NCBI GenBank assembly: GCA_021777755.1
Contig: JAJYDE010000019.1
Coordinates: forward strand, 1-64,000
DNA: 64,000 nt
Source of the DNA: Deltaproteobacteria bacterium
GTDB lineage: Bacteria > Desulfobacterota > Syntrophobacteria > Syntrophobacterales > Syntrophobacteraceae
Reading direction: 5' to 3'
The position numbers and the translations under genes are program-made. Every line of letters starts with the position of its first letter. Positions within the stretch are counted from its first letter, which is position 1. The notes under the pieces were generated by a model. The model made no database searches. It was given only the letters and a program-made list of their open reading frames with translations, and was not told the origin of the DNA. Positions 1 through 64,000 of this stretch are shown here, piece by piece.

Positions 1-269
1 CTGGCTTCGTCCGGTGGCTTTTGCCGGGCCTAACTGTTGAAACCACCGGCCGCGTCAACCATTGCTCAACATAAGCGACGGCCCTTTCAACAGAGATCGG
101 TCGCTCGAACACCCTTGCGCTGGTGGTAATGCGCAAAAAAGGATCACCACTCACGGCAACCTACATTTTCGCTTCCGCACAGTACATCTTCGAGCCATGC
201 ACGCGAGCGGGCATGCCGGGGCAGGTCCCGGTTCACCGCATACACAAGCGGATTCGCATCCACCGGCAT
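1..269 (-). pseudogene. Decayed VapC-family PIN-domain toxin, runs off the window edge
   Basis: Read on the minus strand from an ATG at 269, the first 41 codons give a PIN-domain N-terminus: MPVDANPLVYAV with the first catalytic Asp, then LPRHARSRAWLEDVL. The frame then hits a stop near position 146. Another frame continues the same protein with RITTSARVFERPISVE and VEQWLTRPVV, the usual helix region of VapC. At least one frameshift therefore separates the halves, and the 3' part lies beyond position 1. Its start overlaps the stop of the upstream antitoxin remnant (TGATG), the normal vapBC coupling. VapC proteins are Mg-dependent RNases; this copy should be inactive. The family call rests on motif recognition. 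Confidence 0.7.
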
Positions 270-533
270 CAGTTGCGCAGCTCCAGCTTCACGGCTATTG
301 CCGCATCTTCCAACTCATCGGCCAGTCTCAACGCTTTATCCAGGTTGATATCGGGAAGCACCGCCCCCAGTGAGGCAGGCGACATCTATAAGACTTTGCC
401 TCCGGATTTTCAAGTGCATATACCCCCTTTCGCAGGGCGTCGTTCACCACCTGTCTGAACGGCCTGCCGCTCCTTTGAGCCAAATCCCCGAGCGAAGCCA
501 GGATTTCGTCGTCGATTGTCACTGTGGTCGCAT
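269..533 (-). pseudogene. Decayed VapB-type antitoxin with two frameshifts
   Basis: A good ribosome site (GGGAGGAG) sits 11 nt before an ATG at 533, but that frame stops after four codons. Adding one base near codon 2 would restore the common antitoxin start MRTTVTIDDE. The open piece from a GTG at 522 reads VTIDDEILASLGDLAQRSGR, FRQVVNDALRKGV and ENPEAKSYR, a ribbon-helix-helix antitoxin N-terminus. A second shift near position 383 moves the frame to MSPASLGAVLPDINLDKAL, LADELEDAAIAVKLELRN and a stop at 269-271, the usual toxin-binding tail. Two independent single-base shifts in about 265 bases, next to a broken vapC, point to a dead module. Confidence 0.72.
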
Positions 534-545
534 CTCGATGTGCTC

Positions 546-1125
546 CTCCCGATCGTCATGATGCCAACATGGCCCGGCAGAGGATTCGGATCAAGCCGGG
601 GCCGATGCTGACTGGATTACCCCATCATCTGGACCATCACAACTGTTTTGAGATGATTTGTTCCGGCAGAATATCTTACAATATCTCATGGGTTCATTTC
701 AAACCCCTCGAAAATCTACATCAATGTCGAAAGAGAACCCGACAGAATGTGAACGAAGACCTTGGAGCGGTTAGAGAACTCCTCGGGCAGCGTGAGGCCG
801 GGTATGGGGAGCAGGAGAAAAAGCCGGTCCGGTAAGGGGGCGGGTCTGCGCAGGTTTTGGGCTTTTTAGAGATTGCCGCGAAGACTTTCTCGATTTCGAC
901 TGGAATATGTTCAGACACAGCAAGGGCAGCTTTGTTTGTTTGGCTCATATGATAAGCACGGCATCGACATCAAGGGTGATCCGGCTGGAACGGCAACGGG
1001 GGACAATCCTCTACTGGAATTGTCATTTGGACCACCTCGAGGCGGAGAGCTCGAAAACTGGCCACATCGAAGCAGGAGGTACCACGTAAAGCAGCGCGGG
1101 CCGCCAGAGGCGGCCCGCCAACCAA
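546..1125. other. Gene-free stretch between vapBC remnant and tRNA genes
   Basis: No reading frame here has convincing coding character. A 75-codon minus frame (721-948) starts in a protein-like way but has no recognisable family and turns low-complexity. I see no tRNA, clear hairpin or repeat. It may be further debris from the same decayed region. Confidence 0.5.
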
Positions 1126-1198
1126 TAGTCCCAACGGGGTTCGAACCCGTGTCTCCGGCGTGAGAGGCCGATATCCTAGACCACTAGACGATGGGACC
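1126..1198 (-). tRNA. tRNA-Glu (anticodon CTC)
   Basis: The minus strand folds as a standard tRNA. The acceptor strand GGTCCCA pairs with TGGGACT (G-U at the first pair), the D-arm has GTCTAGTGGTCTAGGAT, the anticodon loop is centred on CTC in GGCCTCTCACGCC, and the T-arm contains GGTTCGAACCC. CTC reads GAG, so the tRNA carries glutamate. The CCA end is not encoded. It lies 9 nt downstream of tRNA-Gln on the same strand, so the two are probably cotranscribed. Confidence 0.95.
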
Positions 1199-1207
1199 AT
1201 AAAAAAA

Positions 1208-1281
1208 TGGCTGGGGGACTAGGATTTGAACCTAGGTAGGCAGATCCAGAGTCTGCAGTCCTGCCGCTGGACGATCCCCCA
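1208..1281 (-). tRNA. tRNA-Gln (anticodon CTG)
   Basis: On the minus strand TGGGGGA pairs with TCCCCCA, the D-arm contains GTCCAGCGGCAGGAC, the anticodon loop is CTCTGGA with anticodon CTG, and the T-arm has GGTTCAAATCC. Discriminator G is followed by an encoded CCA. CTG reads CAG, so this is a glutamine tRNA. A short T-run follows, before tRNA-Glu. Confidence 0.95.
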
Positions 1282-1499
1282 ACGAGGCCTCCACAATAAA
1301 CAACACCGGCATCAAAGTCAAGCCTAAAGCGCCGCTTGCGGCCACTACATGAAACGGGGTGCAAAGGTCGTCCCTCGAGCTTTTTCGTAAAACCCGGGCA
1401 GTTCAATTACATGCGGCCATGGCGGGGCCCCCCTGTCTGATTTTTAGACTTCCCCCGTCCGCTACATGAAATCCCCGATTCCCTAAATCCCCCGTTGCC

Positions 1500-1508
1500 T
1501 GCTATAAT
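1500..1508 (+). promoter_or_regulatory. Extended -10 promoter candidate for the 65-aa ORF
   Basis: TGC-TATAAT matches the extended -10 consensus TGnTATAAT. The expected -35 region is weak, as is common for this promoter class. Transcription would begin near 1514, about 40 nt before the start codon at 1556. Confidence 0.45.
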
Positions 1509-1555
1509 CCAGTGTTGGCAAGTGAAGCCTTGAATCTTTCCCCGGAGGTTAAAAT

Positions 1556-1753
1556 ATGACTACCGTAATGCCGGAAGGCGAAGCGTTGCGCAAGGCTGTG
1601 AAATGGATCTCCGCAGAACTCTCGGAGCGACCGAACAAATCCATACAAAGCCTGGTCAATGAAGCCGTGACCAGATTCGATCTATCCCCCAGGGACACCG
1701 ATTTTCTGATGTCGTTTTACAAAAAAGGGGGAAGCTCGCAGCAGGCCAGTTGA
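1556..1753 (+). CDS. Small conserved-type hypothetical protein (65 aa)
   Basis: A strong ribosome site (CCGGAGG) lies 8 nt before the ATG, and an extended -10 promoter lies about 50 nt upstream, so expression is likely. The product is soluble and mostly helical, with no signal peptide or membrane segment. The middle (SIQSLVNEAVTRFDLSPRD) resembles small regulatory or DNA-binding helices, but I cannot name a family. It converges on kdsD, whose stop is 25 nt away. Confidence 0.75.
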   Translation: MTTVMPEGEALRKAVKWISAELSERPNKSIQSLVNEAVTRFDLSPRDTDFLMSFYKKGGSSQQAS

Positions 1754-1777
1754 TTTCCGCCCGGCTCGCCTCGTAGT

Positions 1778-2746
1778 CTAAAAGCCCGCCCGCACCAGGT
1801 CGTGCACTCGGATGATTCCGGCAACCTTGTTTTGATCATCGATCACCGGGAGCACCGATATCTGGGAAGGGCGGTTTTCCATGAGGCTCAGAGCCTCGGC
1901 AGCCATCCGGTTCTCATTAATGACCACCGGATTTGGAGTCATCAGTTTATCGATGTCCATGTCCAGCAGGTTCTGGTGGCCAAGGACCGCTCTACGTAAA
2001 TCCCCGTCGGTAAAAATCCCCAGCAGTTCCCCGTCCGAGGATGCCACCACAACAGCCCCCATCGTCTTGCCGGTCAAAATCAGCAGGGCCTCGCGCATGG
2101 GTGTTCCGCTGATGGCCAGAGGCAACTCCTGTCCCGAGTGCATGAGGTCCTTTACCCGAAAAAGGAGCCTTCGGCCCAGGGCGCCCGAAGGATGGAGCCG
2201 GCCGAAGTCTTCCGGGGAAAAACCCTTTAGAGTCAGGATGCACCCCCCCAGAGCGTCCCCCATGACCATGGCCGAAGTCGTGCTGCTGGTGGGAGCAAGA
2301 TTTAGCGGGCAGGCTTCGGATTCAACGGATGCGTCGAGGCAAATGTCGCAGTCCCTGGCCAGTGTCGATTGCACTTTCCCGACTATGGCGATTGATTTCA
2401 GCCCCAGCCGTTTGAACACTTGAAGCAATTGCAACACCTCGGCGGTCTCGCCGGAATTGCTCAGAAACAGGCCGATATCACCGGGTTGGATTATCCCGAG
2501 ATCCCCGTGCATCGCCTCGACCGGGTGGATGAAGATCGAAGGGGTGCCCGTGCTTGAAAAGGTGGCCGAAATCTTTCCGGCCACAATCCCCGACTTGCCC
2601 AAACCGGTGGCAATCACCTTGCCTTTCATTAGGGCGAGGCAGGAGGCCGCGGCTTCAAATTCGGAGCCGATCCGGTCACGAAGAGCTTCAAGAGAGCATA
2701 TTTGCCTGTGGATCAAATCTTTTCCAAGAGCTACACATGAATTCAT
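1778..2746 (-). CDS. kdsD: Arabinose-5-phosphate isomerase, KpsF/GutQ family (SIS + 2 CBS)
   Basis: The 322-aa product matches the family in length and order. An N-terminal SIS sugar-isomerase domain (about residues 40-170) contains GKVIATGLGKSG, FIHPVEAMHGDLG and FLSNSGETAEVL. Two CBS domains follow (about 200-320; SGTPMREAL and MTPNPVVINENRMA). The enzyme interconverts ribulose-5-phosphate and arabinose-5-phosphate, the first step to KDO for lipopolysaccharide. This implies an outer membrane and fits the heptose-bisphosphate phosphatase at 57.1 kb. The gene follows the LuxR-type response regulator by 16 nt on the same strand and may share its transcript. Confidence 0.93.
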   Translation of the reverse strand: MNSCVALGKDLIHRQICSLEALRDRIGSEFEAAASCLALMKGKVIATGLGKSGIVAGKISATFSSTGTPSIFIHPVEAMHGDLGIIQPGDIGLFLSNSGETAEVLQLLQVFKRLGLKSIAIVGKVQSTLARDCDICLDASVESEACPLNLAPTSSTTSAMVMGDALGGCILTLKGFSPEDFGRLHPSGALGRRLLFRVKDLMHSGQELPLAISGTPMREALLILTGKTMGAVVVASSDGELLGIFTDGDLRRAVLGHQNLLDMDIDKLMTPNPVVINENRMAAEALSLMENRPSQISVLPVIDDQNKVAGIIRVHDLVRAGF

Positions 2747-2762
2747 CTTTAACCGCCAAAAG

Positions 2763-3656
2763 TCAGCTCTTCACGCTGAGGTAACTCCTCAAGCTGAATT
2801 GCGCGTTGGTAATCTTGAGTTTTCTGCGGATATTTTTCCTGTGCGTGCGCACGGTGCTTTCCGCAATATGGAGTTGCCGGGCTATTTCCTCGGTCGTTAT
2901 CCCATTTTTAATAAGAGAGGCGATCTGCAATTCGGTAAATGATAGAGCCATGGCAACCCGGGAATCGATTGAAAATCCCGAAGTCAACTCCTCGATCTGT
3001 TTGGTGAGCATATCGAGTTGCTGAGCATAGCTCTTGAGACTCGGATCGCGTTTTAGCCTTTCAACCATTGGGATGATCAGATTTCTCAATTTCAAAGCTA
3101 TCCGCTTCTCTATTTCCTCCCTTTCGCGTTCGACATTTTGAACGAAAATGGAAAGCGCCCTGTTGGTCTCAAGAAGCTGGGTGTTAAGATTTTCAAGCCG
3201 CTGCTGTTGAAGGAGCAGATCCGAACGGCTCCTCTCCAGATCCGCTATCAACCTCTTGGATTCGCGCTCGCCTTCAAGGGACTTGAACCCTCTTGCAAGG
3301 GCGTGATGAAGCAACTCATTTTTAAACGGCTTTTCAAGCAGATCGAAAGCCCCCAGTTTGAGTGCCTTGATCGCGGTCTCCTTGTCGGCATATCCTGTTA
3401 TAACAATTACTTTGGAGTCGTCGCCAATCAGGGAGATAAGATCCAAACCGCAGCCGTCCAGGATGAATATGTCCATCAGGACGATATCGCACTTATTGCG
3501 GCCAAGTCCTTCAAGCGCCTCACCGAAAGATGTGAAGGCGATAGCGTCAAGACCCCAATCCAGCAGAATCTCGATGAGGTTTTCGCAAATCATCCGGTCG
3601 TCGTCCACCACAATGACCCTGGAATTTCTGAAAGCTTCCAAATCGAAGACGTTCAA
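2763..3656 (-). CDS. Response regulator, receiver + coiled coil + LuxR-type HTH
   Basis: I place the start at a TTG (3656) because GGAGG lies 6 nt before it; the frame extends further upstream without family similarity. That gives 297 aa. Residues about 8-125 are a canonical receiver: VVDDDR acidic pocket, phosphoacceptor Asp in IVLMDIF, Thr in VITGYA, Lys in LEKPF. A long charged coiled coil (about 135-215) follows, then a LuxR/GerE helix-turn-helix (FTELQIASLIKNGITTEEIA, HIAESTVRTHRKNIRRKL). The coiled coil between receiver and HTH is unusual and probably mediates dimerisation. It is divergent from the sigma-54 regulator at 3945. No kinase is adjacent. Confidence 0.88.
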   Translation of the reverse strand: MNVFDLEAFRNSRVIVVDDDRMICENLIEILLDWGLDAIAFTSFGEALEGLGRNKCDIVLMDIFILDGCGLDLISLIGDDSKVIVITGYADKETAIKALKLGAFDLLEKPFKNELLHHALARGFKSLEGERESKRLIADLERSRSDLLLQQQRLENLNTQLLETNRALSIFVQNVEREREEIEKRIALKLRNLIIPMVERLKRDPSLKSYAQQLDMLTKQIEELTSGFSIDSRVAMALSFTELQIASLIKNGITTEEIARQLHIAESTVRTHRKNIRRKLKITNAQFSLRSYLSVKS

Positions 3657-3848
3657 TGATTTCCTCCAGGAACAACAAAGCGGCAGATGGAAGGTCGAAA
3701 CCGCCATGATTGCGAAAAGGTCCGCGTTTCCATTATCCGGAGTTTTAGTTAGCAAAAATTTGAACTAAACGCAATAAATTAGCCATTTGACTAGAAATGC
3801 AATATACTCTCGGCCGGTTTGCATACAAGCATTTTTTACGGCGACTGT

Positions 3849-3880
3849 TCAAGTATCGATTCCATCGAACCGATACTTGA
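3849..3880. promoter_or_regulatory. Perfect 10-bp inverted repeat in divergent regulator region
   Basis: TCAAGTATCG and CGATACTTGA are perfect reverse complements separated by 12 nt. They lie 64 nt upstream of the sigma-54 activator start and between two divergently transcribed response regulators. No T-run follows, so an operator or upstream activator site is more likely than a terminator. Which regulator binds is unknown. Confidence 0.5.
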
Positions 3881-3944
3881 TAAAAGCGATCGGGCATGAT
3901 CAATGCCTTTCAACGGCTACCCGGGCATACGGTTTTGAACTGAA

Positions 3945-5294
3945 ATGGCAAAAGTACTCCTAGTCGAATACGATCAGACCTGGCAAGATATCGCCGCCCA
4001 AGGTCTGGGTGCTCACCGGATCGAATGCTGCCCGGCGTTGAGCGAGGCTCTCAAACGGCTGGAGGCCGATGCCTTCGACGTAATCGCCGTGAGCCTGGAA
4101 AGCAACTACGGCGATAATGTTCGAAACCTCAAAACCAAGCTTCCCGCCCATACCCCCGTCCTCGTGGTCAGTGAACAGGCAAGGACGGAAAACGTGGTCG
4201 AGGCCATCAAGAACGGAGCCTTCGACTTTATTGCCAAACCCTACACCCCGACAAGAATGAAACTTGCCGTCGAACAGGCCGTCGAGAACCGCGCGCTCAG
4301 AAACGAGATCGACTATCTGCGGCGCACACAGGACACGACCTATGATTTCGAGCGCATAATCGCTGTCAGCCCGGCCATGGAAAAAGTCATCTCCACCCTC
4401 AAAAGGATCGCCGATTCGGAGGCCACCATACTCATCACCGGAGAAACCGGCACGGGCAAGAGCATGCTCTCCGGAACGGTCCATTTCAACAGCCGCAGGC
4501 GGGCAAAACCCTTCGTCAAAATCAACTGTGCAAATATCCCCGAAACATTGCTGGAAAGCGAACTGTTCGGCCATGAAAGAGGAGCTTTCACCGGAGCTGC
4601 CAAGACGCGGACCGGTCGTCTGGAACAGGCTAACGGCGGCTCGGTTTTCCTTGATGAAATCGGCGAATTGAGTCCCACTCTGCAGGCAAAACTTCTGCGA
4701 GTGCTCGAGGAAAAATGCTTCGAGCGGCTCGGCGGCAATCAGACCATCCGCACCGATATCCGGATAATTGCGGCCACCCATAAAAACCTGGAAGCAAATG
4801 TCGAGTCCGGCTCCTTCAGAGAAGACCTCTATTACAGGATAAACGTACTGAGGGTGCACCTTCCTCCCTTACGGGAAAGATCGGGCTGTATCGAGCCCAT
4901 CTCCAGATATCTGCTGGGGAAAACCAGTCGCGAACTCAAGAAGAACTTCGAAGATTTTGCCCCGGAGGTCATGGAGCTTTTCCGGCGCCATCCCTGGCCC
5001 GGAAACGTACGGGAACTCTCAAACACCATCGAAAGGGCGGTACTGCTTGAAGAAAACAACCGCATCACCTTGCAGAGCATATCTCTTTCAGGCTTCACCC
5101 ATAAGACGGAGATTTCCACCAAACCGATCAAAGATCTCGAGACCAGCGAGAAGGATTTGCTGCTAAAAGCCCTCGAACTGAGCGATTGGGTCCAAAAAGA
5201 TGCCGCCAACCGGCTTGGAGTAACAGCTCGCAAACTCAACTACATGATTAAAAAACACGGCATAACCCACAACAGGTGGCGAAAAAACAAATAA
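3945..5294 (+). CDS. Sigma-54-dependent response regulator with degenerate receiver
   Basis: The 449-aa product has NtrC-family architecture. A receiver-like domain spans residues 1-120, an AAA+ sigma-54 activation domain about 140-375 (Walker A GETGTGKS, ERGAFTGA loop, Walker B GGSVFLDEIGEL, WPGNVRELSNTIERAVLLEE), and a Fis-type HTH the C-terminus (AANRLGVTARKLNYMIKKHG). The intact GAFTGA loop indicates that it can contact sigma-54. The receiver is odd: the phosphoacceptor position reads AVSLES instead of LxDxxM, and VEYD replaces the VDDD pocket, while the Lys in AKPYTP remains. Ordinary aspartyl phosphorylation is therefore unlikely; control may be by constitutive dimerisation or a partner. 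Targets are unknown. Confidence 0.93.
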   Translation: MAKVLLVEYDQTWQDIAAQGLGAHRIECCPALSEALKRLEADAFDVIAVSLESNYGDNVRNLKTKLPAHTPVLVVSEQARTENVVEAIKNGAFDFIAKPYTPTRMKLAVEQAVENRALRNEIDYLRRTQDTTYDFERIIAVSPAMEKVISTLKRIADSEATILITGETGTGKSMLSGTVHFNSRRRAKPFVKINCANIPETLLESELFGHERGAFTGAAKTRTGRLEQANGGSVFLDEIGELSPTLQAKLLRVLEEKCFERLGGNQTIRTDIRIIAATHKNLEANVESGSFREDLYYRINVLRVHLPPLRERSGCIEPISRYLLGKTSRELKKNFEDFAPEVMELFRRHPWPGNVRELSNTIERAVLLEENNRITLQSISLSGFTHKTEISTKPIKDLETSEKDLLLKALELSDWVQKDAANRLGVTARKLNYMIKKHGITHNRWRKNK

Positions 5295-5366
5295 AAGCCC
5301 CGGTGCGGCACTCAAAAGACGCCAGACAAATTCGCCTTCCCCGATTTTCCCTCGATCACCGCTTTC

Positions 5367-7106
5367 TCATTGTTCGTTTAGAAGTTCGGCTTCCAACTTT
5401 TCGATGTTGGCCCTGGCGAAATCGATATCCGGATCGAGTTCCAAAGCGATATTGTAGAGCCGGATAGCTTCCCGCTTATGGCCCAGTTCCCTGAGGTTTG
5501 ACCCGATGTTGGCGTAATCTATGGCTGAACCGGGGTCCAAATCGAGGGCCCGCTCGAAAGCGGCGATCGATTCCTCGTGCTTTTTGAGCTTGAAATAACA
5601 AAAACCCCGCAGATTGAAGATTTCCTTCAGTTCGGGATTTGCCTCCTCTGCCCGGGCCAAAGATTCGAGCGCCTCGTCAAATCTTTCCAAATCCTTTAGA
5701 CAGGAAGCGATATGGACGTGAATGCTGCCGATTTCCCCCGGGTCCGGAGCTTGGCAAAGGGCGCGTTCAAACAGCCCCAGGGCAGCCTCGACATCACCTC
5801 TTAACTCGAGGCTGTGGGCGAAAAAGAAAGTCAGATCGTAACGGGGACCGAAGGTGGAAAGCAGCCGCTCCATATGCACTACCAACTGGTCGCCTTCAAG
5901 CCCCCTTAACATGGTTCGCGCCGCGTGCTGGGCGAAATCGGTGTTGCGGGTATGGTCCAGAAAGTGAGCTCCGGGGATGATCGTATAAACCGCGGGGATC
6001 TGCAATTCAGGGTGAGTGACGTTTATGGCCAGCACCTGGAGCCCTATTTTGGAAAGAGCGGCCGCACACTTTTCGATTTCCACCCGGAAATTATCGTCGT
6101 CCAGATCGGGCAGCTCCGAGATCGCTCTTTTACCGTCGCTTTTCATCAGGTATTGGGCTTCCTGGAGGCTCGCATACTTGGGCAGGGTAGGGCGGTAGGA
6201 GGTGCGGCTCTGGAAATCGCCGGCCAGTTGCGCGACCTCGGTAAGAGCGCGGCAAAGGGATTTTTCCGGGTTGGAAGTGGTCCCGGCCGTAAAAACGATT
6301 TCGCTCTTTTCCGGAAATGTCGACGGATCGTAGGCCAGTGCGGCCACCGTCGGCACACCCGTATCAAGCGAGATGTCCCGCAGAAACAGCTCGATTCCGT
6401 TGGCGCGAAACTTCTCCACCAACTCGATTGCCGCCGGCTCGCGCAGGGACTCGACATCGATTTCGGCGGTAACGGTCAAGTCGTGGCATACAATCGAGCC
6501 CACATGCCTTTCGACCACCTCGCACAACCCCTGCAAAATCGCTTCCTCAAGGGTGTTTCCACTGGCCGGCCCGTTGTATTCATTTATCGTGTAGAACCAA
6601 TCGAGGGGGACCCACTGCTCGCACCCGAGCGTTACGTTCCAGGCCTTTGCCCACCTAAGCGGCAGATCCTCCAAAAACTGGCGGCACAGCTCGGAGGGCG
6701 TGGTCGTGTCATATACCGACTTCTTCAGATCTTCCACCGATACGGCGAAGTCGTCGAGTTCCTTGTACTTCATGACCGGGAAAGGAAACTGTTCGAGGAA
6801 GGAAAAAAAACTGAACCGCTCGATGAGTTCCATGAGCGCGCTGGCTTCCGATTGCGCGGGAGTGGCGCCCTTTCCCATCTGCTTTTTGGTGCCGGTAAAG
6901 CGGGTTGCGTCTTCGCCGCAAAGGCTTATGAAAACGGGAATGCCGAGCCTGCCGGTATCTATTCGCATTGTCTTGGCGAGCACGTCCATGTCCAGGCGCG
7001 ACAGACGTTCGCGCACCCGTGCGATCGTCTGCTCGGGCGTAACGGCCTTGTCCAGGTCGTGGCTGTACTTTTTGAAACTGTCTTTGATATCGATGTTTGA
7101 AATCAT
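5367..7106 (-). CDS. YcaO-domain protein with C-terminal TPR repeats
   Basis: Residues about 60-390 are a YcaO domain (GKGATPAQSEASALMELIER near its start, ILQGLCEVVERH, and FTAGTTSNPEKSLCRALTEV). YcaO proteins use ATP to activate a backbone amide for cyclodehydration or thioamidation. The last ~150 residues hold at least three tetratricopeptide repeats (FDEALESLARAEEANPE, HEESIAAFERALDLDPGSA, KREAIRLYNIALELDPD), a likely substrate or partner platform. At 579 aa it is close to YcaO proteins with a TPR-like tail. No precursor peptide, TfuA or dehydrogenase gene is nearby, so RiPP synthesis is not supported; modification of a housekeeping protein is more plausible. It is 7 nt downstream of RNase D. 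Confidence 0.88.
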   Translation of the reverse strand: MISNIDIKDSFKKYSHDLDKAVTPEQTIARVRERLSRLDMDVLAKTMRIDTGRLGIPVFISLCGEDATRFTGTKKQMGKGATPAQSEASALMELIERFSFFSFLEQFPFPVMKYKELDDFAVSVEDLKKSVYDTTTPSELCRQFLEDLPLRWAKAWNVTLGCEQWVPLDWFYTINEYNGPASGNTLEEAILQGLCEVVERHVGSIVCHDLTVTAEIDVESLREPAAIELVEKFRANGIELFLRDISLDTGVPTVAALAYDPSTFPEKSEIVFTAGTTSNPEKSLCRALTEVAQLAGDFQSRTSYRPTLPKYASLQEAQYLMKSDGKRAISELPDLDDDNFRVEIEKCAAALSKIGLQVLAINVTHPELQIPAVYTIIPGAHFLDHTRNTDFAQHAARTMLRGLEGDQLVVHMERLLSTFGPRYDLTFFFAHSLELRGDVEAALGLFERALCQAPDPGEIGSIHVHIASCLKDLERFDEALESLARAEEANPELKEIFNLRGFCYFKLKKHEESIAAFERALDLDPGSAIDYANIGSNLRELGHKREAIRLYNIALELDPDIDFARANIEKLEAELLNEQ

Positions 7107-7113
7107 GAGAACC

Positions 7114-8007
7114 CTACTTGACAGCCGCCTCGTCTTCCTGCTCTTCGCTTTTGCGAATCAGGTCCAGAAGCTGGAAGGCGGCGTGGGAAGAAAGATAGAT
7201 ACGTGGCAAGCCCTTGATTTTATAAAAATCCTGAACGCTTTTGGGACGCTGCAGAGCAATCTTTAATAGCGTCTCGTTGGTAAGGACCCTGAAGGGAGCG
7301 CGGTCGCGCCGGCGCGCCTCTTTTTCCCTGAAGAGGTAGAGAGCCTTCAAAACTCGCTTGCCGGCGACATCGAGGGACTTGGCTCCGTAAATGTGCAAAA
7401 AATCGCCGGGGCGAAAATTTTTCTTCGTTATCTGCTGCGTGCACAGCTTTTCGAAGGCCAACAGGGCCGTATCCAACAGTTGCTTTGTTTGTAGTTCGCA
7501 TACAAGCTTGTGTCTTAGCGCAATGAGAAAATGAGTATCGAAGCGGGCATATTGGATCTGCTCCTCCTTTAGCGGACGCTTTCCCCAGTCGTAGCGCTGC
7601 CATTTCTTATTGAGGCTTATCCCGAAATGCTCCTGGAGAATGGCGGCCAATCCCAGTTGACTGTATCCCAGGATCTTGGCGGCTACCGAAGTGTCGAAAA
7701 CGTTGCGGACCACGAAGTTGAAATCCCGCTTAAGTCCGGCGATGTCATTTGGAGCGGCGTGGAAGATTTTTTCCACTTCCGGATTGGAAAGCACATCACC
7801 AAAGGCCTGGATATCACCAACCGATAGAGGGTCTATTATATAATCCTCTTCGCTTGTGGATACCTGTATGAGGCAGACACGGTTGAAATAGGCGTGAAAA
7901 CTGTTGGATTCCGTATCGATGGCAATGTGGGTGAATTTTTCGAGTTCCTGCAAAAAGGTCGAAAAATCATGCCGGTTTTCGATCAGAACGACACTGTTCA
8001 ATTCCAT
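7114..8007 (-). CDS. rnd: Ribonuclease D (DEDDy 3'-5' exonuclease + HRDC)
   Basis: The 297-aa product has the three exonuclease motifs: IAIDTESNSFHAYFNRVCLI (Exo I), FHAAPNDIAGLKRDF (Exo II) and YARFDTHFLIALR (Exo III, DEDDy tyrosine and aspartate). An HRDC domain follows (about residues 205-285). RNase D trims the 3' ends of stable RNA precursors, notably tRNA. It is shorter than the E. coli enzyme (375 aa), consistent with a single HRDC domain. It lies just upstream of the YcaO gene, probably in one transcript. Confidence 0.9.
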   Translation of the reverse strand: MELNSVVLIENRHDFSTFLQELEKFTHIAIDTESNSFHAYFNRVCLIQVSTSEEDYIIDPLSVGDIQAFGDVLSNPEVEKIFHAAPNDIAGLKRDFNFVVRNVFDTSVAAKILGYSQLGLAAILQEHFGISLNKKWQRYDWGKRPLKEEQIQYARFDTHFLIALRHKLVCELQTKQLLDTALLAFEKLCTQQITKKNFRPGDFLHIYGAKSLDVAGKRVLKALYLFREKEARRRDRAPFRVLTNETLLKIALQRPKSVQDFYKIKGLPRIYLSSHAAFQLLDLIRKSEEQEDEAAVK

Positions 8008-8069
8008 GACGTCAGCTTTTCCGCCTTCTATCTCCTATTGTTGTCTCTATACGGCGAAACGAGGCCGAA

Positions 8070-8282
8070 ATGAACAAACGCAAGGCTGAAAGAATTCAAC
8101 CGATCCGCCGGTCCACACGGCGTGAACAGCCCTTTGATTTCTATACTCCGTTTCAGGAGTTAGATCAACTGTTTGCACGAAATTTTTCAGCCCGCTGCAA
8201 TCCTTCGAATCCGGACGGGAGCGAAAAAGACCTTCATCAATACGATAATAAAGGAAAAATCGATGATCACGCATTATTTTAG
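8070..8282 (+). CDS. Small hypothetical protein (70 aa), doubtful
   Basis: The frame starts with ATG 5 nt after a GAGG ribosome site and is divergent from RNase D. The product begins with a basic stretch, then PFDFYTPFQELDQLFARN, which looks protein-like. The rest is polar and low in information, and the 3' end overlaps the maf stop by 9 nt. It could be a real small gene or the 5' remnant of a longer decayed one. I recognise no family. Confidence 0.35.
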   Translation: MNKRKAERIQPIRRSTRREQPFDFYTPFQELDQLFARNFSARCNPSNPDGSEKDLHQYDNKGKIDDHALF

Positions 8283-8882
8283 CGCCTCGATGATCTTTTT
8301 CTCCAGCAGCCAATCGATGACTTCGCACAGAGGTAGACCGACGACGTTGGTATAGGAGCCTTCAACAGAGCGCACCATAAAGGCCCCCCTGTCCTGAATG
8401 CCGTAGGCGCCAGCCTTGTCCATGGGTTCGCCGGTCCTGACGTATGCCTCTATTTCCGCGCTCGTAAGGTGTCTAAAACCAACACGGGTGACTACCGATC
8501 CGACCTTTGGGCCTTTACCCCCCGGCCCGAGAAGACACATGCCGGTAATAACCTCGTGTTGCCTGCCGCCAAGGATTTCCAGGATGCGGACCGCGTCGGC
8601 CCTGTCAGTTGGTTTTCCGAAGATGCGGCCATCGAAGACCACCATGGTATCAGCGCCAAGGACCCAGGCGCCGGGGTGAGCGGCCGATACGGCTTCGGCC
8701 TTGAGTCGGGCGCAACTCTCGGCCGTCCTGGCGGCTGCCCCCGGCCCGAGTCGCCCATCGGGAGCCACCGGCTCGTCCACACCGCTCGGGCACACATCGA
8801 AAGAGACCCCCGCCGAGAGCAGCAAGCTGTTTCTGCGCGGGGACCGCGAAGCCAGAATGAGGGTCTGAATCATTTTGAACAT
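8274..8882 (-). CDS. maf: Maf-like nucleoside triphosphate pyrophosphatase
   Basis: The 202-aa product starts LILASRSPRRNSLL, the Maf signature that binds the triphosphate. It continues with AWVLGADTMVVFDGRIFGKP (catalytic Asp region), ILGGRQHEVITGMCL and GAYGIQDRGAFMVRSVEGSYTNVVGLPL, all hallmarks. Maf proteins hydrolyse dTTP/UTP or modified pyrimidine nucleotides and have been linked to septum control. The gene lies 4 nt after nadA on the same strand. Confidence 0.93.
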   Translation of the reverse strand: MFKMIQTLILASRSPRRNSLLLSAGVSFDVCPSGVDEPVAPDGRLGPGAAARTAESCARLKAEAVSAAHPGAWVLGADTMVVFDGRIFGKPTDRADAVRILEILGGRQHEVITGMCLLGPGGKGPKVGSVVTRVGFRHLTSAEIEAYVRTGEPMDKAGAYGIQDRGAFMVRSVEGSYTNVVGLPLCEVIDWLLEKKIIEALK

Positions 8883-8885
8883 CGG

Positions 8886-9938
8886 CTAGGCCAAAGCCAG
8901 CATACGGTCCAGAGCGACTTTCGCCTCCGCCTTGATATCCTCGGCCACCCGCACAACGTTTTTTTCCCCGAGGTTTTCAAGCGTGTCCAAAAGATTGGCC
9001 AAGTTTATTTTGAACATGTTGGGGCAAAGCGAACGGTGCAGTTCCACCACTTGCTTGTCCGGGTACTCGGAGGCAAGCCGCTCGATAAAGTTTATTTCCG
9101 TCCCGATTATTATGGTCGACCCGGCCGGGGCATCTTTTACATATTTTTCTATTCGACTGGTCGATCCGGAAGCGTCTGCCATGGCCACCAGTTCACGCGG
9201 GCACTCGGGATGGACTATTACCTTTGCCCCGGGATGGCGTGCCCGGCTATTTTCAATCTGCTCGCAGGTGAACCTGGTGTGAACAAGGCAGTAGCCATCC
9301 CACAGGATCAGCCTGGCCCGTCTCAGAGCCTCGGGCTCATTACCCCCGAAAGGCTTGTGGGGCGACCAGACAGCCATCTGCTCCGCGGTCAACCCGAGAG
9401 CGTAACCTGTATTGTGGCCAAGATGCCTGTCGGGGAAAAACAAAACCTTTTCTGCCTTCTCAAAGGCCCATTTGAGCGCTTTATCAGCGTTCGAGGAGGT
9501 GCAGACAATGCCTCCGTGAGTGCCGCAAAATGCCTTGAGTTCGGCATCCGAATTCATGTAGACGATGGGAACTATGGCGCCCTTCCCGGCAAGAGATTCG
9601 AGCTGTTCAAAGGCGGGCTCGACCAGTGGGGTATCAGCCATCTCGGCCATCCAGCATCCGGCTTCCTCCTCGGGAATCTGGACGATCTGGTGCGGCTGGG
9701 AAAGAATGGCGGCGCTTTCGGCCATGAAGTGGACGCCGCAAAACACTATGTGGCGACATTGGCGATCCGCCGCGGCCTTCCTGGAAAGCTCGAAAGAGTC
9801 ACCCACGAAATCGCCGAGGGCGACGATTTCCTTTCGCTGGTAATGGTGGGTCAAAATTATAAGTTGATTGCCAAGCTCTTGTTTTTTAAGCAGGATCTTG
9901 TCTACCAGTTCATCGTTGTTCCATTGAACTTTTTCCAT
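8886..9938 (-). CDS. nadA: Quinolinate synthase A
   Basis: The enzyme condenses iminoaspartate with dihydroxyacetone phosphate to quinolinate for NAD synthesis and needs a [4Fe-4S] cluster. The start is set at ATG 9938 (AAGG 8 nt upstream) rather than the in-frame codon 27 nt earlier, giving 350 aa, the usual length. Visible family features are ILTHHYQRKEIVALGDFVGD, the repeat motifs around FCGVHFMAESAAIL and IVYMNSDAELKAFCGTHGG, and cluster cysteines in FCGTHGG, HPECPREL and HRSLCPNM. No nadB or nadC is adjacent in the window. Confidence 0.95.
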   Translation of the reverse strand: MEKVQWNNDELVDKILLKKQELGNQLIILTHHYQRKEIVALGDFVGDSFELSRKAAADRQCRHIVFCGVHFMAESAAILSQPHQIVQIPEEEAGCWMAEMADTPLVEPAFEQLESLAGKGAIVPIVYMNSDAELKAFCGTHGGIVCTSSNADKALKWAFEKAEKVLFFPDRHLGHNTGYALGLTAEQMAVWSPHKPFGGNEPEALRRARLILWDGYCLVHTRFTCEQIENSRARHPGAKVIVHPECPRELVAMADASGSTSRIEKYVKDAPAGSTIIIGTEINFIERLASEYPDKQVVELHRSLCPNMFKINLANLLDTLENLGEKNVVRVAEDIKAEAKVALDRMLALA

Positions 9939-10215
9939 CCGGATTACCTTTGCCCTCGGTCCCATGGCGGGACCAAATTCCTCGAAATTATGATGCCGTT
10001 CTCCTCAGCGTCAGTGCGAAAACCGGTTCAAGTCGGAGACCGGGTTTATGGTTTGGCCCCCTTTGGAAAAAGGAGCAGGGGGGGATTTGCAAAGGGATGT
10101 ACCCGATTGTATTGCACAAATCCCCTTAATCCCACCTCGGTTAAGGAGGGCTCGAGTTCGAACCCCTTCCAAATCCTCCGGTTCCCTGACGGTATGAAAA
10201 TTTACAATTCAGCCC

Positions 10216-10713
10216 TCATAGACTGCCGGTCCCTCCCGCCGGTTGACTGCCTTTCAAATGATCCGGGTTTGTCTTTTCCGGCTCGGCATCGCCAAGACAG
10301 TCAGTGGAAGAGCACCTGTCCATAAGGTCCTTCAAACTGATCGCCTCAAGCTTTTCAAAAACAGCCCTGGTGGCCTCGGCCCAAATCGTTCTGGTAACAC
10401 AGTTTTCGGCGCGCTCGCATGCTCCGGCGTGCGTGGCGCAATCGGTCAGCTCAAGACCGCCTTCCAGAACCGACACAATCTCCGCCAGATTGATTTCCCG
10501 GGGAAGCTTGGCTAAAAGGTGTCCACCTTTGGGCCCTCGGACACTTTTTATGTAATCGGCTTTTTTCAGCCGCATGACGATTTGCTCCAGATACTTTACG
10601 GCTATGCCCTGTCTGCGGGCTATGACTCCAAGTTGGACGGGCCCCTCACCCGAGTGCAAAGCCAGATCGAGCATCAGTCGAACTCCGTATCTGCTTCTCG
10701 TTGACAGCTTCAT
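10216..10713 (-). CDS. Rrf2/IscR-family transcriptional regulator
   Basis: The 165-aa product begins MKLSTRSRYGVRLMLDLALH, the classic Rrf2 winged-helix start, followed by QGIAVKYLEQIVMRLKKADY and SVRGPKGGHLLAK. Three cysteines in DCATHAGACERAENC (spacing C-X6-C-X5-C) fall where IscR binds its [2Fe-2S] cluster (C-X5-C-X5-C), so Fe-S or redox sensing is likely. It is divergent from the NIL-ferredoxin gene and has a palindrome over its own -10 box, suggesting autoregulation and perhaps control of the ferredoxin. Confidence 0.9.
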   Translation of the reverse strand: MKLSTRSRYGVRLMLDLALHSGEGPVQLGVIARRQGIAVKYLEQIVMRLKKADYIKSVRGPKGGHLLAKLPREINLAEIVSVLEGGLELTDCATHAGACERAENCVTRTIWAEATRAVFEKLEAISLKDLMDRCSSTDCLGDAEPEKTNPDHLKGSQPAGGTGSL

Positions 10714-10743
10714 GTGAACCTTTCGCGTATGGCGGTGAACAAG

Positions 10744-10789
10744 GCCAAACTGATGGTTTATACTATCGTTTGGCGCTCTTGGCGGTCAA
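10744..10789 (-). promoter_or_regulatory. Promoter with overlapping palindrome upstream of Rrf2 gene
   Basis: On the minus strand, -35 TTGACC (10784-10789) and -10 TAGTAT (10760-10765) are separated by 18 nt. A 7-bp perfect inverted repeat (GCCAAAC at 10744-10750 and GTTTGGC at 10768-10774, on the plus strand) brackets the -10 box, with further partial symmetry inside. The position fits an Rrf2 operator that blocks its own promoter. Confidence 0.55.
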
Positions 10790-10939
10790 GTCATAAAGAC
10801 CGGGTTATAAAATCCGGCTGAGCGCGGGGTGAACCGGGAAATGGCGAAACAGCCCGGGCGTGCGGATGTCTCGAAAAAAATACTTGGAGTTTGGCCCGGT
10901 AATGTTATTCTTAGATCCCATATAATGGAAGGACTCAAG

Positions 10940-11362
10940 ATGCATTCAAGAACGCTGGTACTCAGATTTCCCAGGGAAATTGTCGATAAACCCATAATCA
11001 TCAGCCTTGTGCGCGACTTCAATCTGGATTTCAACATCCTCAAGGCCCAAATATTTCCACGCAAAGAGGGAATGCTCGTAATGGAATTGCGCGGAACGGC
11101 CGAAGACTTCGACCGGGGGTTGCTGTATCTGGAACAAAAGGGAGTGCAGGTCGAACCCGTCGGCCAGGGGATCCGTCGAGACGATGAAAGGTGTTTCCAG
11201 TGCGGCGCTTGCACGGCCGTCTGCCCCACCGGAGCCCTTCACGTCATAAGGCCGCAGATGGAGGTCCAGTTCGAGTCGGAGCGCTGCAGCGCTTGCGAGC
11301 TGTGCGTCAAGACCTGCCCTGTAAGGGCGATGATCGTCACATTCGACAGGGCGATCGCCTGA
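10940..11362 (+). CDS. NIL-domain ferredoxin, HcyF-like homocysteine synthesis subunit
   Basis: The start is ATG 10940 with GGAAGGA just upstream; the frame is open further 5'. The 140-aa product has an N-terminal NIL domain (about residues 3-75, ferredoxin-like fold, also found on MetN) and two [4Fe-4S] motifs: CFQCGACTAVCPTGAL and CSACELCVKTCPVRAM. NIL-ferredoxins partner DUF39/COG1900 proteins in methanogens and anaerobic bacteria to convert aspartate semialdehyde plus sulfide to homocysteine. The large partner is not in this window, so the assignment rests on architecture. The divergent Rrf2 regulator may control it. Confidence 0.82.
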   Translation: MHSRTLVLRFPREIVDKPIIISLVRDFNLDFNILKAQIFPRKEGMLVMELRGTAEDFDRGLLYLEQKGVQVEPVGQGIRRDDERCFQCGACTAVCPTGALHVIRPQMEVQFESERCSACELCVKTCPVRAMIVTFDRAIA

Positions 11363-11503
11363 GGACCGAGCATCCGCGGTCCAGGAATGCCCGGTCATCG
11401 ACGAAGCCCGGGAGTGGCCTTTGACGCTCTCCCGTCTTAAATTGCTTGGGCATAAGTGCAGTTTAATGCGGGGATTGACTCCTAAGAGGACAGGATTTCG
11501 TCA

Positions 11504-12241
11504 ATGGCCGAAAAAAAGCATTCCATTAATGTCACAAATGTTCTAAAGGATGTAAAGAATCCGGTTTTGGATTCGCGCCGCGGCGAGCAGCGGCCGACTA
11601 TCGACCTGGTGCTAAAATGTGATACGGTGGGAAGCGTTGAGGCCGTTTCCTTGCTAATATCCAAACTCGCGGTCCCGGAAGCCAAAATGGAGATCATCCG
11701 CTCCGGTGTGGGCGACATTACCAAGCAGGACCTTCTAATGGCCCTGAGCGGCAGCGGACTTGTGCTGGGCTTTAACGTTGCTGTCGCCCCGAGGCTTGAA
11801 CAATGGGTAAGGGAGCATCGGGTCGAGATTCGCCTCTACAAAGTGATCTACAAGCTTGCCGAGGATCTCGAGGCTATCGCCAGGACCATGGCCCCGAGCC
11901 GGACCGAAGATAGAGTTATCGGAAAATGCGAGGTGATCGCCACCTTCAAATCGAAAAGAGGCGGGGTTATTCTCGGCTGCGAGGTCGTCGAAGGGGCGCT
12001 CCAGGTCGGCAAGCGTTTCAGGGTGGTCACCGCCATGGGGCCGGTGCACAGCGCCAGGATCGAATCGCTTCAAATTGAAAGAAGCTCTGTCAAGGAAGCC
12101 AGGGCCGGCCAGCAGGTGGGAGTCCAGGTTTTGGGTTCGACTTTTGGTAAAGTCGGCGATTTCATCGAATGCTACGATGAAATCGTGCGCCGCAAAGAAA
12201 ATTGGTCTCCAAAGGGCGATATTATTCATAAGGAATCTTGA
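11504..12241 (+). CDS. Free-standing IF-2 C-terminal-like protein without GTPase
   Basis: The 245-aa product matches IF-2 domains III and IV in order. VLKCDTVGSVEAVSLLISKL, IIRSGVGDITKQDLLMA, LGFNVAVAP and VEIRLYKVIYKLAEDLEAIA follow the IF-2 pattern (VKADVQGSVEAL, HSGVGAITESDV, GFNVRPD, RLYRVIYD). A beta-barrel with KCEVIATF, ILGCEVVEGALQVGKRFRVV and KVGDFIECY matches domain IV, which binds formyl-Met-tRNA. There is no P-loop, G domain or N-terminal extension; full IF-2 is usually over 700 aa. The first ~30 residues are unique. It could bind initiator tRNA or ribosomes, or be repurposed. Next gene 20 nt downstream encodes a TlpA-like protein. Confidence 0.85.
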   Translation: MAEKKHSINVTNVLKDVKNPVLDSRRGEQRPTIDLVLKCDTVGSVEAVSLLISKLAVPEAKMEIIRSGVGDITKQDLLMALSGSGLVLGFNVAVAPRLEQWVREHRVEIRLYKVIYKLAEDLEAIARTMAPSRTEDRVIGKCEVIATFKSKRGGVILGCEVVEGALQVGKRFRVVTAMGPVHSARIESLQIERSSVKEARAGQQVGVQVLGSTFGKVGDFIECYDEIVRRKENWSPKGDIIHKES

Positions 12242-12261
12242 CTGAAATGGAGCGAGGAAAG

Positions 12262-12837
12262 ATGAAGAAACGGGAATGCGCGGTAATTTTTCAAATACTT
12301 GTCTGTTCGTTATTTCTTTTGCTGCCCGCAACGGGCACGGCCTTCGGCTACGATGCGGGAAAATATTTTGACAAAGCCAATATGACCTTCCCCGCTCCCG
12401 ATTCCGTTCAATCCCAAAATTACCTCGGCCTTACCGCCATGAAGCCCTTCAAGGTGGGCGAAATCAAGGCCAAGGTGGTGGTCGTCGAGTTCATGAGCGC
12501 CCTTTGCGAGTATTGTTCCCTCAACGCCAAGGTGATGAATCGTATTTATAAAATGGTGCGGGAAAACCCTCAATTGGCCCCCAATGCCAAGGTTATGGCC
12601 ATAGGGGTGGCCAGTCCGGCCGCCGAGCTCAACGCCTTCAAAACTCAGCACCAGGTCGCTTTCCCCATGCTCAGCGATGCCACCGGAACCATCGGAGCAG
12701 CCATGGGGGACATGCCGACTCCGACAACTCTGATCGTTTCGACTGCCACGGGCAAGGTGCTCTACAGCCACGTCGGGCTGATTTGGAGTTCCGACGGGTT
12801 CGTCAAAAAGATTGCCGAAATGCTCAAGCAGAACTGA
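12262..12837 (+). CDS. Exported TlpA-like thioredoxin-fold protein
   Basis: ATG 12262 is preferred (GAGCGAGG upstream), giving 191 aa. An N-terminal signal sequence (basic KKRE, hydrophobic IFQILVCSLFLLLPATGTAFG) indicates export. The mature part is a redoxin/thioredoxin fold with active site LCEYC (CxxC) in VVVEFMSALCEYCS and the cis-Pro region MPTPTTLIVS. It probably performs periplasmic thiol-disulfide exchange. It is first in a tight group with the CNB-rhodanese protein (12 nt gap) and MauE, a family that feeds electrons to such thioredoxins. Confidence 0.85.
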   Translation: MKKRECAVIFQILVCSLFLLLPATGTAFGYDAGKYFDKANMTFPAPDSVQSQNYLGLTAMKPFKVGEIKAKVVVVEFMSALCEYCSLNAKVMNRIYKMVRENPQLAPNAKVMAIGVASPAAELNAFKTQHQVAFPMLSDATGTIGAAMGDMPTPTTLIVSTATGKVLYSHVGLIWSSDGFVKKIAEMLKQN

Positions 12838-12849
12838 CAGCTCTCGTTT

Positions 12850-13764
12850 ATGGATTCTCAATCTGAAAACACCCAAATACTGAAGCTTTCAGTTCTTCGG
12901 GATTTGCCCGACAAAGAACTGACCGAACTTGCGCAAACTCTGCGGACCAGGGTCGTTAAAGCCGATGAAGTCATCTTTAAATCGGGCGACCCGCCGGATG
13001 CTTTCTACATTATATGCTCCGGGCAGGTCAGGGTCTTCGTAAGACATAAGAACCGGACCGAGAGGCAGTTCTCCGTCCTCGGTCCGGGGCAACACTTCGG
13101 CGAAATATCTCTTCTTACCGGTGAGTCGCGCACCGCCATTGCTCAGGGCTTGGGGGAAGCCACCCTGCTTGTGGTACCCAGCGAGCGATTCGAGCGGCTC
13201 ATCCGCGACTACCCGGAATTATCCCGCAAGTTCGTGCGGGAAATGCGCGACTGGCTTTTAAGAGACGAAAAGATCATCGAGGAGGAAGCCGACGTCCTGA
13301 TCAGGTCTACCAGAGGTTCCTGGCGCGATTTCATCATGGTGATCGGTGTAAGCATCTTCCTGGCCGTATCATTTAATTTTTTAAATCCCCACGGAATTCG
13401 CCTCATCCCGGAGCGACCCGACCCGGTCCCGCTCATCAGCGCCTGCAACGCCCTCAATGCCTACCAGCAAAAGAAGGCTTTTATCGTAGACGCCATGCCA
13501 AACAACTTCTATCGACTGGAGCATATAAAGGGCGCCTACAACCTTCCGCCCACTCAATTTGACATCATGTACATGGCTACTTTTTCCAAAGTCGACAAGG
13601 GCATGGAAATTATTGTTTACGGCAGCACCATCAGCGCTCCCTATGACCTCGAAACGGCCAACAAACTTTTGCTCCGCGGCTTCAGCAACGTGAAAATTTT
13701 GAATGGCGGCCTGCCTATTTGGAAAGGCGACGGCTATCCGGTCGAAAAGAAGGCTTCGAAATGA
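12850..13764 (+). CDS. Cyclic-nucleotide-binding domain + membrane anchor + rhodanese-like
   Basis: The 304-aa product combines three parts. A CRP-type nucleotide-binding domain (about residues 10-130; FKSGDPPDAFYIICSGQVRV, PGQHFGEISLLTGESRTA) sits in the cytoplasm. One transmembrane helix follows (about 158-176; FIMVIGVSIFLAVSFNFL). A rhodanese-like domain fills the C-terminus (about 195-300; KKAFIVDAMP, HIKGAYNLPP, GFSNVKILNGGLPIWKGDGYP), probably on the outside. The active-loop cysteine is absent: VYGSTIS replaces the usual VYCxxG. Sulfurtransfer is therefore unlikely and the domain may only bind a ligand or partner. The stop overlaps the mauE start (ATGA), indicating translational coupling. 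Confidence 0.85.
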   Translation: MDSQSENTQILKLSVLRDLPDKELTELAQTLRTRVVKADEVIFKSGDPPDAFYIICSGQVRVFVRHKNRTERQFSVLGPGQHFGEISLLTGESRTAIAQGLGEATLLVVPSERFERLIRDYPELSRKFVREMRDWLLRDEKIIEEEADVLIRSTRGSWRDFIMVIGVSIFLAVSFNFLNPHGIRLIPERPDPVPLISACNALNAYQQKKAFIVDAMPNNFYRLEHIKGAYNLPPTQFDIMYMATFSKVDKGMEIIVYGSTISAPYDLETANKLLLRGFSNVKILNGGLPIWKGDGYPVEKKASK

Positions 13765-14252
13765 TTCCAGCTCTGCTCAAACGGGCGATAACCAGTGAGT
13801 ATCTATCTTTTGTCCTCAGGATTTTGCTGGGCTGTTTCTTCATCTATGCAAGTCTTGGCAAGATAGCCCACCCGGCCCAGTTTGCGCAGGCCATAGCCAA
13901 CTACCGGCTGGTGCCCTTCATAGTCCTCAACCTCGGGGCCGTCATACTGCCATGGATCGAGTTCATTGCAGGCCTTTTTTTGATCATCGGGTTCAAGTCC
14001 AGGGCTTCGGTGGTCGTCATTGGCCTGCTCCTGGTCATGTTCGAGGCGATGATCCTCATCAGTATGTACCGCGGTGTGGCCATCTCCTGCGGTTGTTTCG
14101 ATACCATGGGTGAGGTGATAGGCTGGAAAAAGGTCTTCGAAGACGCGTTCATGCTAGCATTCGCCATACAAATCTTTTTCTTTGATAAATTCGAGCTTAT
14201 GAAAAAGTTCATGTCCACTGTCGGGCCGGGGGGAAGGATAACCTCGCCTTGA
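13761..14252 (+). CDS. MauE/DoxX-family membrane protein
   Basis: The ATG at 13761 overlaps the previous stop (ATGA), giving 163 aa. Four hydrophobic helices are visible, from FVLRILLGCFFIYASLGKIA to AFMLAFAIQIFFF, with the MauE/DoxX motif around SLGKIAHPAQFAQAIANYRL. Two close cysteines in ISCGCFD sit at a membrane boundary and may exchange disulfides. MauE is thought to pass reducing power to periplasmic thioredoxins, which fits the TlpA-like protein two genes upstream. Confidence 0.87.
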   Translation: MIPALLKRAITSEYLSFVLRILLGCFFIYASLGKIAHPAQFAQAIANYRLVPFIVLNLGAVILPWIEFIAGLFLIIGFKSRASVVVIGLLLVMFEAMILISMYRGVAISCGCFDTMGEVIGWKKVFEDAFMLAFAIQIFFFDKFELMKKFMSTVGPGGRITSP

Positions 14253-14275
14253 ATTCTGCCGGCTAAGTTGGCCAC

Positions 14276-14575
14276 TTGAAGAGCGCTTACCACAGGCTTT
14301 CACTTTCGATGATTTCAACCATTTTATCCTTTTTCGGAATCACTTTGTTATACACCGGGCTTCTGGCTTCCAACCGGCACATGACCACGGCAATCCTGGT
14401 CATATGCGCGGGGCTGCTGCTTTTGACCAAGCCTGCCATGGCGGCCCTGAAACTTTTCAGGGCCAACTATCCCGGAGTTTTTGGCGCACACTCTCCCGGC
14501 CGTCGAAAAAACCCGAGTAAAACTGTCTATCTCAAAATCGTAAAATCCGAGGACGAAAAACCCACCATCCACTGA
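14276..14575 (+). CDS. Small membrane protein (99 aa), hypothetical
   Basis: Two hydrophobic helices (SMISTILSFFGITLLYTGLL and TTAILVICAGLLLLTKPAMA) are followed by a basic cytoplasmic tail (GRRKNPSKTVYLKIVKS). The longest frame starts with TTG at 14276; an ATG at 14309 would remove 11 residues and neither has a strong ribosome site. It follows mauE by 23 nt and could be the last gene of the redox group. No family recognised. Confidence 0.65.
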   Translation: MKSAYHRLSLSMISTILSFFGITLLYTGLLASNRHMTTAILVICAGLLLLTKPAMAALKLFRANYPGVFGAHSPGRRKNPSKTVYLKIVKSEDEKPTIH

Positions 14576-14593
14576 ACGCGAAACAGCCGCCTT

Positions 14594-16966
14594 TCAGCTC
14601 ATGTGCCGGATGCAAAGAATGCCCGCGTTATAGATGGCATGAACCAAAACAGGTGCCAGAAGCGTTTGGCTGCGTTCAAAAGACAGGGCCGCGCATACGC
14701 CCAGGAAAAAAACCGGGATCGCCGCTGGCGCGGGATACACCAGAGCAAAGATCGCCGCACTTGCCGCAACCGAGGCCCCAACGCCCAGGGTGCGTCTAAG
14801 ACCGGAGTATATAAGCCCGCGAAAGATGAACTCCTCGAAAACGGGCGTGAAGACTACTGCCAGGGCCAAGAGCCATGGTTCGCCCGTCGATATCGGCAAA
14901 CCTCGCAACTGCGGGGAAAAAATTCGCAGATGCGCCACCATTTCAAGATATACAAATCCAAAACCCAGTGCGGCTGTTCCCATGGCCAACCCGAAGCCGA
15001 TTCCCTGGCTTTTGCCCGAATCGAAAAACCGCGCAATATTGCCCGGCTTGGTTCGCCAGTATCCGAGGCGGAAGACCCCGAAGGTGAGAGCACCCGCAAT
15101 AAGAAACGCAAGCCACTGTGTAAATCCGATGTTTTTGGCGCCGTACCTTACGCCAATCAACACCACCACACCCTGGATAACAAAAAAAAGCATGGCGGCA
15201 ATGAGGCCGTCGGCAAGCGAGACTTCCGCCGGCGCAACCGCCGTCGGGTCAAGAAGATAGGGTATCCTGTCCTTTACTTTCTGCCAGAGCGCAAGCGAGA
15301 GCAGCGCGGTTAGAACGATTTGTTCCATACGGCTCCAAAAACCGCGCACAAAAATCGCGTAGGCGAAAAGAGAAATCAGGAACATGTAGAGATAGAGAAA
15401 AGAGGTGCGCATACGACGCGTATTGAGGCTTTCAAGGGGTTGAAAGCTAAAGACGCCCAAGCACGATCCTATGAGCGCATAAATCGGAATGGCCATCAGC
15501 ACCAGTGTCATTCGATACATCGTTTCACGCGACCAAAGGCCATGGAGTCCGATCCCCACGGCGAAAACGGCAATCGAATAAATCAGCGCGATGCCGGCCC
15601 AAAGGCGGGACTTGCGAAGGATCAGCCGTTCGAGCGGTTGTGGAAAACAGTAGAGCAGCCACAGCGCCCCGCCCTCGACGCCAAGGCTCTGAAATGCGGA
15701 AAACATGAGGGTGTAAGCCGCAATACCGAAGGCGAGAATGGCCATATAACTCGAATGCCTCGAAGCCGCCTCCACAAGACCCCGATTGAACAGGAGTTGC
15801 GCTCCGATCATTACGAAGGGAAGCACCATCGTCTGCGCCATGAAATTTCTGTCCCTCAAGAGCAGCTTCACCTCCTTCGCCTGGATGGCGTCAAACCATG
15901 CGAAGAACCGCGGGGCACGATCAGGGTTTCGGGCCGGGACAGATTTGCGCCTTCGCCCGCTCTCCCTGCTACCGCCCATGACAAAGCCCTTTTGTAGAAT
16001 CGCCCGAACAACGCCCGTAACGATCAAGCTCTCAAGCGCAAGAAGCACCAGCGCCCAAACGAAAGAATACATAACACCGCCGCGGCGTTTATGAACAAGA
16101 AGCCCTACTGGCGCTCCCGAGGGGCTGTAGAGCAGCGCCCCCGGCGTATGGAGTATCCAGGAATAGAGGAAAGAGGCATAGCCGTGTCCGGCGGGCATGC
16201 ACATGGATAGTGCCAGATATAGGAAAATCACTCCGAAAATCGAACCTAAAGCCTTTATATTTCTCAATTGTGGCGCCGGGAGCGTACGACGTAAAAAAAA
16301 TTCCAAAAGCAACTCGAGCAAGGATAGAGTGAAGAGCAAAAACAGTGTGGCCGAAATTCCGAGAAGAAACGACAAGACACCCCATCCGGCAAACCAGGAG
16401 GTCACAACGCTCAATGGCAAAAAAACCAGCCACCCGGTGCTGTTAGTCAGGGCTTTCTCGATGATCCTTGCGCCAATGAGGGCAGGGGGGGGAATCGGAA
16501 GAGCGGCCAACCATTCAAGGTCCCACTCGGGGCGGGTCATTTCGCTGCCGGCAAGGTTTGCGGCCAGGTTCGCCACAAAAAGAAAAAGAAAAATAAGCAA
16601 AAGCCCTCTTACCACCTCCGGCCGGAAAGCAAATCCGGGCAGGGGAGATGAAAAGCTGAAGGCAAACTCGCGGTTGAGATTTCTGAGGCACAAAACAGAC
16701 CAATAGCAACACTGGGCAAGAAAAAACAGGGCCAGTAGTGAAGGTGCCAACCAGCCCCCGGCTCTTTTACCCGCTTCACCCGTGCGCCCGGCACCCCTGT
16801 TTTTGGAAACCGAACGCGGATACATGGCCCCCGCCCTGTTTTTGATTCGCCGCAAACGCAGTCGAATCAAGGGGACGCTCGCCCCGAACAAACCCGGACG
16901 CCTCTTCGCCGCAAAAACAGGGTCTCCGCGGGAAGGGCAGGGGGGACACCTTCGCTTTTGGGCCAT
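14594..16966 (-). CDS. ABC-2 type permease fused to CPBP intramembrane protease
   Basis: The ATG at 16966 overlaps the stop of the ATPase gene (TGATG), implying translational coupling; an internal ATG at 16825 is the alternative. The 790-aa product has two halves. Residues about 60-560 are a multi-helix exporter permease (ALPIPPPALIGARIIEKALT, QAKEVKLLLRDRNFMAQTMV are typical of the ABC-2 family). The last ~200 are a CPBP/Rce1-type domain with EEFIFRGLIYSGLRR (EExxxR) and the HAIYNAG motif that form the metal site. CPBP proteins cleave prenylated or small peptides, or act as immunity factors. The fusion suggests export coupled to peptide processing, as in Na+/drug or bacteriocin-type exporters; the substrate is unknown. 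Confidence 0.85.
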   Translation of the reverse strand: MAQKRRCPPCPSRGDPVFAAKRRPGLFGASVPLIRLRLRRIKNRAGAMYPRSVSKNRGAGRTGEAGKRAGGWLAPSLLALFFLAQCCYWSVLCLRNLNREFAFSFSSPLPGFAFRPEVVRGLLLIFLFLFVANLAANLAGSEMTRPEWDLEWLAALPIPPPALIGARIIEKALTNSTGWLVFLPLSVVTSWFAGWGVLSFLLGISATLFLLFTLSLLELLLEFFLRRTLPAPQLRNIKALGSIFGVIFLYLALSMCMPAGHGYASFLYSWILHTPGALLYSPSGAPVGLLVHKRRGGVMYSFVWALVLLALESLIVTGVVRAILQKGFVMGGSRESGRRRKSVPARNPDRAPRFFAWFDAIQAKEVKLLLRDRNFMAQTMVLPFVMIGAQLLFNRGLVEAASRHSSYMAILAFGIAAYTLMFSAFQSLGVEGGALWLLYCFPQPLERLILRKSRLWAGIALIYSIAVFAVGIGLHGLWSRETMYRMTLVLMAIPIYALIGSCLGVFSFQPLESLNTRRMRTSFLYLYMFLISLFAYAIFVRGFWSRMEQIVLTALLSLALWQKVKDRIPYLLDPTAVAPAEVSLADGLIAAMLFFVIQGVVVLIGVRYGAKNIGFTQWLAFLIAGALTFGVFRLGYWRTKPGNIARFFDSGKSQGIGFGLAMGTAALGFGFVYLEMVAHLRIFSPQLRGLPISTGEPWLLALAVVFTPVFEEFIFRGLIYSGLRRTLGVGASVAASAAIFALVYPAPAAIPVFFLGVCAALSFERSQTLLAPVLVHAIYNAGILCIRHMS

Positions 16967-17718
16967 CACTTCCCGGCATCCATGGGTTCCTCTCCTCGGG
17001 TCACTTCCAAAAAGACCTTTTCGAGAGAGCCCCCACTTACGATGTTGCTTTTCACCTCGTCAAGACTGCCGGAAACCACCAGTTTGCCGCGGTAAATGAT
17101 TCCAACTCGCGAGCATATGCGCTCGGCCATATCGAGGAGGTGAGTCGAAAGAAAGATCGTCTTGCCGCCTCTTGCCTGATTTATCAACCGCTCCTGGACC
17201 TCCTTCGAGGCGCGAGGATCGAGCCCGTTGGTGGGCTCATCGAGGATCAGAACCTCAGGGTCGTGGACCAGGGCGCACGCCAGCCCCAGCCTTCGTTTCA
17301 TCCCCATGGAATAGTTGACGGCGAATTCCTCGGAAACTTCTTCGAGACCCAGTTCCCCGAGAAGAGTCCCTGCGCGCCTTTGCGCCTCCCTGAACGGAAA
17401 TCCGTGCATCTGCGCCACAAACTCCAACAATTCTCGGCCACGCAGGAAATCATAAAAAACCGGATTGTCGGGAAGAAATCCTACCATTCTTTTGACTTCG
17501 ACTCGATCCTTGAAACAGTCAAGCCCCCCGATAGCCCCACGCCCCGAACTCGGCGCCAAAATACCCATCAGCATCAAAATCGTCGTCGTCTTCCCGGCTC
17601 CATTGGGGCCAAGGAATCCGAAGACTTCCCCTTTTGCAACCGATAAGGATAGATCTTCAACGGCCTTGAAATCGCCGTATTGCTTTGAAAGCGAAAAGGT
17701 TTCAATCATCCGGGGCAA
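16966..17718 (-). CDS. ABC transporter ATP-binding protein
   Basis: The 250-aa product has Walker A GFLGPNGAGKTTT, signature YSMGMKRRLGLA (a variant of LSGGQ common in exporter ATPases), Walker B EVLILDEPTNGLDP and the switch His in IFLSTHLLD. It powers the permease-protease encoded immediately downstream. It lies 6 nt after the hybrid kinase on the same strand. Confidence 0.94.
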   Translation of the reverse strand: MPRMIETFSLSKQYGDFKAVEDLSLSVAKGEVFGFLGPNGAGKTTTILMLMGILAPSSGRGAIGGLDCFKDRVEVKRMVGFLPDNPVFYDFLRGRELLEFVAQMHGFPFREAQRRAGTLLGELGLEEVSEEFAVNYSMGMKRRLGLACALVHDPEVLILDEPTNGLDPRASKEVQERLINQARGGKTIFLSTHLLDMAERICSRVGIIYRGKLVVSGSLDEVKSNIVSGGSLEKVFLEVTRGEEPMDAGK

Positions 17719-17724
17719 AACAGT

Positions 17725-18897
17725 TCAGCTCAATGCCTGATCCATCGCGATCTTGAGCGCTTCAAGGTCGTAAGGCTTCTTTAAAACACCGCAAAACCCG
17801 CAGTCGCCGTATTCGGCCATGATCGTCTCACTCGAGTACCCGCTCGAAACTATTGCTCTCACTTTTGGATTCAGATACCTGATCTTGTTCATGGCGTGCT
17901 TGCCGTCCATTCCCATTTTCACCGCCAGGTCGAGAATTACCGCGTCATAGCCGCGGCCGCAATCGAGTGACTCCGCATAGAGTTCGACGGCCTGCCAGCC
18001 TTCAAGGGCGGTAACGACTTCATAGCCAAGGTGTTCGAGCATGGTCTGTATCAGCTCGCGCGGCATCTCTTCGTCCTCCATCGCGAGTATGCGCTTCCGA
18101 GGGGAGGTGGAGCATCGGCGGGCGGGAGGAAATGATTCGGCTCTTTGCACTACCGCGGGGATAAGGACCGATACGGTCGTCCCCTTCCCGGCAATGGATT
18201 CAACAGTTATCCTTCCCGCGTGTTTCTTTATTACCGAATGGGCAATGGCCAGCCCGAACCCCATCCCCTTCTGAGAGCCGCGATATTTGGTGGAAAAATA
18301 GGGATCGAAAATACTTGCCATGTTTTCTTCCGGAATCCCGACACCTTCATCGGCAATCGACACTTTCACATAGCGGCCCTCATTGAGCTCGCCACCCTGA
18401 GCCCCGGGACGATCGATCACGACATTTTCCGCGCTGATCGAAATGTGGCCTCCCCTGGTCATGGATTCCCCGGCATTTTCCAGTAGTCCCGCAAAAACCT
18501 GACGCATCTGGTTTTCGTCGGCTTCCACCTCCCACAGCCCCTCGGCCGCCTTCATCTCCCAGGGGGGCATGGAAACACTTAGCACAAGGTCTGCAACGCT
18601 TGAAACCAGGGTCTGCAAGGCAAGGCGGCATTTGACCGGGCCCCCGCCCGATGAAAAGGTCACGAACTTCTGGGTAAGGTCTTTGGCGCGAAGACATGCC
18701 TTTTCAGCCTCCACCAGATGTCGCTGGGCATCGTGATCGCGTCCGACCTTGAGTTGCGCCATATTGATATTGCCCATGATGACGAACAACAAATTGTTGA
18801 AATCGTGAGCGATACCGCCAGCTAGAACACCTATGGCTTCAAGTTTCCTGGAGTTGAAAAACTCATCTTGGAGATTATTGAAATCGTCGTCTTTCAT
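17725..18897 (-). CDS. Hybrid sensor kinase: HisKA + HATPase + receiver
   Basis: Start at ATG 18897 (MKDDDFNNL); the upstream extension has no domain similarity. The 390-aa product has no membrane segment and no recognisable sensor domain. The H-box is GVLAGGIAHDFNNLL (residues about 18-32), the ATPase boxes are GLLENAGES (N), IADEGVGIPEE (G1) and GMGFGLAIAHSVIKKHAG (G2), and a C-terminal receiver (about 270-390) has phosphoacceptor Asp in AVILDLAVKMGMDG and Lys in VLKKPY. The short N-terminus suggests input from a separate protein. Its output is unknown; the ABC exporter follows 6 nt downstream. Confidence 0.9.
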   Translation of the reverse strand: MKDDDFNNLQDEFFNSRKLEAIGVLAGGIAHDFNNLLFVIMGNINMAQLKVGRDHDAQRHLVEAEKACLRAKDLTQKFVTFSSGGGPVKCRLALQTLVSSVADLVLSVSMPPWEMKAAEGLWEVEADENQMRQVFAGLLENAGESMTRGGHISISAENVVIDRPGAQGGELNEGRYVKVSIADEGVGIPEENMASIFDPYFSTKYRGSQKGMGFGLAIAHSVIKKHAGRITVESIAGKGTTVSVLIPAVVQRAESFPPARRCSTSPRKRILAMEDEEMPRELIQTMLEHLGYEVVTALEGWQAVELYAESLDCGRGYDAVILDLAVKMGMDGKHAMNKIRYLNPKVRAIVSSGYSSETIMAEYGDCGFCGVLKKPYDLEALKIAMDQALS

Positions 18898-18973
18898 GCC
18901 GGTCCGTCCCGAAACCGCCCGCAAGCAATCAGCGGGGAAAAAACCGAGGTTGCGGCCCATGCCGCCATTTCTG

Positions 18974-20368
18974 CTACATGCCGCCTGCTCCGCTGACCGC
19001 TTCCTGTCTCCGGTTGAACTCGCCCTTTATTCGCTCGATTGTCGATTCAATAAGATCACCGATTTGCTGAAGTCGCCCGGCCGACTCGGCCTCGAAGCGC
19101 AAAACCAGAGCGGGCTGCGTGTTGGAGGCCCGCACAAGACCCCAACCGTCAGAAAAATTTATTCTTGCCCCATCGATGTCGATTACTTCGAGCTTTTTTT
19201 CCTTAAACTCCCTCTTTGCGCTCTCGACGACAGCAAATTTGATTTCATCCGGGCACTCCACCCTTATCTCCGGTGTCGAATGCATGACGGGAATGCCTCT
19301 AAGAAGCTCGGGTATGCGCATTCCGCTCTTCGAGAGCACGTCAAGCAACCTGCACGAAGCGAATATGCCGTCATCGAATCCAAAATAGCCGTCCTTGAAA
19401 AACATATGACCGCTCATCTCACCGGCCAGTTGGGCATCGACTTCCTTCATTTTGCCCTTTATGAGCGAATGGCCGGTCTTCCACATGATAGCTTTTCCAC
19501 CCCGTTGTTCAATATCGTCGTAGAGGGTCTTCGAACACTTGACCTCCGAGATGAAAACCGACCCGGGGCGCCGAGACAAAATCTCCCTTGCGAAAATGAT
19601 CATGAGTTTATCGCCGAAGACAACTTCACCCCGATGGTCCACCACACCCAGCCTGTCGCTGTCCCCGTCGTATGCGATGCCTACATCGAGTCTTTCACGC
19701 ACGACCAGTTCCCGAAGGTCTCTCAGGTTGTCCAGCACCGTTGGATCAGGCTCATGGTTGGGGAAAGTTCCGTCCATATCGCAGTAAATCGGATGGACCT
19801 CACAGCCGAGCTTTTCAAGGATGGAAACCGCCACGGGCCCGCCGGTGCCGTTGCCGGCGTCCACACCGACTCGAAGTTTTCGCTCCAGTCTGATATTGCC
19901 GGTGACAAAATCCACATAGGGAGTAACCACATCGAAGCTTTCCATGGTTCCGCGCGCCTCGACAAATTCTTCCGACTCCATGATCCGGGCAAGTTTTTGA
20001 ATTTCAGCCCCGGCAATGGTGTCATAGCCGTTGCAAACCTTGAAACCATTATATTCCGGAGGATTATGGCTGGCGGTGATCATCATCCCGCCCTCACGGT
20101 CTAGATGCCGTATGGCAAAATACAAAAGGGGCGTCGGACACACTCCCGCATCCATGATATCCATCCCGGAGGCAAGCAATCCTTCGACCAGCAGATCGCG
20201 GTAGCGGTCCGAAGTGAGCCGGCAGTCCCTTCCAACCACAATGCGCCTCTTGCCCTGCCGCGCCATATATGTTCCAAACGCCCTGCCCAGGGCTCTAACA
20301 TCCGGATCGGTAATCTCGGAGCCGGCAATTCCACGAATATCGTATTCTCTGAAAACCTTGGAAAGCAT
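18974..20368 (-). CDS. Phosphomannomutase/phosphoglucomutase
   Basis: The 464-aa product is a full-length alpha-D-phosphohexomutase, AlgC-like: N-terminal FREYDIRGI, catalytic phosphoserine loop MITASHNPPEYNGFKV, metal site GIAYDGDSDRLGVVD, sugar loop GEMSGHMFF and C-terminal phosphate loop VRASNTQPALVLRFEAES. It interconverts mannose- or glucose-6-phosphate with the 1-phosphates for polysaccharide and lipopolysaccharide precursors. It is followed by the hybrid kinase after a 76-nt gap. Confidence 0.95.
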   Translation of the reverse strand: MLSKVFREYDIRGIAGSEITDPDVRALGRAFGTYMARQGKRRIVVGRDCRLTSDRYRDLLVEGLLASGMDIMDAGVCPTPLLYFAIRHLDREGGMMITASHNPPEYNGFKVCNGYDTIAGAEIQKLARIMESEEFVEARGTMESFDVVTPYVDFVTGNIRLERKLRVGVDAGNGTGGPVAVSILEKLGCEVHPIYCDMDGTFPNHEPDPTVLDNLRDLRELVVRERLDVGIAYDGDSDRLGVVDHRGEVVFGDKLMIIFAREILSRRPGSVFISEVKCSKTLYDDIEQRGGKAIMWKTGHSLIKGKMKEVDAQLAGEMSGHMFFKDGYFGFDDGIFASCRLLDVLSKSGMRIPELLRGIPVMHSTPEIRVECPDEIKFAVVESAKREFKEKKLEVIDIDGARINFSDGWGLVRASNTQPALVLRFEAESAGRLQQIGDLIESTIERIKGEFNRRQEAVSGAGGM

Positions 20369-20430
20369 AAATCACCACCCATGAAGACATCCAGATCGGC
20401 ATAAGGCCACGATCGATGCGGGGGAACAGA

Positions 20431-20739
20431 ATGAAGAAATTCAAGGCTGTTGCATTTGAAATGATGTTGCTTGCGAAAAGGCCCGTTTGGATATGTCAGG
20501 CCGAGAGCAGCTTAGCACCAACCGAGGGTACGGTCAATGGAAAAGAGGTCCGAATGCGCACGGAAAAGAACGTATCGTACGGCGCGCAGAGCCATTCCGC
20601 ACGGTTGGAGACAAGCTTTGACGAAGGCTTTGCGCGGGGCCGGTCAAAGGCTGCTCGAAAATGGAGCGGGAAGCGAGCGGCCGTAAAGTTTGCCGCCAGG
20701 CTTCCCGATCCTTGGACGATTTCAGCCCTTCATGCTTGA
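20431..20739 (+). CDS. Hypothetical ORF (102 aa), doubtful
   Basis: The ATG at 20431 has a GGGGGA ribosome-like site and opens a 102-codon frame in the gap between the mutase and rubredoxin. The product is basic, has no domain or signal peptide that I recognise, and its C-terminal third looks like random translation of GC-rich DNA. Nothing else occupies this ~380-nt gap. Confidence 0.25.
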   Translation: MKKFKAVAFEMMLLAKRPVWICQAESSLAPTEGTVNGKEVRMRTEKNVSYGAQSHSARLETSFDEGFARGRSKAARKWSGKRAAVKFAARLPDPWTISALHA

Positions 20740-20764
20740 AGGCGCGCGCGCCCCCCGAAACAGG

Positions 20765-20926
20765 CTATTTTTCTTTTTCAAAGTCTTCCTTGGGCGCACC
20801 GCAAACAGGGCAAACCCAGTCGGCGGGAAGGTCCTCGAATTTGGTGCCGGCAGGTACTCCATTGTCGGTATCCCCCGCGGCAGGGTCATAAACGTAGCCG
20901 CAGACCGAACATACGTATCGATCCAT
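20765..20926 (-). CDS. Rubredoxin
   Basis: A 53-aa protein starting [15 protein letters not shown] with CxxC pairs CSVCG and CPVCG, which bind one iron, and the conserved [17 protein letters not shown]. The length is exactly that of small rubredoxins. It carries electrons, typically to oxygen- or superoxide-reducing enzymes in anaerobes. It has a strong ribosome site (GGAGGAG) and its own promoter at 20978-21007; it stands alone rather than in an operon. Confidence 0.97.
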
Positions 20927-20977
20927 ATTCTCCTCCTTCGTGGCAATTGTATAATGGTGGGAAAACTGAGCAGGGGC

Positions 20978-21007
20978 ATAATATAAAAGCCCGCTTACAA
21001 AATGCAA
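20978..21007 (-). promoter_or_regulatory. Promoter of the rubredoxin gene
   Basis: Minus strand -35 TTGCAT (21002-21007) and -10 TATTAT (20978-20983) with an 18-nt spacer. The start codon is about 50 nt downstream. It lies between the copA stop and rubredoxin. Confidence 0.55.
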
Positions 21008-21042
21008 CAACATGCCGCAAGAACCCTTCCGCCCCCCGCCGT

Positions 21043-23538
21043 TCAAACCTTGGGCCAGAGGCTGCGGCGCCAAATTCGTCTGAGCCGCAATGCGTTCGAT
21101 ACGACCGAAACCGAACTCAAGGCCATTGCGGCGGCGGCAAACATGGGGTTCAGCAAAATCCCGAAAAAGGGGTAGAGCACTCCGGCCGCAATCGGGATGC
21201 CAACGGAGTTGTAAAAAAAAGCCCAGAAAAGATTTTCCTTGATGACCCGCATGGTAAGCGAGGAAAGCTTGACGGCCGAGGCGACCAGCAAGAGTTCGTC
21301 GCGCATCAAAGTGATGTCGCTTGCCTCCATTGCCACATCCGTGCCGGCCCCCATGGCGATTCCGATGTCCGCGGCGGCAAGTGCGGGAGCGTCATTGATC
21401 CCGTCTCCCACCATGGCGGTGATTCTGCCTTCCGACTGGAGTCTTCGAATTTCGCCGGCCTTGTCCCCCGGAAGCACCTCCGAGAGCACCTGTTCGATTC
21501 CAGCCTGGCGGGCAATGGCTTTGGCCGCCTTATGCCTGTCGCCGGTAACCATTATGACCTCGAGGCCCATCTTTTTTAGAAGCGACACCGCTTCGGCCGC
21601 CGTGGGCCGGATGGTGTCGGAAAGGGCGATAAGCCCGGCAGCCTTGCCCTCAAAGGCGACAAAGACGCAAGTTTTCCCGGATTGTTCGAAAAGCCCCGCG
21701 CTTTGCTCCAGCCCGACAGTGTCTATACCCTCGGAGTGAACGAATTTTTCGCTCCCGATGACGATCCGGCTCTCGCCGAGCCTGGCGCGAGAACCAAGGC
21801 CCGAAACCGACTCGAAATCAACCGCGGCCTGTTGAACAAAGTCTCCGCAAGTTTTGCCGTTTTCCCCCGCCTTGACGATCGCCTTTGCCAGCGGATGTTC
21901 CGAGAAGGCCTCAACCCGGGCGGCAATCTCCAGGACAAGCTCTTTTGAAAACTCCCCGGCCCCGACCACGTCCGTAACTTCAGGCTCCCCCCTGGTGATA
22001 GTACCCGTTTTGTCGAACACCACGGTGTCGAGTCGGTGGGCCCGCTCGAGACTTTCGCCCCCCTTTATGAGAATTCCGTTTTCGGCCCCGAGACCTGTTC
22101 CGACCATGACCGCGGTCGGCGTGGCCAACCCCATGGCACAGGGACAGGAAATGACCAGAACGGAGACGAAATTTAGCACGGCCCGGCTCAAAACATGGCC
22201 GGGTACGGCGAAATACCATATGATGAAAGTGAGCGCCGCGATTGAGACCACAACGGGGACAAAAACCGAAGCCACTTTGTCGGCCAGTCGCTGAATGGGA
22301 GCCTTCGAGCCCTGGGCTTCCTCCACAAGACTGATGATTCGTGAAAGAGCCGTTTGCGCACCCACCTTCGTGGCCTTGAACACAAAACTACCGCTTTGGT
22401 TGATCGTCCCGGCGAAAACCTCATCTTGACCCTTTTTGGAAACAGGCATGCTCTCACCGGTAAGCATAGATTCGTTTACCGAGGATTCTCCGGAAACCAC
22501 CACCCCGTCGGTGGCTATCCGGTCACCGGGCCTTATGACAACCGAATCGCCGAGAAGAACTTCCTCGACGGGGACCTCCATCGCATTGCCCTCGCGAATT
22601 ACCAGGGCCGTCTTGGGAGTTAGTTTGACCAGTTTTTTGATCGCATCCGAGGTCCTGCCCCTGGCCTTGAGTTCGAGAAGCCTCCCCACAAGAACAAGGG
22701 TAACGATCATGGCCGCCCCGTCGAAGTAGACGAATGGATGATGGCCGGGTGCGGTAAAAAGACGCGGGAAAAATGTCGCAAATGTTGAATAAAAATAGGA
22801 GGAAAGAGCGCCCATGGCAACCAGGGTGTTCATGTCGGCCGATTTTTGACGCGCGGCCTTTAGCGCCCCTACCATAAAGCGGCTTCCCACCCAAAAGACA
22901 ACAGGCGTTGTGAGAATGAAAAGAATCGAAAGCATCAGCCGGCGGGGAACCTGCTGGAGAAACGGAAAAAGATGCTGCATGGCCCCGGCCATGACAAGGA
23001 GGCTCAACACGGCGCCCACGGCCACCTTGCGCTTCATTTCAGCGATTTCTTTTACCCGTGCCGCCTCGGTGAGGTCTTGAGCGGCCTCCTGATAAACGCC
23101 CAGATATTCATACCCGGCGTCTTCGATCGCCGACCTGACCCGTGCCCAGTCGGCAAGGCGCGCCGAGTACTCGACCGTGGCTCTCGAGGTGGCAAGATTT
23201 ACCGCCGCGGCCTCCACACCGGGGACCGCCTTGAGCGCATTTTCCACTCTTCCAACACAGGCCGCGCAACTCATGCCCCCGATGAGAAGTGTGGTTTTCC
23301 TGGGCCCCCCGTCCGCGGTCTTTTCCAGTTTTGCGCCGTATCCGAGTTCCTCGATCTTTTCCCGAATCTTCCGCTCGTCCAACACCGCCTCGTCGAATTC
23401 AACCGATGCCTTGGAGGTGGCGAAATTGACCATGGCCGAAGAAACGCCCGGAAGCGCTTCGAGCCCTTCTTCAACTCTTCTCACACAGGCGGCGCAACTG
23501 AGCCCCTCAACAACAACAGTGCGCTTAGCCAAGCTCAT
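21043..23538 (-). CDS. copA: Copper-exporting P-type ATPase with two HMA domains
   Basis: Start at ATG 23538, which overlaps the copZ end by 14 nt; a start at 23577 would overlap more. The 831-aa product has two N-terminal metal-binding domains ([15 protein letters not shown] and [15 protein letters not shown]) and eight membrane helices including the CPC motif in [14 protein letters not shown]. The P-type core has [16 protein letters not shown] (phosphorylated Asp), HP in EHPLAKAI and [23 protein letters not shown] plus the CAAC sites indicates Cu(I) efflux from the cytoplasm. With copZ it forms a copper homeostasis pair; no CueR- or CsoR-type regulator is adjacent. Confidence 0.95.
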
Positions 23539-23722
23539 ACCCGGCTTTCTGGATCCTTTCCCTGATGAGTTCTCCATCCACCGGGCTGGTCTCCCGGAAA
23601 GTGGCCTCGCCTTTGGCCAGATCCACGGCCACTTCGGTTATTCCATCAATTTCCTCCAGGGTCTTTTTCACACTCTTCACACAATGCTGACAGGACATTC
23701 CCTTGATCTTAAGCGTTTTCAT
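23525..23722 (-). CDS. copZ: Copper chaperone (HMA domain), CopZ-like
   Basis: Start at ATG 23722 gives a 65-aa protein, MKTLKIKGMSCQHCVKSVKK, with the MxCxxC copper site and the usual beta-alpha-beta-beta-alpha-beta pattern ending KAGYELG. It delivers Cu(I) to CopA, encoded directly downstream with a 14-nt overlap. Confidence 0.92.
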   Translation of the reverse strand: MKTLKIKGMSCQHCVKSVKKTLEEIDGITEVAVDLAKGEATFRETSPVDGELIRERIQKAGYELG

Positions 23723-23788
23723 CTCCAGCCCTTTCGGGAAGCCGGGCTTCCAAGTCATGGTTTGGTTTTGAAAAATTGATACGCCGAC

Positions 23789-24652
23789 TCAAGCCACTTT
23801 CAACAGTATGTACAGGTTGGTCCCCTCGGGGTGTTGGTCGGGAAACATGGTCCCTATGTCCTTGAGCCTCAGCCGGGTTCCGGTTTTCACGCCGGGCGGA
23901 ATGCGAACGGAAATCGTTCCGCCCCCGTATTGAGGCAAACTGATTTGCACCGTGTCGCCAAAATTCGCCTGCGCCGAGGTAATGCTAAGGCTGTAAGTCA
24001 TATCCCGGCCGAAAGATTTTACTTCCCGCCCCGGAACTTGCCGGTTTCCGTTTGGGACGCCAAGCACTTTCTTCAGTAGATATCCGCCCGCTTTTGCAAG
24101 AACAGAAAGGCCGGAGGCAAGCAGTTTTCCCGGTCTTAAGGCGTCCACCGCCGGATCGGCTCCGGGCCGATAAACATTGTCCCGCTGCTCCGGCGGTTTG
24201 CCGTAGCGCACCACCCGCACTTTGCCCGGTCCGAAGATAAAGCCCTGAAAGGAAATATTTTTCCCGCCAAAAAACATGCTGTTGATAAAGGCGGAATCAA
24301 ACCGAATCCCGGCGCGCGAGAACTCTCTTTCCATTTCCCGGAAAATATCCTGGGCCTGGCCGCTGGTGAAAAAATCCCGGAATATGTCTTCCTGCGTGTA
24401 GCCAAATCCCCTCCCGTGGCCGGCTCCATGATATCCCACGCGGCGGTATTGATCGTAGCGGGCTCTTTTTTCACCATCCGAGAGCACCCCGTAGGCTTCA
24501 TTGATTTTTTTGAAACGCTCCTCGGCTCCAACATCGCCGGGGTTTCTATCGGGATGGGTCTCCAAGGCAAGTCTTCGATAGGCCTTTTTGATTTCTTCAG
24601 CCGTTGCCCCGGGTGAAACGCTTAAAATATTATAGTAGTCGATGTTTGACAT
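23789..24652 (-). CDS. DnaJ-like co-chaperone without zinc finger
   Basis: The 287-aa product has an N-terminal J domain (residues 3-70; [23 protein letters not shown] in [10 protein letters not shown]) that stimulates DnaK. A middle region rich in Gly and Phe follows, with no CxxCxGxG zinc repeats. The C-terminus (about 210-285) contains one substrate-binding-type domain with [20 protein letters not shown] and [14 protein letters not shown]. This is CbpA-like but short, with apparently only one of the two usual C-terminal domains. The middle (about 125-200) contains helical unrelated sequence. Confidence 0.87.
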
Positions 24653-24826
24653 TTAGCTCTCGATCCGTCTCATGTTCACTTCTGCGGGCACCATAACAAA
24701 CAAAATATAGAACTAAAAACCCGGAATATCAATAACCACAACCTCGGCCGCCGGGCAGTCGCATGAAAAAGCGTTGGAAATTCGAACGTGGATGTGGACT
24801 ATGTGCTGTAACTGTACACCTCTGTT

Positions 24827-25058
24827 TCAATCAGCCTTGAATGGGCTCCATTGCAGAGCTCGCGGCCAGGCTTCATCGCCAATGTTGATCTTGATCCCTG
24901 CGGGTTCAACACCATTTTCGATCGGCCGCAAAAAAGGAAACGCCCCCCTGAGGGGTCGCAGATCGTAAACCATCACTAAAGATATCTCCAGATCATATTC
25001 AATCCCCGCCTTTTTCACCAATTGGACAATTTCCTCGCTCAGGGCTGTCGCTTTAAAT
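24827..25058 (-). pseudogene. C-terminal coding fragment of an unknown protein, cut by repeat A
   Basis: On the minus strand an open frame reads KATALSEEIVQLVKKAG, IEYDLEISLVMVYDLRPLRG, AFPFLRPIENGVEPAGIKIN and IGDEAWPRALQWSPFKAD before a stop at 24827. The composition and hydrophobic spacing look like a genuine protein end. Its 5' limit coincides with the boundary of repeat element A at about 25055, with a stop in frame inside the element. It is probably the truncated tail of a gene interrupted there. I do not recognise the family. Confidence 0.45.
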
Positions 25059-25327
25059 TCGGCTCGACAAAGCCTGTTTCCCGTTCACCAGCTTTTTCTC
25101 TTTCTGATTTCCTTTTCTGATTGCCCTTTCTATTGCCGCCCCTATTTGCCGCTTCAGAATGCCGCTTCGCGCTTCAAAACCCCTTCGTGATACAAAACCC
25201 CATAGGATTGCCCACCGTCGTCGGCCACCGGCCCTTTCGACCTTCGGCCCCGATGACAGGGTTCTTTGAAAACCGAATGATCCATTCCACACGCTGCGGC
25301 TCCATGCGGGCTGCGTGGACCCCGGGT

Positions 25328-25348
25328 GCACCGGGCTGAGCCCGGTGC
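25328..25348. repeat. Perfect 10-bp palindrome inside element A
   Basis: GCACCGGGCT and AGCCCGGTGC are perfect reverse complements around a single G. It lies in the part of element A that aligns poorly with copy B, where no equivalent palindrome is seen. It could form a very stable cruciform or RNA hairpin, or be the footprint of a secondary insertion. Confidence 0.6.
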
Positions 25349-25432
25349 GCTCAAAGCGCTGATTCTCATCGGCCCTCACGCCATATCGCCCATTTTCGCG
25401 CGCAGCTCTTCACTCTTACTTTTTCGCCTTTT

Positions 25433-25550
25433 CCCCATGCTGTTACCATGCTGTTACCCATGCTGTTATTCGTGCTGTTCCCCATGCTGTTATCCTTGCT
25501 GTTCCGATGCTGTTACCATGCTGTTATCTATGCTGTTATCTATGCTGTTA
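25433..25550 (-). repeat. Tandem array in element A, ten 11-13 nt units
   Basis: Minus-strand units in order: TAACAGCATAGA twice, TAACAGCATGG, TAACAGCATCGG, AACAGCAAGGA, TAACAGCATGGGG, AACAGCACGAA, TAACAGCATGGG, TAACAGCATGG, TAACAGCATGGGG. AACAGCA is nearly invariant; the last 2-5 bases vary in sequence and number. The array is bounded by GGGTAAAAAA before and AAAAGGCGAAAAA after. Units abut directly without unique spacers, so this is not a CRISPR. Confidence 0.92.
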
Positions 25551-25809
25551 TTTTTTACCCAATAAATCTAAAATGGATGTTAAATCGGCATGATAGACAA
25601 ATTGGCCAAAAATAAATTTCCCCAATATCAGCCTGAGTCTCCCGGCGAGTTGGCCATAATTGCAAAACCGGGGATGCAACCCTTCGAAAAATTCGCTTGG
25701 CCTGCCTCGGCCGGAAAACCGCAACACCAATACAGGCCTTGATGGACCACAGGGCTCCTTGCGACCGCTTCCCCGCCGGACCTAAAATGAGGCTGACTCC
25801 AAAAGAGGG

Positions 25810-25838
25810 TTGCAAAACGCGGCATCGTTCTCTATAAT
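25810..25838 (+). promoter_or_regulatory. Sigma-70 promoter of tRNA-Leu
   Basis: -35 TTGCAA (25810-25815), a 17-nt spacer and a consensus -10 TATAAT (25833-25838). Transcription would start about 25845, a few bases before the tRNA. Confidence 0.75.
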
Positions 25839-25849
25839 GCCCAAATCTT

Positions 25850-25932
25850 GCCGAAGTGGTGGAACTTGGTAGACACGCCATCTTGAGGGGGTGGTGGGGA
25901 GACCCGTGCCGGTTCGAGTCCGGCCTTCGGCA
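25850..25932 (+). tRNA. tRNA-Leu (anticodon GAG)
   Basis: GCCGAAG pairs with CTTCGGC in the acceptor stem. The D-arm has GTGGAACTTGGTAGAC, the anticodon loop TTGAGGG is centred on GAG, a long variable arm (GTGGGGAGACCCG) marks class II, and the T-arm has GGTTCGAGTCC. GAG reads CUC/CUU leucine codons. CCA is not encoded. Confidence 0.95.
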
Positions 25933-26166
25933 TCATGGAAAACGGCCGCGAAATTGTGGAACCTGCCAAAAGTCGCGTCGACATTATTTCTCGACACTGC
26001 AACTAAACGGTTTATGAACTGTTCGCCGGGGAAGGACTCCGTTTCTTTTTATTGCGCCCCGAGCATTGCGAAAATAGAATCCGTTGCAATCACGGCTTGG
26101 CCAAACACCCCGGATTTCCATGAAGAAGCAAGGTAAGGCCATTTTGGCCGGATTCCGGCCTACACC

Positions 26167-26943
26167 TCAAAGACACGATCTGTAAACGAGATGAATCCCG
26201 ATCAGTGTGAGCAGGAATATAAAAACGTCTTTTAGCTGGCGCTCATCGATTCTAGTGGCAAGCAGCGGACCGATTTGGCCGCCGATAAGAACCCCCGGCA
26301 CGCCCCAGACTATTGTCGATAAGCTGGGCCTTGCTTTCATAAAAAAATAGGAGCCCGCTCCCAGTACCGACATGCCGCAGGTGACAAGCACACACGTGGC
26401 CACGGCATTGCTCATCTTCAGACCCATTTTTTTCCGCATTACCGGCACGAGCCACTCGCCGATATTTATTGTGAGCATCCCGCACATCACGGCCGTAAGA
26501 CATCCAATCCAGCCATGCCGCAGGGCCGCCTTCAATTTGACACGTTCATCGCCTTCCTCTCCATACCGATGGTTGGAAGACACGAACACAAGAGCGGTCC
26601 CCAAAGAGATGAGACCGATGATCAGCCCGATGTGCGTCAAGCTCAGATGGTGGCCTATGTAGGCCCCAAGAACCAGACCGGGCACTCCGATGGCAAGAAG
26701 AAACAAAGCCAGCCGGACATCCGCCTTCTTGTTATGGATGTAAGCAAAGCTGCCGGAGGCGGTCCCCGCGATCTGAATAAGCAACGAGGTCAAAAGAGCC
26801 GATGTCGGGGCAATCTTTAGCCCCATCAGCAGCAGGGGCATCCAAAGGATGCCCCCCCCGAATCCAACAATGGTTACAACTGAGGCTATGCAAATGCCTG
26901 CCGGAAAAGCAACCCAGAAAGGAACCAATTCGTTACTCCTCAA
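26167..26943 (-). CDS. TauE/SafE-family sulfite/anion exporter
   Basis: The 258-aa protein is almost entirely hydrophobic with about eight predicted helices in two internally similar halves: IVGFGGGILWMPLLLMGLKI near the start and NAVATCVLVTCGMSVLGAG in the second half, both typical of TauE/SafE. The family exports sulfite, sulfoacetate or other sulfur compounds and organic anions; the substrate here cannot be told. It overlaps the upstream HAMP gene by 11 nt, so the two are cotranscribed. Confidence 0.9.
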   Translation of the reverse strand: MRSNELVPFWVAFPAGICIASVVTIVGFGGGILWMPLLLMGLKIAPTSALLTSLLIQIAGTASGSFAYIHNKKADVRLALFLLAIGVPGLVLGAYIGHHLSLTHIGLIIGLISLGTALVFVSSNHRYGEEGDERVKLKAALRHGWIGCLTAVMCGMLTINIGEWLVPVMRKKMGLKMSNAVATCVLVTCGMSVLGAGSYFFMKARPSLSTIVWGVPGVLIGGQIGPLLATRIDERQLKDVFIFLLTLIGIHLVYRSCL

Positions 26944-27550
26944 TCCCGTAGAATTTGCAATTCTTGACGATGTCGTTGATCAGCTTGGCCTCCGAACTCA
27001 GATGACTGATTTTTTTTCGAAGCCCCTCCAGCTTTTCCCGATCCATCACGGGAGTGTTAAGCGCATCTGAAATTTCACCCGAAAATTCGGATACCGTCGC
27101 GCTGATGCCCCTTGCGAGCAAAATCATTTCCTGCAGGTTGCTGGTCAGATCATTGACGGTGCCGCCCAGCTCGGCCAGTTCGTTGTCGGCGCGTATCTCC
27201 ACCGTCCGGCTCAGATCTCCAGCCGAAACCAGTCTGCAAGTCTCTATCATATGCTGCAGTGGTTCACTTATGTTCTTTATGAACATGGTGAGAAGAATCA
27301 AGACCACCACAAGGAACAAAATGACCATGACGATGGCCTTGTCGCGAAGCGTGCGGATGGGCTCAAGTGCCGCCGCGGCCTGAATCCGGCCCCCGTGGAG
27401 TTTGTCGAAATTGTGAGTCAGTTCGATGCGAAGCGCTCTGCTTTGGGTGTCGTAGACGAACTCGGCCACGATCATGAGCGAGGCCAAACTGATCATTAGA
27501 AAGTAAATGATCATAGTGCGCTGCAAACTGCCCTTGCGGAAAATCTTCAC
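26933..27550 (-). CDS. Membrane HAMP-domain protein without output domain
   Basis: A GTG at 27550 with AGGG 6 nt upstream fits best, giving 205 aa. There are two membrane helices (MIIYFLMISLASLMIVAEF and IVMVILFLVVVLILLTMFI) around a small extracytoplasmic segment of about 50 residues. A HAMP domain follows (about 95-150; ISEPLQHMIETCRLVSAGDL, NELAELGGTVNDL) and then a helical tail with no kinase, receptor hairpin or cyclase. It may signal through a partner, and the overlap with the TauE exporter suggests it senses or gates the exported anion. Confidence 0.8.
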   Translation of the reverse strand: MKIFRKGSLQRTMIIYFLMISLASLMIVAEFVYDTQSRALRIELTHNFDKLHGGRIQAAAALEPIRTLRDKAIVMVILFLVVVLILLTMFIKNISEPLQHMIETCRLVSAGDLSRTVEIRADNELAELGGTVNDLTSNLQEMILLARGISATVSEFSGEISDALNTPVMDREKLEGLRKKISHLSSEAKLINDIVKNCKFYGIEE

Positions 27551-27713
27551 GGAAAACCCTCGTCGCGGAGTTGCAAAACATGAGGAACTCATTGATTATA
27601 CAGATAACATTAACTAGCGTGGCGCTCCAGAAAACAAAATTCCAAGCTGCCGCACTTTTGCGGCGATGCTAGACTATCTCTTGACGCGGTGTCAAACTTT
27701 TTATTCGCTCTTT

Positions 27714-27908
27714 TCAAGCCTCGCTTGGTTCATCAAACATCGCCGTTGCTATACCAAAAATTCGTCCGGCTTTCAGTACCAAAGCCAACCTGCTGAGATA
27801 GCTTGAGAAAAACGCATCTATCTTCCCCGACTTTTTTGGCCCGATCGGTATTGCCAAGTCGTAAATGAATCGGCGACCATCTATGTTTGTCTTGATGTCT
27901 CCATTTTT
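27714..27908 (-). pseudogene. Orphan C-terminal coding fragment in the gap before the ABC operon
   Basis: A minus-strand frame bounded by stops (27909-27911 upstream, 27714-27716 at the end) reads KNGDIKTNIDGRRFIYDLAI, PIGPKKSGKIDAFFSSYLSR and LALVLKAGRIFGIATAMFDE before ending. The amino-acid pattern looks like a real protein tail but there is no start codon, ribosome site or recognisable domain. The rest of the 27593-28123 gap shows nothing else. It is probably a gene remnant; chance cannot be excluded. Confidence 0.35.
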
Positions 27909-28123
27909 TCACAGTTTTGCAATTGGAATGTAAATTGCTTGAAAATCGAGAACGTTTGGTTGTAAAGTAACCTTTAACTTCCGGAGGACACGGTATTTTG
28001 GCGATGGGGTTTGGAGCGCTCCCCGCCTACTTCTGCTTTTTAATTCTTGAGGGCATTAGACGGGGTTGGAACAAAAAACCATCTCCATCCATTCTATTGA
28101 TATGAATCGACTGTGGAATTGCC

Positions 28124-28816
28124 ATGAGCGTTTCTGCTTGCAACGTCGAAATGTTTCCCGATATCGCCCGGATCCTGCGTGCGCTCTACCGCCTGATCCT
28201 CGATGGGAGCCTGCTCAAGCATTGCGTGGCAAGCCTGTTCCGAGTTACGGTCGGCTTCTATCTGGCCATTGTTACGGCCGTTCCCTTGGGGGTGCTTCTG
28301 GGGCTCTACCGGACCCTTTATCGAATAGTCAATCCGGTGATCCAATTCTTGCGGCCCATATCGCCGCTCGCCTGGGCGCCCTTTGCCATTCTTTGGTTCG
28401 GCATAGGCGATTTGCCCGCCATCTTCATTATTTTTCTCGCCTGCTTTTTCCCCCTTCTCATCGCCGCGGTCGATGCAAGTGCCAACATCAATCCCATCTA
28501 CTTTCAGGTGGGCGCGAACCTGCAGCTTTCCCGGTGGAGCGCATTTGCAAACATCATTTTGCCGGCCATCATTCCCAATGTCATGTTGGCCCTGAGGATG
28601 ACCCTGGGGATGGCCTGGGTGGTGGTCGTGGCCGCCGAGATGATCGGGATGAAAAGTGGTCTGGGTTTTCTCATCGTAGACGGTCGGGACGCTTTGCGCC
28701 TTGACCGTGTGGCCGCGGCCATGTTGGTCATCGGGCTTATCGGGCTTGTGCTCGATCGCATCATGCAGCAACTCGGGGAATTGGAATCGCTGAGGTGGAA
28801 AAATGCCCGAAAGTAA
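28124..28816 (+). CDS. ABC importer permease, nitrate/sulfonate/taurine type (SsuC-like)
   Basis: The 230-aa product has five to six membrane helices and the cytoplasmic EAA-like loop VGANLQLSRWSAFANIILPA that docks to the ATPase. PISPLAWAPFAILWFGIGDL matches the SsuC/TauC/NrtB permease signature. It is the first gene of a plus-strand run reaching 41.7 kb and overlaps the ATPase gene by 14 nt. The transported solute is uncertain: this family takes up nitrate, sulfonates, bicarbonate or thiamine precursors. Confidence 0.9.
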   Translation: MSVSACNVEMFPDIARILRALYRLILDGSLLKHCVASLFRVTVGFYLAIVTAVPLGVLLGLYRTLYRIVNPVIQFLRPISPLAWAPFAILWFGIGDLPAIFIIFLACFFPLLIAAVDASANINPIYFQVGANLQLSRWSAFANIILPAIIPNVMLALRMTLGMAWVVVVAAEMIGMKSGLGFLIVDGRDALRLDRVAAAMLVIGLIGLVLDRIMQQLGELESLRWKNARK

Positions 28817-29609
28817 AATCCATTTCGACCGCGTCTGCCTGGAGTACCCCAAAAACGGCAATAAGAGTGGGCTGCGCTTTGCGCGAACTCCCCGTCCCAA
28901 CGGCCAGTCCACCCTGGTACTTGAAAACATCGACCTGGAGATCGAGACCGGTGAATTCGTCTCAATCATTGGCCACTCGGGATGTGGGAAATCTTCCCTG
29001 CTAAAGATCGTGGCCGGTTTCGTAAGACCCACCGGCGGATCGATTTGGATCGACGGCCGTCCAGTCGAGGGGCCCCGTGCCGATCATATGTTCGTCTTTC
29101 AGGAGGGAGCGCTTTTCCCGTGGCTGACGATCCTCAAAAATGTCTCGCTTGCCCTCAATTCGGCTCGCGATCAAGCCGATCGGATCAAGATGGCCAGGCA
29201 ATACCTGGAGCTGGTTTCTCTGGAAGCCTACGAGGATTACTACCCGCACATGCTCTCGGGAGGCATGAGGCAGAGGGCTGAACTGGCGCGCGCCCTGGCG
29301 GCTAGACCAGACGTTCTCCTGGTGGATGAACCCTTTTCCGGCCTGGATTATCTTACCCGGCTTCAAATGCGCGAAGAAATACTCTATCTGCATATGATGC
29401 TTGAAAAAACGACCATTCTTTTTGTGACCCACGATATTGACGAAGCGCTCCAGTTGAGCGACCGGGTGGTTATTATGAGCGGTCCCCCCGGCAGATTGCA
29501 ATCCTGCCGCCCGATTTGCGTGGCGCATCCGCGCCAGCTTTCCAGCTCGGTTTTGGACGAGATGCGCTCCGATATCTACCATCAACTGGGGGTGCATGCG
29601 GCGCTATGA
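28803..29609 (+). CDS. ABC importer ATPase, SsuB/TauB-like
   Basis: The 268-aa product has Walker A IIGHSGCGKSSLL, Q-loop FQEGALFPWLTI, signature MLSGGMRQRAELARALAARP, Walker B VLLVDEPFSGLD and the switch His in FVTHDIDEAL, all typical of the nitrate/sulfonate importer class. It ends with an ATGA overlap into the binding-protein gene. Confidence 0.95.
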   Translation: MPESKIHFDRVCLEYPKNGNKSGLRFARTPRPNGQSTLVLENIDLEIETGEFVSIIGHSGCGKSSLLKIVAGFVRPTGGSIWIDGRPVEGPRADHMFVFQEGALFPWLTILKNVSLALNSARDQADRIKMARQYLELVSLEAYEDYYPHMLSGGMRQRAELARALAARPDVLLVDEPFSGLDYLTRLQMREEILYLHMMLEKTTILFVTHDIDEALQLSDRVVIMSGPPGRLQSCRPICVAHPRQLSSSVLDEMRSDIYHQLGVHAAL

Positions 29610-30679
29610 GGTGGCTTAAAATCCCAAAATCGAGCGGGGTTCGAATCTGCCTTGCGGCTGCCGGTTGGCTGGCGGTCATTGCCGCCTTGCATTTTTATCT
29701 CAATGCGCCGAGCAGGACCGGCAAACTCGTTCGCATGGGCTATATGCCCGTTGTTACCAACCTTGCCGCCCCTTTGGTCGATTATGTCACCAGGAGCGAC
29801 AAGGTTCATTTCGAGGCCGTAAAATTCAGCTCATTTTCCGACATGGGGCAAGCATTCCGTTCGGGCGCCATCCAGGCCGCCTTCATCATCGCTCCGCTCG
29901 CCATAAGGCTCTTTGAACAGGGAGTCCCGCTCAAGGTGGTCTATATCGGCAATCGCAACGAGAGCACGCTGGTGGTGAGGGCGGGGCTAAAGATCGACTC
30001 GGCCTCCGATCTTGCGGGCAAAACCATAGCCGTTCCCATCTTTTATTCCGGTCACTTCCTGGCGCTAAGACGGTATATGCGGGAACATCACCTGGGCAAA
30101 AACGCCATCAACATCGTTCAGGTGCCTCCGCCGGATATGCCTGCTGCTTTGGCATCCGCCCAGATCGACGGCTACTTTGTCGGTGAACCCTTCGCCAGTG
30201 AGGCGATCGCAAGCGGAATCGGCAAACGATTTCTAAACGTCGAATCGATCTGGCCCAAATTCATCTGCAACGTCCTCATAGTCCGAGAGGAGTTGATTTG
30301 CGCACATCCCCGATGGGTCCGGCGCCTGGTGGCCATGGCCGTCGGATCGGGCCTGTGGGCTCAAACGCATGAGGATGAGGCCATAAAGATCGTCTCCTCC
30401 TATTGGGGGATGGAGCCTCGGGTTATCGAATACACTTTTTCGCATCCGCCCGGCAGGTTTCGCTTCGATCTTTTCGTTCCCGTTGCGGCCGAGTTCAATC
30501 AAATAGCCAGTGAGATGCGCACTGATAACCTGCTGCGGGCTAATATCAATGTGGGCGCAATGGTTGAAGACCGTTTCGCCAGCGCGGCCCGGCGATATTT
30601 CGCGGGGCCGGTGGATAAACTCTCATCTATCCGATGGAGTCCTGGAAAGGGTCCCCGGATGCAGGCTGCTCAAAAATGA
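29606..30679 (+). CDS. ABC importer substrate-binding protein (NMT1/SsuA-like)
   Basis: ATG 29606 overlaps the ATPase stop (ATGA), giving 357 aa. An N-terminal hydrophobic segment (VRICLAAAGWLAVIAALHFYL) could be an uncleaved anchor or signal peptide. The rest is a periplasmic binding fold of the NMT1/SsuA/NrtA class: VRMGYMPVVTNLAAPLV, SFSDMGQAFRSGAIQAAFII, SDLAGKTIAVP and ALASAQIDGYFVGEPFASEA. An anchored form would suit a protein that also reports ligand occupancy to a receptor. Its stop overlaps the next start (ATGA), which ties the importer to the chemosensory genes. Confidence 0.9.
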   Translation: MRWLKIPKSSGVRICLAAAGWLAVIAALHFYLNAPSRTGKLVRMGYMPVVTNLAAPLVDYVTRSDKVHFEAVKFSSFSDMGQAFRSGAIQAAFIIAPLAIRLFEQGVPLKVVYIGNRNESTLVVRAGLKIDSASDLAGKTIAVPIFYSGHFLALRRYMREHHLGKNAINIVQVPPPDMPAALASAQIDGYFVGEPFASEAIASGIGKRFLNVESIWPKFICNVLIVREELICAHPRWVRRLVAMAVGSGLWAQTHEDEAIKIVSSYWGMEPRVIEYTFSHPPGRFRFDLFVPVAAEFNQIASEMRTDNLLRANINVGAMVEDRFASAARRYFAGPVDKLSSIRWSPGKGPRMQAAQK

Positions 30680-32718
30680 AGGTGTTGGTATTAGCTAAAG
30701 AATACGAAACTGAGAAATTGCTCGATGATCTGTCCGGCATCGACGGCGAAGTTGTATTTATTCATGGTGAAAACGCTCTGGATGTCCAGGTCGGTCCGGC
30801 GGAAGCCGACGTTATTTTATGCGGCGCCTCCGGGGTTGGCTCCAGTGGCTCGATTCTCGCCTGGCGATGCCATCACCATGCCTATCTGATTCCCTGCTGG
30901 TTTGCCTGCGACAGGGAAACTCTTAGCCGAGCATGTCTTTGGCCTCATCTGGCAATCGACAGGTTCGATTCGCAATGCGGGGAAAAGTCTTTTTCCCAAT
31001 GGCTGCTCGATGTGGCCCAATGGCAGCATAACCGGTTGCTTTTGGGCGATGGAGGCGACGTGGGGCAGCGGAGCGCTCTCGAGTTGGCTACCGCCTTATC
31101 CCTTAGAAAGGCCACCGGCCTGCTTTCGGTCTTCGACGACAGCGGGGCCGAAGGCGAGTTCCTTGTTAAGGACGGCGATCTTTTGTCCGCTTCCTTTAAA
31201 GCCTTGAGTGACGAACAGGCCTTCTACGAGCTTTTGTGCGCCACCGGCGGACGCTACGTTTGGAGCGAAAAGCCGTTGTCGAAGGGGGGGGAGCCGCGTC
31301 CGCTTTCCGTCCTCATTGCCCAAGGATTGAAAGTTATAAGCGAGGCCAATTTCCTTTATCATTTCGCCTCCAATCCCGAGCAACATCTTATGACCACCGA
31401 CTCGCAGTCGGCTCTCGATGATTCCGCGATCGAGAACTACAGCGAACAGAAAAAATTATACGGTCTGATAGAAAAAGGGGTTTCCCTCTCCCGGGTGCTC
31501 GGCGCCTCTTCGCTCTCAAAACCCTCTACCATGGCGATCCTTGCCAAATGGTTTTCCCTTGAGGACATATCGGTGGTTGCGGGTCAGCTTCCCGTGATCG
31601 AAGAGATGAGCCTGATGCCGTCCGTGATTGATGAGAGCTCGCTGGTTTGCGAAAAGCTTTGCGAGCCCGAGTGCAGAGTGCTCATTGTTGACGACTCCTC
31701 CCTTATCTGTAACGTCCTGCGCAAAATCTTCGAAGAAGACCCCCGGATGAGCGTGGCCGGGATTGCTCACGACGGCCTTGAGGCCATCAGGATGGTGGGC
31801 GAGCAAAAACCCGATGTGGTCACGATGGACCTGCAAATGCCCCGCATGGACGGCCTGACAGCCCTCAAACACATTCTGATTCGCGACCCGCGCCCCGTCG
31901 TTGTCCTTAGTGCCCTTACCGAAGCCACCTCCAGGCTGACTTATGAATCCTTCAAATACGGCGCGGTCGATGTGATGCAAAAGCCGCCTAATGCGGCCAA
32001 CCAATCCGGCGGCTCCAACAATGATTTTTGTGACCGGGTTGTCCTTGCCTCGCGAATTCAGTTGGATGCGGTCCGCTACATTCGCCGAAATAATAAATCG
32101 GAGGCGGGCCGTCGAAATGTTTTCCCCGAAGCCACCGGGGATGGAACTGAAAAAGTCGTCGTGCTGATCTGCGGCGCCGGAGGCGCCCCCTCTTTGATAA
32201 AGCTCCTCTTCGCAATTCCCTCGCTGAACTCCTTGCCCCTTTGCGTTCTCGGGGTGGATATGCCCTGGCAGGTGAGCGAGGCGCTGATAACCAACCTGAA
32301 GCAGGATACCGCCTTACCGCTGGAAAGGGTCGCCGGGGCCGGACCTCTCAGCCCGGGCCGTTTTCATGTGGTCTCCAATGAGATTCGTTATCGTCTCTTG
32401 GAGGAAAACAAGGGGCTCAAACTGGAAAAATTCCGAGGCGATTCCGCCTCGGAAGGCATTTTCGATCTGTTGCTCTCCAGTGCGGCCAAGACCCTGAACT
32501 CCCGGCTGGTCGCCGTTGCGCTTTCCGGCCCCGGGGAGGATGGCCTCGAAGGAATGCGCCTGGTGAAACAGGCCGGCGGGCAGGTGTTTGCTCTCAGTCC
32601 CGGGGCGTGTCTCAAGCCCGAACTGCCCCGAAAACTGATCGACCTCGGGTATGCCACGGAAATTATGAATATTGGTAAATTGTCCGACCTTTTCGATACC
32701 CGGACCAACGGGCTTTAG
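30676..32718 (+). CDS. PATAN (DUF4388) + receiver + degenerate CheB-like protein
   Basis: Start at ATG 30676, which overlaps the binding-protein stop; 680 aa. A unique N-terminal region is followed by a PATAN/DUF4388 domain (about 115-230; LELATALSLRKATGLLSVFD, GEFLVKDGDLLSASFKAL) and a canonical receiver (about 332-450; LIVDDSS, Asp in VVTMDLQMPRMDG, Lys in MQKPP). The last ~190 residues align with the CheB methylesterase, but the catalytic Ser motif (GASTGG) reads CGAGGA and the His motif (VQHM) reads GVDM, while the Asp region survives in LSGPGEDGLEGM. Methylesterase activity is thus not expected. It probably acts as a phosphorylatable scaffold or output adaptor. Confidence 0.88.
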   Translation: MKVLVLAKEYETEKLLDDLSGIDGEVVFIHGENALDVQVGPAEADVILCGASGVGSSGSILAWRCHHHAYLIPCWFACDRETLSRACLWPHLAIDRFDSQCGEKSFSQWLLDVAQWQHNRLLLGDGGDVGQRSALELATALSLRKATGLLSVFDDSGAEGEFLVKDGDLLSASFKALSDEQAFYELLCATGGRYVWSEKPLSKGGEPRPLSVLIAQGLKVISEANFLYHFASNPEQHLMTTDSQSALDDSAIENYSEQKKLYGLIEKGVSLSRVLGASSLSKPSTMAILAKWFSLEDISVVAGQLPVIEEMSLMPSVIDESSLVCEKLCEPECRVLIVDDSSLICNVLRKIFEEDPRMSVAGIAHDGLEAIRMVGEQKPDVVTMDLQMPRMDGLTALKHILIRDPRPVVVLSALTEATSRLTYESFKYGAVDVMQKPPNAANQSGGSNNDFCDRVVLASRIQLDAVRYIRRNNKSEAGRRNVFPEATGDGTEKVVVLICGAGGAPSLIKLLFAIPSLNSLPLCVLGVDMPWQVSEALITNLKQDTALPLERVAGAGPLSPGRFHVVSNEIRYRLLEENKGLKLEKFRGDSASEGIFDLLLSSAAKTLNSRLVAVALSGPGEDGLEGMRLVKQAGGQVFALSPGACLKPELPRKLIDLGYATEIMNIGKLSDLFDTRTNGL

Positions 32719-32786
32719 CCCGGGCCGATCGAAGAGGCGGTGGTGGAATTGTCGGACCCCGACCCAAGTTAGGAGGAGTAGAGCGC

Positions 32787-33344
32787 ATGCAACTCAATAC
32801 TTTGTCCACGCACGCGACACGCATGCGGGAAGAATCACGGCAGATGATGCAACTGGTCAGTTTTCGTATTGGCCATGAGGAATTCGGGGTCGATATCTTG
32901 ATGGTGCAGGAAATCATCAGGTTTACGACCATAACGCCCATTCCCAACGCTACGCAGGCTATCCTCGGCATGATCAATTTGCGTGGCAGAATTATCCCCG
33001 TAGTCGATCTCAGATGGGTCCTTCGAATTGGTGGCGGTGAGGACAAGACCATCAATCGGAATGCGCGAATCCTTATCATCGAGCTCGACACCCATGTCAC
33101 CGGATTCGTCGTCGATTCGGTCTCCGAGGTCATGAAGGTCCCGGTGGCCGAAATCGAGCCTACTCCCAGCCTGGTGACTTCCAGCATCAGTTCGGCCTAT
33201 ATCAGCGGTGTTGTGAAGCTGACCCAGCGGTTGATAATTCTTCTCGATTTCAAACGAATCTTAAAGCCCAGGGAAGCCAGAGAGGTCCAAAACCTCGGCA
33301 TACAGGCCGCTTTGCTCGATCACGAAAATATGCAGGACGATTAG
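32787..33344 (+). CDS. cheW: CheW-type coupling protein
   Basis: The 185-aa product has a CheW domain (about 25-165): [40 protein letters not shown] and VVDLRWVL are typical. It links the receptor at 33.4 kb to CheA. About 25 extra residues precede the domain. The start is supported by AGGAGGAG upstream. Confidence 0.95.
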
Positions 33345-33396
33345 GGATTTTTTTCTATTCATCAAATCACCGGTCATAAAAATGGAGGAGTTGATT

Positions 33397-35892
33397 ATGT
33401 TTGGATTCATTACCCGATCCATAAAAACCAAATGGTTGGTCCTGTTCCTTTTTGCCGCTTTGCTTCCATCTTCGATTCTGGCTTTCTACGGTTATCACGC
33501 CGCCAAGGATTTGAACCTCGATCAGTTGAAAGATAAGTACGTCGGTTTTTCCCACCGCGTTGCGCTCTCGTTGGAACTCTACATGAACCAACGCGTCGAT
33601 AACGTGATCTCTTGGTCCGAACTCTCGATTTACAAATCAGCCATTTCAAACGATTCCGGCATTCAAGCGGCCAACAGCCGTCTTGCCGATTCAGCCAAGG
33701 TTTATCATTTCAGCCTCATCACGTTGACGGATGCCTCGGGCCAATGTGTGGCCTCAAACTTCCCGCAGTTGATCGGCAACCGTGCCAAGGGCGAACCCTG
33801 GTTCGATACTGCCATCAAAGGGAAGCTGTATGTGGGCGATTTCGGGGTTTTCCCGATCATTAAGAAGGTGTCCCCCGATTCGAGGGGATTTTCGCTTGTC
33901 ATGGCCTCGCCCGTCAAGGTCGACGGTCAGGTTAAAGGTGTGGTGGCAGGCTATCTCGATTGGAATTCGGTAAACAGTTTGAACGATAGCTTCGGTAAGG
34001 TCGGCAAAACCGGGTACACCTACATTACCAATCTCGACACCGGCGCACTTATCATTTACCCCTTTTCAAAACTGCTCGGTCTCACCTTGCAAGGCCCGGT
34101 CATCAAGGTTCCCCAGGCCTATGAGAATTTGAAAAGCGCTCCCGAAGGCCTCATGCACTATAATTACACCAACAAGCAGACCCATAAGACCGCGGTCAGG
34201 ATGGTCGGCTTCGTTCACATGGATGCCTTCGGCAATTTTCCCAAGAAGAACTGGGCGGTGGCAAGCGGTGAAGATTACTCCGCAGCCATGGCCCCTCTTG
34301 ACCAGGAACTTTATTTTAACGCCATCTTCTTTACAATCCTGGTCATTATGATCATTGCCGTCGATCTTATCGTCGGCGGTCCAATTTCCAAGCCTCTCAT
34401 TAAAACCACCGACGAGATGACCGAAATAGCCAAGTCGCTCGATTTTACCCGCACCATGGAAGTCAAGGGCCATGACGAGATCGCCGCTCTGCAGCACGCC
34501 TTCAACGGCCTTATAGCAAAACTCAGGGACACCTTCGGCACCATTATGCAAAGTAATAAGGAGGTTTCGATCTCCGTTTCCAAGGTTAAGGACATTTCGG
34601 CCAATATTGCCAATAACGCCACAGAGCAGTCCAACAGAGCCGGCGACGTTCTGGCCCGGGTTGTCACCATGGGGCAGACGGCCGAAGAAGTCCAGAAAAA
34701 CGCTGTTGAAACCCGGTCTTCTTTTACTGACGCCGCCAAACTTATCCAGCAGTTCGCGGCAAGCAGCCAGAAGATCGCCCAGGCAGCTCAAAGTCAGAGC
34801 GAAATGGTCGGTAAGGCCGAATCGGTTATCGGCCTCATGGGTGAGACCGCCCAGCAGGTTGCGGCGCGCGCCGCCCTTCAGGCCGAAGCCGCGGTAAAGA
34901 CGGCCTCCTCGGCCGCCGAAATGACAAACGCCATCGGCTCGGTTGTCGATAAGACCTCGGAAGCCGACAAGGAATCGGCCCTTTCGCACAAGGCCGCCGT
35001 CGATGGGCGCGCCGCAGTCGAAAAGGTGGCTGTCAGTATGCAGAACATCGCCGAAAGTTCCGAGCAGATTACCGAAATCATCGAGGTTATCTCCGACATT
35101 GCCGACCAGACCAACCTGCTGGCTTTGAACGCGGCAATCGAAGCCGCCCGCGCCGGAGAACACGGTAGAGGTTTTGCCGTCGTTGCCGAAGAGGTCCGCA
35201 AGCTCGCCGAACGAACCGCTGAATCCACCAAGGAAATCTCCGTGCTCATCAAGGGCAGTGCGGATCGTGTTAAGGAAGGTTCCGAACTTGTTGCCTCCAG
35301 TCGGCAAGCCATCGGCGCCATCGTTGAGGCGGTTGGAAAAACCAATGCTCTGATCCACGATATCAGCCAGACGACCTCCGAGCAAAGAGAGGTCACCGAA
35401 GCGGTGGCAAAGGCCATGGAAAACCTGCGCGCACTGTCGAGCGAAATTATGGAAATGACTTCCGAACAGGGTAAACGGCGCCAACTGGCCGGCTCCATCA
35501 TGAATGAAGTGACCGAACTCTCCAAAACCGTGTCCGGATCGACTGCGGCCCAGGCGAGCGACTCCGACAAGGTTATCGATGAAATGCAGAAAATGAACGA
35601 GCGCGCCCAAAACATTACCAACCTGACCAGCGCCCAGAGGGAACGCGCCCAGGAACTGCTGCGCATCATTCAGGAAATGGAAAGGGTCGCCACCGCCAAC
35701 GCCTCTGGCGCCCAAAACTCCCATCAGTTCTCTATCAATCTGATCGGAACCGTGGAACACTTCAGCGCCCTGGTCCAACAGTTTAAAATCGAGGCCACCG
35801 AATCGTCAAACGGCGATTCAACCCCGAAATCAAATGAACCCAAAGTCGCCGAATCGCCTTCGGCTCCAAAGGAGAATCAGGCCGCGGCCTGA
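33397..35892 (+). CDS. Methyl-accepting chemotaxis-type receptor with dCache sensor
   Basis: ATG 33397 has GGAGGAG 7 nt upstream, so the earlier in-frame ATG at 33382 is not used. The 831-aa protein has a membrane helix ([19 protein letters not shown]), a long periplasmic double-Cache-like domain (about 40-305; [55 protein letters not shown]), a second helix ([17 protein letters not shown]), HAMP (about 325-385) and a signalling coiled coil with the hairpin tip [20 protein letters not shown]. There is no C-terminal pentapeptide tether. No CheR is encoded nearby, so adaptation by methylation is doubtful. It may sense the importer solute directly or through the binding protein. Confidence 0.93.
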
Positions 35893-35934
35893 GATTGACC
35901 GAAGACACTACCGCATATATGAGATTGGAGTTCC

Positions 35935-36288
35935 ATGCCAAAGCGGGTGCTTGTTGTAGATGATTCAAATTTGCTCCGCAACGCCATTTCCAGGTGTCTT
36001 ATCAACGCCGGGCACGAAGTTGTCGGAAAAGGCCAGAACGGCGACGAAGCCGTTTCGCTCTACCAAAAGCTTCGGCCCGACGCGGTCACCCTGGATGTCA
36101 CCATGCGGGGCAAGGACGGAATAGCCGCAGCCGAAGAAATTTTGCGGCTCGACTCGAATGCGTTCATAATCTTGTATACCCTGCTCAATATTCCTGAGCT
36201 GGCAGCAAAGACCAGCCGGATCGGAGTCAGGAATATCATCAGAAAAGGAGACGAAAAAGAATTGCTAAGGGCCATCGACGCGGCCTGA
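35935..36288 (+). CDS. cheY: CheY-type single-domain response regulator
   Basis: A stand-alone 117-aa receiver: RVLVVDDSNLLRNAIS, phosphoacceptor Asp in AVTLDVTMRGKDG, and the conserved Lys in IIRKGDEKEL. Thr/Ser of the fourth strand is seen in ILYTLLN. It lies between the receptor and CheA and is a likely phosphate acceptor. No flagellar genes are in the window, so its output may not be motility. Confidence 0.92.
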   Translation: MPKRVLVVDDSNLLRNAISRCLINAGHEVVGKGQNGDEAVSLYQKLRPDAVTLDVTMRGKDGIAAAEEILRLDSNAFIILYTLLNIPELAAKTSRIGVRNIIRKGDEKELLRAIDAA

Positions 36289-36342
36289 TTTCCGCTTGAC
36301 TTTGGCTGCCTCAACTCTTCTTTCGTTAAAAAAGGGAATTCT

Positions 36343-39021
36343 ATGGTATCGCAGGATTTCTTGCAGGACTATGTTGAAGAGGTTCGGGAACATCTGATCG
36401 ATATGGAAAAATCCCTCCTGCTTTTGGAGCAGGAGGGAGTGGACCAGGAGCAGATAGCCCAGGTTTTCAGGGCCGCCCACAGTATCAAGGGGGCCTCGGC
36501 CTGCATGGGCTTCGAGGGACTTACCGGCCTGACTCACGAATTGGAAAGCCTGATAGCGGCCGTGCAACACAGCGCGCAGGCCGTTCCGCCGGCCGGCATC
36601 AGTTTGCTCCTGGATTGTGTTGACTTGATCTCCAAAGCGATGGAGCACGTAAAACAAAATGGCCGGGAACCGGCTATCGATTCGTCGCTTTTGGAAAATC
36701 TGCATTCCGCATTCCACAAAGAGGGACTGGTGCCGCAAAGAGCTCGCCCGGAGCCCTCCGCCGGCACCTCGGAGATGATCGAGACCGCCCCGCCGGTTTC
36801 CTCCGAGGCCGATGACGATTCCGCGGCCTCCCATGTTGATCATGCCCCCTTCGAAGAGGAAGATGAAGAGCTTTTGGGCATTTTCGTCTCCTCGTTTCAG
36901 GAAAACATGATCCGGCTTTTTGATATTCTCACCGCTTCCGCCGAGTCCGGTCTAAGCGATGATGATCGCAAGGCTTTGCTGGAATTGTCCGGCAAATTGA
37001 CATCCTCTGCGCGATACATGGACTATCAGCCTATCGTGGCAGAGTTGGAGCAGTGGGCCAAAAGCCTTGAGTCGGACGAGGCGCGGGACATTTCCCGTCG
37101 AAAGGCCATGGAGGCCCTGGAGACTCATGCGCTCAGCTTTAGAAGCATGGTCCCCCAGCTTGCCATACCACGCTTTGTCGAGCCCGCGTCCCCGGCCGCC
37201 CCCCCGCCCATCCAGGAAGAGGATCAGGAATTGTTTGCCATCTTCCTGGATTCTTTCCAGCAAAACCTTTCGCGGCTTGCCGAGGCCATTTCGGCCCCCG
37301 GTCCCGACAAGGTCAGCCTGGAAAACGCCTCGGAGTTGACCGAGAGCCTTATTCAATCCTCAAAGTACATGGACTATACCGTTCTGGTCGAATTACTCGA
37401 AGAATGGCAGGGATACCTGGTCGCCTTCAAGGACATGGATGCCAAGGACCTTGGCCCGCTGAGGGGGAAATTGTCCTCCATTGCCGGCAAAATCAAAGAG
37501 CAGCTTACTGAACTGAATTTACCCGGTTTTGAAGATCAGCGGCAATCCTTCTCGGAGCTTCTCGACGAGGAGATGGATTTAGTCTTCTCGGTGGGTAACG
37601 ATCTCGCTGAGGCGGATTTTCCGGTGCCTGCTCAGGCGCAAGAGGATCATCGGAGCCCCGCACTCGCCAGGCCTGCCACTGATTTGGGCACCTATATGGC
37701 CAAAGAACGCCTGGCACCCGCCTCGGAGGAAACTCCCCAAAGCAGCGCGGCAACCCTCAGGGTTGACGCCCAGAAGGTCGATCAACTCCTTAATCAGGTG
37801 GGAGAACTGGTCGTCAATCGATCCGAATTCATTCAGACAGTCACTTTTTTCCGTGATATGGTCCGGGAACTCACTACCCGGGGGCTTTTGCCCAAACATG
37901 AATTGAGAAGACTGAAGCTGCTCAATTTCAGAATGAATGAATCCACCCAGTCAATGGGGCGCATCGCCAACGATCTTCAGGCTTCGGTCATGCGGATTCG
38001 CATGTTGCCCATCAATCAGCTTTTTCAGCGCTTCCCCAGGATTGTGCGTGATCTTGCCTTGAAACTCGGCAAACATGTGGAACTGATGGTCGACGGTGGA
38101 GAAACCGAAATTGACAAGCGCGTTCTCGAGCAGATGTACGACCCGCTGGTGCAATTCATTCGTAACGCCATCGCCCACGGCATAGAATCTCCTGAGGAAC
38201 GCAGGCGAGCGGGCAAGCCCGAAACCGGCGTGATCAGTCTTTCGGCCAATCACGCCGGCGACTACGTGGTGGTCGAAATTGCCGACGACGGACACGGCAT
38301 CGATACCCGGAAGCTGCGCGACCTGCTGCTTAGTCGCAACGCCGTCAGCCGGCCCGAGTTGGAAAGACTCAGTGACGAAGAGATCGTCTATTCGATCTTC
38401 ATGCCAGGGATGTCCACCTACGACAAGGTGGACGGAGCAGCCGGGCGCGGAGTCGGCCTTGACGTCGTAAAGCAAAATGTCGAACATATGAACGGCACGG
38501 TCGAGGTGGAGTCCGAGGCGGGGAGGGGAGTCAAATTCGTTATCCGGATCCCTTTGACCGTTGCAATCATCCGGGCGCTGCTCGTAAGGGAAGGCGACCA
38601 GATCTTCACTCTGCCCCTTACCTCGGTGACCGAAATTTTGCGCCACAGGCCAGAGGAGACCCACTCCATCGAAGGCTTCAAGGTCATAACGCTTCGCGGA
38701 AAGACCATCCCTCTGGTGGACCTCGGGAATTTGCTCGGCATGGCCGCTCAGCAGGCCGACGACGGAGGGCGCTTTGTGGTCATTGTCTCCACTAGCTTCA
38801 GAGAAGTCGGCCTTGTCGTTGACGGATTGATGGGAGAAAGAGAAGTCGTTCTCAAATCGATCGAAAACAATTTCCAGCCGGTCGAGGGCTTCTCCGGCGC
38901 CACCATTCTCGGGGACGGACGAGTGTCTCTGATCGTTGATGTCTCGGCCCTCCTGCGGATGCGCAATATCGCAACCGGGGGCCATATGCACACATCCGAG
39001 GGCGGGCAGTATGTCAACTGA
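36343..39021 (+). CDS. cheA: CheA-type histidine kinase with extra HPt-like repeats
   Basis: The 892-aa product has an N-terminal HPt domain with phosphorylatable His46 in FRAAHSIKGASACMGF. Two similar segments follow (about 170-246 and 290-360; EEDEELLGIFVSSFQENMIR and EEDQELFAIFLDSFQQNLSR) that resemble HPt helices but have Gly and Glu where the His should be. Then come the dimerisation region (LRVDAQKVDQLLNQVGELVV), the ATPase (IRNAIAHGIESPEERRRAGK; IADDGHGID; GRGVGLDVVKQNVEHMNG) and a C-terminal CheW-like domain. No receiver is attached. It is the core kinase of the array, and the pseudo-HPt repeats may space or dock partners. Confidence 0.94.
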   Translation: MVSQDFLQDYVEEVREHLIDMEKSLLLLEQEGVDQEQIAQVFRAAHSIKGASACMGFEGLTGLTHELESLIAAVQHSAQAVPPAGISLLLDCVDLISKAMEHVKQNGREPAIDSSLLENLHSAFHKEGLVPQRARPEPSAGTSEMIETAPPVSSEADDDSAASHVDHAPFEEEDEELLGIFVSSFQENMIRLFDILTASAESGLSDDDRKALLELSGKLTSSARYMDYQPIVAELEQWAKSLESDEARDISRRKAMEALETHALSFRSMVPQLAIPRFVEPASPAAPPPIQEEDQELFAIFLDSFQQNLSRLAEAISAPGPDKVSLENASELTESLIQSSKYMDYTVLVELLEEWQGYLVAFKDMDAKDLGPLRGKLSSIAGKIKEQLTELNLPGFEDQRQSFSELLDEEMDLVFSVGNDLAEADFPVPAQAQEDHRSPALARPATDLGTYMAKERLAPASEETPQSSAATLRVDAQKVDQLLNQVGELVVNRSEFIQTVTFFRDMVRELTTRGLLPKHELRRLKLLNFRMNESTQSMGRIANDLQASVMRIRMLPINQLFQRFPRIVRDLALKLGKHVELMVDGGETEIDKRVLEQMYDPLVQFIRNAIAHGIESPEERRRAGKPETGVISLSANHAGDYVVVEIADDGHGIDTRKLRDLLLSRNAVSRPELERLSDEEIVYSIFMPGMSTYDKVDGAAGRGVGLDVVKQNVEHMNGTVEVESEAGRGVKFVIRIPLTVAIIRALLVREGDQIFTLPLTSVTEILRHRPEETHSIEGFKVITLRGKTIPLVDLGNLLGMAAQQADDGGRFVVIVSTSFREVGLVVDGLMGEREVVLKSIENNFQPVEGFSGATILGDGRVSLIVDVSALLRMRNIATGGHMHTSEGGQYVN

Positions 39022-39082
39022 GCTATTGCCTTGTCCTGTGATTCGCCCTTTTGCTCAGCAAGCCGATTGGTAGAGGTTGCGC

Positions 39083-40624
39083 ATGCAGTCGACCCATTCC
39101 ATTACCAGGGGATTTACCGGCACCATCAGCCTTGGACTGACTGAATTGATACAGATGGTTTGCCTTTCCCGCTCGGACATCGTCATCGGGGTGACATCCG
39201 GGAGAGGCAAGGCGACCATCCATATCAGCCAAGGCCAGATACAGCACGCGCAAACCGAACTTCTGACCGGCACGGAAGCTTTCTTCGAGGTCGCTCGGTG
39301 GAATGACGGCCAGTTTGAGATCCTTCCCTTTGAAAACGGCGCCCCCTGCTCGATCGATAAACCCTGGGAGCACCTGCTTTTGGAAGCCATCCGTCAGCAG
39401 GACGAAAATGGCGGCCAGGGAGTCGCCGCCAAGCCGGGTGCGGATGATTTTTTGAATAGCGGTCCAAATCTTGATGCCGACATTCTTGACGGAATCGACG
39501 ATGTGCTGGGCAATTTGTTGGCTTTCGACCCTTCCTGCGCCCTGTCGGAGGAAGTGCCGTCAAGTGTTTCTCAAACCCGCGATACCGTTAAGGTCCTGAT
39601 TGTTGACGACTCCTCTTTTTTTTCAAAAAAACTCAAGGAAATGCTCGAACTCGACCACGATATCGAAGTGGTCGGCGTTGCCCGCAATGGAAAGGAGTCT
39701 TTGGAATTTCTCGATTCCGAGGCCCCGGTTGATGTGATCACCCTTGATGTCAACATGCCTGTCATGCCTGGCGATACCGCTCTGAAATACATCATGATTC
39801 GACATCGCACCCCCGTGATCATCATGAGCGCCCAGGAACCCGATTCCATGCGCAAGATTTTTAATTTCCTCCAACTTGGCGCGGTGGACTTTGTCTCCAA
39901 GCCCGGTCTCCATGACGACCTGCCCACCTACGGGGCAAACGTTCGAAAACATGTCAAAGGTGTGGCAAAAGCACGGATTTCCAACTTCAAGCGTTTGCGA
40001 ACCCCCGGTCGGGCGGGCAACCTTGTTGTCCCGAACCAAACGGGAGTTGCTCAGGGCAAGACTCTGGTTATCGTGGGGGCGGAGGGCGCACACATGGACT
40101 GGCTGCGCCTGCCGCTTGCGCGGTTGTGCGCCGACGGCACCATTATCGGGCTCCAGAAACTCGATAGCGGTATTGCACCCCATTTTGCCCGATTCATAAT
40201 GGATAAGACCGGAATTCAAACCGAATACTTATCGGCGGCTCACCTGTTGACGCCGGGCAAATTGTATCTGTCCGACGCCAGCCTGGCAGCCGAGTTCATG
40301 TTCAGGCCAAACAAGCCGATCCATGTCGATGTTGGCGGTTCGGTGGTTTTGGAATGGGAGGATGGTCTAGCACTTTGGCTCCAACGCCTCGCCCAGCAAA
40401 TTGGCGAGTCCCTGTGCGTCTATTACATGTCCGCCGCTCAACCGGTGTCAGGGGCCTTATTGGATAAATTACTCGAACTGGAGGTCAGGCAAATTTTGCC
40501 CCCCCTCCAATCCGTGGTTTGCTCCACATTGATAGACAGTATACAGCCTTATGCCGTGCAGTTTCCCGGCCTTGTGCTCACTTCGAGTGCGGACTCTTTG
40601 ACGGAGGTCTTGAAAAAGCAATGA
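39083..40624 (+). CDS. PATAN + receiver + degenerate CheB-like protein, second copy
   Basis: ATG 39083 has AGAGG 6 nt upstream; 513 aa. A PATAN/DUF4388 domain (about 1-110; GFTGTISLGLTELIQMVCLS, GKATIHISQGQIQHAQTELL) precedes a canonical receiver (about 170-290; LIVDDSSFFSKKLKEML, Asp in VITLDVNMPVMPG, Lys in FVSKPGL). The C-terminal ~190 residues are CheB-like only in outline: GAEGAHM replaces GASTGGP, LQKLDSG replaces VQHMPxG, and the TGMGxDG region reads MSAAQPVSGALL. All three catalytic residues are therefore missing. It overlaps the next gene by ATGA. Confidence 0.87.
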   Translation: MQSTHSITRGFTGTISLGLTELIQMVCLSRSDIVIGVTSGRGKATIHISQGQIQHAQTELLTGTEAFFEVARWNDGQFEILPFENGAPCSIDKPWEHLLLEAIRQQDENGGQGVAAKPGADDFLNSGPNLDADILDGIDDVLGNLLAFDPSCALSEEVPSSVSQTRDTVKVLIVDDSSFFSKKLKEMLELDHDIEVVGVARNGKESLEFLDSEAPVDVITLDVNMPVMPGDTALKYIMIRHRTPVIIMSAQEPDSMRKIFNFLQLGAVDFVSKPGLHDDLPTYGANVRKHVKGVAKARISNFKRLRTPGRAGNLVVPNQTGVAQGKTLVIVGAEGAHMDWLRLPLARLCADGTIIGLQKLDSGIAPHFARFIMDKTGIQTEYLSAAHLLTPGKLYLSDASLAAEFMFRPNKPIHVDVGGSVVLEWEDGLALWLQRLAQQIGESLCVYYMSAAQPVSGALLDKLLELEVRQILPPLQSVVCSTLIDSIQPYAVQFPGLVLTSSADSLTEVLKKQ

Positions 40625-41730
40625 TTCTCACCGATACAACCTCGGCTTCGGCCCCGATAAAGGCGCTTATCGTCGACGATACCCCCTTTATGCGCAAAAC
40701 CGTGCAAAGGGTCCTTGGCGACAGCGATATGATTCAAGTTGTGGGAACGGCGTCAAACGGACTTGAATGCCTCGATAAAATTGATGAACAAAGGCCGGAT
40801 GTAATCACTCTGGATATCGATATGCCTGTGATGAACGGCATCTCAGCGGTAAAGAATATAATGATCCGCCATCAGATTCCCATTGTGATTATCAGCTCTC
40901 TTATCCAGGACGGATACTTCGCCTTCGAAGCCTTGAGGCTGGGCGTGATGGACTTTGTGCCCAAGCCCTCGAAGGTGGGGAAGGCCAATTTCATAAATGA
41001 AGAAGATCTTATCAGGCAGCGGGTCCTGATGGCCGCCAATATGCAAGTAAATCGCGTGCGCCGCGTGCGCTACAAACGCCGTTCGGTTCCCGGACTGTTA
41101 TCCTCGCTTGACCGGCCGAGCGGTATTGCCGTAATTGGCGCCAACCTTGCCGGACCCAATACCATCATGCATCTGGTCTCCGCGCTTCCCGCCAATTTCA
41201 GCGGGGCCATCATAGCCATTCAGGAAATTCACCCTAAAATCCTGGCCCCCTTTTGCGCATGCTTTAATCAGATCAGCCCCGTCGAAGTCGTTCCCGTGGT
41301 CTCTCCGACCCCGCTCTTGCCGGGCAAGGTCTACATGGGCTCGACCGTGAGCGGCCTGAGCGTTGAGACTGCCGAAAATGGCCCGAGCGGCCTGGAAGTA
41401 CGCCCAGCGGGCTCTTTCAAGTTTCCCATAGACCGGCTCTTTGACAGCGCCGCCCGTCACTTCCGCGAGCGCGCTTGCGGAGTACTGCTAACCGGAGTGG
41501 GCTCCGATGGCGCCGATGGAATGGCGCTCATAAAAGCGGCCGGTGGGCTTACCATTGCCCAGGATACAAACTGCTGCGCCTTTACCAACCTGGTGGAAAA
41601 TGCGATTCAAAGAAACATTGTAGACGCCGTCCTGTCCACCGTCCAGATCGCCGAGCGACTGAGCGCCTGGCCCTTCAGTGTTGTTTCCGACGAGCATTGG
41701 GATGTCGCATCAGTTGCAACCAGCCGGTGA
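40621..41730 (+). CDS. Receiver + CheB-like protein lacking catalytic Ser and His
   Basis: ATG 40621 overlaps the previous stop (ATGA); 369 aa, the normal CheB length. The receiver (about 12-130) is canonical (LIVDDTPFMRK, Asp in VITLDIDMPVMNG, Lys in FVPKPSK). The C-terminal half keeps the overall CheB pattern (ALPANFSGAIIAIQE, PLLPGKVYMG, CGVLLTGVGSDGADGMALIK with the Asp), but GASTGGP reads GANLAGP (Ser to Asn) and VQHM reads IQEI (His to Glu). It is the closest of the three to true CheB, yet should not hydrolyse methyl esters. It is the last gene of the array, followed by a hairpin at 41749-41777. Confidence 0.9.
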   Translation: MILTDTTSASAPIKALIVDDTPFMRKTVQRVLGDSDMIQVVGTASNGLECLDKIDEQRPDVITLDIDMPVMNGISAVKNIMIRHQIPIVIISSLIQDGYFAFEALRLGVMDFVPKPSKVGKANFINEEDLIRQRVLMAANMQVNRVRRVRYKRRSVPGLLSSLDRPSGIAVIGANLAGPNTIMHLVSALPANFSGAIIAIQEIHPKILAPFCACFNQISPVEVVPVVSPTPLLPGKVYMGSTVSGLSVETAENGPSGLEVRPAGSFKFPIDRLFDSAARHFRERACGVLLTGVGSDGADGMALIKAAGGLTIAQDTNCCAFTNLVENAIQRNIVDAVLSTVQIAERLSAWPFSVVSDEHWDVASVATSR

Positions 41731-41748
41731 TACCGCAAGACTGCCCGA

Positions 41749-41777
41749 CCGCGGACGGGGTTGATCCCCGCCCGCGG
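41749..41777. terminator. Hairpin between convergent genes
   Basis: CCGCGGACGGGG and CCCCGCCCGCGG form a 12-bp stem with one mismatch and a TTGAT loop. It lies between the end of the chemosensory operon (41730) and the end of the opposing gene (41778). There is no T-run, so it may act as a barrier or bidirectional terminator. Confidence 0.5.
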
Positions 41778-42176
41778 CTATCGCTTGTCCGGGGGCAGGC
41801 AATTGTTTTCGATAAACCGAATGACCTCTTCCCTGCGCAGTGGCTTCCACCGCGCCCAGGCAAGCCTTCCAAAACCGCTGTCTTCGCACATGAGTGCCGA
41901 GAATCTGCTGGTTCCGATCCGCACACCGCACTGCGCCCCTATGCCGAAGAGCTTCCCGCCCTGCGGGCCCACCCGTGTCACCTCTTTGCACCCCAGAATG
42001 GATGCCTCCGGCGCCTTCAGCTTGAGCTGATTTCTGAAAAGGTTTACGACCTGGTCAATCTGCTTCGGATCGTTTACGTAGCTGATAGTGAAGTTGTGGC
42101 ATACAATATATTGCGGGGCGCCCCAACAGATGCCTCCGCACAAAACCACAATGGCCAAAGCGGTGATAAAACGCAA
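41778..42176 (-). CDS. Exported hypothetical protein with cysteines
   Basis: A TTG at 42176 is preferred because GGGAGGG lies 6 nt upstream; it gives a clean signal peptide (RFITALAIVVLCGGICWGA). The 132-aa product has a mature part of about 110 residues with four cysteines (IVCHNF, ILGCKEV, GAQCGVR, LMCEDSG) and ENNCLPPDKR at the end. It is probably periplasmic and disulfide-bonded. A start at ATG 42197 is possible. I do not recognise the family. Confidence 0.65.
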   Translation of the reverse strand: MRFITALAIVVLCGGICWGAPQYIVCHNFTISYVNDPKQIDQVVNLFRNQLKLKAPEASILGCKEVTRVGPQGGKLFGIGAQCGVRIGTSRFSALMCEDSGFGRLAWARWKPLRREEVIRFIENNCLPPDKR

Positions 42177-42315
42177 GTGGGACCCTCCCTTGCCCATGCC
42201 GCAAATAGCGATGTCCACGGGACTGCTCCGGCGAAACAACCCCGTGTGGTTCGCGCCCGCCCGCTTATTCGTTATATTCGTCCGCCAAAAGGGCAGGGGG
42301 CGGCCGCCCCCCGGA

Positions 42316-43599
42316 TCATACCCTTTCCAGTGTAATGGCGAATCCCATCCCGCCGCCGATGCACAGTGTGGCAAGTCCTTTTTGCAGATTCCGGCGATTT
42401 AGCTCCATGGCCAGCCCGTAGGTGATCCGTGCGCCGCTGCAGCCGACGGGATGTCCAATCGAGATCGCGCCTCCGTTGACGTTCACCCTTTTCCAATCCA
42501 AATTGAGTTCCCGCATGCAGGCCAGGGCTTGCGAGGCGAAAGCCTCATTGAGTTCGATCAGTTCGACCTCATCCATGGTCCATCCGGCCTTCTTGAGCGC
42601 CAGTCGCGTTGCGGGGATGACTCCGAGCCCCATGTATGCCGGATCGATAGCGCCAGCGGCGTAGGATTTGATACGGGCAAGGGGCTTTAAGTCCATTTTT
42701 TTCGCCTTTTCCCCGGACATCACCAGCAGGGCGGCCCCGGCGTCGTTTATACCCGAAGCGTTGCCCGCCGTAACCGTTCCCCCCGCTTTAAAAAAGGCCT
42801 TGAGCTTCGCCATTTTCTCCATGCTCGTGTCCATGGGGCGCTCATCGATCTCAAAGAGCGTCTGGCCGCTTTTGGACTTGGGCAGGGGGACCGCAACTAT
42901 TTCGTCCTTTAGTTTTCCTGAGGCGATCGCCGCCCTTGCGCGTTCATGGCTTTCCAGGCCGAGCTTATCCTGGTCTTCACGACTGATCGAGTACTTCTCG
43001 GCGATATTTTCCGCCGTCACCCCCATGTGGTAGCCGTAGAAAAGCTCCCACAAGCCATCGTGAACCATAAGGTCAACGGCTTCGACGTTGAACATGCGCG
43101 CGCCTTCGCGCATGGCGGGCATGGCATAAGGGATCCTGCTCATGTTTTCCATCCCCCCCGCAACGATCGCCTCCGCGTCTCCCGCGGCTATCGCCTGGGC
43201 AGCCAGAGCGATCGCCTTCATTCCGGAAGCGCAAACCTTGTTCACCGTGAAAGCGGGAACTTCCTTGGGCATTCCGGCGTAAATGGTGGCCTGCCTGGCC
43301 GGGTTCTGTCCCTGGCCAGCCTGGACCACGTTGCCCATGATGACCTCATCGATTTCGATCTCACGATGGGATTCATCCCATTGGCGGTATTTTTGCTCCA
43401 GTTCGATCAGCCCATCACCCTTCAGCCGGTCGGGACCAAAAGAGATCATATCTTCAGTGGCCCTTGGTTTAAGGCCTGCGCGCTTCAGACTCTCGCGAAT
43501 GCATATTGCTCCAAGCTGAGCCGCCGGGACATCCTTGAGCGATCCCATGAAATTTCCAACCGCGGTCCTGGCGCCGCTAACGATAACAACTTCTTTCAT
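42316..43599 (-). CDS. Acetyl-CoA C-acyltransferase (thiolase)
   Basis: Start at ATG 43599 (GGAGACGAA upstream); 427 aa. Nucleophilic Cys in VNKVCASGMKAIALAAQAI, and the C-terminal motifs NEAFASQALACMRE, NVNGGAISIGHPVGCSGARI and IGGGMGFAITLERV, identify a degradative/biosynthetic thiolase. It forms or cleaves acetoacetyl-CoA or 3-ketoacyl-CoA. An insertion of about 35 residues near the N-terminus (FGPDRLKGDGLIELEQKYRQ) makes it slightly longer than the typical 390-400 aa. It stands alone, without beta-oxidation neighbours. Confidence 0.93.
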   Translation of the reverse strand: MKEVVIVSGARTAVGNFMGSLKDVPAAQLGAICIRESLKRAGLKPRATEDMISFGPDRLKGDGLIELEQKYRQWDESHREIEIDEVIMGNVVQAGQGQNPARQATIYAGMPKEVPAFTVNKVCASGMKAIALAAQAIAAGDAEAIVAGGMENMSRIPYAMPAMREGARMFNVEAVDLMVHDGLWELFYGYHMGVTAENIAEKYSISREDQDKLGLESHERARAAIASGKLKDEIVAVPLPKSKSGQTLFEIDERPMDTSMEKMAKLKAFFKAGGTVTAGNASGINDAGAALLVMSGEKAKKMDLKPLARIKSYAAGAIDPAYMGLGVIPATRLALKKAGWTMDEVELIELNEAFASQALACMRELNLDWKRVNVNGGAISIGHPVGCSGARITYGLAMELNRRNLQKGLATLCIGGGMGFAITLERV

Positions 43600-43787
43600 T
43601 TCGTCTCCTTCACAGGTACTGGGTATGCCAGATATCGAAAATGTGCTCCAAATCGGAAACAGTTCCCAGTTTACCAGAAGGGGCACGCTTGTTCAATTGC
43701 CACCGTGCGAACGCGGTTTTTCATGGTTTTCAAATCGTCTTGAATAATGTATGGTCCGCCTATCACACATTCTCGGGAGTATAAATA

Positions 43788-44717
43788 ATGGATATATTCG
43801 TTTCAGGCTCGCTGGCCTATGACCGCATCATGGATTTTCCGGGTCGTTTTGCCGACCACATCCTGCCCGATACAGTTTACGTGCTAAACGTCTGTTTCAA
43901 TATAAACGGGCTGGTGGAAAAGTTCGGGGGAACCGCCGGCAATATCGCATACAGCCTCAGCGTGCTCGGAGAGTCGCCCTGTATCGTGGCCAGTTGCGGC
44001 GAGGACTTCGCCAGGTATGAAAGATGGCTCGGTCAAAACGGCTTGCCTCTCTCCCATATAAGACAGGTCTCGGGTGTTCTTACCGCCGGGGCATATATCA
44101 CCACCGATCTTGACGACAACCAGATAACCGCCTTCAATCCCGGCGCCATGGCTTTCGAGGCCGAACTGCCCGCGCTGGACTCTTCGAGCCTGCTCCTCAT
44201 CGGGCCGGGAAACAAAAATGACATGATGAATTTGGCTGAAAAAGCCCGCCTTGCCGGCACGCCCTTTTTCTTCGACCCGGGCCAGAGCCTGAACATATGG
44301 AACGGAGAGGAACTGCGGCAAGCCGTTTCCGGAGCGCTCTGCTTTATTTCAAACGATTATGAACTGTCGCTGTTTTTGCGAATGACCGGATGGAAGACGG
44401 GCGACCTGCATGGAGCGGTGCGGATGGTGATTACCACCATGGGATCGGAAGGGGCGATTCTGGACGACGGGAATGAAAAATGGCTCATTCCGGCTGTTGC
44501 CACCGATAATGTCCTCGATCCCACGGGGGCCGGCGACACCTTTCGCGCAGGAGTGTTGAAGGCTCTGGCAATGAAGCTGCCCTGGGACGTCGCGTGCAAA
44601 ATGGGCGCCACAGCCGCCTCCTTTTCCGTGCAGCACTACGGCACCCAGGAACACAAGTTCAGTTGGGCCGAATTTTGTCTGCGCTACGAGAAGGCCTATG
44701 GACCCCTGGAGTGCTGA
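43788..44717 (+). CDS. PfkB-family carbohydrate/adenosine-type kinase
   Basis: The 309-aa product has the ribokinase fold: FVSGSLAYDRIMDFPGRFAD at the start, GGTAGNIAYSLSVLG near residue 45, and the catalytic signature DPTGAGDTFRAGVL (PfkB signature 2 with the base Asp). Sequences such as FNINGLVEKFGGTAGNIAYS resemble bacterial adenosine-kinase-like members. It phosphorylates a sugar or nucleoside with ATP; the substrate is uncertain. It stands alone and ends at a terminator hairpin. Confidence 0.88.
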   Translation: MDIFVSGSLAYDRIMDFPGRFADHILPDTVYVLNVCFNINGLVEKFGGTAGNIAYSLSVLGESPCIVASCGEDFARYERWLGQNGLPLSHIRQVSGVLTAGAYITTDLDDNQITAFNPGAMAFEAELPALDSSSLLLIGPGNKNDMMNLAEKARLAGTPFFFDPGQSLNIWNGEELRQAVSGALCFISNDYELSLFLRMTGWKTGDLHGAVRMVITTMGSEGAILDDGNEKWLIPAVATDNVLDPTGAGDTFRAGVLKALAMKLPWDVACKMGATAASFSVQHYGTQEHKFSWAEFCLRYEKAYGPLEC

Positions 44718-44744
44718 AGGACAAATATCGTAAAATGTGCATGT

Positions 44745-44785
44745 GCGGGTGGCACTCCTGGCCGCCCGCCATTTTCTCCATTTTC
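44745..44785 (+). terminator. Rho-independent terminator after the PfkB gene
   Basis: GCGGGTGGC and GCCGCCCGC pair over 9 bp (one G-U) around ACTCCTG, followed by CATTTTCTCCATTTTC, a T-rich tail. It lies 28 nt after the kinase stop and reaches the convergent cbiET stop. Confidence 0.7.
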
Positions 44786-46052
44786 ATCGACTCACGCCCT
44801 TTGGACCCGCGGAGAGGATGAAAACGGGATTCAGCGCCTCAAGTCGTAGTTCTTTGCCTGCTGGAACCGAACGGTTTGCCTGGATCTGAACTATGCAAAC
44901 CTCGAACCCCTTGTTTTTCCAAAATGTTGCGGCCTTCTCCAGGGTGTGGAGCAGCACGGCTGTTTGCACCACCATGCCGCCGGGAAGAAGCCTGTTTGAT
45001 ACCACTTCCAGTATCGCCTCGAGGTTCTCCCCGCTTCCTCCGATGAAGACACGGTCCGGGGCGGCAAGCTCTGCAAGGGCGTCCAAGGCCTCCGCGCATA
45101 TCGCCCGGACACGCAACGCCCCGAACTTGTGCAGGTTCAGAAGAAGTTTGGCGTATCTCGAAGGGTTCTTTTCGACGGCGTAGACCTGCTCAAGTCTCGC
45201 TATCCTGGCCGCTTCGATGGAAACAGAGCCCGTTGCGGCCCCAAGGTCCCAGAGCACCTGGCCATGTTCGAGCTGAAGGCTGGCCAGTACCACGGCTCTT
45301 ACTTCCTTCTTGGTGATCATTGCGGCTTCGCGCTCGAAGGCTTCCTCCTCGAACCCGAAAACCCTTTGCCCCGGCGAGGCGTTATCTGCCGGTCCCATGC
45401 CTTCAGGGACGATCACCACGACGTTCAAAGGCGAAAATTCCATGCCCGAGGCTTCCGAGGGTGAAAACGAGCCAATGCTCTGCCGCTCGGTTCCCAGTTG
45501 CTCGCCTATGAGCATCCGGCATTCGGGAAAGCCCGAGCGGATAAGTTCGCGGGCAATCCACCGGGGTTTGTGCCGGGGATCGGTGAGAACTCCCGCCTTG
45601 CGGCCATTTTGAAGGGTTTCCAGGAGTCGTTCCATGCCTGCCTCGCCCCTGGCTCCATGAAAGCTCACCGCATCCAATGAATCCCAACTCTCGCCAGCGG
45701 CAGCGCAGAGCATCTGAATGCTGGTGACATTCGGAATCACGACCAGCCGGTCCCTGCCGAATTTTTCGGACAGCGTATTCCCGAGGCCGAAAAAAAGAGG
45801 ATCTCCCGAGCAAATGAACGCAAGCCGTCTACTATTTGAAACCGCGCCGATTTCTTCGATGCTTTCCGAAAGGGGCGATTTCAAGTAAAGCTTCTCGCCC
45901 CCATGGTCTTGGAACGATTCAAGAAGTCTCGGGGCTCCGGCAAGGATTTGCGCCGCCGCGATCCACTCCAGAGCAAGGGCGCTCAGCCATTGCGGGCCGG
46001 CGCCCATCCCGATGACCGCAATACTCGGGGGCTTCCAGTCAACCGCATTCAC
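44784..46052 (-). CDS. cbiET: Cobalt-precorrin C5,15-methyltransferase/decarboxylase, CbiE-CbiT fusion
   Basis: A GTG at 46052 with AGGAGGAG upstream gives 422 aa. Residues 1-210 are a CbiE-type tetrapyrrole methylase (IAVIGMGAGPQWLSALALEW, FICSGDPLFFGLG, MLCAAAGESWDSLDAVSFHG). Residues about 225-420 are CbiT (LASLQLEHGQVLWDLGAATG, SVSIEAARI, VFIGGSGENLEAIL, GGMVVQTAVLLHTLEKA). The fused enzyme methylates C5 and C15 and removes the ring-C acetate carboxyl in corrin synthesis. It lies 37 nt downstream of cbiD. Confidence 0.94.
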   Translation of the reverse strand: MNAVDWKPPSIAVIGMGAGPQWLSALALEWIAAAQILAGAPRLLESFQDHGGEKLYLKSPLSESIEEIGAVSNSRRLAFICSGDPLFFGLGNTLSEKFGRDRLVVIPNVTSIQMLCAAAGESWDSLDAVSFHGARGEAGMERLLETLQNGRKAGVLTDPRHKPRWIARELIRSGFPECRMLIGEQLGTERQSIGSFSPSEASGMEFSPLNVVVIVPEGMGPADNASPGQRVFGFEEEAFEREAAMITKKEVRAVVLASLQLEHGQVLWDLGAATGSVSIEAARIARLEQVYAVEKNPSRYAKLLLNLHKFGALRVRAICAEALDALAELAAPDRVFIGGSGENLEAILEVVSNRLLPGGMVVQTAVLLHTLEKAATFWKNKGFEVCIVQIQANRSVPAGKELRLEALNPVFILSAGPKGVSR

Positions 46053-46089
46053 CAAAACTCCTCCTGCATTGCGAAAGGTTCGCCGTTGC

Positions 46090-47394
46090 TCACTTCTCGC
46101 CCACCTCGGCCAGAAGTTTTCCGTCATAATCGAATAGAAGCAGCCTTATTCGAGCCGCTCGGCCGCAGAGACGCTCCGATTGTTGCGCAGCCTTTCGAGC
46201 AATCGACTCCACGATGTCACAGGCGCCTTTTGCGGCAATGATTTCCAGGGCGTGTCTGGCGGTGTTGGCCGAGGCCAATTCCCGGCAGAAATTGTCAGTA
46301 TGGCCCAAGCCGCGAGCCACCTGGGCCAGGAATTCGAGATCCATGGACGCGGCATGGGCATGTGTGTAAGGATGCCCGATGGCCATTTTAACGGCCTTGC
46401 CGAAAAATACGCTGTGAACAATAGTCGAAAAGCCGAACCTTACCGCCTCGCCGACCGAGAAGGAAAAAAAATCGGCAATCTGTATGAAAGCCTCGGGAGC
46501 AAGGTCGGGAAATCTCTGTTTTGCGTATCGCTCGCTTTTGCCCCCGGTGCTTAGCACTGCGGTACCGGGACAATTGGAGGCGGCTACGGAAAAAGCGGCT
46601 TGGATGGTCTGCTCGTATGCTTCATGCGAAAATGGCTTGACGATGCCCGTGGTGCCAAGAATTGAAATCCCACCGGTTATCCCCAGTCTTGGATTAAGAG
46701 TGTGCCGGGCGAGTTCTTCGCCTTTTGGCGCCTCGATTTCAACTTGGATCAGAAATTCATGGGGCAGGGTGAAAAGCCGATCGGGATTTGAGGCTTCATA
46801 AAGAGGCAGCCGAACGGATGCCTTCCCACCGGAAGTCTGGGCTCTTTCCCATTCGAGGCCGGTGTGCCCACTTTGGGAACTTTTTTGAAGGACCGCCTCC
46901 AGTACGAACGGATCGCAACGCAGCAGTTCAAGAGTGATATTTTCAGAAAGCATTCGCCTTGGAACGGGATTTATGGCCGGTTCGCCGGGCAGCACCGGGA
47001 GGCCTGGTTTGGTGACCGTGCCGATGCCCCTGCCGGCCAAAACGACGATGCGACTATCGGGTCTTTGCCCGCCCCCCTCTTGGTGGGAACGGCAAAAAAG
47101 CGCTACCCTGGCCCTGATCTCCGCTCCGTTGGTGACATCAGGATCGTCTCCGCCCTCTTTTACAACAGAAGCCCGCGCGGTGCTTCCATTAGTCTGGCAA
47201 GAGGCCACGGGCGTGGCCAGATATATGCCCGAGGGCAGCCGCACCGCTGTCACATCGGTTGAAATTCCGGTTATCAAGCACCTAAGAGCCGCAAGGGTAG
47301 CCGCCGTTGCAGCCGTTCCCGTACTGAAGCCGCAACGCAAGGCGGGGCCGCTGCCCGGGCTTTCTTGGCGGCATTTGGACCTGTCAGTGCCCAT
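46090..47394 (-). CDS. cbiD: Cobalt-precorrin-5B C1-methyltransferase
   Basis: Start at ATG 47394, overlapping the cbiC end by 11 nt; 434 aa. The family start CGFSTGTAATAATLAALRCL is clear, with VVKEGGDDPDVTNGAEIRAR, PGEPAINPVPRRML, ITGGISILGTTGIVKPFSHE and KMAIGHPYTHAHAASMDLEF. CbiD marks the anaerobic (early cobalt) route to vitamin B12. The C-terminal tail is slightly longer than typical (~370 aa). Confidence 0.95.
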   Translation of the reverse strand: MGTDRSKCRQESPGSGPALRCGFSTGTAATAATLAALRCLITGISTDVTAVRLPSGIYLATPVASCQTNGSTARASVVKEGGDDPDVTNGAEIRARVALFCRSHQEGGGQRPDSRIVVLAGRGIGTVTKPGLPVLPGEPAINPVPRRMLSENITLELLRCDPFVLEAVLQKSSQSGHTGLEWERAQTSGGKASVRLPLYEASNPDRLFTLPHEFLIQVEIEAPKGEELARHTLNPRLGITGGISILGTTGIVKPFSHEAYEQTIQAAFSVAASNCPGTAVLSTGGKSERYAKQRFPDLAPEAFIQIADFFSFSVGEAVRFGFSTIVHSVFFGKAVKMAIGHPYTHAHAASMDLEFLAQVARGLGHTDNFCRELASANTARHALEIIAAKGACDIVESIARKAAQQSERLCGRAARIRLLLFDYDGKLLAEVGEK

Positions 47395-48070
47395 CGATGT
47401 TTTCAGCAAGCTCCAAAAGCGCGTGTATGATGGCCACTGCCACCGTACTGCCACCCTTTCTGCCCAAAACCGTGATGGAAGGTTGTTCGGGGACTTCCTG
47501 CAAAGCGTTTTTGGATTCTTCTGCCTGAACAAATCCAACCGGCACTCCGATCAGCAAACCCGGACGAACGCCGTCTTCCCTGATCAGCCGAATCATTTCC
47601 AAAAGGGCCGTCGGTGCGTTTCCAACGGCCACCACGGCGCCGTCCAGATCCTTGGCGCAACTGCGAAAGGCCGCAAGCGTTCGTGTAACCCCGCTTTTTT
47701 GAGCCATCTCCATGCTCTGAGGGTTGGAAGCCGGGCATATTACCTCGTTGCCGTACCATTGGAGCCGCCAGGGAGAAAGACCTGCCTGAATCATTCTCGT
47801 GTCGGCAAATATGGGGGCGCCATTCTTTAGAGCCTCAATCCCCCTGGAAACACCATCCGGGGTGAAACGAAGCCTGTTGGCATAGTCGAAATCGCCGGTC
47901 GTGTGAATAACCCTTCGTATTATTTGCCATTCATCGTCAGGGAAAGAATGCGGGCCCATCTCTTCGTCGATGATCCGAAAACTTTCCACTTCGATACGGC
48001 GTCCGGCCTTGACCAGGCCGGAGCGTCCGAGCCGTCCGTTGGGAGGAAATTGCAGTATCACCCGTTTCAC
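47384..48070 (-). CDS. cbiC: Precorrin-8X methylmutase
   Basis: Moves the C11 methyl to C12 to give cobyrinate. A start at GTG 48070 gives 228 aa; an in-frame GTG at 48061 has a better placed GAGG and may be the true start. Family motifs include VIHTTGDFDYANRLRFTPDG, GAPIFADTRMIQAGLS, VAVGNAPTALLEMIRLIRED and GRKGGSTVAVAIIHALLEL, with the active-site His in VIHTTGD. It heads the cbiC-cbiD-cbiET group, about 100 nt after the PhoR-like gene. No cobalamin riboswitch is visible upstream. Confidence 0.94.
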   Translation of the reverse strand: MKRVILQFPPNGRLGRSGLVKAGRRIEVESFRIIDEEMGPHSFPDDEWQIIRRVIHTTGDFDYANRLRFTPDGVSRGIEALKNGAPIFADTRMIQAGLSPWRLQWYGNEVICPASNPQSMEMAQKSGVTRTLAAFRSCAKDLDGAVVAVGNAPTALLEMIRLIREDGVRPGLLIGVPVGFVQAEESKNALQEVPEQPSITVLGRKGGSTVAVAIIHALLELAENIDGH

Positions 48071-48170
48071 CTCGAATTGAATTTCCGGAAAAACTACACT
48101 ATCCGGCCGGGAAGATCAATCCTGATAAGCAGGGGCGCGTTCTGTGGTTTTCTGGAATCAGCGTTTGCTC

Positions 48171-49547
48171 TCACGCAGCGGGAAGGGTGAAAAAAAAGAT
48201 CGATCCCGAAGACATCTCTTTGCGGGGGCTTTCCACCCAGATCGCGCCCCCGTGATTTTTCAGAATATGGCGGCATATTGCAAGCCCCAGTCCGGTGCTG
48301 CCGGCCTCTTTGCCCCGATGTCTTTCAACACGGAAAAATCTTTCGAATATTCTCTGCTGGTCCTGCCGGGGGATCCCCGGCCCGTAGTCGCCGATTGCTA
48401 TTTTCACTTCGCCCTCGCGAAGCTCGGAAAAAACCTCGACCTTTGCTCCCGGCGGACTGTATCGCACCGCATTTTCCAGAAGATTTCGAAACAGCTGGAC
48501 CAGTTGGTCATAATCGGCCCGCACCAGAGGTCCTTCCGCGGCAAAATCGCTTTCAATGACAACGTTTCTTTGTTCAGCCATGGGGGCGCAGGCCCTCCAG
48601 GCCTCCATAAAAGCCTCGGCGCTATTTACCGGCTTCATGTCCGTGGTGTTGTCGTAGTCTTCAACCCTGGCAAGTTGCAGCAGGTCATTGACAATTTTGA
48701 TCATATTGTCTGCGTTTTTCAAAATGACTTCCAAACAGGAATTGCGCAACTCCGCGTCGCTTTCATCGGTCATGAGCATCTCCGTATAGCCCTTTATGGA
48801 TGTGAGCGGAGTTCGTAATTCATGCGAAGCGTTGGCCACGAAGTCGCGCCTTATTTTTTCGAGCCTCTTGAGTTCCGAGATGTCATGGAGGGCAATAATC
48901 GCCCCGTATTCCTGTTCCGACTGTTCTACCCGGACGATGTGAAAATGACAGAAGCGCTCCGACTCGATGGCCACCTCGCTGTGAAAGGAATGGATCTCCT
49001 TTGCCAGGACACGGTTGCAGGCCGCCTGCAACTCCGGATTCCTGATGATCTCAAGAGGTCTTCGCCCCTTGAGTTCGACAACAGAGGAAAACATGTTTCT
49101 CGCCGCCCGGTTGGACGAATGGATCCTGCCCGCGGCGTTGATCAGCAGTATGCCTTCCTCGATGCCGTCCAGGATGCTTTCGAGCTGAGACTTTTGCTCG
49201 GTCATCGTTTGGATGTAGGATTCGACTCGCGCACCGTTTTCCCGAATCGATTTGGCGAGAGGGTAGAGGTATTGGCCGGGATAAAACTGGGTGAGAGGCT
49301 TGACTTTGCCCTGCCCGATCGAATCGGCCGCCGTCGAAAGGATATGGACCGAACGGTTTGTTCTGAGTAAAAAAACAAGGTTCGTCAGGGCCAGGACAAA
49401 CCCGGCGGCTATGACTATGAATTGAATGTAGGTCAGGCTGTCGGCCGCGCAGTTGTTTCGATAAACGGCCGAGACGAAAAGGGCCGCAAAAAACAGTGCC
49501 CATACCAAAAGCAGAAAACCGATTTTGAGTCTTAATTCAGGGCGCAT
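48171..49547 (-). CDS. PhoR-like membrane sensor histidine kinase
   Basis: Start at ATG 49547, just after the regulator stop; 458 aa. Two membrane helices (LLLVWALFFAALFVSAVY and LTYIQFIVIAAGFVLALTNL) bracket a very short outer loop. A PAS domain (about 115-215; LESILDGIEEGILLINAAGR), H-box FVANASHELRTPLTSIKGYT and ATPase boxes (NLLENAVRYS, IGDYGPGIP, GSTGLGLAICRHILKNHGG) follow. The pair resembles PhoB/PhoR, which normally senses phosphate limitation, but no pst or phoU genes are in the window, so the signal is unproven. Confidence 0.92.
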   Translation of the reverse strand: MRPELRLKIGFLLLVWALFFAALFVSAVYRNNCAADSLTYIQFIVIAAGFVLALTNLVFLLRTNRSVHILSTAADSIGQGKVKPLTQFYPGQYLYPLAKSIRENGARVESYIQTMTEQKSQLESILDGIEEGILLINAAGRIHSSNRAARNMFSSVVELKGRRPLEIIRNPELQAACNRVLAKEIHSFHSEVAIESERFCHFHIVRVEQSEQEYGAIIALHDISELKRLEKIRRDFVANASHELRTPLTSIKGYTEMLMTDESDAELRNSCLEVILKNADNMIKIVNDLLQLARVEDYDNTTDMKPVNSAEAFMEAWRACAPMAEQRNVVIESDFAAEGPLVRADYDQLVQLFRNLLENAVRYSPPGAKVEVFSELREGEVKIAIGDYGPGIPRQDQQRIFERFFRVERHRGKEAGSTGLGLAICRHILKNHGGAIWVESPRKEMSSGSIFFFTLPAA

Positions 49548-49548
49548 A

Positions 49549-50232
49549 TCAATTCCGAAATCTATACCCCACACCGCGCACTGTCTCTATCAGGTCGGCG
49601 CGGGTGAGCAGTTTTTGCCTCAATCGGCGTATATGAGTGTCCACTGTGCGGGCATAGCCTTCGAAGTGATATCCCCACACCCGGTCGAGCAACTGTTCGC
49701 GGTTGAGCACCTTGCCCTGGTTGTTGATCAACTCCGAGAGCAGTTTGAACTCTGTTGCGGTAAGAACGATTTCCTCTCCTTCGATAGTGAGGCGATGGGC
49801 TTCGAAATCGATTTCCATTCCCGAGTGAGTGAAAACCGCCTTCGGATGATATTCCTGGCCCGATCGACGCAAAATTGCCCGTACCCGCAAAAGAAGTTCC
49901 CTCGGGCTGAAGGGTTTTACGACATAATCGTCGGCTCCCAGTTCCAGGCCGATTATCCGGTCTATTTCCTCCCCCCTGGCCGTAAGGATCAATACCGGAA
50001 CGTTGGCTGTACGCGGCTCTCGTTTGATTTCCCGGCACACCTCGAAGCCGTCTATGCCCGGTATCATCAAATCCAGGATTAGCAGGTCGGGCGGCTGCCT
50101 GCGAATAAGGTCGATGGCCTCATAGCCGTTTTCAGATACCGCGACCTCGAAGGCGGCTTTTTTCATCGTGATGGTCAAAAGCTGCGATATATCAGGATCG
50201 TCTTCCACAATCAGGATTTTGGACCGGTTCAT
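49549..50232 (-). CDS. PhoB/OmpR-type response regulator
   Basis: Start at ATG 50232 (AGGGACAT upstream); 227 aa. A canonical receiver (ILIVEDDPDISQLL, Asp in DLLILDLMIPGIDG, Thr in LILTARG, Lys in VVKPFSPREL) precedes a winged-helix output domain (LTATEFKLLSELINNQGKVL, DRVWGYHFEGYARTVDTHIR, RLRQKLLTRADLIETVRGVG YRFRN). It regulates transcription with the PhoR-like kinase immediately downstream. Confidence 0.94.
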   Translation of the reverse strand: MNRSKILIVEDDPDISQLLTITMKKAAFEVAVSENGYEAIDLIRRQPPDLLILDLMIPGIDGFEVCREIKREPRTANVPVLILTARGEEIDRIIGLELGADDYVVKPFSPRELLLRVRAILRRSGQEYHPKAVFTHSGMEIDFEAHRLTIEGEEIVLTATEFKLLSELINNQGKVLNREQLLDRVWGYHFEGYARTVDTHIRRLRQKLLTRADLIETVRGVGYRFRN

Positions 50233-50691
50233 ATGTCCCTCGCTCGAGTGTGCCCGTATTATAACTTGCTTCAGGGCCATGTCGGCTATTCAAGGTTTCC
50301 AATATACTTCAGCCAATAGAGAAAATGCTCCTGTTTTTTCGCCCGGTTCGAAAATGCACGAAGGGCAAACCTGATGATTCTACAACCCGCTTTGTTACGC
50401 CAATGTGACGGCCAGGTTACGTAAAAGACAAATTTTAGCCAAAATCCATCCCGGGACAGCCGCGGTCCAAATTTGCGCCGCTTGTTGCATCCTTCGAAAA
50501 ATAATTGTCATCACTTCTGTTGTTGGATCGATTTTCGCTAAAGTATATTTCTCCGTTTCCCGATATTAATTTCGATATGTTATCTACGATTACCGTTGAC
50601 TTGAGATTGCGGATTGCCTATTAGTGACTTCATTGATTGAACTGTAATATTAATTGATTTCTGCGGGGTTGGCTATTTTCGGGAGAAAAAA
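50233..50691. other. Long AT-rich intergenic region upstream of mucR
   Basis: About 460 bases between the divergent PhoB-like and MucR-like genes. The right half is clearly richer in A and T than the surroundings (for example GATATTAATTTCGATATG and GTAATATTAATTGATTTC), as expected of a MucR-bound autoregulatory region. I find no convincing PHO box, tRNA or coding frame. Confidence 0.5.
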
Positions 50692-51237
50692 ATGAAAAAG
50701 CTTCTGGACATCGCGGCGGAGATTGTTCAGGCCCAGGCATCGGTCGGGCAGATGTCGGCCGATCAGATCGAACAGTCTTTGGTGAAGACTTTCTCGACGC
50801 TTCAAAGAATGCAGAAGGCTGAAGACGAAGGGGTCCTCCTCGACGGTGTTGCTGTCCGGGAGATTAATGGCGTCGAGAGCGAGCCTGCCCGAAAGGAACC
50901 GCTGGAATCCATTCAGGATGACAAGGTGGTCTGCCTTGAGTGCGGAACGCAGATGAGGCAGCTTACCACCAAACACCTCGGTACGCACAACCTTACCCCT
51001 CGCGAGTACAAGCAAAAATGGGGATTTTCCTTGAAACAGCCTCTTTCGGCAAGGTCTTTGACCCGGGCAAGGAGCAAAGCCGCCAAGAAAAGAGGCCTTC
51101 CCGCAAACTTGGTCAAGTTCCAGGAAGAGAGGAAACAGAAAAAAGCAGAGGCCACGGCCGCGCTCGATTTCAACTCCGGTCAGTCTGAGGTCAGACCCCC
51201 GGTTAAAAGAAGGCCGAAAGCGCACAATTCCGTATAA
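50692..51237 (+). CDS. MucR/Ros-family zinc-finger regulator
   Basis: The 181-aa product has the prokaryotic Ros/MucR C2H2 finger: VCLECGTQMRQLTTKHLGTH supplies CxxC and the His pair, followed by NLTPREYKQKWGFS and the Lys/Arg-rich SKAAKKRGLP. MucR proteins are H-NS-like organisers that bind AT-rich DNA and repress surface-polysaccharide and other genes. The N-terminus (ADQIEQSLVKTFSTLQRM) is the usual oligomerisation helix. A C-terminal basic tail is longer than in alphaproteobacterial MucR. Confidence 0.92.
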   Translation: MKKLLDIAAEIVQAQASVGQMSADQIEQSLVKTFSTLQRMQKAEDEGVLLDGVAVREINGVESEPARKEPLESIQDDKVVCLECGTQMRQLTTKHLGTHNLTPREYKQKWGFSLKQPLSARSLTRARSKAAKKRGLPANLVKFQEERKQKKAEATAALDFNSGQSEVRPPVKRRPKAHNSV

Positions 51238-51399
51238 CCGCATGCTATAAAGTGGCTTCGAGCAGGCCGATCATGCTTGCCGGGGCCGTCCGCGGGAAGG
51301 TGCAAGGCGCCGGCGGAGCGGCCAATGGCTCCGACAATCCACCGGACGAAAAAAATTATATTTCGAGCTTGAAAATCATATACCGATGCTCAGTTTCCT

Positions 51400-51408
51400 T
51401 GGTATAAT
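51400..51408 (+). promoter_or_regulatory. Extended -10 promoter candidate in the 455-nt leader
   Basis: TGG-TATAAT matches TGnTATAAT. No good -35 lies 17 nt upstream. A transcript from here would carry a leader of about 280 nt before the start codon at 51694. The remaining bases of 51238-51693 contain no coding frame or tRNA that I can support. Confidence 0.45.
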
Positions 51409-51693
51409 GGGCTTCTCTCCTGGGAGGATTTCTCTTTTACGTCAAAACCGTTTTCAAATCGTGATGGGTTGACTCCTTGACAACGAGAATGCGGCTATTT
51501 AGGGTGTAATCCAGGTTCCCCTGAGAAATATTGTTGCCCTGAATTGGAATTGGGCTCCTAACGCTTGATTCTGCAGGTTTAAAGAAACCCGTCGTAAACA
51601 ATGTCCTGTGGTCGAAAGAAGTGAAGTTTGGCCTCCATTGGGGAGGATTCCGCAAATTTTTGTCGTGCGCAATTTTGCGCGAAAGGGAAAGGT

Positions 51694-52137
51694 ATGCAGA
51701 TCGAGTATAAGAACATCGATCCCAAGCTCGTGGTAAACGAGATAAGAAATGGAAGATCGCTGGAATCGGTTCAGAAAGTGTTCGGCTTGAGGTTCAAAAG
51801 CGAGGTTCAGGATCTTTACCTGAAAGGACTCATGGAACTCGGGGAGATTCCGCAGGTGGAATTCAACAAGCCGTCCACACCAGGTCCGTCCGTCATGCCG
51901 GGGCCGCAAACTCTGGATAGGACTCCGTTTCGAAAACGCGAAAGACAAAGGCCTGTGGTTTCCAATCCCACGGTGGTGATCAAAACCGGCAATTTCCGAA
52001 CGATAGGCCAAAGCGGAAGCGTGACGCTAAACAGGGCTCTTTTGATCGAGATGCTGGGCTTCAGGGTCGGAGATTCCTTTGAAATCTACAGAGAGGATGA
52101 CATGGTGGTGTTGAAGAAGGCGCCCACCCCTGTTTGA
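51694..52137 (+). CDS. Small DNA-binding-type protein with AbrB-like tail
   Basis: Start at ATG 51694 (GGGAAAGGT upstream); 147 aa. The N-terminus (IDPKLVVNEIRNGRSLESVQ, KVFGLRFKSEVQDLYLKGLM) looks like a helix-turn-helix. A proline-rich linker follows, then a C-terminal 45 residues (TIGQSGSVTLNRALLIEMLG, FRVGDSFEIYREDDMVVLKK) with the swapped-hairpin pattern of AbrB/SpoVT domains. It is probably a transcription factor; targets are unknown. It follows MucR on the same strand, with a ~455-nt gap. Confidence 0.75.
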   Translation: MQIEYKNIDPKLVVNEIRNGRSLESVQKVFGLRFKSEVQDLYLKGLMELGEIPQVEFNKPSTPGPSVMPGPQTLDRTPFRKRERQRPVVSNPTVVIKTGNFRTIGQSGSVTLNRALLIEMLGFRVGDSFEIYREDDMVVLKKAPTPV

Positions 52138-52186
52138 CTTCGCCCCGTTTGAGCTCTTTATCCCCCGCCTTGGCCAAGGATGAAGG

Positions 52187-52831
52187 TCAGACTTTTTTCC
52201 TGAGCTTGTTGAGGACGTGCATGAAGCGCCACATGGCTGTCAGGTTGGTCCCCAGGGCGAGAACGATGAGCACGCATTTGAGCCCCGGATCCGTTGGGGG
52301 TGCAATGGAGTTGAGGGTGAAGATACGGTTGAGAAGCGGGTTGAGGATACCGGCGACGCCGAGCAGCAGTATCCGTTCTCCTCTCTGGAATGTTCCGCCC
52401 GTGCAGATCTCTCCGAGTCCCTCGGCCCTGGCTCTTGTGTAGCTGACCATGAGAGAGCCGAAAAGGATGAACAGGATAACCAGCCGATAGTGTGTTCGAG
52501 GGGCTCCGCCACTGAAATAAAACCAAATCCCGAGATAGATGATGAATTCGGTGTACCGGTCCGTTACCGAATCGAAGTAGGCGCCGAATTGCCCGCTCTT
52601 CCCGGTGGCTCTTGCCAGTGAACCGTCAAGCGTATCGAGCAGGCCTGTCAAAAGCGTCAACAGGCCTCCGGCAAAGGGCGAAAAGGTGAAACAAACGGCT
52701 GCGAGCAGGCTTGTCAAGAGGCCGCAACAGGTAATGTGGTCGGGGGTCAGGTTCCAGCTTATAAGTCCTGGAACTATGCGTACCCGGAGCATTTTATAAT
52801 AAGCCGTTTCAATTGCCGTTCCCTTTAGCAT
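52187..52831 (-). CDS. CDP-alcohol phosphatidyltransferase family membrane enzyme
   Basis: The 214-aa membrane protein carries the family motif DG-x2-AR-x8-G-x3-D-x3-D, seen in LDGSLARATGKSGQFGAYFD followed by SVTD. About six helices are present. Family members transfer a phosphatidyl or similar group from a CDP-linked lipid to an alcohol such as glycerol phosphate, inositol or another polyol. Length and motif resemble PgsA and phosphatidylinositol-phosphate synthases; the acceptor cannot be assigned. Confidence 0.9.
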   Translation of the reverse strand: MLKGTAIETAYYKMLRVRIVPGLISWNLTPDHITCCGLLTSLLAAVCFTFSPFAGGLLTLLTGLLDTLDGSLARATGKSGQFGAYFDSVTDRYTEFIIYLGIWFYFSGGAPRTHYRLVILFILFGSLMVSYTRARAEGLGEICTGGTFQRGERILLLGVAGILNPLLNRIFTLNSIAPPTDPGLKCVLIVLALGTNLTAMWRFMHVLNKLRKKV

Positions 52832-53029
52832 AAAGACCCTTGGCTGTCCTCGGTTTCGATGGCAATTGGATGGAAGTGTCGCGGGCTGTTCTTCGAGTCC
52901 CGCACCGGATAGCGGATTACAGATTTCAGAGCAAACTTAAACAGGGTTGCGGGCAGAGCAAGAGGGCACACGTGAACACTGTATCAACAGCGGAAAAGGG
53001 GATCGTGAAAAACCGACATTTTTCTGATC

Positions 53030-53128
53030 TGGCGGAAGCGCATGGGAATCGAACCCACCTGGGAACGCCTTCACGCCCCCACACCGGATTTGAAGTCCGG
53101 GAGCCCCACCAGTGAGCTTGGCGCTTCC
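53030..53128 (-). tRNA. selC: Selenocysteine tRNA (anticodon TCA)
   Basis: The 99-nt minus-strand RNA has the special features of tRNA-Sec: an 8-bp acceptor stem (GGAAGCGC with GCGCTTCC), a long D-stem (GGGGCTCC region), anticodon TCA in GGACTTCAAATCC as in E. coli selC, a long variable arm (GTGGGGGCGTGAAGGCGTTCC) and T-arm GGTTCGATTCC, with an encoded CCA. It has its own strong promoter. It shows that the organism inserts selenocysteine at UGA; no selenoprotein or selA/selB/selD gene is evident in the window. Confidence 0.95.
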
Positions 53129-53138
53129 AAAGATTGCG

Positions 53139-53167
53139 AGTATATAACGGCCCTCTCCATTTGACAA
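53139..53167 (-). promoter_or_regulatory. Sigma-70 promoter of selC
   Basis: Minus strand -35 TTGTCA (53162-53167), a 17-nt spacer and -10 TATACT (53139-53144). Transcription would start about 5 nt before the tRNA. Confidence 0.75.
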
Positions 53168-53227
53168 TCACTTTGAAAAGAAGGAGGAGCGGACGGGCCG
53201 CTCCCGCCGCCGGCCATTTCCACTGGC

Positions 53228-54385
53228 TTAACGCTTGTTGCCCGCGATTTCCACCAGTTCGTACTCGCGGCTGCCGAGCCCGACCTCCTGGGCGTGTATC
53301 AACTGGCGCTCCCAGTCGAGTTTGGGATAGAGCGCCCGGATCTTATCCGGGTAATGCTTTTCGCCCTCAAGGCGGGAAGAGGGCAAATGGGCACTTTTGT
53401 TCAAAAGATCGACGCAGGCCTGGTCGAGGGCCACCGGGTCCCGGGAGGCCGCTATGCCGATATCGGCCACGATCGGAGCATCTGAAAAGGGATAGCAGTC
53501 GCAGGCCGGAGAGATTTGGGTGAGAAAATTTATGAAAAGCGAACGCTTTTCTTTTCCCTTGAGAGCCCCGGCGGCGTACTCGGCGATTTTTTCCATCAAC
53601 TTGGCGCAGTCGGTGTCCCAGTTTATGGTGAGCGCTCCCTGCGCGCAGGCGTGAATACACTGCGCGCATCCGACGCAAAGAGTGCGGTCGATCCGCACGA
53701 GTTGTGCGACCGATGAATCGGGGGCCGCGACTCCCGCGGGCCTTTCGACCATGAGAATCGCTCCGTGGGCGCACTGCTGCGCGCACAGGCCGCAGCCGAT
53801 ACATTTTTTGGCGATGATTTTCGGGGCGACCTCGGAGTGCTGCGCCATCTTTCCCTTCCTCGATGCCGCCCCCATCCCGATGTTCTTTATGGCCCCGCCA
53901 AAGCCCGCGGCGTCGTGAAGCTTGAAATGGGCAAGCGAGACAAGGGCGTCGGCCCGAACGATGGTCGAGGCGATCAACACCTCGCTGAAGTGTTTGAGGT
54001 TAACCGCGACGCTGATCTCGTCGGCTCCATCGAGGCCGTCGGCGATAATTAGCGGGGCGCCGGCCACGGAGTAATCAAAACCGTTAAGAACGGCAGTGTT
54101 CAAATGGTCCACGGCACTACCCCGAGAGCCGACATAAAGGGTGCCCGTATCGGTTAGAAAGGGCCTTGCGCCGGCCTTGAGCAGGGCATCGACGACGGGA
54201 CGCACCAGCAGGGGGCGAATGAAGGCCGTGCCGCCTCTTTCGCCGAAGTGGAGTTTTACGGCCGTAAGGCCGCCTTTTCTCACGATATCTTCGAGCCCGG
54301 CGGCCAGGACCAGGTGCTGAATCTTGGTGAGCAGGCTGTTGTTATATGCGGTACGCAAATTTGTAAAATAGACCTGGCTGGCCAT
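53228..54385 (-). CDS. DUF362 iron-sulfur protein with two [4Fe-4S] motifs
   Basis: Start at ATG 54385 (GAGGTTGCC upstream); 385 aa. The N-terminal DUF362 domain shows VKLHFGERGGTAFIRPLLVR and LTDTGTLYVGSRGSAVDHLN. A bacterial-ferredoxin segment (about 190-260) contains CIGCGLCAQQCAHGAI and CVGCAQCIHACAQGAL, two [4Fe-4S] sites. DUF362 proteins are common in strict anaerobes; the precise reaction is unknown. No signal peptide is seen, so it is cytoplasmic. It follows the DUF1614 gene by 35 nt on the same strand. Confidence 0.9.
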   Translation of the reverse strand: MASQVYFTNLRTAYNNSLLTKIQHLVLAAGLEDIVRKGGLTAVKLHFGERGGTAFIRPLLVRPVVDALLKAGARPFLTDTGTLYVGSRGSAVDHLNTAVLNGFDYSVAGAPLIIADGLDGADEISVAVNLKHFSEVLIASTIVRADALVSLAHFKLHDAAGFGGAIKNIGMGAASRKGKMAQHSEVAPKIIAKKCIGCGLCAQQCAHGAILMVERPAGVAAPDSSVAQLVRIDRTLCVGCAQCIHACAQGALTINWDTDCAKLMEKIAEYAAGALKGKEKRSLFINFLTQISPACDCYPFSDAPIVADIGIAASRDPVALDQACVDLLNKSAHLPSSRLEGEKHYPDKIRALYPKLDWERQLIHAQEVGLGSREYELVEIAGNKR

Positions 54386-54420
54386 GGCAACCTCGTTAAT
54401 CAAGTAATGAGCAATTGTGT

Positions 54421-55107
54421 CTAATGCATTACCGGCGAGAGCAAAACGGCGATGATCCCGGCCAGAAAAATGCCGTCGAAAGTTCCAGCGCCCCCGATGG
54501 AGGCCACCGGAGCGCGCAGGTGCTTGAGTTTATCCAGATGGAGAATATCGGCCCCGATCAATGTGCCGAGCGTCCCGGCGAAATAGGCGGTGGGCGCCGC
54601 GAAACTGTAATCGAAAATCATGGCCGCAAGGGCCGCCACAACGGGTGGAATCAGCCACGGGACCGCGATGCCTATCCCTGGAACGGGCCGGGCATTTTTA
54701 TAGACCACATAGACCACCGCGGCAAGAGCGAACAACATGCGCACGGGGTGGGGCGAATGCAACCAGAGATAGAGTGATAGCGCGCTCGGAATAAGGGCTC
54801 CTCCGAGATTTACCGCCAGCACCATTTCGTTTGGCCTGCCCAGTCGCGGGGGCCGGAAGCGCATACCGAAAAAAGAGACCGTTTCCCACTGGGCGGGCTC
54901 TTCGGGGTCGAGTGGAATTTTTCGGATGGGAATATTTATCAGGCTTCCGACGATGCAAAGAAAGAGGATGGTGAAAAGATAGTGGGGCGGAATGCCGATC
55001 TTGGCAAATGCCCAGGAAAAAAGGCCGAATTGGATCAACCCGAAGGCGGTGAAAAGAAGGAATATGAATATAAAGGCGAAAAAAATCAGGAAGGGCGGGA
55101 AAAACAT
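54421..55107 (-). CDS. DUF1614 membrane protein
   Basis: The 228-aa protein has about seven hydrophobic helices, beginning FFPPFLIFFAFIFIFLLFTA, and the DUF1614 pattern around GSLINIPIRKIPLDPEEPAQ and YFAGTLGTLIGADILHLDKL ending VASIGGAGTFDGIFLAGIIA. The function of the family is not established. It is downstream of PEP carboxykinase (25-nt gap) and upstream of DUF362. Confidence 0.88.
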   Translation of the reverse strand: MFFPPFLIFFAFIFIFLLFTAFGLIQFGLFSWAFAKIGIPPHYLFTILFLCIVGSLINIPIRKIPLDPEEPAQWETVSFFGMRFRPPRLGRPNEMVLAVNLGGALIPSALSLYLWLHSPHPVRMLFALAAVVYVVYKNARPVPGIGIAVPWLIPPVVAALAAMIFDYSFAAPTAYFAGTLGTLIGADILHLDKLKHLRAPVASIGGAGTFDGIFLAGIIAVLLSPVMH

Positions 55108-55132
55108 GTCCTCTCCTCAAGGTGATTGCTCG

Positions 55133-57040
55133 CTATGTTTCACTGTAGACGCCGGGCTCGATATACCTGCCGTAGCGCTCTTTCAAGGCCACGAGCTTGT
55201 GTACGCTCGACTTCCAGACGTCGAAATATTCCTTTGGACAATCGGGGGCGGTGTGGGTGTAGAACCGCACGGCGCGCGAAAACTTGGCGATCCACGGATC
55301 GATTCGAAATTTGAAGAGTTCCCTGTAGAGTTCTTCGGGAAAGTCCTCGTCGAAGATCTGGCTGAAAAGGGCTTTAAGGTCTTGGTATTTGGGAATGAAA
55401 CCAAGAGGCGTGCGGTAAGCGCCGACTTCATCGTGAACGCGTAGCTCGGCCCAGTGCAGCCAGACCTTCTTGGCCAGCTTGTGAGTGAGAAAATTGCCTT
55501 TGGAATCCCGCAGAAAATAATTGACCGCGTAAATTCGGGGCACATTCCGGATGCTTTCGACAAACCGGATGTTGTTGGTAATGTAGGCGCCAATCGGATA
55601 GCTGATGAAATCGAGATTTGCCATCGGCTGAGGGACCAAAACGCCTTCTTGCCCGATTACCGCCGAGGTGGTCTCCGATTCCAGGGTACACGCCTTGAGA
55701 AGAATCCCGCTTTTCCAATCCGTGGATTCTTCTACGGGCACGGAGGTGTCGGAGTCCCTTCCACCATAGATTATCCCCTGCACAAGTACGCCGTTTTTGT
55801 CGTTATGGGCCGGATCAATATTTTCCAGATACCCGAGCCTCAGGGTATAACGGGCGTTGCTGTGCGCCAAGGGGACGGGTTTTCCCTGGTCGTCGGTTTT
55901 TCCGGGAAACCATTGGCCCGAATAATTTCGGCCCGACTCCGGAGTGTCCACGCCCATTCCCTGCCAGTAAGGTTCGTTGTCCGGGCCGCTTAAGACATTG
56001 GAGAAAATGATTTCGTGTCCCGGGGTGGCGAGTGTTTTGAAAATGAGCGGGTCGTCGCTCGCGTTGACGTCCTTTATGATTCCGAAGATGCCGTTTTCGA
56101 CGTTAACGGCTCTGAACTCGCCGTTGAGGTTGCGAAAATAGGCGATGTCATCGCCGATGATCTTTTCGCCCGGAAGCATCGCGGTGGCGGTCTTGCCGCA
56201 CGCAGAGGGGAAAGCGCCGCAAAAGCGGGTCGTGCGCTCCATTTTCTCGTTTTGAACGGACATGACGAACATGTGTTCGCACAGCCACCCCTCGGTTCCG
56301 GAAAGCTTTATGGCAAGGCGCATGGCGTGTTTTTTGAGCCCCACGCTGTTTCCGGCATACTGGTTGTTGGTGGAAAAGACGATATAGTCATCCATGTCCT
56401 GGTATATACGCCTCTTGTCCAGATCGACGCAGTTGCCGTTTTCATCGAGGCGCCCGGCGCTGTGCACGAAGCGAAAGAAACGCTCCCGCGGGCCCATGAG
56501 GCGGAAGTGCTCATATCCCCGCCGGTAGAGAAGGTCTTCGGAATGAGCGACGTAGAAGGAATCGGTCATCTGTGCGCAAGGGATGGAAAACGGGCTTCGG
56601 GTGGGGCCTTCGCAGCTGAGCTTCACGATAGCCTGCTTGCCCTTCATGATCCCTTTGAGGATTTGCATCACCTCGGCCAGCCCTTCTTGCCTCTCTTTGG
56701 CCAAAAGCGCTCCCATAAGGGGAACCAGTTCGGCGGCCACAAGATTTTTTGTCGCTCCGGGGGCTCGCCCCTGGTCGTCATAGCCGTCAAAGTGGATGGT
56801 ATGTCCTTCTTTTGCCAGAGGTTTTTCTTCTCCGGCACGAAGAGATTCTTGCCTTATGTATTCGGCGTCCTCGCTACTGTCATCGCACATGTAGACCGAG
56901 TCGGGATCGCAAAGTTCGGTGTATTCCCCAACGAAGTTGAACAACCGTTGGTTTTCAAGTTCAATGAGCTTGCGGTAGCTCTTCGGTGACATTTTGTCCC
57001 GGAGAAGAGGTGCGAAACGATTATTTTCAAAATTCGCCAT
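55133..57040 (-). CDS. pckG: Phosphoenolpyruvate carboxykinase (GTP)
   Basis: The 635-aa product is full length for the GTP enzyme. The P-loop FCGAFPSACGKTATAMLPGE contains the reactive Cys typical of the GTP class, and CDDSSEDAEYIRQ, FVHSAGRLDENGNCVDLDKR and PVPLAHSNARYTLRLGYLEN are also visible. It interconverts oxaloacetate and phosphoenolpyruvate with GTP/GDP, for gluconeogenesis or anaplerosis. It begins the minus-strand group with DUF1614 and DUF362. Confidence 0.95.
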   Translation of the reverse strand: MANFENNRFAPLLRDKMSPKSYRKLIELENQRLFNFVGEYTELCDPDSVYMCDDSSEDAEYIRQESLRAGEEKPLAKEGHTIHFDGYDDQGRAPGATKNLVAAELVPLMGALLAKERQEGLAEVMQILKGIMKGKQAIVKLSCEGPTRSPFSIPCAQMTDSFYVAHSEDLLYRRGYEHFRLMGPRERFFRFVHSAGRLDENGNCVDLDKRRIYQDMDDYIVFSTNNQYAGNSVGLKKHAMRLAIKLSGTEGWLCEHMFVMSVQNEKMERTTRFCGAFPSACGKTATAMLPGEKIIGDDIAYFRNLNGEFRAVNVENGIFGIIKDVNASDDPLIFKTLATPGHEIIFSNVLSGPDNEPYWQGMGVDTPESGRNYSGQWFPGKTDDQGKPVPLAHSNARYTLRLGYLENIDPAHNDKNGVLVQGIIYGGRDSDTSVPVEESTDWKSGILLKACTLESETTSAVIGQEGVLVPQPMANLDFISYPIGAYITNNIRFVESIRNVPRIYAVNYFLRDSKGNFLTHKLAKKVWLHWAELRVHDEVGAYRTPLGFIPKYQDLKALFSQIFDEDFPEELYRELFKFRIDPWIAKFSRAVRFYTHTAPDCPKEYFDVWKSSVHKLVALKERYGRYIEPGVYSET

Positions 57041-57103
57041 GTTCGGTATCCCTTCCGTACCTGGTTCAAGTTGCCATAATAGTAAGCACGGACCGTCTCA
57101 AAT

Positions 57104-57667
57104 CTATTTGCCGTAAATGGATAGTACGGCCTGCAGCAGAGTCGGAAAAAGTGGTTCTGAAATGGGCAAGGACAGGGTTTCCTTGCTTGCGACGCGCAGC
57201 AGGCGCACGCCGGGGCAGCCCGCGTTTGCGGCCGCCTCCATGTCCGATGGGCTGTCGCCGACAAAAAAAGTCCGGCCTGGACCCGTTCCGGCAAACCGGC
57301 ATGCGGCAAAAAGCATGTCGGGCGAAGGTTTTCGGCATCGGCACTTTTCATCGGGACGGTGGGGGCAGTAGAAAGCTCCCTGAATGCGGCCGCCGCATTG
57401 TTCAACCCGGGCAATCACCTCTTCGTGCATTTGCAGGAAATCATCCCGAGCGATCAGTCCCCGATTGATCCCGGACTGGTTGCTGACTATCATCACCCCG
57501 ACCCGGTTTTTTTCAAGAAAGCGAAAAGCCTCCAAAGCGTCTTCGTAGAAATGAAGCTCGGCAAGGCTTTTCACATAATCGGGCCGGTTTACGTTGATCA
57601 CGCCGTCACGGTCCAAAAGGATGAACCTGTCGTATTGCGGTTTGGCCGAGCCGAGCCATGCGAGCAT
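57104..57667 (-). CDS. gmhB: D-glycero-D-manno-heptose 1,7-bisphosphate 7-phosphatase
   Basis: Start at ATG 57667 with GGGGGGAAA upstream; 187 aa. It is a HAD-IIIA phosphatase: motif I ILLDRDGVIN, motif II VSNQSG, a zinc loop CPHRPDEKCRCRKPSPDM and motif IV FVGDSPSDMEAA. It removes the 7-phosphate in ADP-heptose synthesis for the lipopolysaccharide core, complementing kdsD at 1.8 kb. The gene is divergent from rnc. Confidence 0.93.
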   Translation of the reverse strand: MLAWLGSAKPQYDRFILLDRDGVINVNRPDYVKSLAELHFYEDALEAFRFLEKNRVGVMIVSNQSGINRGLIARDDFLQMHEEVIARVEQCGGRIQGAFYCPHRPDEKCRCRKPSPDMLFAACRFAGTGPGRTFFVGDSPSDMEAAANAGCPGVRLLRVASKETLSLPISEPLFPTLLQAVLSIYGK

Positions 57668-57774
57668 TTTCCCCCCGTCTTCACTGCAAACCAACAATAA
57701 ACTCCGATCATGGCGCCAAAAAGTGTATATTATAATCATATGGACAAAGCAGGAAGCAAGTTCAATTTGCGGGG

Positions 57775-58533
57775 GTGGAAGCGTTTAGCGTCGTTATGTT
57801 GCCAACAATAGATCTGGAAAAACTTCAGGATAGACTCGGGTACATGTTTGAAAACCGGGAGCTACTGTTACGGGCCCTGGTCCACCGCTCTTTTGCCTAT
57901 GAAAATCCGGAACCAGGGGCCGATAACGAAACGCTCGAGTTCCTCGGGGATTCGGTCCTGGGGCTGGCCATCAGCCATTTGCTGCTCGACCTTTTTCCCG
58001 GCTGCGACGAGGGGGAGTTGTCCAGGTTGCGCTCATCGATAGTAAACGAGCGGGAACTGGCGCAAATTGCATCGACTCTCGAGTTGGGCGATTATCTGCT
58101 GCTGGGAAAAGGCGAGCAGATTTCAGGGGGGCGGCAAAAACCCTCTCTTCTTGCCAACGCGCTGGAAGCCGTGCTTGCCGCGGTCTACCTCGACGGAGGT
58201 CTCGATTCGGCGCTGCAGCTCGTTCGAACAATGTTTGGCGACTACCTGGGAAACAGAGGGGAGGCGCAGCTGCTTAAAACCCTCGACAAGGACTACAAGA
58301 CCCAGCTCCAGGAGATAACTCAGGCAAGACTGAAGCTCACCCCCCTCTATCGCCTCGAATCCGAACAAGGCCCCGATCATGACAAGACTTTCTTCATGCG
58401 GGTCGAGGTCGGCGATCGGGTGCTTGCCAGCGGCTCGGGCAAAAGCAAGAAGGAAGCTCAGCAGGAAGCGGCCCGCAAGGCCATGGCGGAGATGGAAAAA
58501 GACTCCGAAATGCTCCAGACCGACATTGCCTGA
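57775..58533 (+). CDS. rnc: Ribonuclease III
   Basis: The 252-aa product (or 245 from ATG 57796; neither start has a clear ribosome site) has the catalytic signature NETLEFLGDSVLGLAISHLL, the second acidic motif NALEAVLAAVYLDGG, and a C-terminal double-stranded RNA-binding domain (KTQLQEITQARLKLTPLYRL, GKSKKEAQQEAARKAMAEM). It cuts rRNA precursors and structured mRNAs. It forms the classic rnc-era group, here with a radical SAM gene between. Confidence 0.95.
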   Translation: MEAFSVVMLPTIDLEKLQDRLGYMFENRELLLRALVHRSFAYENPEPGADNETLEFLGDSVLGLAISHLLLDLFPGCDEGELSRLRSSIVNERELAQIASTLELGDYLLLGKGEQISGGRQKPSLLANALEAVLAAVYLDGGLDSALQLVRTMFGDYLGNRGEAQLLKTLDKDYKTQLQEITQARLKLTPLYRLESEQGPDHDKTFFMRVEVGDRVLASGSGKSKKEAQQEAARKAMAEMEKDSEMLQTDIA

Positions 58534-58536
58534 ATA

Positions 58537-59610
58537 ATGATCTACCCGGTCTTTCTTCCTCACGCGGGGTGTCCATTTCAATGCGTTTACTGCAACCAGC
58601 GGGTGACAGTCTCGGGGGAAAGCGGTGAGGGCGGCATTGCCGCATTTGTGCGTGCGCGCCTGGCCGAATATGGAAGTCGGGTCGAGCGGTCGGGCCGAAG
58701 CGGCGAGATCGCCTTCTACGGAGGCACATTCACCGCGCTGCCCCTCGCACTGGTCGAAGAGATCCTTTCGGCGTGCGAGCCGTTTGTCAGTCGGGGGATT
58801 TTTACCGGAGTGCGCTTTTCGACCCGGCCCGATTGTCTGCAAGCCGATGTTGTCGGTTTGCTGTCCAGATATCCGGTGCGCACGGTGGAACTGGGTGTTC
58901 AGAGCCTTTCGGACACGGTTCTCGAAAAGAGCCGCCGGGGCTATGATACCCGAACTGTTTTCCAAGCGGCCAAGGCGGTCAAGCAAAACGGCTGGAGTCT
59001 CGGGGTCCAGCTCATGGCGGGCCTGCCCGGCGATAGTGCGCAAATCTTCCTGCTCTCGATAAAAAAGGCGCTGGGAACCGGTGCGGACTTCTTTCGCATC
59101 TACCCGACCCTCGTACTGGAGGGAACCGCTCTGGCGCGGGCTTACAGGGAGGGCGCCTACACCCCTTGGAGCCTCGAGGAGGCGGTTGCGAACCTCGCAC
59201 CGGCCTACGGCCTGGCGCTCGAGGCCCGCGTGCCGGTTATCAGGATGGGGTTGCAGGCCGACGCGGCGCTCGAAAAACCGGGGGTCGTAGTGGCCGGTCC
59301 TTATCACCCGGCCTTCGGCGCCCTGGTAAAGGCGCGTTGGTGGCGGGCAAGGATCGATGCCCGTCTTGGCCTCGAAGGTGTTGCTCCGGGCGCGGAAGTG
59401 ATGATACATGTGGCGCCGGACCAAGTAAGCGACGTTATTGGAAACCGCAAGTCGAATCTGCTGCACTGGCAAAAGAAATGGTACATCAGGGCCAGGGTTG
59501 TTGGAGACTCGGATCTTGGAGGGATTGAAACATCATGGAAAATAACGAGTTCAAATCGGGATATATCGCCATCGTCGGAGCGCCCAACGCCGGGAAATCG
59601 ACCCTGCTGA
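58537..59610 (+). CDS. Radical SAM protein, Elp3/HemN-like, between rnc and era
   Basis: The 357-aa product starts 3 nt after rnc. The cluster motif is CPFQCVYC (CxxxCxxC) and other radical SAM elements are EIAFYGGTFTALP and VELGVQSLSDTVLEKSRRGY, the pattern of the Elp3-like radical SAM branch. The reaction is unknown; tRNA modification is one possibility. Its last 25 codons overlap the era start by 76 nt. The tail (KITSSNRDISPSSERPTPGN) looks unlike a fold and is probably an unstructured extension. Confidence 0.88.
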   Translation: MIYPVFLPHAGCPFQCVYCNQRVTVSGESGEGGIAAFVRARLAEYGSRVERSGRSGEIAFYGGTFTALPLALVEEILSACEPFVSRGIFTGVRFSTRPDCLQADVVGLLSRYPVRTVELGVQSLSDTVLEKSRRGYDTRTVFQAAKAVKQNGWSLGVQLMAGLPGDSAQIFLLSIKKALGTGADFFRIYPTLVLEGTALARAYREGAYTPWSLEEAVANLAPAYGLALEARVPVIRMGLQADAALEKPGVVVAGPYHPAFGALVKARWWRARIDARLGLEGVAPGAEVMIHVAPDQVSDVIGNRKSNLLHWQKKWYIRARVVGDSDLGGIETSWKITSSNRDISPSSERPTPGNRPC

Positions 59611-60440
59611 ATCAGCTTTTGGGACAAAAGATTTCCATCACAACGCCCAAAGCGCAAACCACCAGGAACCGCATTACGGGGATACTCACAAGGCCCGACT
59701 GCCAGATAGTTTTTGTCGATACGCCCGGAATTCTCATGGCCAGGGATGAATTCAACAAGGGGCTGGTTGAAACCGCGCTTTCAACGCTAAGCGAAAGCGA
59801 CACGGTCCTTTTCATGGTCGATCCGGATTGCGACCGGGCGGTTAACGAGTTCATCCTGGACAATCTGCGGCGGATTTCCACCCCGGTCATACTTCTGATA
59901 AACAAGGTGGATACTCTCAGGAACAAGGGGCTGCTTTTGCCCCTGATCGAAAGATGGCGCGACAGATTCGATTTCCGGGCGATAATCCCCATATCGGCCC
60001 TTAAAAACGACGGTGTCGGGCAGGTGCTGGCCGAAGTGGTCGAGCTTTTGCCCCAAGGCCCGCGTTATTATCCCGAAGAGTATGTAACCGACCAGCCCGA
60101 GCGCTTTTTTGTCGCCGAACTGATACGCGAACAAGTCTTTCTTTTGGTGAGCCGCGAGATCCCTTATGCCGTAGCGGTGCTTGTGGAAAAATTTACCGAA
60201 GTGCCGGACAAAAATCTCATCGAAATAGAGGCGGCCATAAACGTTGAGCGCGACTCGCAGAAGGGGATCCTGATAGGGAAGGGCGGGGGGATGCTAAAGG
60301 AGATAGGAAAGCGGGCCCGCCGGGAAATAGAGACTTTTCTTGGCTGTCACATCTATCTTGGACTTTTTGTGCGCGTTCAGAAAAACTGGCGAAAGGACCC
60401 GCGGGCGCTTCGGGAATTCGGATACCCCGAAAATGGCTGA
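59535..60440 (+). CDS. era: GTPase Era
   Basis: The 301-aa product has G1 GAPNAGKSTLLNQLLGQKIS, G2 AQTTRNRI, G3 DTPGI, G4 NKVD, and a C-terminal KH domain (IEAAINVERDSQKGILIGKG, LKEIGKRARREIETFLGCHI). Era binds the 3' end of 16S rRNA and is needed for 30S subunit assembly. GGAGGG lies 11 nt before the start, inside the upstream radical SAM gene. Confidence 0.96.
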   Translation: MENNEFKSGYIAIVGAPNAGKSTLLNQLLGQKISITTPKAQTTRNRITGILTRPDCQIVFVDTPGILMARDEFNKGLVETALSTLSESDTVLFMVDPDCDRAVNEFILDNLRRISTPVILLINKVDTLRNKGLLLPLIERWRDRFDFRAIIPISALKNDGVGQVLAEVVELLPQGPRYYPEEYVTDQPERFFVAELIREQVFLLVSREIPYAVAVLVEKFTEVPDKNLIEIEAAINVERDSQKGILIGKGGGMLKEIGKRARREIETFLGCHIYLGLFVRVQKNWRKDPRALREFGYPENG

Positions 60441-60497
60441 ACACGCACGAAGGGAGCATGAGAGGACTGACAATCTCAATGCGCGAAGGGGGTGGGC

Positions 60498-60860
60498 ATG
60501 TGGGGGCTCGAAGAGCTGAGGACGCACAGGCAAATAATTGACCGGCTGGACTGGGAAATGACGCCCGAGGGGGCCGTTGAAACCTATCTCGAATGGGGAA
60601 CGGGATGGGCGCGAAAAGATCGGTTCGTAAGGTATTCCGACCAGGAATCATTCTATTTCGTTATCTACGACTGGGAAAAACCCGCCAGTGTCACTTTGAT
60701 CCGCAGGACCATGAAAGAGGCCGAGGAGATGGCAAAGATCGAGGCGCCGGCCGAAATGGTTGCAAGGGCGATTGCCGAGGGCGGCCGCAAACCCGGCGTT
60801 GGGGTATACGCCATTACCGCCGAACTGGAGCAATGGCTGAAACAGGCCCTGGGGGCCTGA
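60498..60860 (+). CDS. Conserved-type hypothetical protein (120 aa)
   Basis: ATG 60498 has AAGGGGG 5 nt upstream. The soluble product has a helical N-terminus (MWGLEELRTHRQIIDRLDWE), a beta-like middle (YSDQESFYFVIYDWEKPASV) and helical C-terminal AITAELEQWLKQALGA. Its coherent composition and strong ribosome site indicate a real gene. No family recognised. Repeat element B begins about 18 nt after its stop. Confidence 0.75.
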   Translation: MWGLEELRTHRQIIDRLDWEMTPEGAVETYLEWGTGWARKDRFVRYSDQESFYFVIYDWEKPASVTLIRRTMKEAEEMAKIEAPAEMVARAIAEGGRKPGVGVYAITAELEQWLKQALGA

Positions 60861-60877
60861 GAGCGCCGCGCGGGTTC

Positions 60878-61573
60878 GCGGGTTTTTGCTCCATCGCGAG
60901 GCGGGCAAATCGAACGAAATTCATCGAAAGCTCTATCACCGCTTTTGCTATTATGGCCGATCTGGCAAGAATCTCATGCTGATCAATTGAAAAATTCATT
61001 TTTGTTCATTTGGCTATCATGCGGATTTAACGTGTGTTTCAGCTTTTTTGGGTAAAAAATAACAGCATGAATAACAGCACGGGAACAGCATGGGAACAGC
61101 GAGGATAACAGCATGGGTATCAGCACGGTTAACAGCATGGTAACAGCGTGGTAACAGCACGGGGGAAAAGGGCGAAAAACGTAGGGCTAGGACCGAAGCG
61201 CGAAAATAGGCGATAGAACGGGCCGGTGAATGAAAATCGGTGTTTGGAACTCTCCGGGTGGACGGGGGGCGCTCTACGAGTGTTGCGAGGCGCGCCTCCG
61301 GGGGGTCTCACGGCAAAGGTTTGCGGATGGACGCGGGATTGGTGATACGATCATTCGGTTTTCAAAGAACTCTGTCATCTGGGCCGCGGCTCTAAAGGTC
61401 CGCCTGCCGACAACGGTGGAATCCACGGGATTTCATATCACAAAGGGTTTGGAGCCTCAAAGCGGCGCCCTGAAGCGGCAAATAGAGGCGGCAATAGAAA
61501 CGGCAACCAGAAGGGGAAAAAAGTGGGCGGGAGGGATGGAGGCTTTAAAACTGGCCTTTTCGAGCTGAATTTC
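60878..61573 (+). repeat. Dispersed repeat element, copy B (~0.7 kb)
   Basis: This copy reads on the plus strand and aligns with element A (25055-25725, minus): the head (TGCTATTATGGCC, TATCATGCGGATTTAAC), GGGTAAAAAAT, the tandem array, GGGGGAAAAGGGCGAAAAA, GCGCGAAAATAGGCGATA, CGGTTTTCAAAGAACTCT, CTGAAGCGGCAAATAG and TCGAGCTGAATTT. The middle between the GCGCGAAAATAGG and CGGTTTTC blocks is divergent and lacks the palindrome of copy A. It fills the 0.8-kb gap between a hypothetical gene and an AsmA-like gene. A 112-codon frame (61230-61568) crosses it, but the matching DNA in copy A is in another frame for half its length. Confidence 0.85.
61060..61165 (+). repeat. Tandem array in element B, nine 11-14 nt units
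   Basis: Units in order: TAACAGCATGAA, TAACAGCACGGG, AACAGCATGGG, AACAGCGAGGA, TAACAGCATGGG, TATCAGCACGGT, TAACAGCATGG, TAACAGCGTGG, TAACAGCACGGGGG. The core AACAGC is kept in eight of nine. It differs from array A in number and order of variants, so the arrays have evolved separately while flanks stayed alike. Confidence 0.92.
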
Positions 61574-61668
61574 ACGCGATTGGTCCGCCCTCGCCAGTCA
61601 ATGCCGGTTGATTTGTGATGCCTAAGTCTTCATAATTGGCCCGATCAACAGATGAAAAGGGTGCCAAA

Positions 61669-62397
61669 TTGTTCAAGGCAAACCATATCAAAAATGCGGG
61701 GCGAGGCAGGCTCTCGTTTGCTGTAAAAGTGGCCCTCCACGGAGTCGGGGTTCTGCTTTGCATGGCCTTGCCGGTCATCATCGCAATTCGGACTCCATCC
61801 ATTCAAAAAAGAATCCTCAAAGGAGGGGTGGCGCGGTTGGAGAAAGCGACGGGCCTTCGGGTCGAGATTTCTTCGTGGCGCTGGAAGCCCTTGTGCGCCG
61901 TCGCCCTTGCGGGTGTAAAGATCGAGGCCAACGGCAAACGGGTCCTGGACTGTGAAAATGTTCGTCTGGACTGCGGGCTTTCGCTGGAGCGCCCCTATGT
62001 CACAATAAGGCAAATTGTACTCAAGCAGCCGTTTGTGCGTCTCGAAAAAGATGCCGGCGGCAAATGGATTGTTCCGGTCTTCGGGTCTTCGAAAAGCCGG
62101 GAAGCTTCCGGTTCGCCCCGCTCGGGTTCGTGGAAACAATTGAAGTTTCCGCGCATAAAGATTCTGGCGGGAAGGATCAAGGCCGTGCAGCAGGGTATTA
62201 CAGTGCTGAGCATAAGGGACTTTTGCGGCGCGGTGAGTCTGCGGACGATAGAGGGGGCCGAAGGTCCCAAAATCCGGATGGATCTCCTCAAGCTTCACGC
62301 CAGGGCGCATGTGAGCGGATTTGACCGCGCGGATACCCTCCGGCGATCCCTGGTGAACAACCCCCTGTCGATGAGTTCCCGGCGGGGTTTTTTTTGA
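61669..62397 (+). CDS. AsmA/TamB-like N-terminal protein, probably truncated
   Basis: A TTG at 61669 with AAGGG 7 nt upstream gives 242 aa. A membrane anchor (SFAVKVALHGVGVLLCMALPVII) is followed by the pattern of AsmA/TamB-type proteins (RILKGGVARLEKATGLRVEI, VRLDCGLSLERPYVTIRQIV, LKQPFVRLEKDAGGKWIVPV, IKILAGRIKAVQQG). Such proteins bridge the inner and outer membranes and usually exceed 600-1000 aa. This one stops after the first ~240, its end (SMSSRRGFF) is out of pattern, and the repeat element lies just upstream. It is either a short variant or a fragment. Confidence 0.65.
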   Translation: MFKANHIKNAGRGRLSFAVKVALHGVGVLLCMALPVIIAIRTPSIQKRILKGGVARLEKATGLRVEISSWRWKPLCAVALAGVKIEANGKRVLDCENVRLDCGLSLERPYVTIRQIVLKQPFVRLEKDAGGKWIVPVFGSSKSREASGSPRSGSWKQLKFPRIKILAGRIKAVQQGITVLSIRDFCGAVSLRTIEGAEGPKIRMDLLKLHARAHVSGFDRADTLRRSLVNNPLSMSSRRGFF

Positions 62398-62441
62398 AAC
62401 CTCATGATTTTGGTCTTAACCGATGGAAGGGGAGGGCGGCC

Positions 62442-62630
62442 ATGAAAATGAACGAGTTGCGCACCATTGCCAAACGGCTGGATATAAAGTCTTTCGGCAA
62501 GAACAAGGTAGACCTCATCAGGGAGATCCAGCGCAAGGAGGGCAATTTCGATTGCTACGCGACAGCCGCGGGCTATTGCGACCGCAACGACTGCCTGTTT
62601 CGTTCCTCCTGCCTTTCTGAAAAGCGTTGA
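62442..62630 (+). CDS. SAP-domain small protein
   Basis: ATG 62442 follows a GGGGAGGG site; 62 aa. The N-terminus (MNELRTIAKRLDIKSFGKNK, VDLIREIQRKEGNFDCYATA) is a SAP/Rho-N-like helix-extended-helix nucleic-acid-binding motif. The C-terminus has four cysteines (FDCYATAAGYCDRNDCLFRS, SCL), probably a metal site. Small proteins of this type occur in Desulfobacterota. The target is unknown. Confidence 0.85.
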   Translation: MKMNELRTIAKRLDIKSFGKNKVDLIREIQRKEGNFDCYATAAGYCDRNDCLFRSSCLSEKR

Positions 62631-62761
62631 GGCGGTGGGCCGAGGGGGGCTCGGATTTTTTGCCCGGCCTCCTTCTCCTGGCCTGGCTAAAGACAGTACG
62701 CGGCGCAGGGGGACGGGTCAGCCGCGGGTTCCTTGAAACTGGTTCCTTGAAGCAGGCTGCC

Positions 62762-63781
62762 TTAAAAGCCGTAATATTGTTTGTACCAGTCTACGAAATG
62801 CGCGATTCCCTCAGATAGAGGCGTCTTCGGATGAAAATCGAAATCCCTTGCAATGTCTTCAATATCGGCACAAGTTGCCCGAACATCGCCGGGTTGCATC
62901 GGGAGGAATTCCTTTACAGCCTTGATCTGAAGACAATCTTCCAGCGTTGAGACAAATTCGAGCAGCTCCACGGGTTTATTATTGCCTATATTGTAGAGCT
63001 TGAACGGGGCGAAACTTGAACCGGGATCGGGATGGAGTCCGTCCCAGCGCGGGTTTGGAAGCGGGGGATTGTGGATTAGGCGCAGCACCGCCGCGACGGC
63101 GTCGTCTATATATGTAAAATCGCGTACCATAAGGCCTTGGTTGAAAATCCGGATAGGTTTGCCCTCAAGAATGGCGCGCGTGAAAATAAACGGCGCCATG
63201 TCCGGGCGTCCCCAAGGGCCGTAGACGGTAAAAAAGCGCAGCCCGGTGCACGGGATTTCGTAAAGATGAGCATAAGAGTGTGCCATCAGTTCGTTCGCTT
63301 TTTTAGTGGCGGCATAGAGGGAGACGGGATGGTCGACATTGTCGTGTACGGAGAAAGGTATTTTTTCATTTCCACCATAGACAGAACTTGATGAGGCGAA
63401 TACGAGGTGTTTGACTTTGTTTTGCCTGCACGCTTCAAGTACATTCAAAAATGCATCTATATTGCTTTTAATGTATGCCGCTGGATTTAGTAGTGAATAG
63501 CGGACTCCGGCTTGGGCTGCCAAATGCACTACCAGGTCGAATGAATACTTTTGGAATATATCTTCTATTGAATGTTGGTCTGACAAGTCAACTCTAAAAA
63601 AATTGAATCCGGGATATTCGGCGAGCAGAGAAAGACGATCTTGTTTCAGCCGCACGTCATAATAGTCATTTATATTGTCAACCCCGGTCACTTTCCACCC
63701 GGCCCGCAGCAACCTTAAAGATATGTGGAAACCGATAAAGCCCGCCGCGCCAGTGACCAAAACCGGTTTATGAAGATCCAT
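62762..63781 (-). CDS. NAD-dependent sugar-nucleotide epimerase (UDP-glucuronate 4-epimerase-like)
   Basis: Start at ATG 63781 (GGAAGGG upstream); 339 aa. It is an extended short-chain dehydrogenase: NAD motif VLVTGAAGFIGFHISLRLLR, catalytic YxxxK in SLYAATKKANELMAHSYAHL, Ser/Thr in FASSSSVYGG and RFFTVYGPWGRPDMA. The closest type is UDP-glucuronate 4-epimerase, giving UDP-galacturonate for cell-surface polysaccharide. The open frame extends to 63931 without family similarity; 63782-64000 otherwise holds nothing I can call. Confidence 0.92.
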   Translation of the reverse strand: MDLHKPVLVTGAAGFIGFHISLRLLRAGWKVTGVDNINDYYDVRLKQDRLSLLAEYPGFNFFRVDLSDQHSIEDIFQKYSFDLVVHLAAQAGVRYSLLNPAAYIKSNIDAFLNVLEACRQNKVKHLVFASSSSVYGGNEKIPFSVHDNVDHPVSLYAATKKANELMAHSYAHLYEIPCTGLRFFTVYGPWGRPDMAPFIFTRAILEGKPIRIFNQGLMVRDFTYIDDAVAAVLRLIHNPPLPNPRWDGLHPDPGSSFAPFKLYNIGNNKPVELLEFVSTLEDCLQIKAVKEFLPMQPGDVRATCADIEDIARDFDFHPKTPLSEGIAHFVDWYKQYYGF

Positions 63782-64000
63782 GTGTAATTTCCCTTCCTTT
63801 GGGCTAACGACTTCGATGTGGTTCAAACCGGCCATCCTGCTCATTTCGAAATAGTACCACCGGTTCGGCTGAGCGGCAAACGTAAAAAGGAGCGAGTAGC
63901 GGGGAGCGTTGTGTGCGTCAAGTTCTGCCAATTCGATCAGAGATGGGGTATCCGTTCACCGGGGATTTTCATTTGAGAAGTGAGGGCAACGGTTCCCGCC

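Follow-up and report, generated by a model that had tools for sequence, protein, structure and literature searches.

Two repeats in the window (the whole stretch of 64,000 nucleotides that was analysed) are members of a dispersed family of noncoding units whose promoter is also that of capsid, portal, and terminase genes, and this common promoter is the main point that a previous sequence-only reading missed. Considering that the promoter is common to the units and the phage-type genes and that both co-occur in genomes of the genus, it is very likely that the units belong to the regulon of these genes, and the promoter sequences lead to the strong inference that units and capsid genes would be transcribed together. 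With less assurance, we consider it probable that the units are dispersed noncoding transcription units of a GTA-like regulon, each with a repeat array that would most likely serve as an iteron-type, transcription-activated origin or else as a packaging-start site.

Homologous units dispersed in the genome

Nucleotide alignment of copy A with copy B gave 71% identity over ~600 bp (E 7e-78). Between their terminal inverted repeats, the whole units span 25040..25704 (copy A; minus strand in the orientation of the previous reading, with inferred transcription on the plus strand) and 60901..61588 (copy B; plus strand, with inferred transcription on the minus strand). All of the blocks that had been proposed to be shared over the full length were found in both copies and in the same order, namely an AT-rich head, GGGTAAAAAA, an array of AACAGC units (10-11 in copy A and 9 in copy B), AAAAGGCGAAAAA, CGGTTTTCAAAGAAC, and a TCGAGC(C/T)GAATTT end. 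Copies A and B are thus homologues, but the earlier description of a two-copy element was too narrow: a nucleotide search of the own genome returned 29 matching stretches, which represent at least 17 whole or partial unit copies. These copies are 68-75% identical over their full length, some of them are internally deleted, and the full ones align end to end; neither a lack of further copies nor a likeness limited to the array was observed. In agreement with what had been stated before, no transposase was present in or adjoining either copy among the genes examined.

The source of the window is a Syntrophobacteraceae-type MAG, and the records of sister species are MAGs of Syntrophobacteraceae or 'Deltaproteobacteria'; such assemblies may be incomplete or mixed, and the 16S gene was not found in five genus genomes. 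Diverged copies, with the 3' array counted, number 16-21 per genome in four sister species and are few in a fifth, and no units were detected in 49 genomes tested outside the genus. The units matched neither CRISPR nor any Rfam RNA, and a role as promoters for particular neighbours was ruled out because the neighbouring genes are unrelated and mostly housekeeping genes. Four copies (loci L056, L059, L063, and L064; contigs C102, C67, C84, and C26) adjoin 3' parts of apparently related histidine kinase genes, and the copies on C67 and C26 have an identical junction, suggesting duplication or joint movement. Just beyond copy A, a second dispersed repeat (window 24951-25038), with ~82-89% matches in C52, C91, and C67, reads as a coding remnant that is separate from the unit. 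A tRNA-Leu(GAG) gene (window 25849-25934, plus strand) follows copy A at a distance of ~145 bp when the unit is read in its inferred direction, and a selenocysteine tRNA gene lies at window 53030-53128 (minus strand).

Promoter, boxA, and repeat arrays

The previous reading took the wrong strand, as the promoter and arrays lie on the opposite one. In the direction of inferred transcription, the unit consists of a TTGCC array with a period of 12-13 bp, an extended -10 element, a boxA, a variable stretch, ~10 GCTGTT repeats, and an A+T-rich block. In copy A, the plus strand carries a TTGCC array of 4-5 units at 12-13 bp (25108..25163, including 25108-25137 and 25121-25150; putative activator sites), a promoter at 25168..25196 whose -35 and extended -10 element (TGATACAAA, 25188-25196, 31 bp past the last TGCC) are both weak matches, a boxA (TTCTTTGAAAA, 25262..25272), and a GCTGTT array of ~10 units at 11-12 bp (25435..25551; AACAGC on the minus strand), which is adjoined by an A+T-rich block of low stability (25552..25640; 73% AT in its least stable 60 bp). 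Copy B has the same layout on the minus strand, with putative activator sites in a TTGCC array (61455..61519, including 61477-61506 and 61490-61519), an extended -10 element (TGATATGAAAT, 61430..61440), a boxA (TTCTTTGAAAA, 61359..61369), a GCTGTT array of 9 units (61060..61163; AACAGC on the plus strand), and an A+T-rich low-stability block (60970..61059; 70% AT in its least stable 60 bp).

Of 33 ncRNA-type units, 31 have the -10 element 31 bp from the last TGCC and two have it at 30 bp; its TG extension is present in 31. Read on the opposite strand, the conserved TTTTCAAAGAGC block is a boxA (GCTCTTTGAAAA) located ~60 nt below the -10 element; a strict boxA occurs in 17 of the 33 units and about half are without it, the chance rate being ~3 in 10,000 per unit as estimated from motif probability. 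BoxA recruits Nus factors against Rho termination, which is established for rRNA (PMC4807359). The spacing of the GCTGTT repeats ranges from 9 to 14 bp across the genus (mode 11, mean ~11.3) and does not keep strictly to a 10.5-bp phase. Because of this variable spacing and the reading frames that it breaks, a protein-coding array was ruled out, and the earlier view that the conserved blocks are not read as protein was upheld. Among 51 units, the least stable 60 bp of the A+T-rich block have a median AT content of 72%, compared with 45% in the window, and only 0.27% of random 110-bp segments are equally unstable. In sister species, an inverted repeat past this block holds the GCTGTT motif, which co-varies with the array in some G007 copies when read by eye.

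A structured noncoding locus had been suggested as one possible identity of the repeats. They do resemble a transcription unit, albeit on the other strand, but a structured RNA received no covariation support, as the covariation term of RNAalifold was +1.75, i.e., a penalty. GGA motifs in hairpin loops, by which CsrB/RsmZ-type RNAs may be judged, were not found in the units, where the motif is GCUGUU and hairpins are unsupported. A sponge RNA, whose ~10 GCUGUU motifs would sequester an RNA-binding protein or a small RNA during GTA production, much as CsrB/RsmZ RNAs do through GGA motifs, would have no need for covarying structure; a long untranslated RNA is what the promoter and boxA imply, and the motif occurs about 10 times per unit and is retained among species, unlike the variable middle of the unit. 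However, the regular 10-13 spacing, the A+T-rich flank, and the inverted motif copy would be superfluous for such an RNA, and 15-20 dispersed copies are many, and we consider this explanation unlikely.

Phage-type genes with the array promoter

The array promoter, without the GCTGTT part, precedes the genes for prohead protease and major capsid protein. It is also located upstream of the T7-like portal gene (PF12236), terL (terminase large subunit), the genes for SLT virion-type proteins and a tailspike-like beta-helix protein, and those encoding a DUF5681 protein and members of a 145-aa protein family. The distance between the last TGCC and the -10 element is 29-31 bp in 15 of the 16 phage-gene promoters scored. 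The terL, portal, protease-capsid, and virion genes are related to T7-like podovirus proteins. On contig C102 of the own genome, the nuo operon is flanked by terL and portal at one end and by protease and capsid at the other. In G007, a profile match directly placed the capsid gene beside nuo, in G000, G001, and G005 a matching order of genes did so, and the phage-type genes of G003 form a single block. More than 20 TTGCC-array promoters, most of them without a GCTGTT array, were observed in G003 (L197-L212), implying that the promoter has spread differently in this genome. The protease-capsid genes are separated from their array promoter by a conserved leader of ~110 nt with a terminator hairpin (GCGCTTGCCCTGGCCCGGCTTAAGCGC ... 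GAGTCGGGCTTTTTT; L227-L232), which has no Rfam match and looks like an attenuator; a similar leader precedes the tailspike-like gene in G007.

Of the 11 genus genomes, the same 7 contain the terL, portal, and capsid genes; 15 further genomes of the family have no capsid gene. Array promoters occur often in these seven genomes, compared with chance-level matches in the other four, and units were detected in six of the seven genomes with phage genes and in none of the four without them; in G005, phage genes are present and the unit was not found. Fisher's p was 0.015 for units and 0.003 for arrays with kinship ignored, and since the genus genomes are kin, they do not count as independent cases of co-occurrence. 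The pN/pS of the phage-type genes is 0.04-0.23 and their dS is high or saturated, indicating long purifying selection. On the basis of these sequences, a conserved and selected phage gene set is the pattern expected of a domesticated one, i.e., a GTA candidate known here from its genes. A capsid search retrieved many related phage-like contigs, whose capsids are as much as 89% identical, and three of these contigs have the array promoter before the portal gene, which indicates a close phage source. In 0.99 Mb of such contigs surrounding the capsid gene, no AACAGC array was present, and a separate DNA pattern scan of viral contigs gave no match.

Array promoters precede genes of the DUF5681 and 145-aa families in two or three genomes (own-genome loci L241:5202-5660 and L240:5558-5995, both on the plus strand; C44 and C21), and both proteins are candidates for a small terminase or a regulator. 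No Pfam match was obtained for the G008 member of the 145-aa family, structure models for two of the small proteins in the regulon were too poor to be used, and no initiator or activator could be recognised in those neighbours of array promoters that were examined. The GCTGTT arrays might be pac-like packaging-initiation sites at which a small terminase (candidate DUF5681) binds, so that host DNA would be packaged from 15-20 points. It is consistent with such a role that the DUF5681 gene adjoins array promoters in G000, G001, and G003, that terL belongs to the regulon, and that dispersed positions suit a GTA. However, the related phage-like contigs have no such array near terL, and the assignment of DUF5681 as a small terminase is tentative, its structure model being of low confidence; in this specific form, we regard the explanation as improbable.

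Possible roles and relation to known systems

In the GTA-like regulon that we propose, an inferred activator would bind the TTGCC array adjoining the -35 element and jointly turn on the capsid, portal, terminase, and virion genes and the 15-20 units. BoxA would let RNA polymerase pass through the untranslated unit, and transcription would traverse the ~10 GCTGTT repeats (at a period of ~11 bp) and then the easily melted A+T-rich block, with the array acting either as an iteron-type origin, from which host DNA would be amplified for packaging, or as a packaging start. A reading of the array as a DNA site is favoured because iteron- and lambda-type origins are likewise made up of repeats spaced at about one helical turn, a meltable block, and transcription that crosses the two, and because Bartonella provides a known case of a phage-derived origin coupled to a GTA. 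We would give the DNA-site role an even chance; its assignment as an amplification origin is tentative and rather doubtful, and a packaging-start site fits nearly as well. Taken as a whole, a T7-like GTA in an uncultured Syntrophobacteraceae-type genus, in which 15-20 dispersed, transcription-fired sites start amplification or packaging of host DNA, is a possibility that we hold to be less likely than not.

The previous reading had also suggested a nonautonomous mobile element, which agrees with the own genome but not with sister species. In the own genome, homology begins abruptly at a ~20-bp terminal inverted repeat (GGCAATCGCATGAAATTCA) with an inverted copy at the opposite end, and a 19-bp pattern of it gave 26 matches versus 0 for the reversed-pattern control. 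The right terminal repeat of copy A (TCAGGGCTGTCGCTTTAAATTCGGCTC) lies at 25039..25065 (plus strand), and the left and right ones of copy B at 60901..60927 (plus strand) and 61562..61588 (minus strand). The C69 copy is flanked by an exact 8-bp target duplication (CCTCTTCC, 8/8) and copy A by an imperfect one (GGCCGAGG / GAGCGAGG, 6/8); none was found in the flanks of copy B. The C69 copy also holds an extra ~1 kb with a truncated Beta_protein gene (PF14350; L060:2429-3286), which has the TTGCC array on one side and the right terminal repeat on the other. No autonomous partner with the same ends was found (the other repeat sites were read for ~150 bp, unannotated). In G001, G007, and G008, the terminal repeats are absent from the unit copies, and homology extends from the inverted GCTGTT motif to just beyond the TTGCC array; therefore, the terminal repeats are an addition in the own lineage and mobility is not the defining trait of the unit. 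The own-genome units acquired the ~20-bp repeats and probably spread in a MITE-like manner. That the units are nothing but a passive MITE, a functionless nonautonomous transposon with a captured GTA-type promoter, would agree with the terminal repeats, the one exact target duplication, and the internally deleted copies at scattered positions, but it is the least likely of the explanations, as the sister-species unit is conserved without terminal repeats and the conservation of promoter, boxA, and arrays but not of the spacer suggests selection.

Like MITEs, the units are short and transposase-free and have ~20-bp terminal inverted repeats in the own genome, whereas a clear target duplication is seen in one copy only and sister species are without the terminal repeats. 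CsrB/RsmZ sponge RNAs contain many short repeats with GGA motifs and have a common upstream activator site; the units share with them the many short repeats, a presumed noncoding transcript, and a common, putative activator site upstream, but have another motif and far more loci, and RNA structure is unsupported. Iteron and lambda origins combine direct repeats with A+T-rich DNA, to which lambda adds transcriptional activation (PMC5043065). The adjoining of a repeat array and an A+T-rich low-stability block is common to the units and iteron-type origins (lambda ori, RK2, and P1), whereas the repeats of the units are shorter (~11 bp) and present in many chromosomal copies.

GTAs of known genetic basis are found in few clades, and RcGTA and the Brachyspira GTA (viriforms) consist of domesticated phage genes that are conserved in the genus and likely located at several loci (PMC9662315). 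The candidate described here resembles them in its domesticated, genus-conserved, and likely dispersed phage genes, but belongs to another bacterial group and is known from genes alone. It would add another, Syntrophobacteraceae-type GTA candidate, with podovirus-related genes around the nuo operon and a searchable promoter signature. In Bartonella, the phage-derived origin coupled to the GTA amplifies host DNA before packaging (PMC6899734). Compared by description rather than by sequence, BaGTA with its run-off replication origin (ROR) is similar in that GTA genes are paired with an origin, a putative one in the case of the units, and differs in having one ROR locus instead of 15-20 small noncoding units and T7-like structural proteins. 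We found no description of multi-copy noncoding units bearing a GTA promoter; as far as we could find, the units would be the first noncoding members of a GTA regulon, and they open direct tests of the way in which a GTA selects or amplifies its DNA cargo. The promoter that they share with the domesticated capsid genes suggests that the units are a novel type of companion element for a gene-transfer particle.

Follow-up and report, generated by a model that had tools for sequence, protein, structure and literature searches.

Helicobacter pylori has a chemosensory pathway that lacks both CheR and CheB and uses CheV proteins and flagella. Both CheR and CheB usually figure in lists of core chemosensory proteins (PMC3447774). 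Type IV pili of cyanobacteria are a target of PATAN receivers (PMC7690835), and genes for PATAN proteins occur close to mglA/mglB (PMC4316618). We found no description of a set of non-catalytic CheB proteins in the open-licence literature that we searched. Here we describe an operon with three such proteins, termed CheB1, CheB2, and CheB3. With a probability of roughly 0.6, we regard it as a CheR-independent operon in which phosphorylation-switched, non-catalytic CheB folds serve as docking domains, with a probable output to pili or MglA-MglB.

The window, the whole 64,000-nucleotide stretch of DNA that was analysed, belongs to a Syntrophobacteraceae-type MAG (Desulfobacterota) with a genome of 4.2 Mb on 103 contigs. 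The operon is on contig C74 of this genome (G000) and comprises ten genes on the forward strand (28124–41730; Table 1); its nearest named relatives are Syntrophobacteraceae and other deltaproteobacterial MAGs. The real start of the substrate-binding protein possibly lies 3' of 29516, and the start codon of CheB2 is uncertain by a few residues either way. Residues ~160–380 of CheA, between the first Hpt domain and the kinase core, are degenerate Hpt-like sequence from which the phosphorylatable His is apparently absent; the Hpt model gives this middle region 18 bits, under the cut-off. The window also contains a tRNA-SeC gene (53030–53128, reverse strand) and, 5' of the operon, a small HAMP-like membrane protein without an obvious kinase (26933–27592, reverse strand; ORF reading only).

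Table 1. Genes of the chemosensory operon, with positions in the window and the basis of each assignment.
Feature	Position	Strand	Basis
ABC transporter permease (BPD_transp_1)	28124..28816	+	Pfam; position kept in most relatives
ABC transporter ATPase	28803..29609	+	Pfam ABC_tran 112 bits; synteny
Substrate-binding protein (NMT1_2 / phosphonate-binding type)	29516..30679	+	Pfam; binding-protein gene flanks reduced operons tested too
CheB1: weak PATAN - receiver - CheB domain	30676..32718	+	Pfam, alignments
CheW	32787..33344	+	Pfam 127 bits
MCP: dCache-like sensor, HAMP, signalling domain	33382..35892	+	Pfam
CheY-type single receiver	35935..36288	+	Pfam 66 bits
CheA: Hpt, H-kinase_dim, HATPase, CheW domains; long middle region	36343..39021	+	Pfam
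CheB2: PATAN - receiver - CheB fold	39083..40624	+	Pfam, AlphaFold2 model, structure comparison
CheB3: receiver - CheB domain	40621..41730	+	Pfam, alignments

We set the catalytic positions by phmmer alignments to the solved CheBs (1A2O, 1CHD, and 3SFT) and by a MAFFT alignment of orthologues. At the positions of S164, H190, and D286, CheB1 has G/D/D and CheB3 has N/E/D. CheB2 has Glu or Ala (in GAEGAH the column matching Ser could be either of two neighbouring residues), Lys, and Val. The alignments bear out the first-pass annotation, made from the sequence alone, which had claimed that all three proteins lack the catalytic Ser and His; its motifs and coordinates were right, and none of the three has an intact Ser/His/Asp triad. 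Asp286, on which that annotation was silent, is retained in CheB1 and CheB3. The CheB-like proteins are very unlikely to be methylesterases because Ser and His are absent.

The Pfam CheB_methylest family matches CheB1 (78 bits) and CheB3 (130 bits). CheB2 has no Pfam CheB match, and its C-terminal domain alone has no PDB sequence match. Structure prediction, which the first-pass annotation had proposed, was run for CheB2 and gave an AlphaFold2 model (13 sequences, mean pLDDT 78.3, pTM 0.65) whose residues 166–513 superimpose on 1A2O with Z 33.1 and rmsd 2.9 (328 aligned, 19% identity). CheB2 therefore has a complete CheB fold without any of the three catalytic residues. A PATAN domain (DUF4388) is present in CheB2 at 58 bits (cut-off 25); CheB1 scores 22.6 bits, below the same cut-off, but 16 of 17 CheB1 proteins match with E ≤ 0.01. 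The first-pass annotation had assigned PATAN domains to two of the copies. CheB3 has no PATAN match, and by Pfam none of the three proteins has a CheW domain, a trait of CheV.

The complete ten-gene set, with CheB1, CheB2, and CheB3, is shared by eleven family relatives, so that the search for the same trio in related genomes gave a positive answer. These include G012, in which the set is split over two contigs, and G023 and G007, in which the contig cuts the transporter end; in G021 a stop breaks the CheB1 frame. Relatives within the order have a reduced form (CheB1-CheW-MCP-CheA-CheB2) adjoining a binding-protein gene, and relatives within the class have an enlarged form in which CheB1, CheB2, and CheB3 are joined by a ParA-type ATPase and by a fourth CheB, whose triad is intact. 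These additions are seen in L050 (2308–4293) and L051 (4208–6659), and L051 also has a PilZ protein. The operon thus occurs in Syntrophobacteraceae and in some other Desulfobacterota. A 257-residue gene beside the extra CheB in class relatives resembles CheR by size only and is the ParA-type ATPase. In two other loci (L053, 16834–18498; L054, 10135–12003) a Ser/Thr protein kinase gene adjoins the binding-protein gene of the reduced operon.

None of 47 orthologues, in an alignment that includes the three window proteins, has Ser and His together. Gly always occupies the Ser position of CheB1, the His position of CheB2 is Lys, Arg, Gln, or another residue, and Glu is invariant at the His position of CheB3. 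Loss of catalytic residues, with the interrupted CheB1 frame of G021, is what one would expect if ordinary CheB copies were decaying in this lineage. We find this reading scarcely credible: the three clades are kept across genera and beyond the family, the other frames are intact, and the receivers are invariant. Chance or decay is excluded because the gene order and the residue losses are shared with the eleven relatives.

The Ser position of CheB3 is Thr or Asn in the family and still Ser in two class relatives. CheB3, and perhaps CheB1, could thus have a different hydrolytic activity that uses Thr or Asn, Glu, and Asp, in keeping with the retained Asp286 and the invariant Glu of CheB3. We consider such an activity quite improbable, since the catalytic His is missing from every copy, CheB2 is changed at all three positions, and the class relatives hold a fully catalytic fourth CheB as well.

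The first-pass annotation had called the set a triplication. The tree does not agree: CheB1, CheB2, and CheB3 form three separate, well-supported clades, and CheB3 joins catalytic CheB rather than CheB1 or CheB2, with moderate support (93/79). The three CheB-like proteins are separate, old clades, which leaves a triplication from one recent ancestor unsupported. In 14 of the 55 class genomes a CheB3-type profile scored above 278 bits; the next best score was 105 bits. We also scanned 84,980 species for CheB3-type proteins with exact short patterns, a requirement by which relatives may be missed; a match in Pseudanabaena is a catalytic CheB (GASTGGP, QHI).

The phospho-acceptor Asp of the receiver, which the first-pass annotation had reported as kept, is present in every aligned sequence (the three window proteins and the 47 orthologues), and the receiver residues as a whole (acid pair, Asp, Ser, and Lys) are invariant or nearly so across orthologues. 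In CheB3, the columns around the three catalytic positions have an entropy of 0.55 compared with 1.26 for the rest, a value as low as this being reached by 90 of 5000 random segment sets. The enrichment is modest, and pocket conservation is weaker in CheB1 and CheB2 (298/5000 and 274/5000 random sets as low, ~6%). The operon has four intact receivers to a single CheA and shows no phosphatase gene. The extra receivers might act as phosphate sinks that take phosphate from CheA and make the CheY signal shorter, with the CheB folds as passive remnants. This is unlikely: conservation in CheB3 is higher at the altered pocket than over the remainder of the domain, the replacement residues being invariant, and CheB2 retains the full fold. 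That the CheB folds are phosphorylation-regulated binding modules, as first proposed, is plausible from the sequences; the proposal is consistent with the invariant receiver residues and the conserved, altered pockets, whereas the function itself is one that we infer.

Genome-wide statements below rest on family (profile) searches. The contig of the window yielded no CheR, in line with the earlier reading that the locus has none, and the operon itself includes no CheR partner. The search across genomes gave a divided result. Five CheR genes are present in the genome of the window, each on another contig: on C21 and C43 CheR lies with CheB and CheA, on C93 with CheB and an MCP, on C68 with CheA, and C83 holds a CheB-CheR fusion. 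CheR is absent from the complete genome G015 (one contig, 4,990,251 bp), which we take to be S. fumaroxidans MPOB. Family searches of G015 found one CheA and one PF00015 receptor, all from the operon, two PF01339 matches (the operon's CheB1 and CheB3), no FliM, and no true CheR, with partial matches only at 24.6 and 21.2 bits. Those two matches are ordinary methyltransferases, for which Methyltransf families score better.

The S. fumaroxidans genome paper reports non-motile cells without flagella, CheR, CheV, or CheC, one each of CheA, CheW, CheY, and CheD, two cheB genes, and two PilT-like proteins (PMC3570798). The same paper counts nine MCPs (PMC3570798), compared with the one found by PF00015 in G015. 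Because the complete G015 genome has the operon as its sole chemosensory set and no CheR, it is strongly supported that the pathway is able to work without receptor methylation by CheR. CheR genes lie elsewhere in the window's own genome and in flagellated relatives, and their products could act in trans; the CheD reported in S. fumaroxidans makes receptor modification without CheR conceivable.

The strict methylation consensus is absent from the cytoplasmic domain of the window's MCP. Of the operon MCPs from the window and related loci, 15 in all, eight show no strict consensus within reach of the tip; in the other seven there is one, in most cases away from the usual positions. Of 15 further MCPs encoded in four of these genomes, 14 carry at least one consensus, mostly at −81, −74, −67, or +108 from the tip. 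The first-pass claim that the pathway does not adapt by methylation holds in part: the CheR-free G015 and the missing MCP motifs speak for it, and the CheR genes elsewhere in the window's genome and the reported CheD limit it.

The strongest rival is a methylation-free feedback in which the CheB-like proteins, once phosphorylated, bind back to the array of receptor and CheA and reset it, as has been suggested for CheV; they would then be adaptation parts, not outputs. The lack of PATAN in CheB3, its position nearest to catalytic CheB, and its conserved altered pocket are in keeping with such a role, as is the lack of CheR, and of CheV and CheC, in S. fumaroxidans (PMC3570798). The CheB-like proteins have no CheW domain, however, and PATAN on two of the three points to output; we therefore rate feedback as a serious, though minority, possibility. 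It may hold for CheB3 while CheB1 and CheB2 carry output, and the two readings are compatible.

Three features suggest that the output goes to type IV pili or to cell polarity: the PATAN domains, the PilT genes, and an MglB-MglA (Roadblock-Ras) pair directly 3' of CheB3. The pair is found in G015 and G012, which are the two family genomes with the trio and without detected FliM; in the family, mglBA directly adjoins the operon in no more than 2 of 12 genomes. All seven trio genomes checked have PilT/PilB-type ATPases, in keeping with a pilus output, but these ATPases are widespread, and S. fumaroxidans is described as non-motile. The Roadblock (MglB-type) and Ras-like (MglA-type) genes that follow CheB3 (L046, 15798–16872; L048, 27–1039) are in two genera without detected FliM.

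In the docking reading that we favour, the binding protein and ABC transporter, together with the dCache receptor, would feed CheA, as judged from gene content. CheA would phosphorylate four receivers, those of CheY and the three CheB-like proteins, to judge from their intact residues. The CheB folds would most likely be phosphorylation-controlled docking domains. These proteins, two of them with PATAN domains, probably carry the output, for which type IV pili or the MglA/MglB polarity machinery would be the most likely targets.

A CheB fold kept three times without its chemistry offers a natural test of the non-catalytic role of the fold, and an operon without CheR in a complete genome offers a test of a receptor array working without methylation. 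The system is testable in S. fumaroxidans, a cultured syntroph in which the operon is the only chemosensory pathway. A wider proposal, which we regard as rather doubtful, is that this is a distinct kind of pathway in which three phospho-switched, non-catalytic CheB folds replace methylation adaptation and also carry output to MglA or type IV pili. If true, receptor feedback and output share one repurposed fold.

Like the H. pylori pathway, the operon would signal without receptor methylation; it differs in having CheB-like proteins and no CheV, and S. fumaroxidans has no flagella. With the CheB methylesterase (1A2O, PF01339) the operon's proteins share a receiver and a CheB domain with the full fold, and they differ in that all three lack Ser and His, two have an added PATAN domain, and the operon has no CheR. 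PixG, PixE, and LsiR, which act on cyanobacterial type IV pili, likewise combine PATAN and a receiver in a chemosensory-type pathway (PMC7690835), whereas CheB1 and CheB2 carry an extra C-terminal, non-catalytic CheB fold and their target is putative. In the Frz system of Myxococcus, FrzF is a CheR for methylation (PMC3447774), and the operon's own link to MglA is one of gene neighbourhood in two genomes. Among known systems, Frz/MglA comes closest to the output proposed here, as chemosensory input there reaches MglA polarity (PMC4316618).
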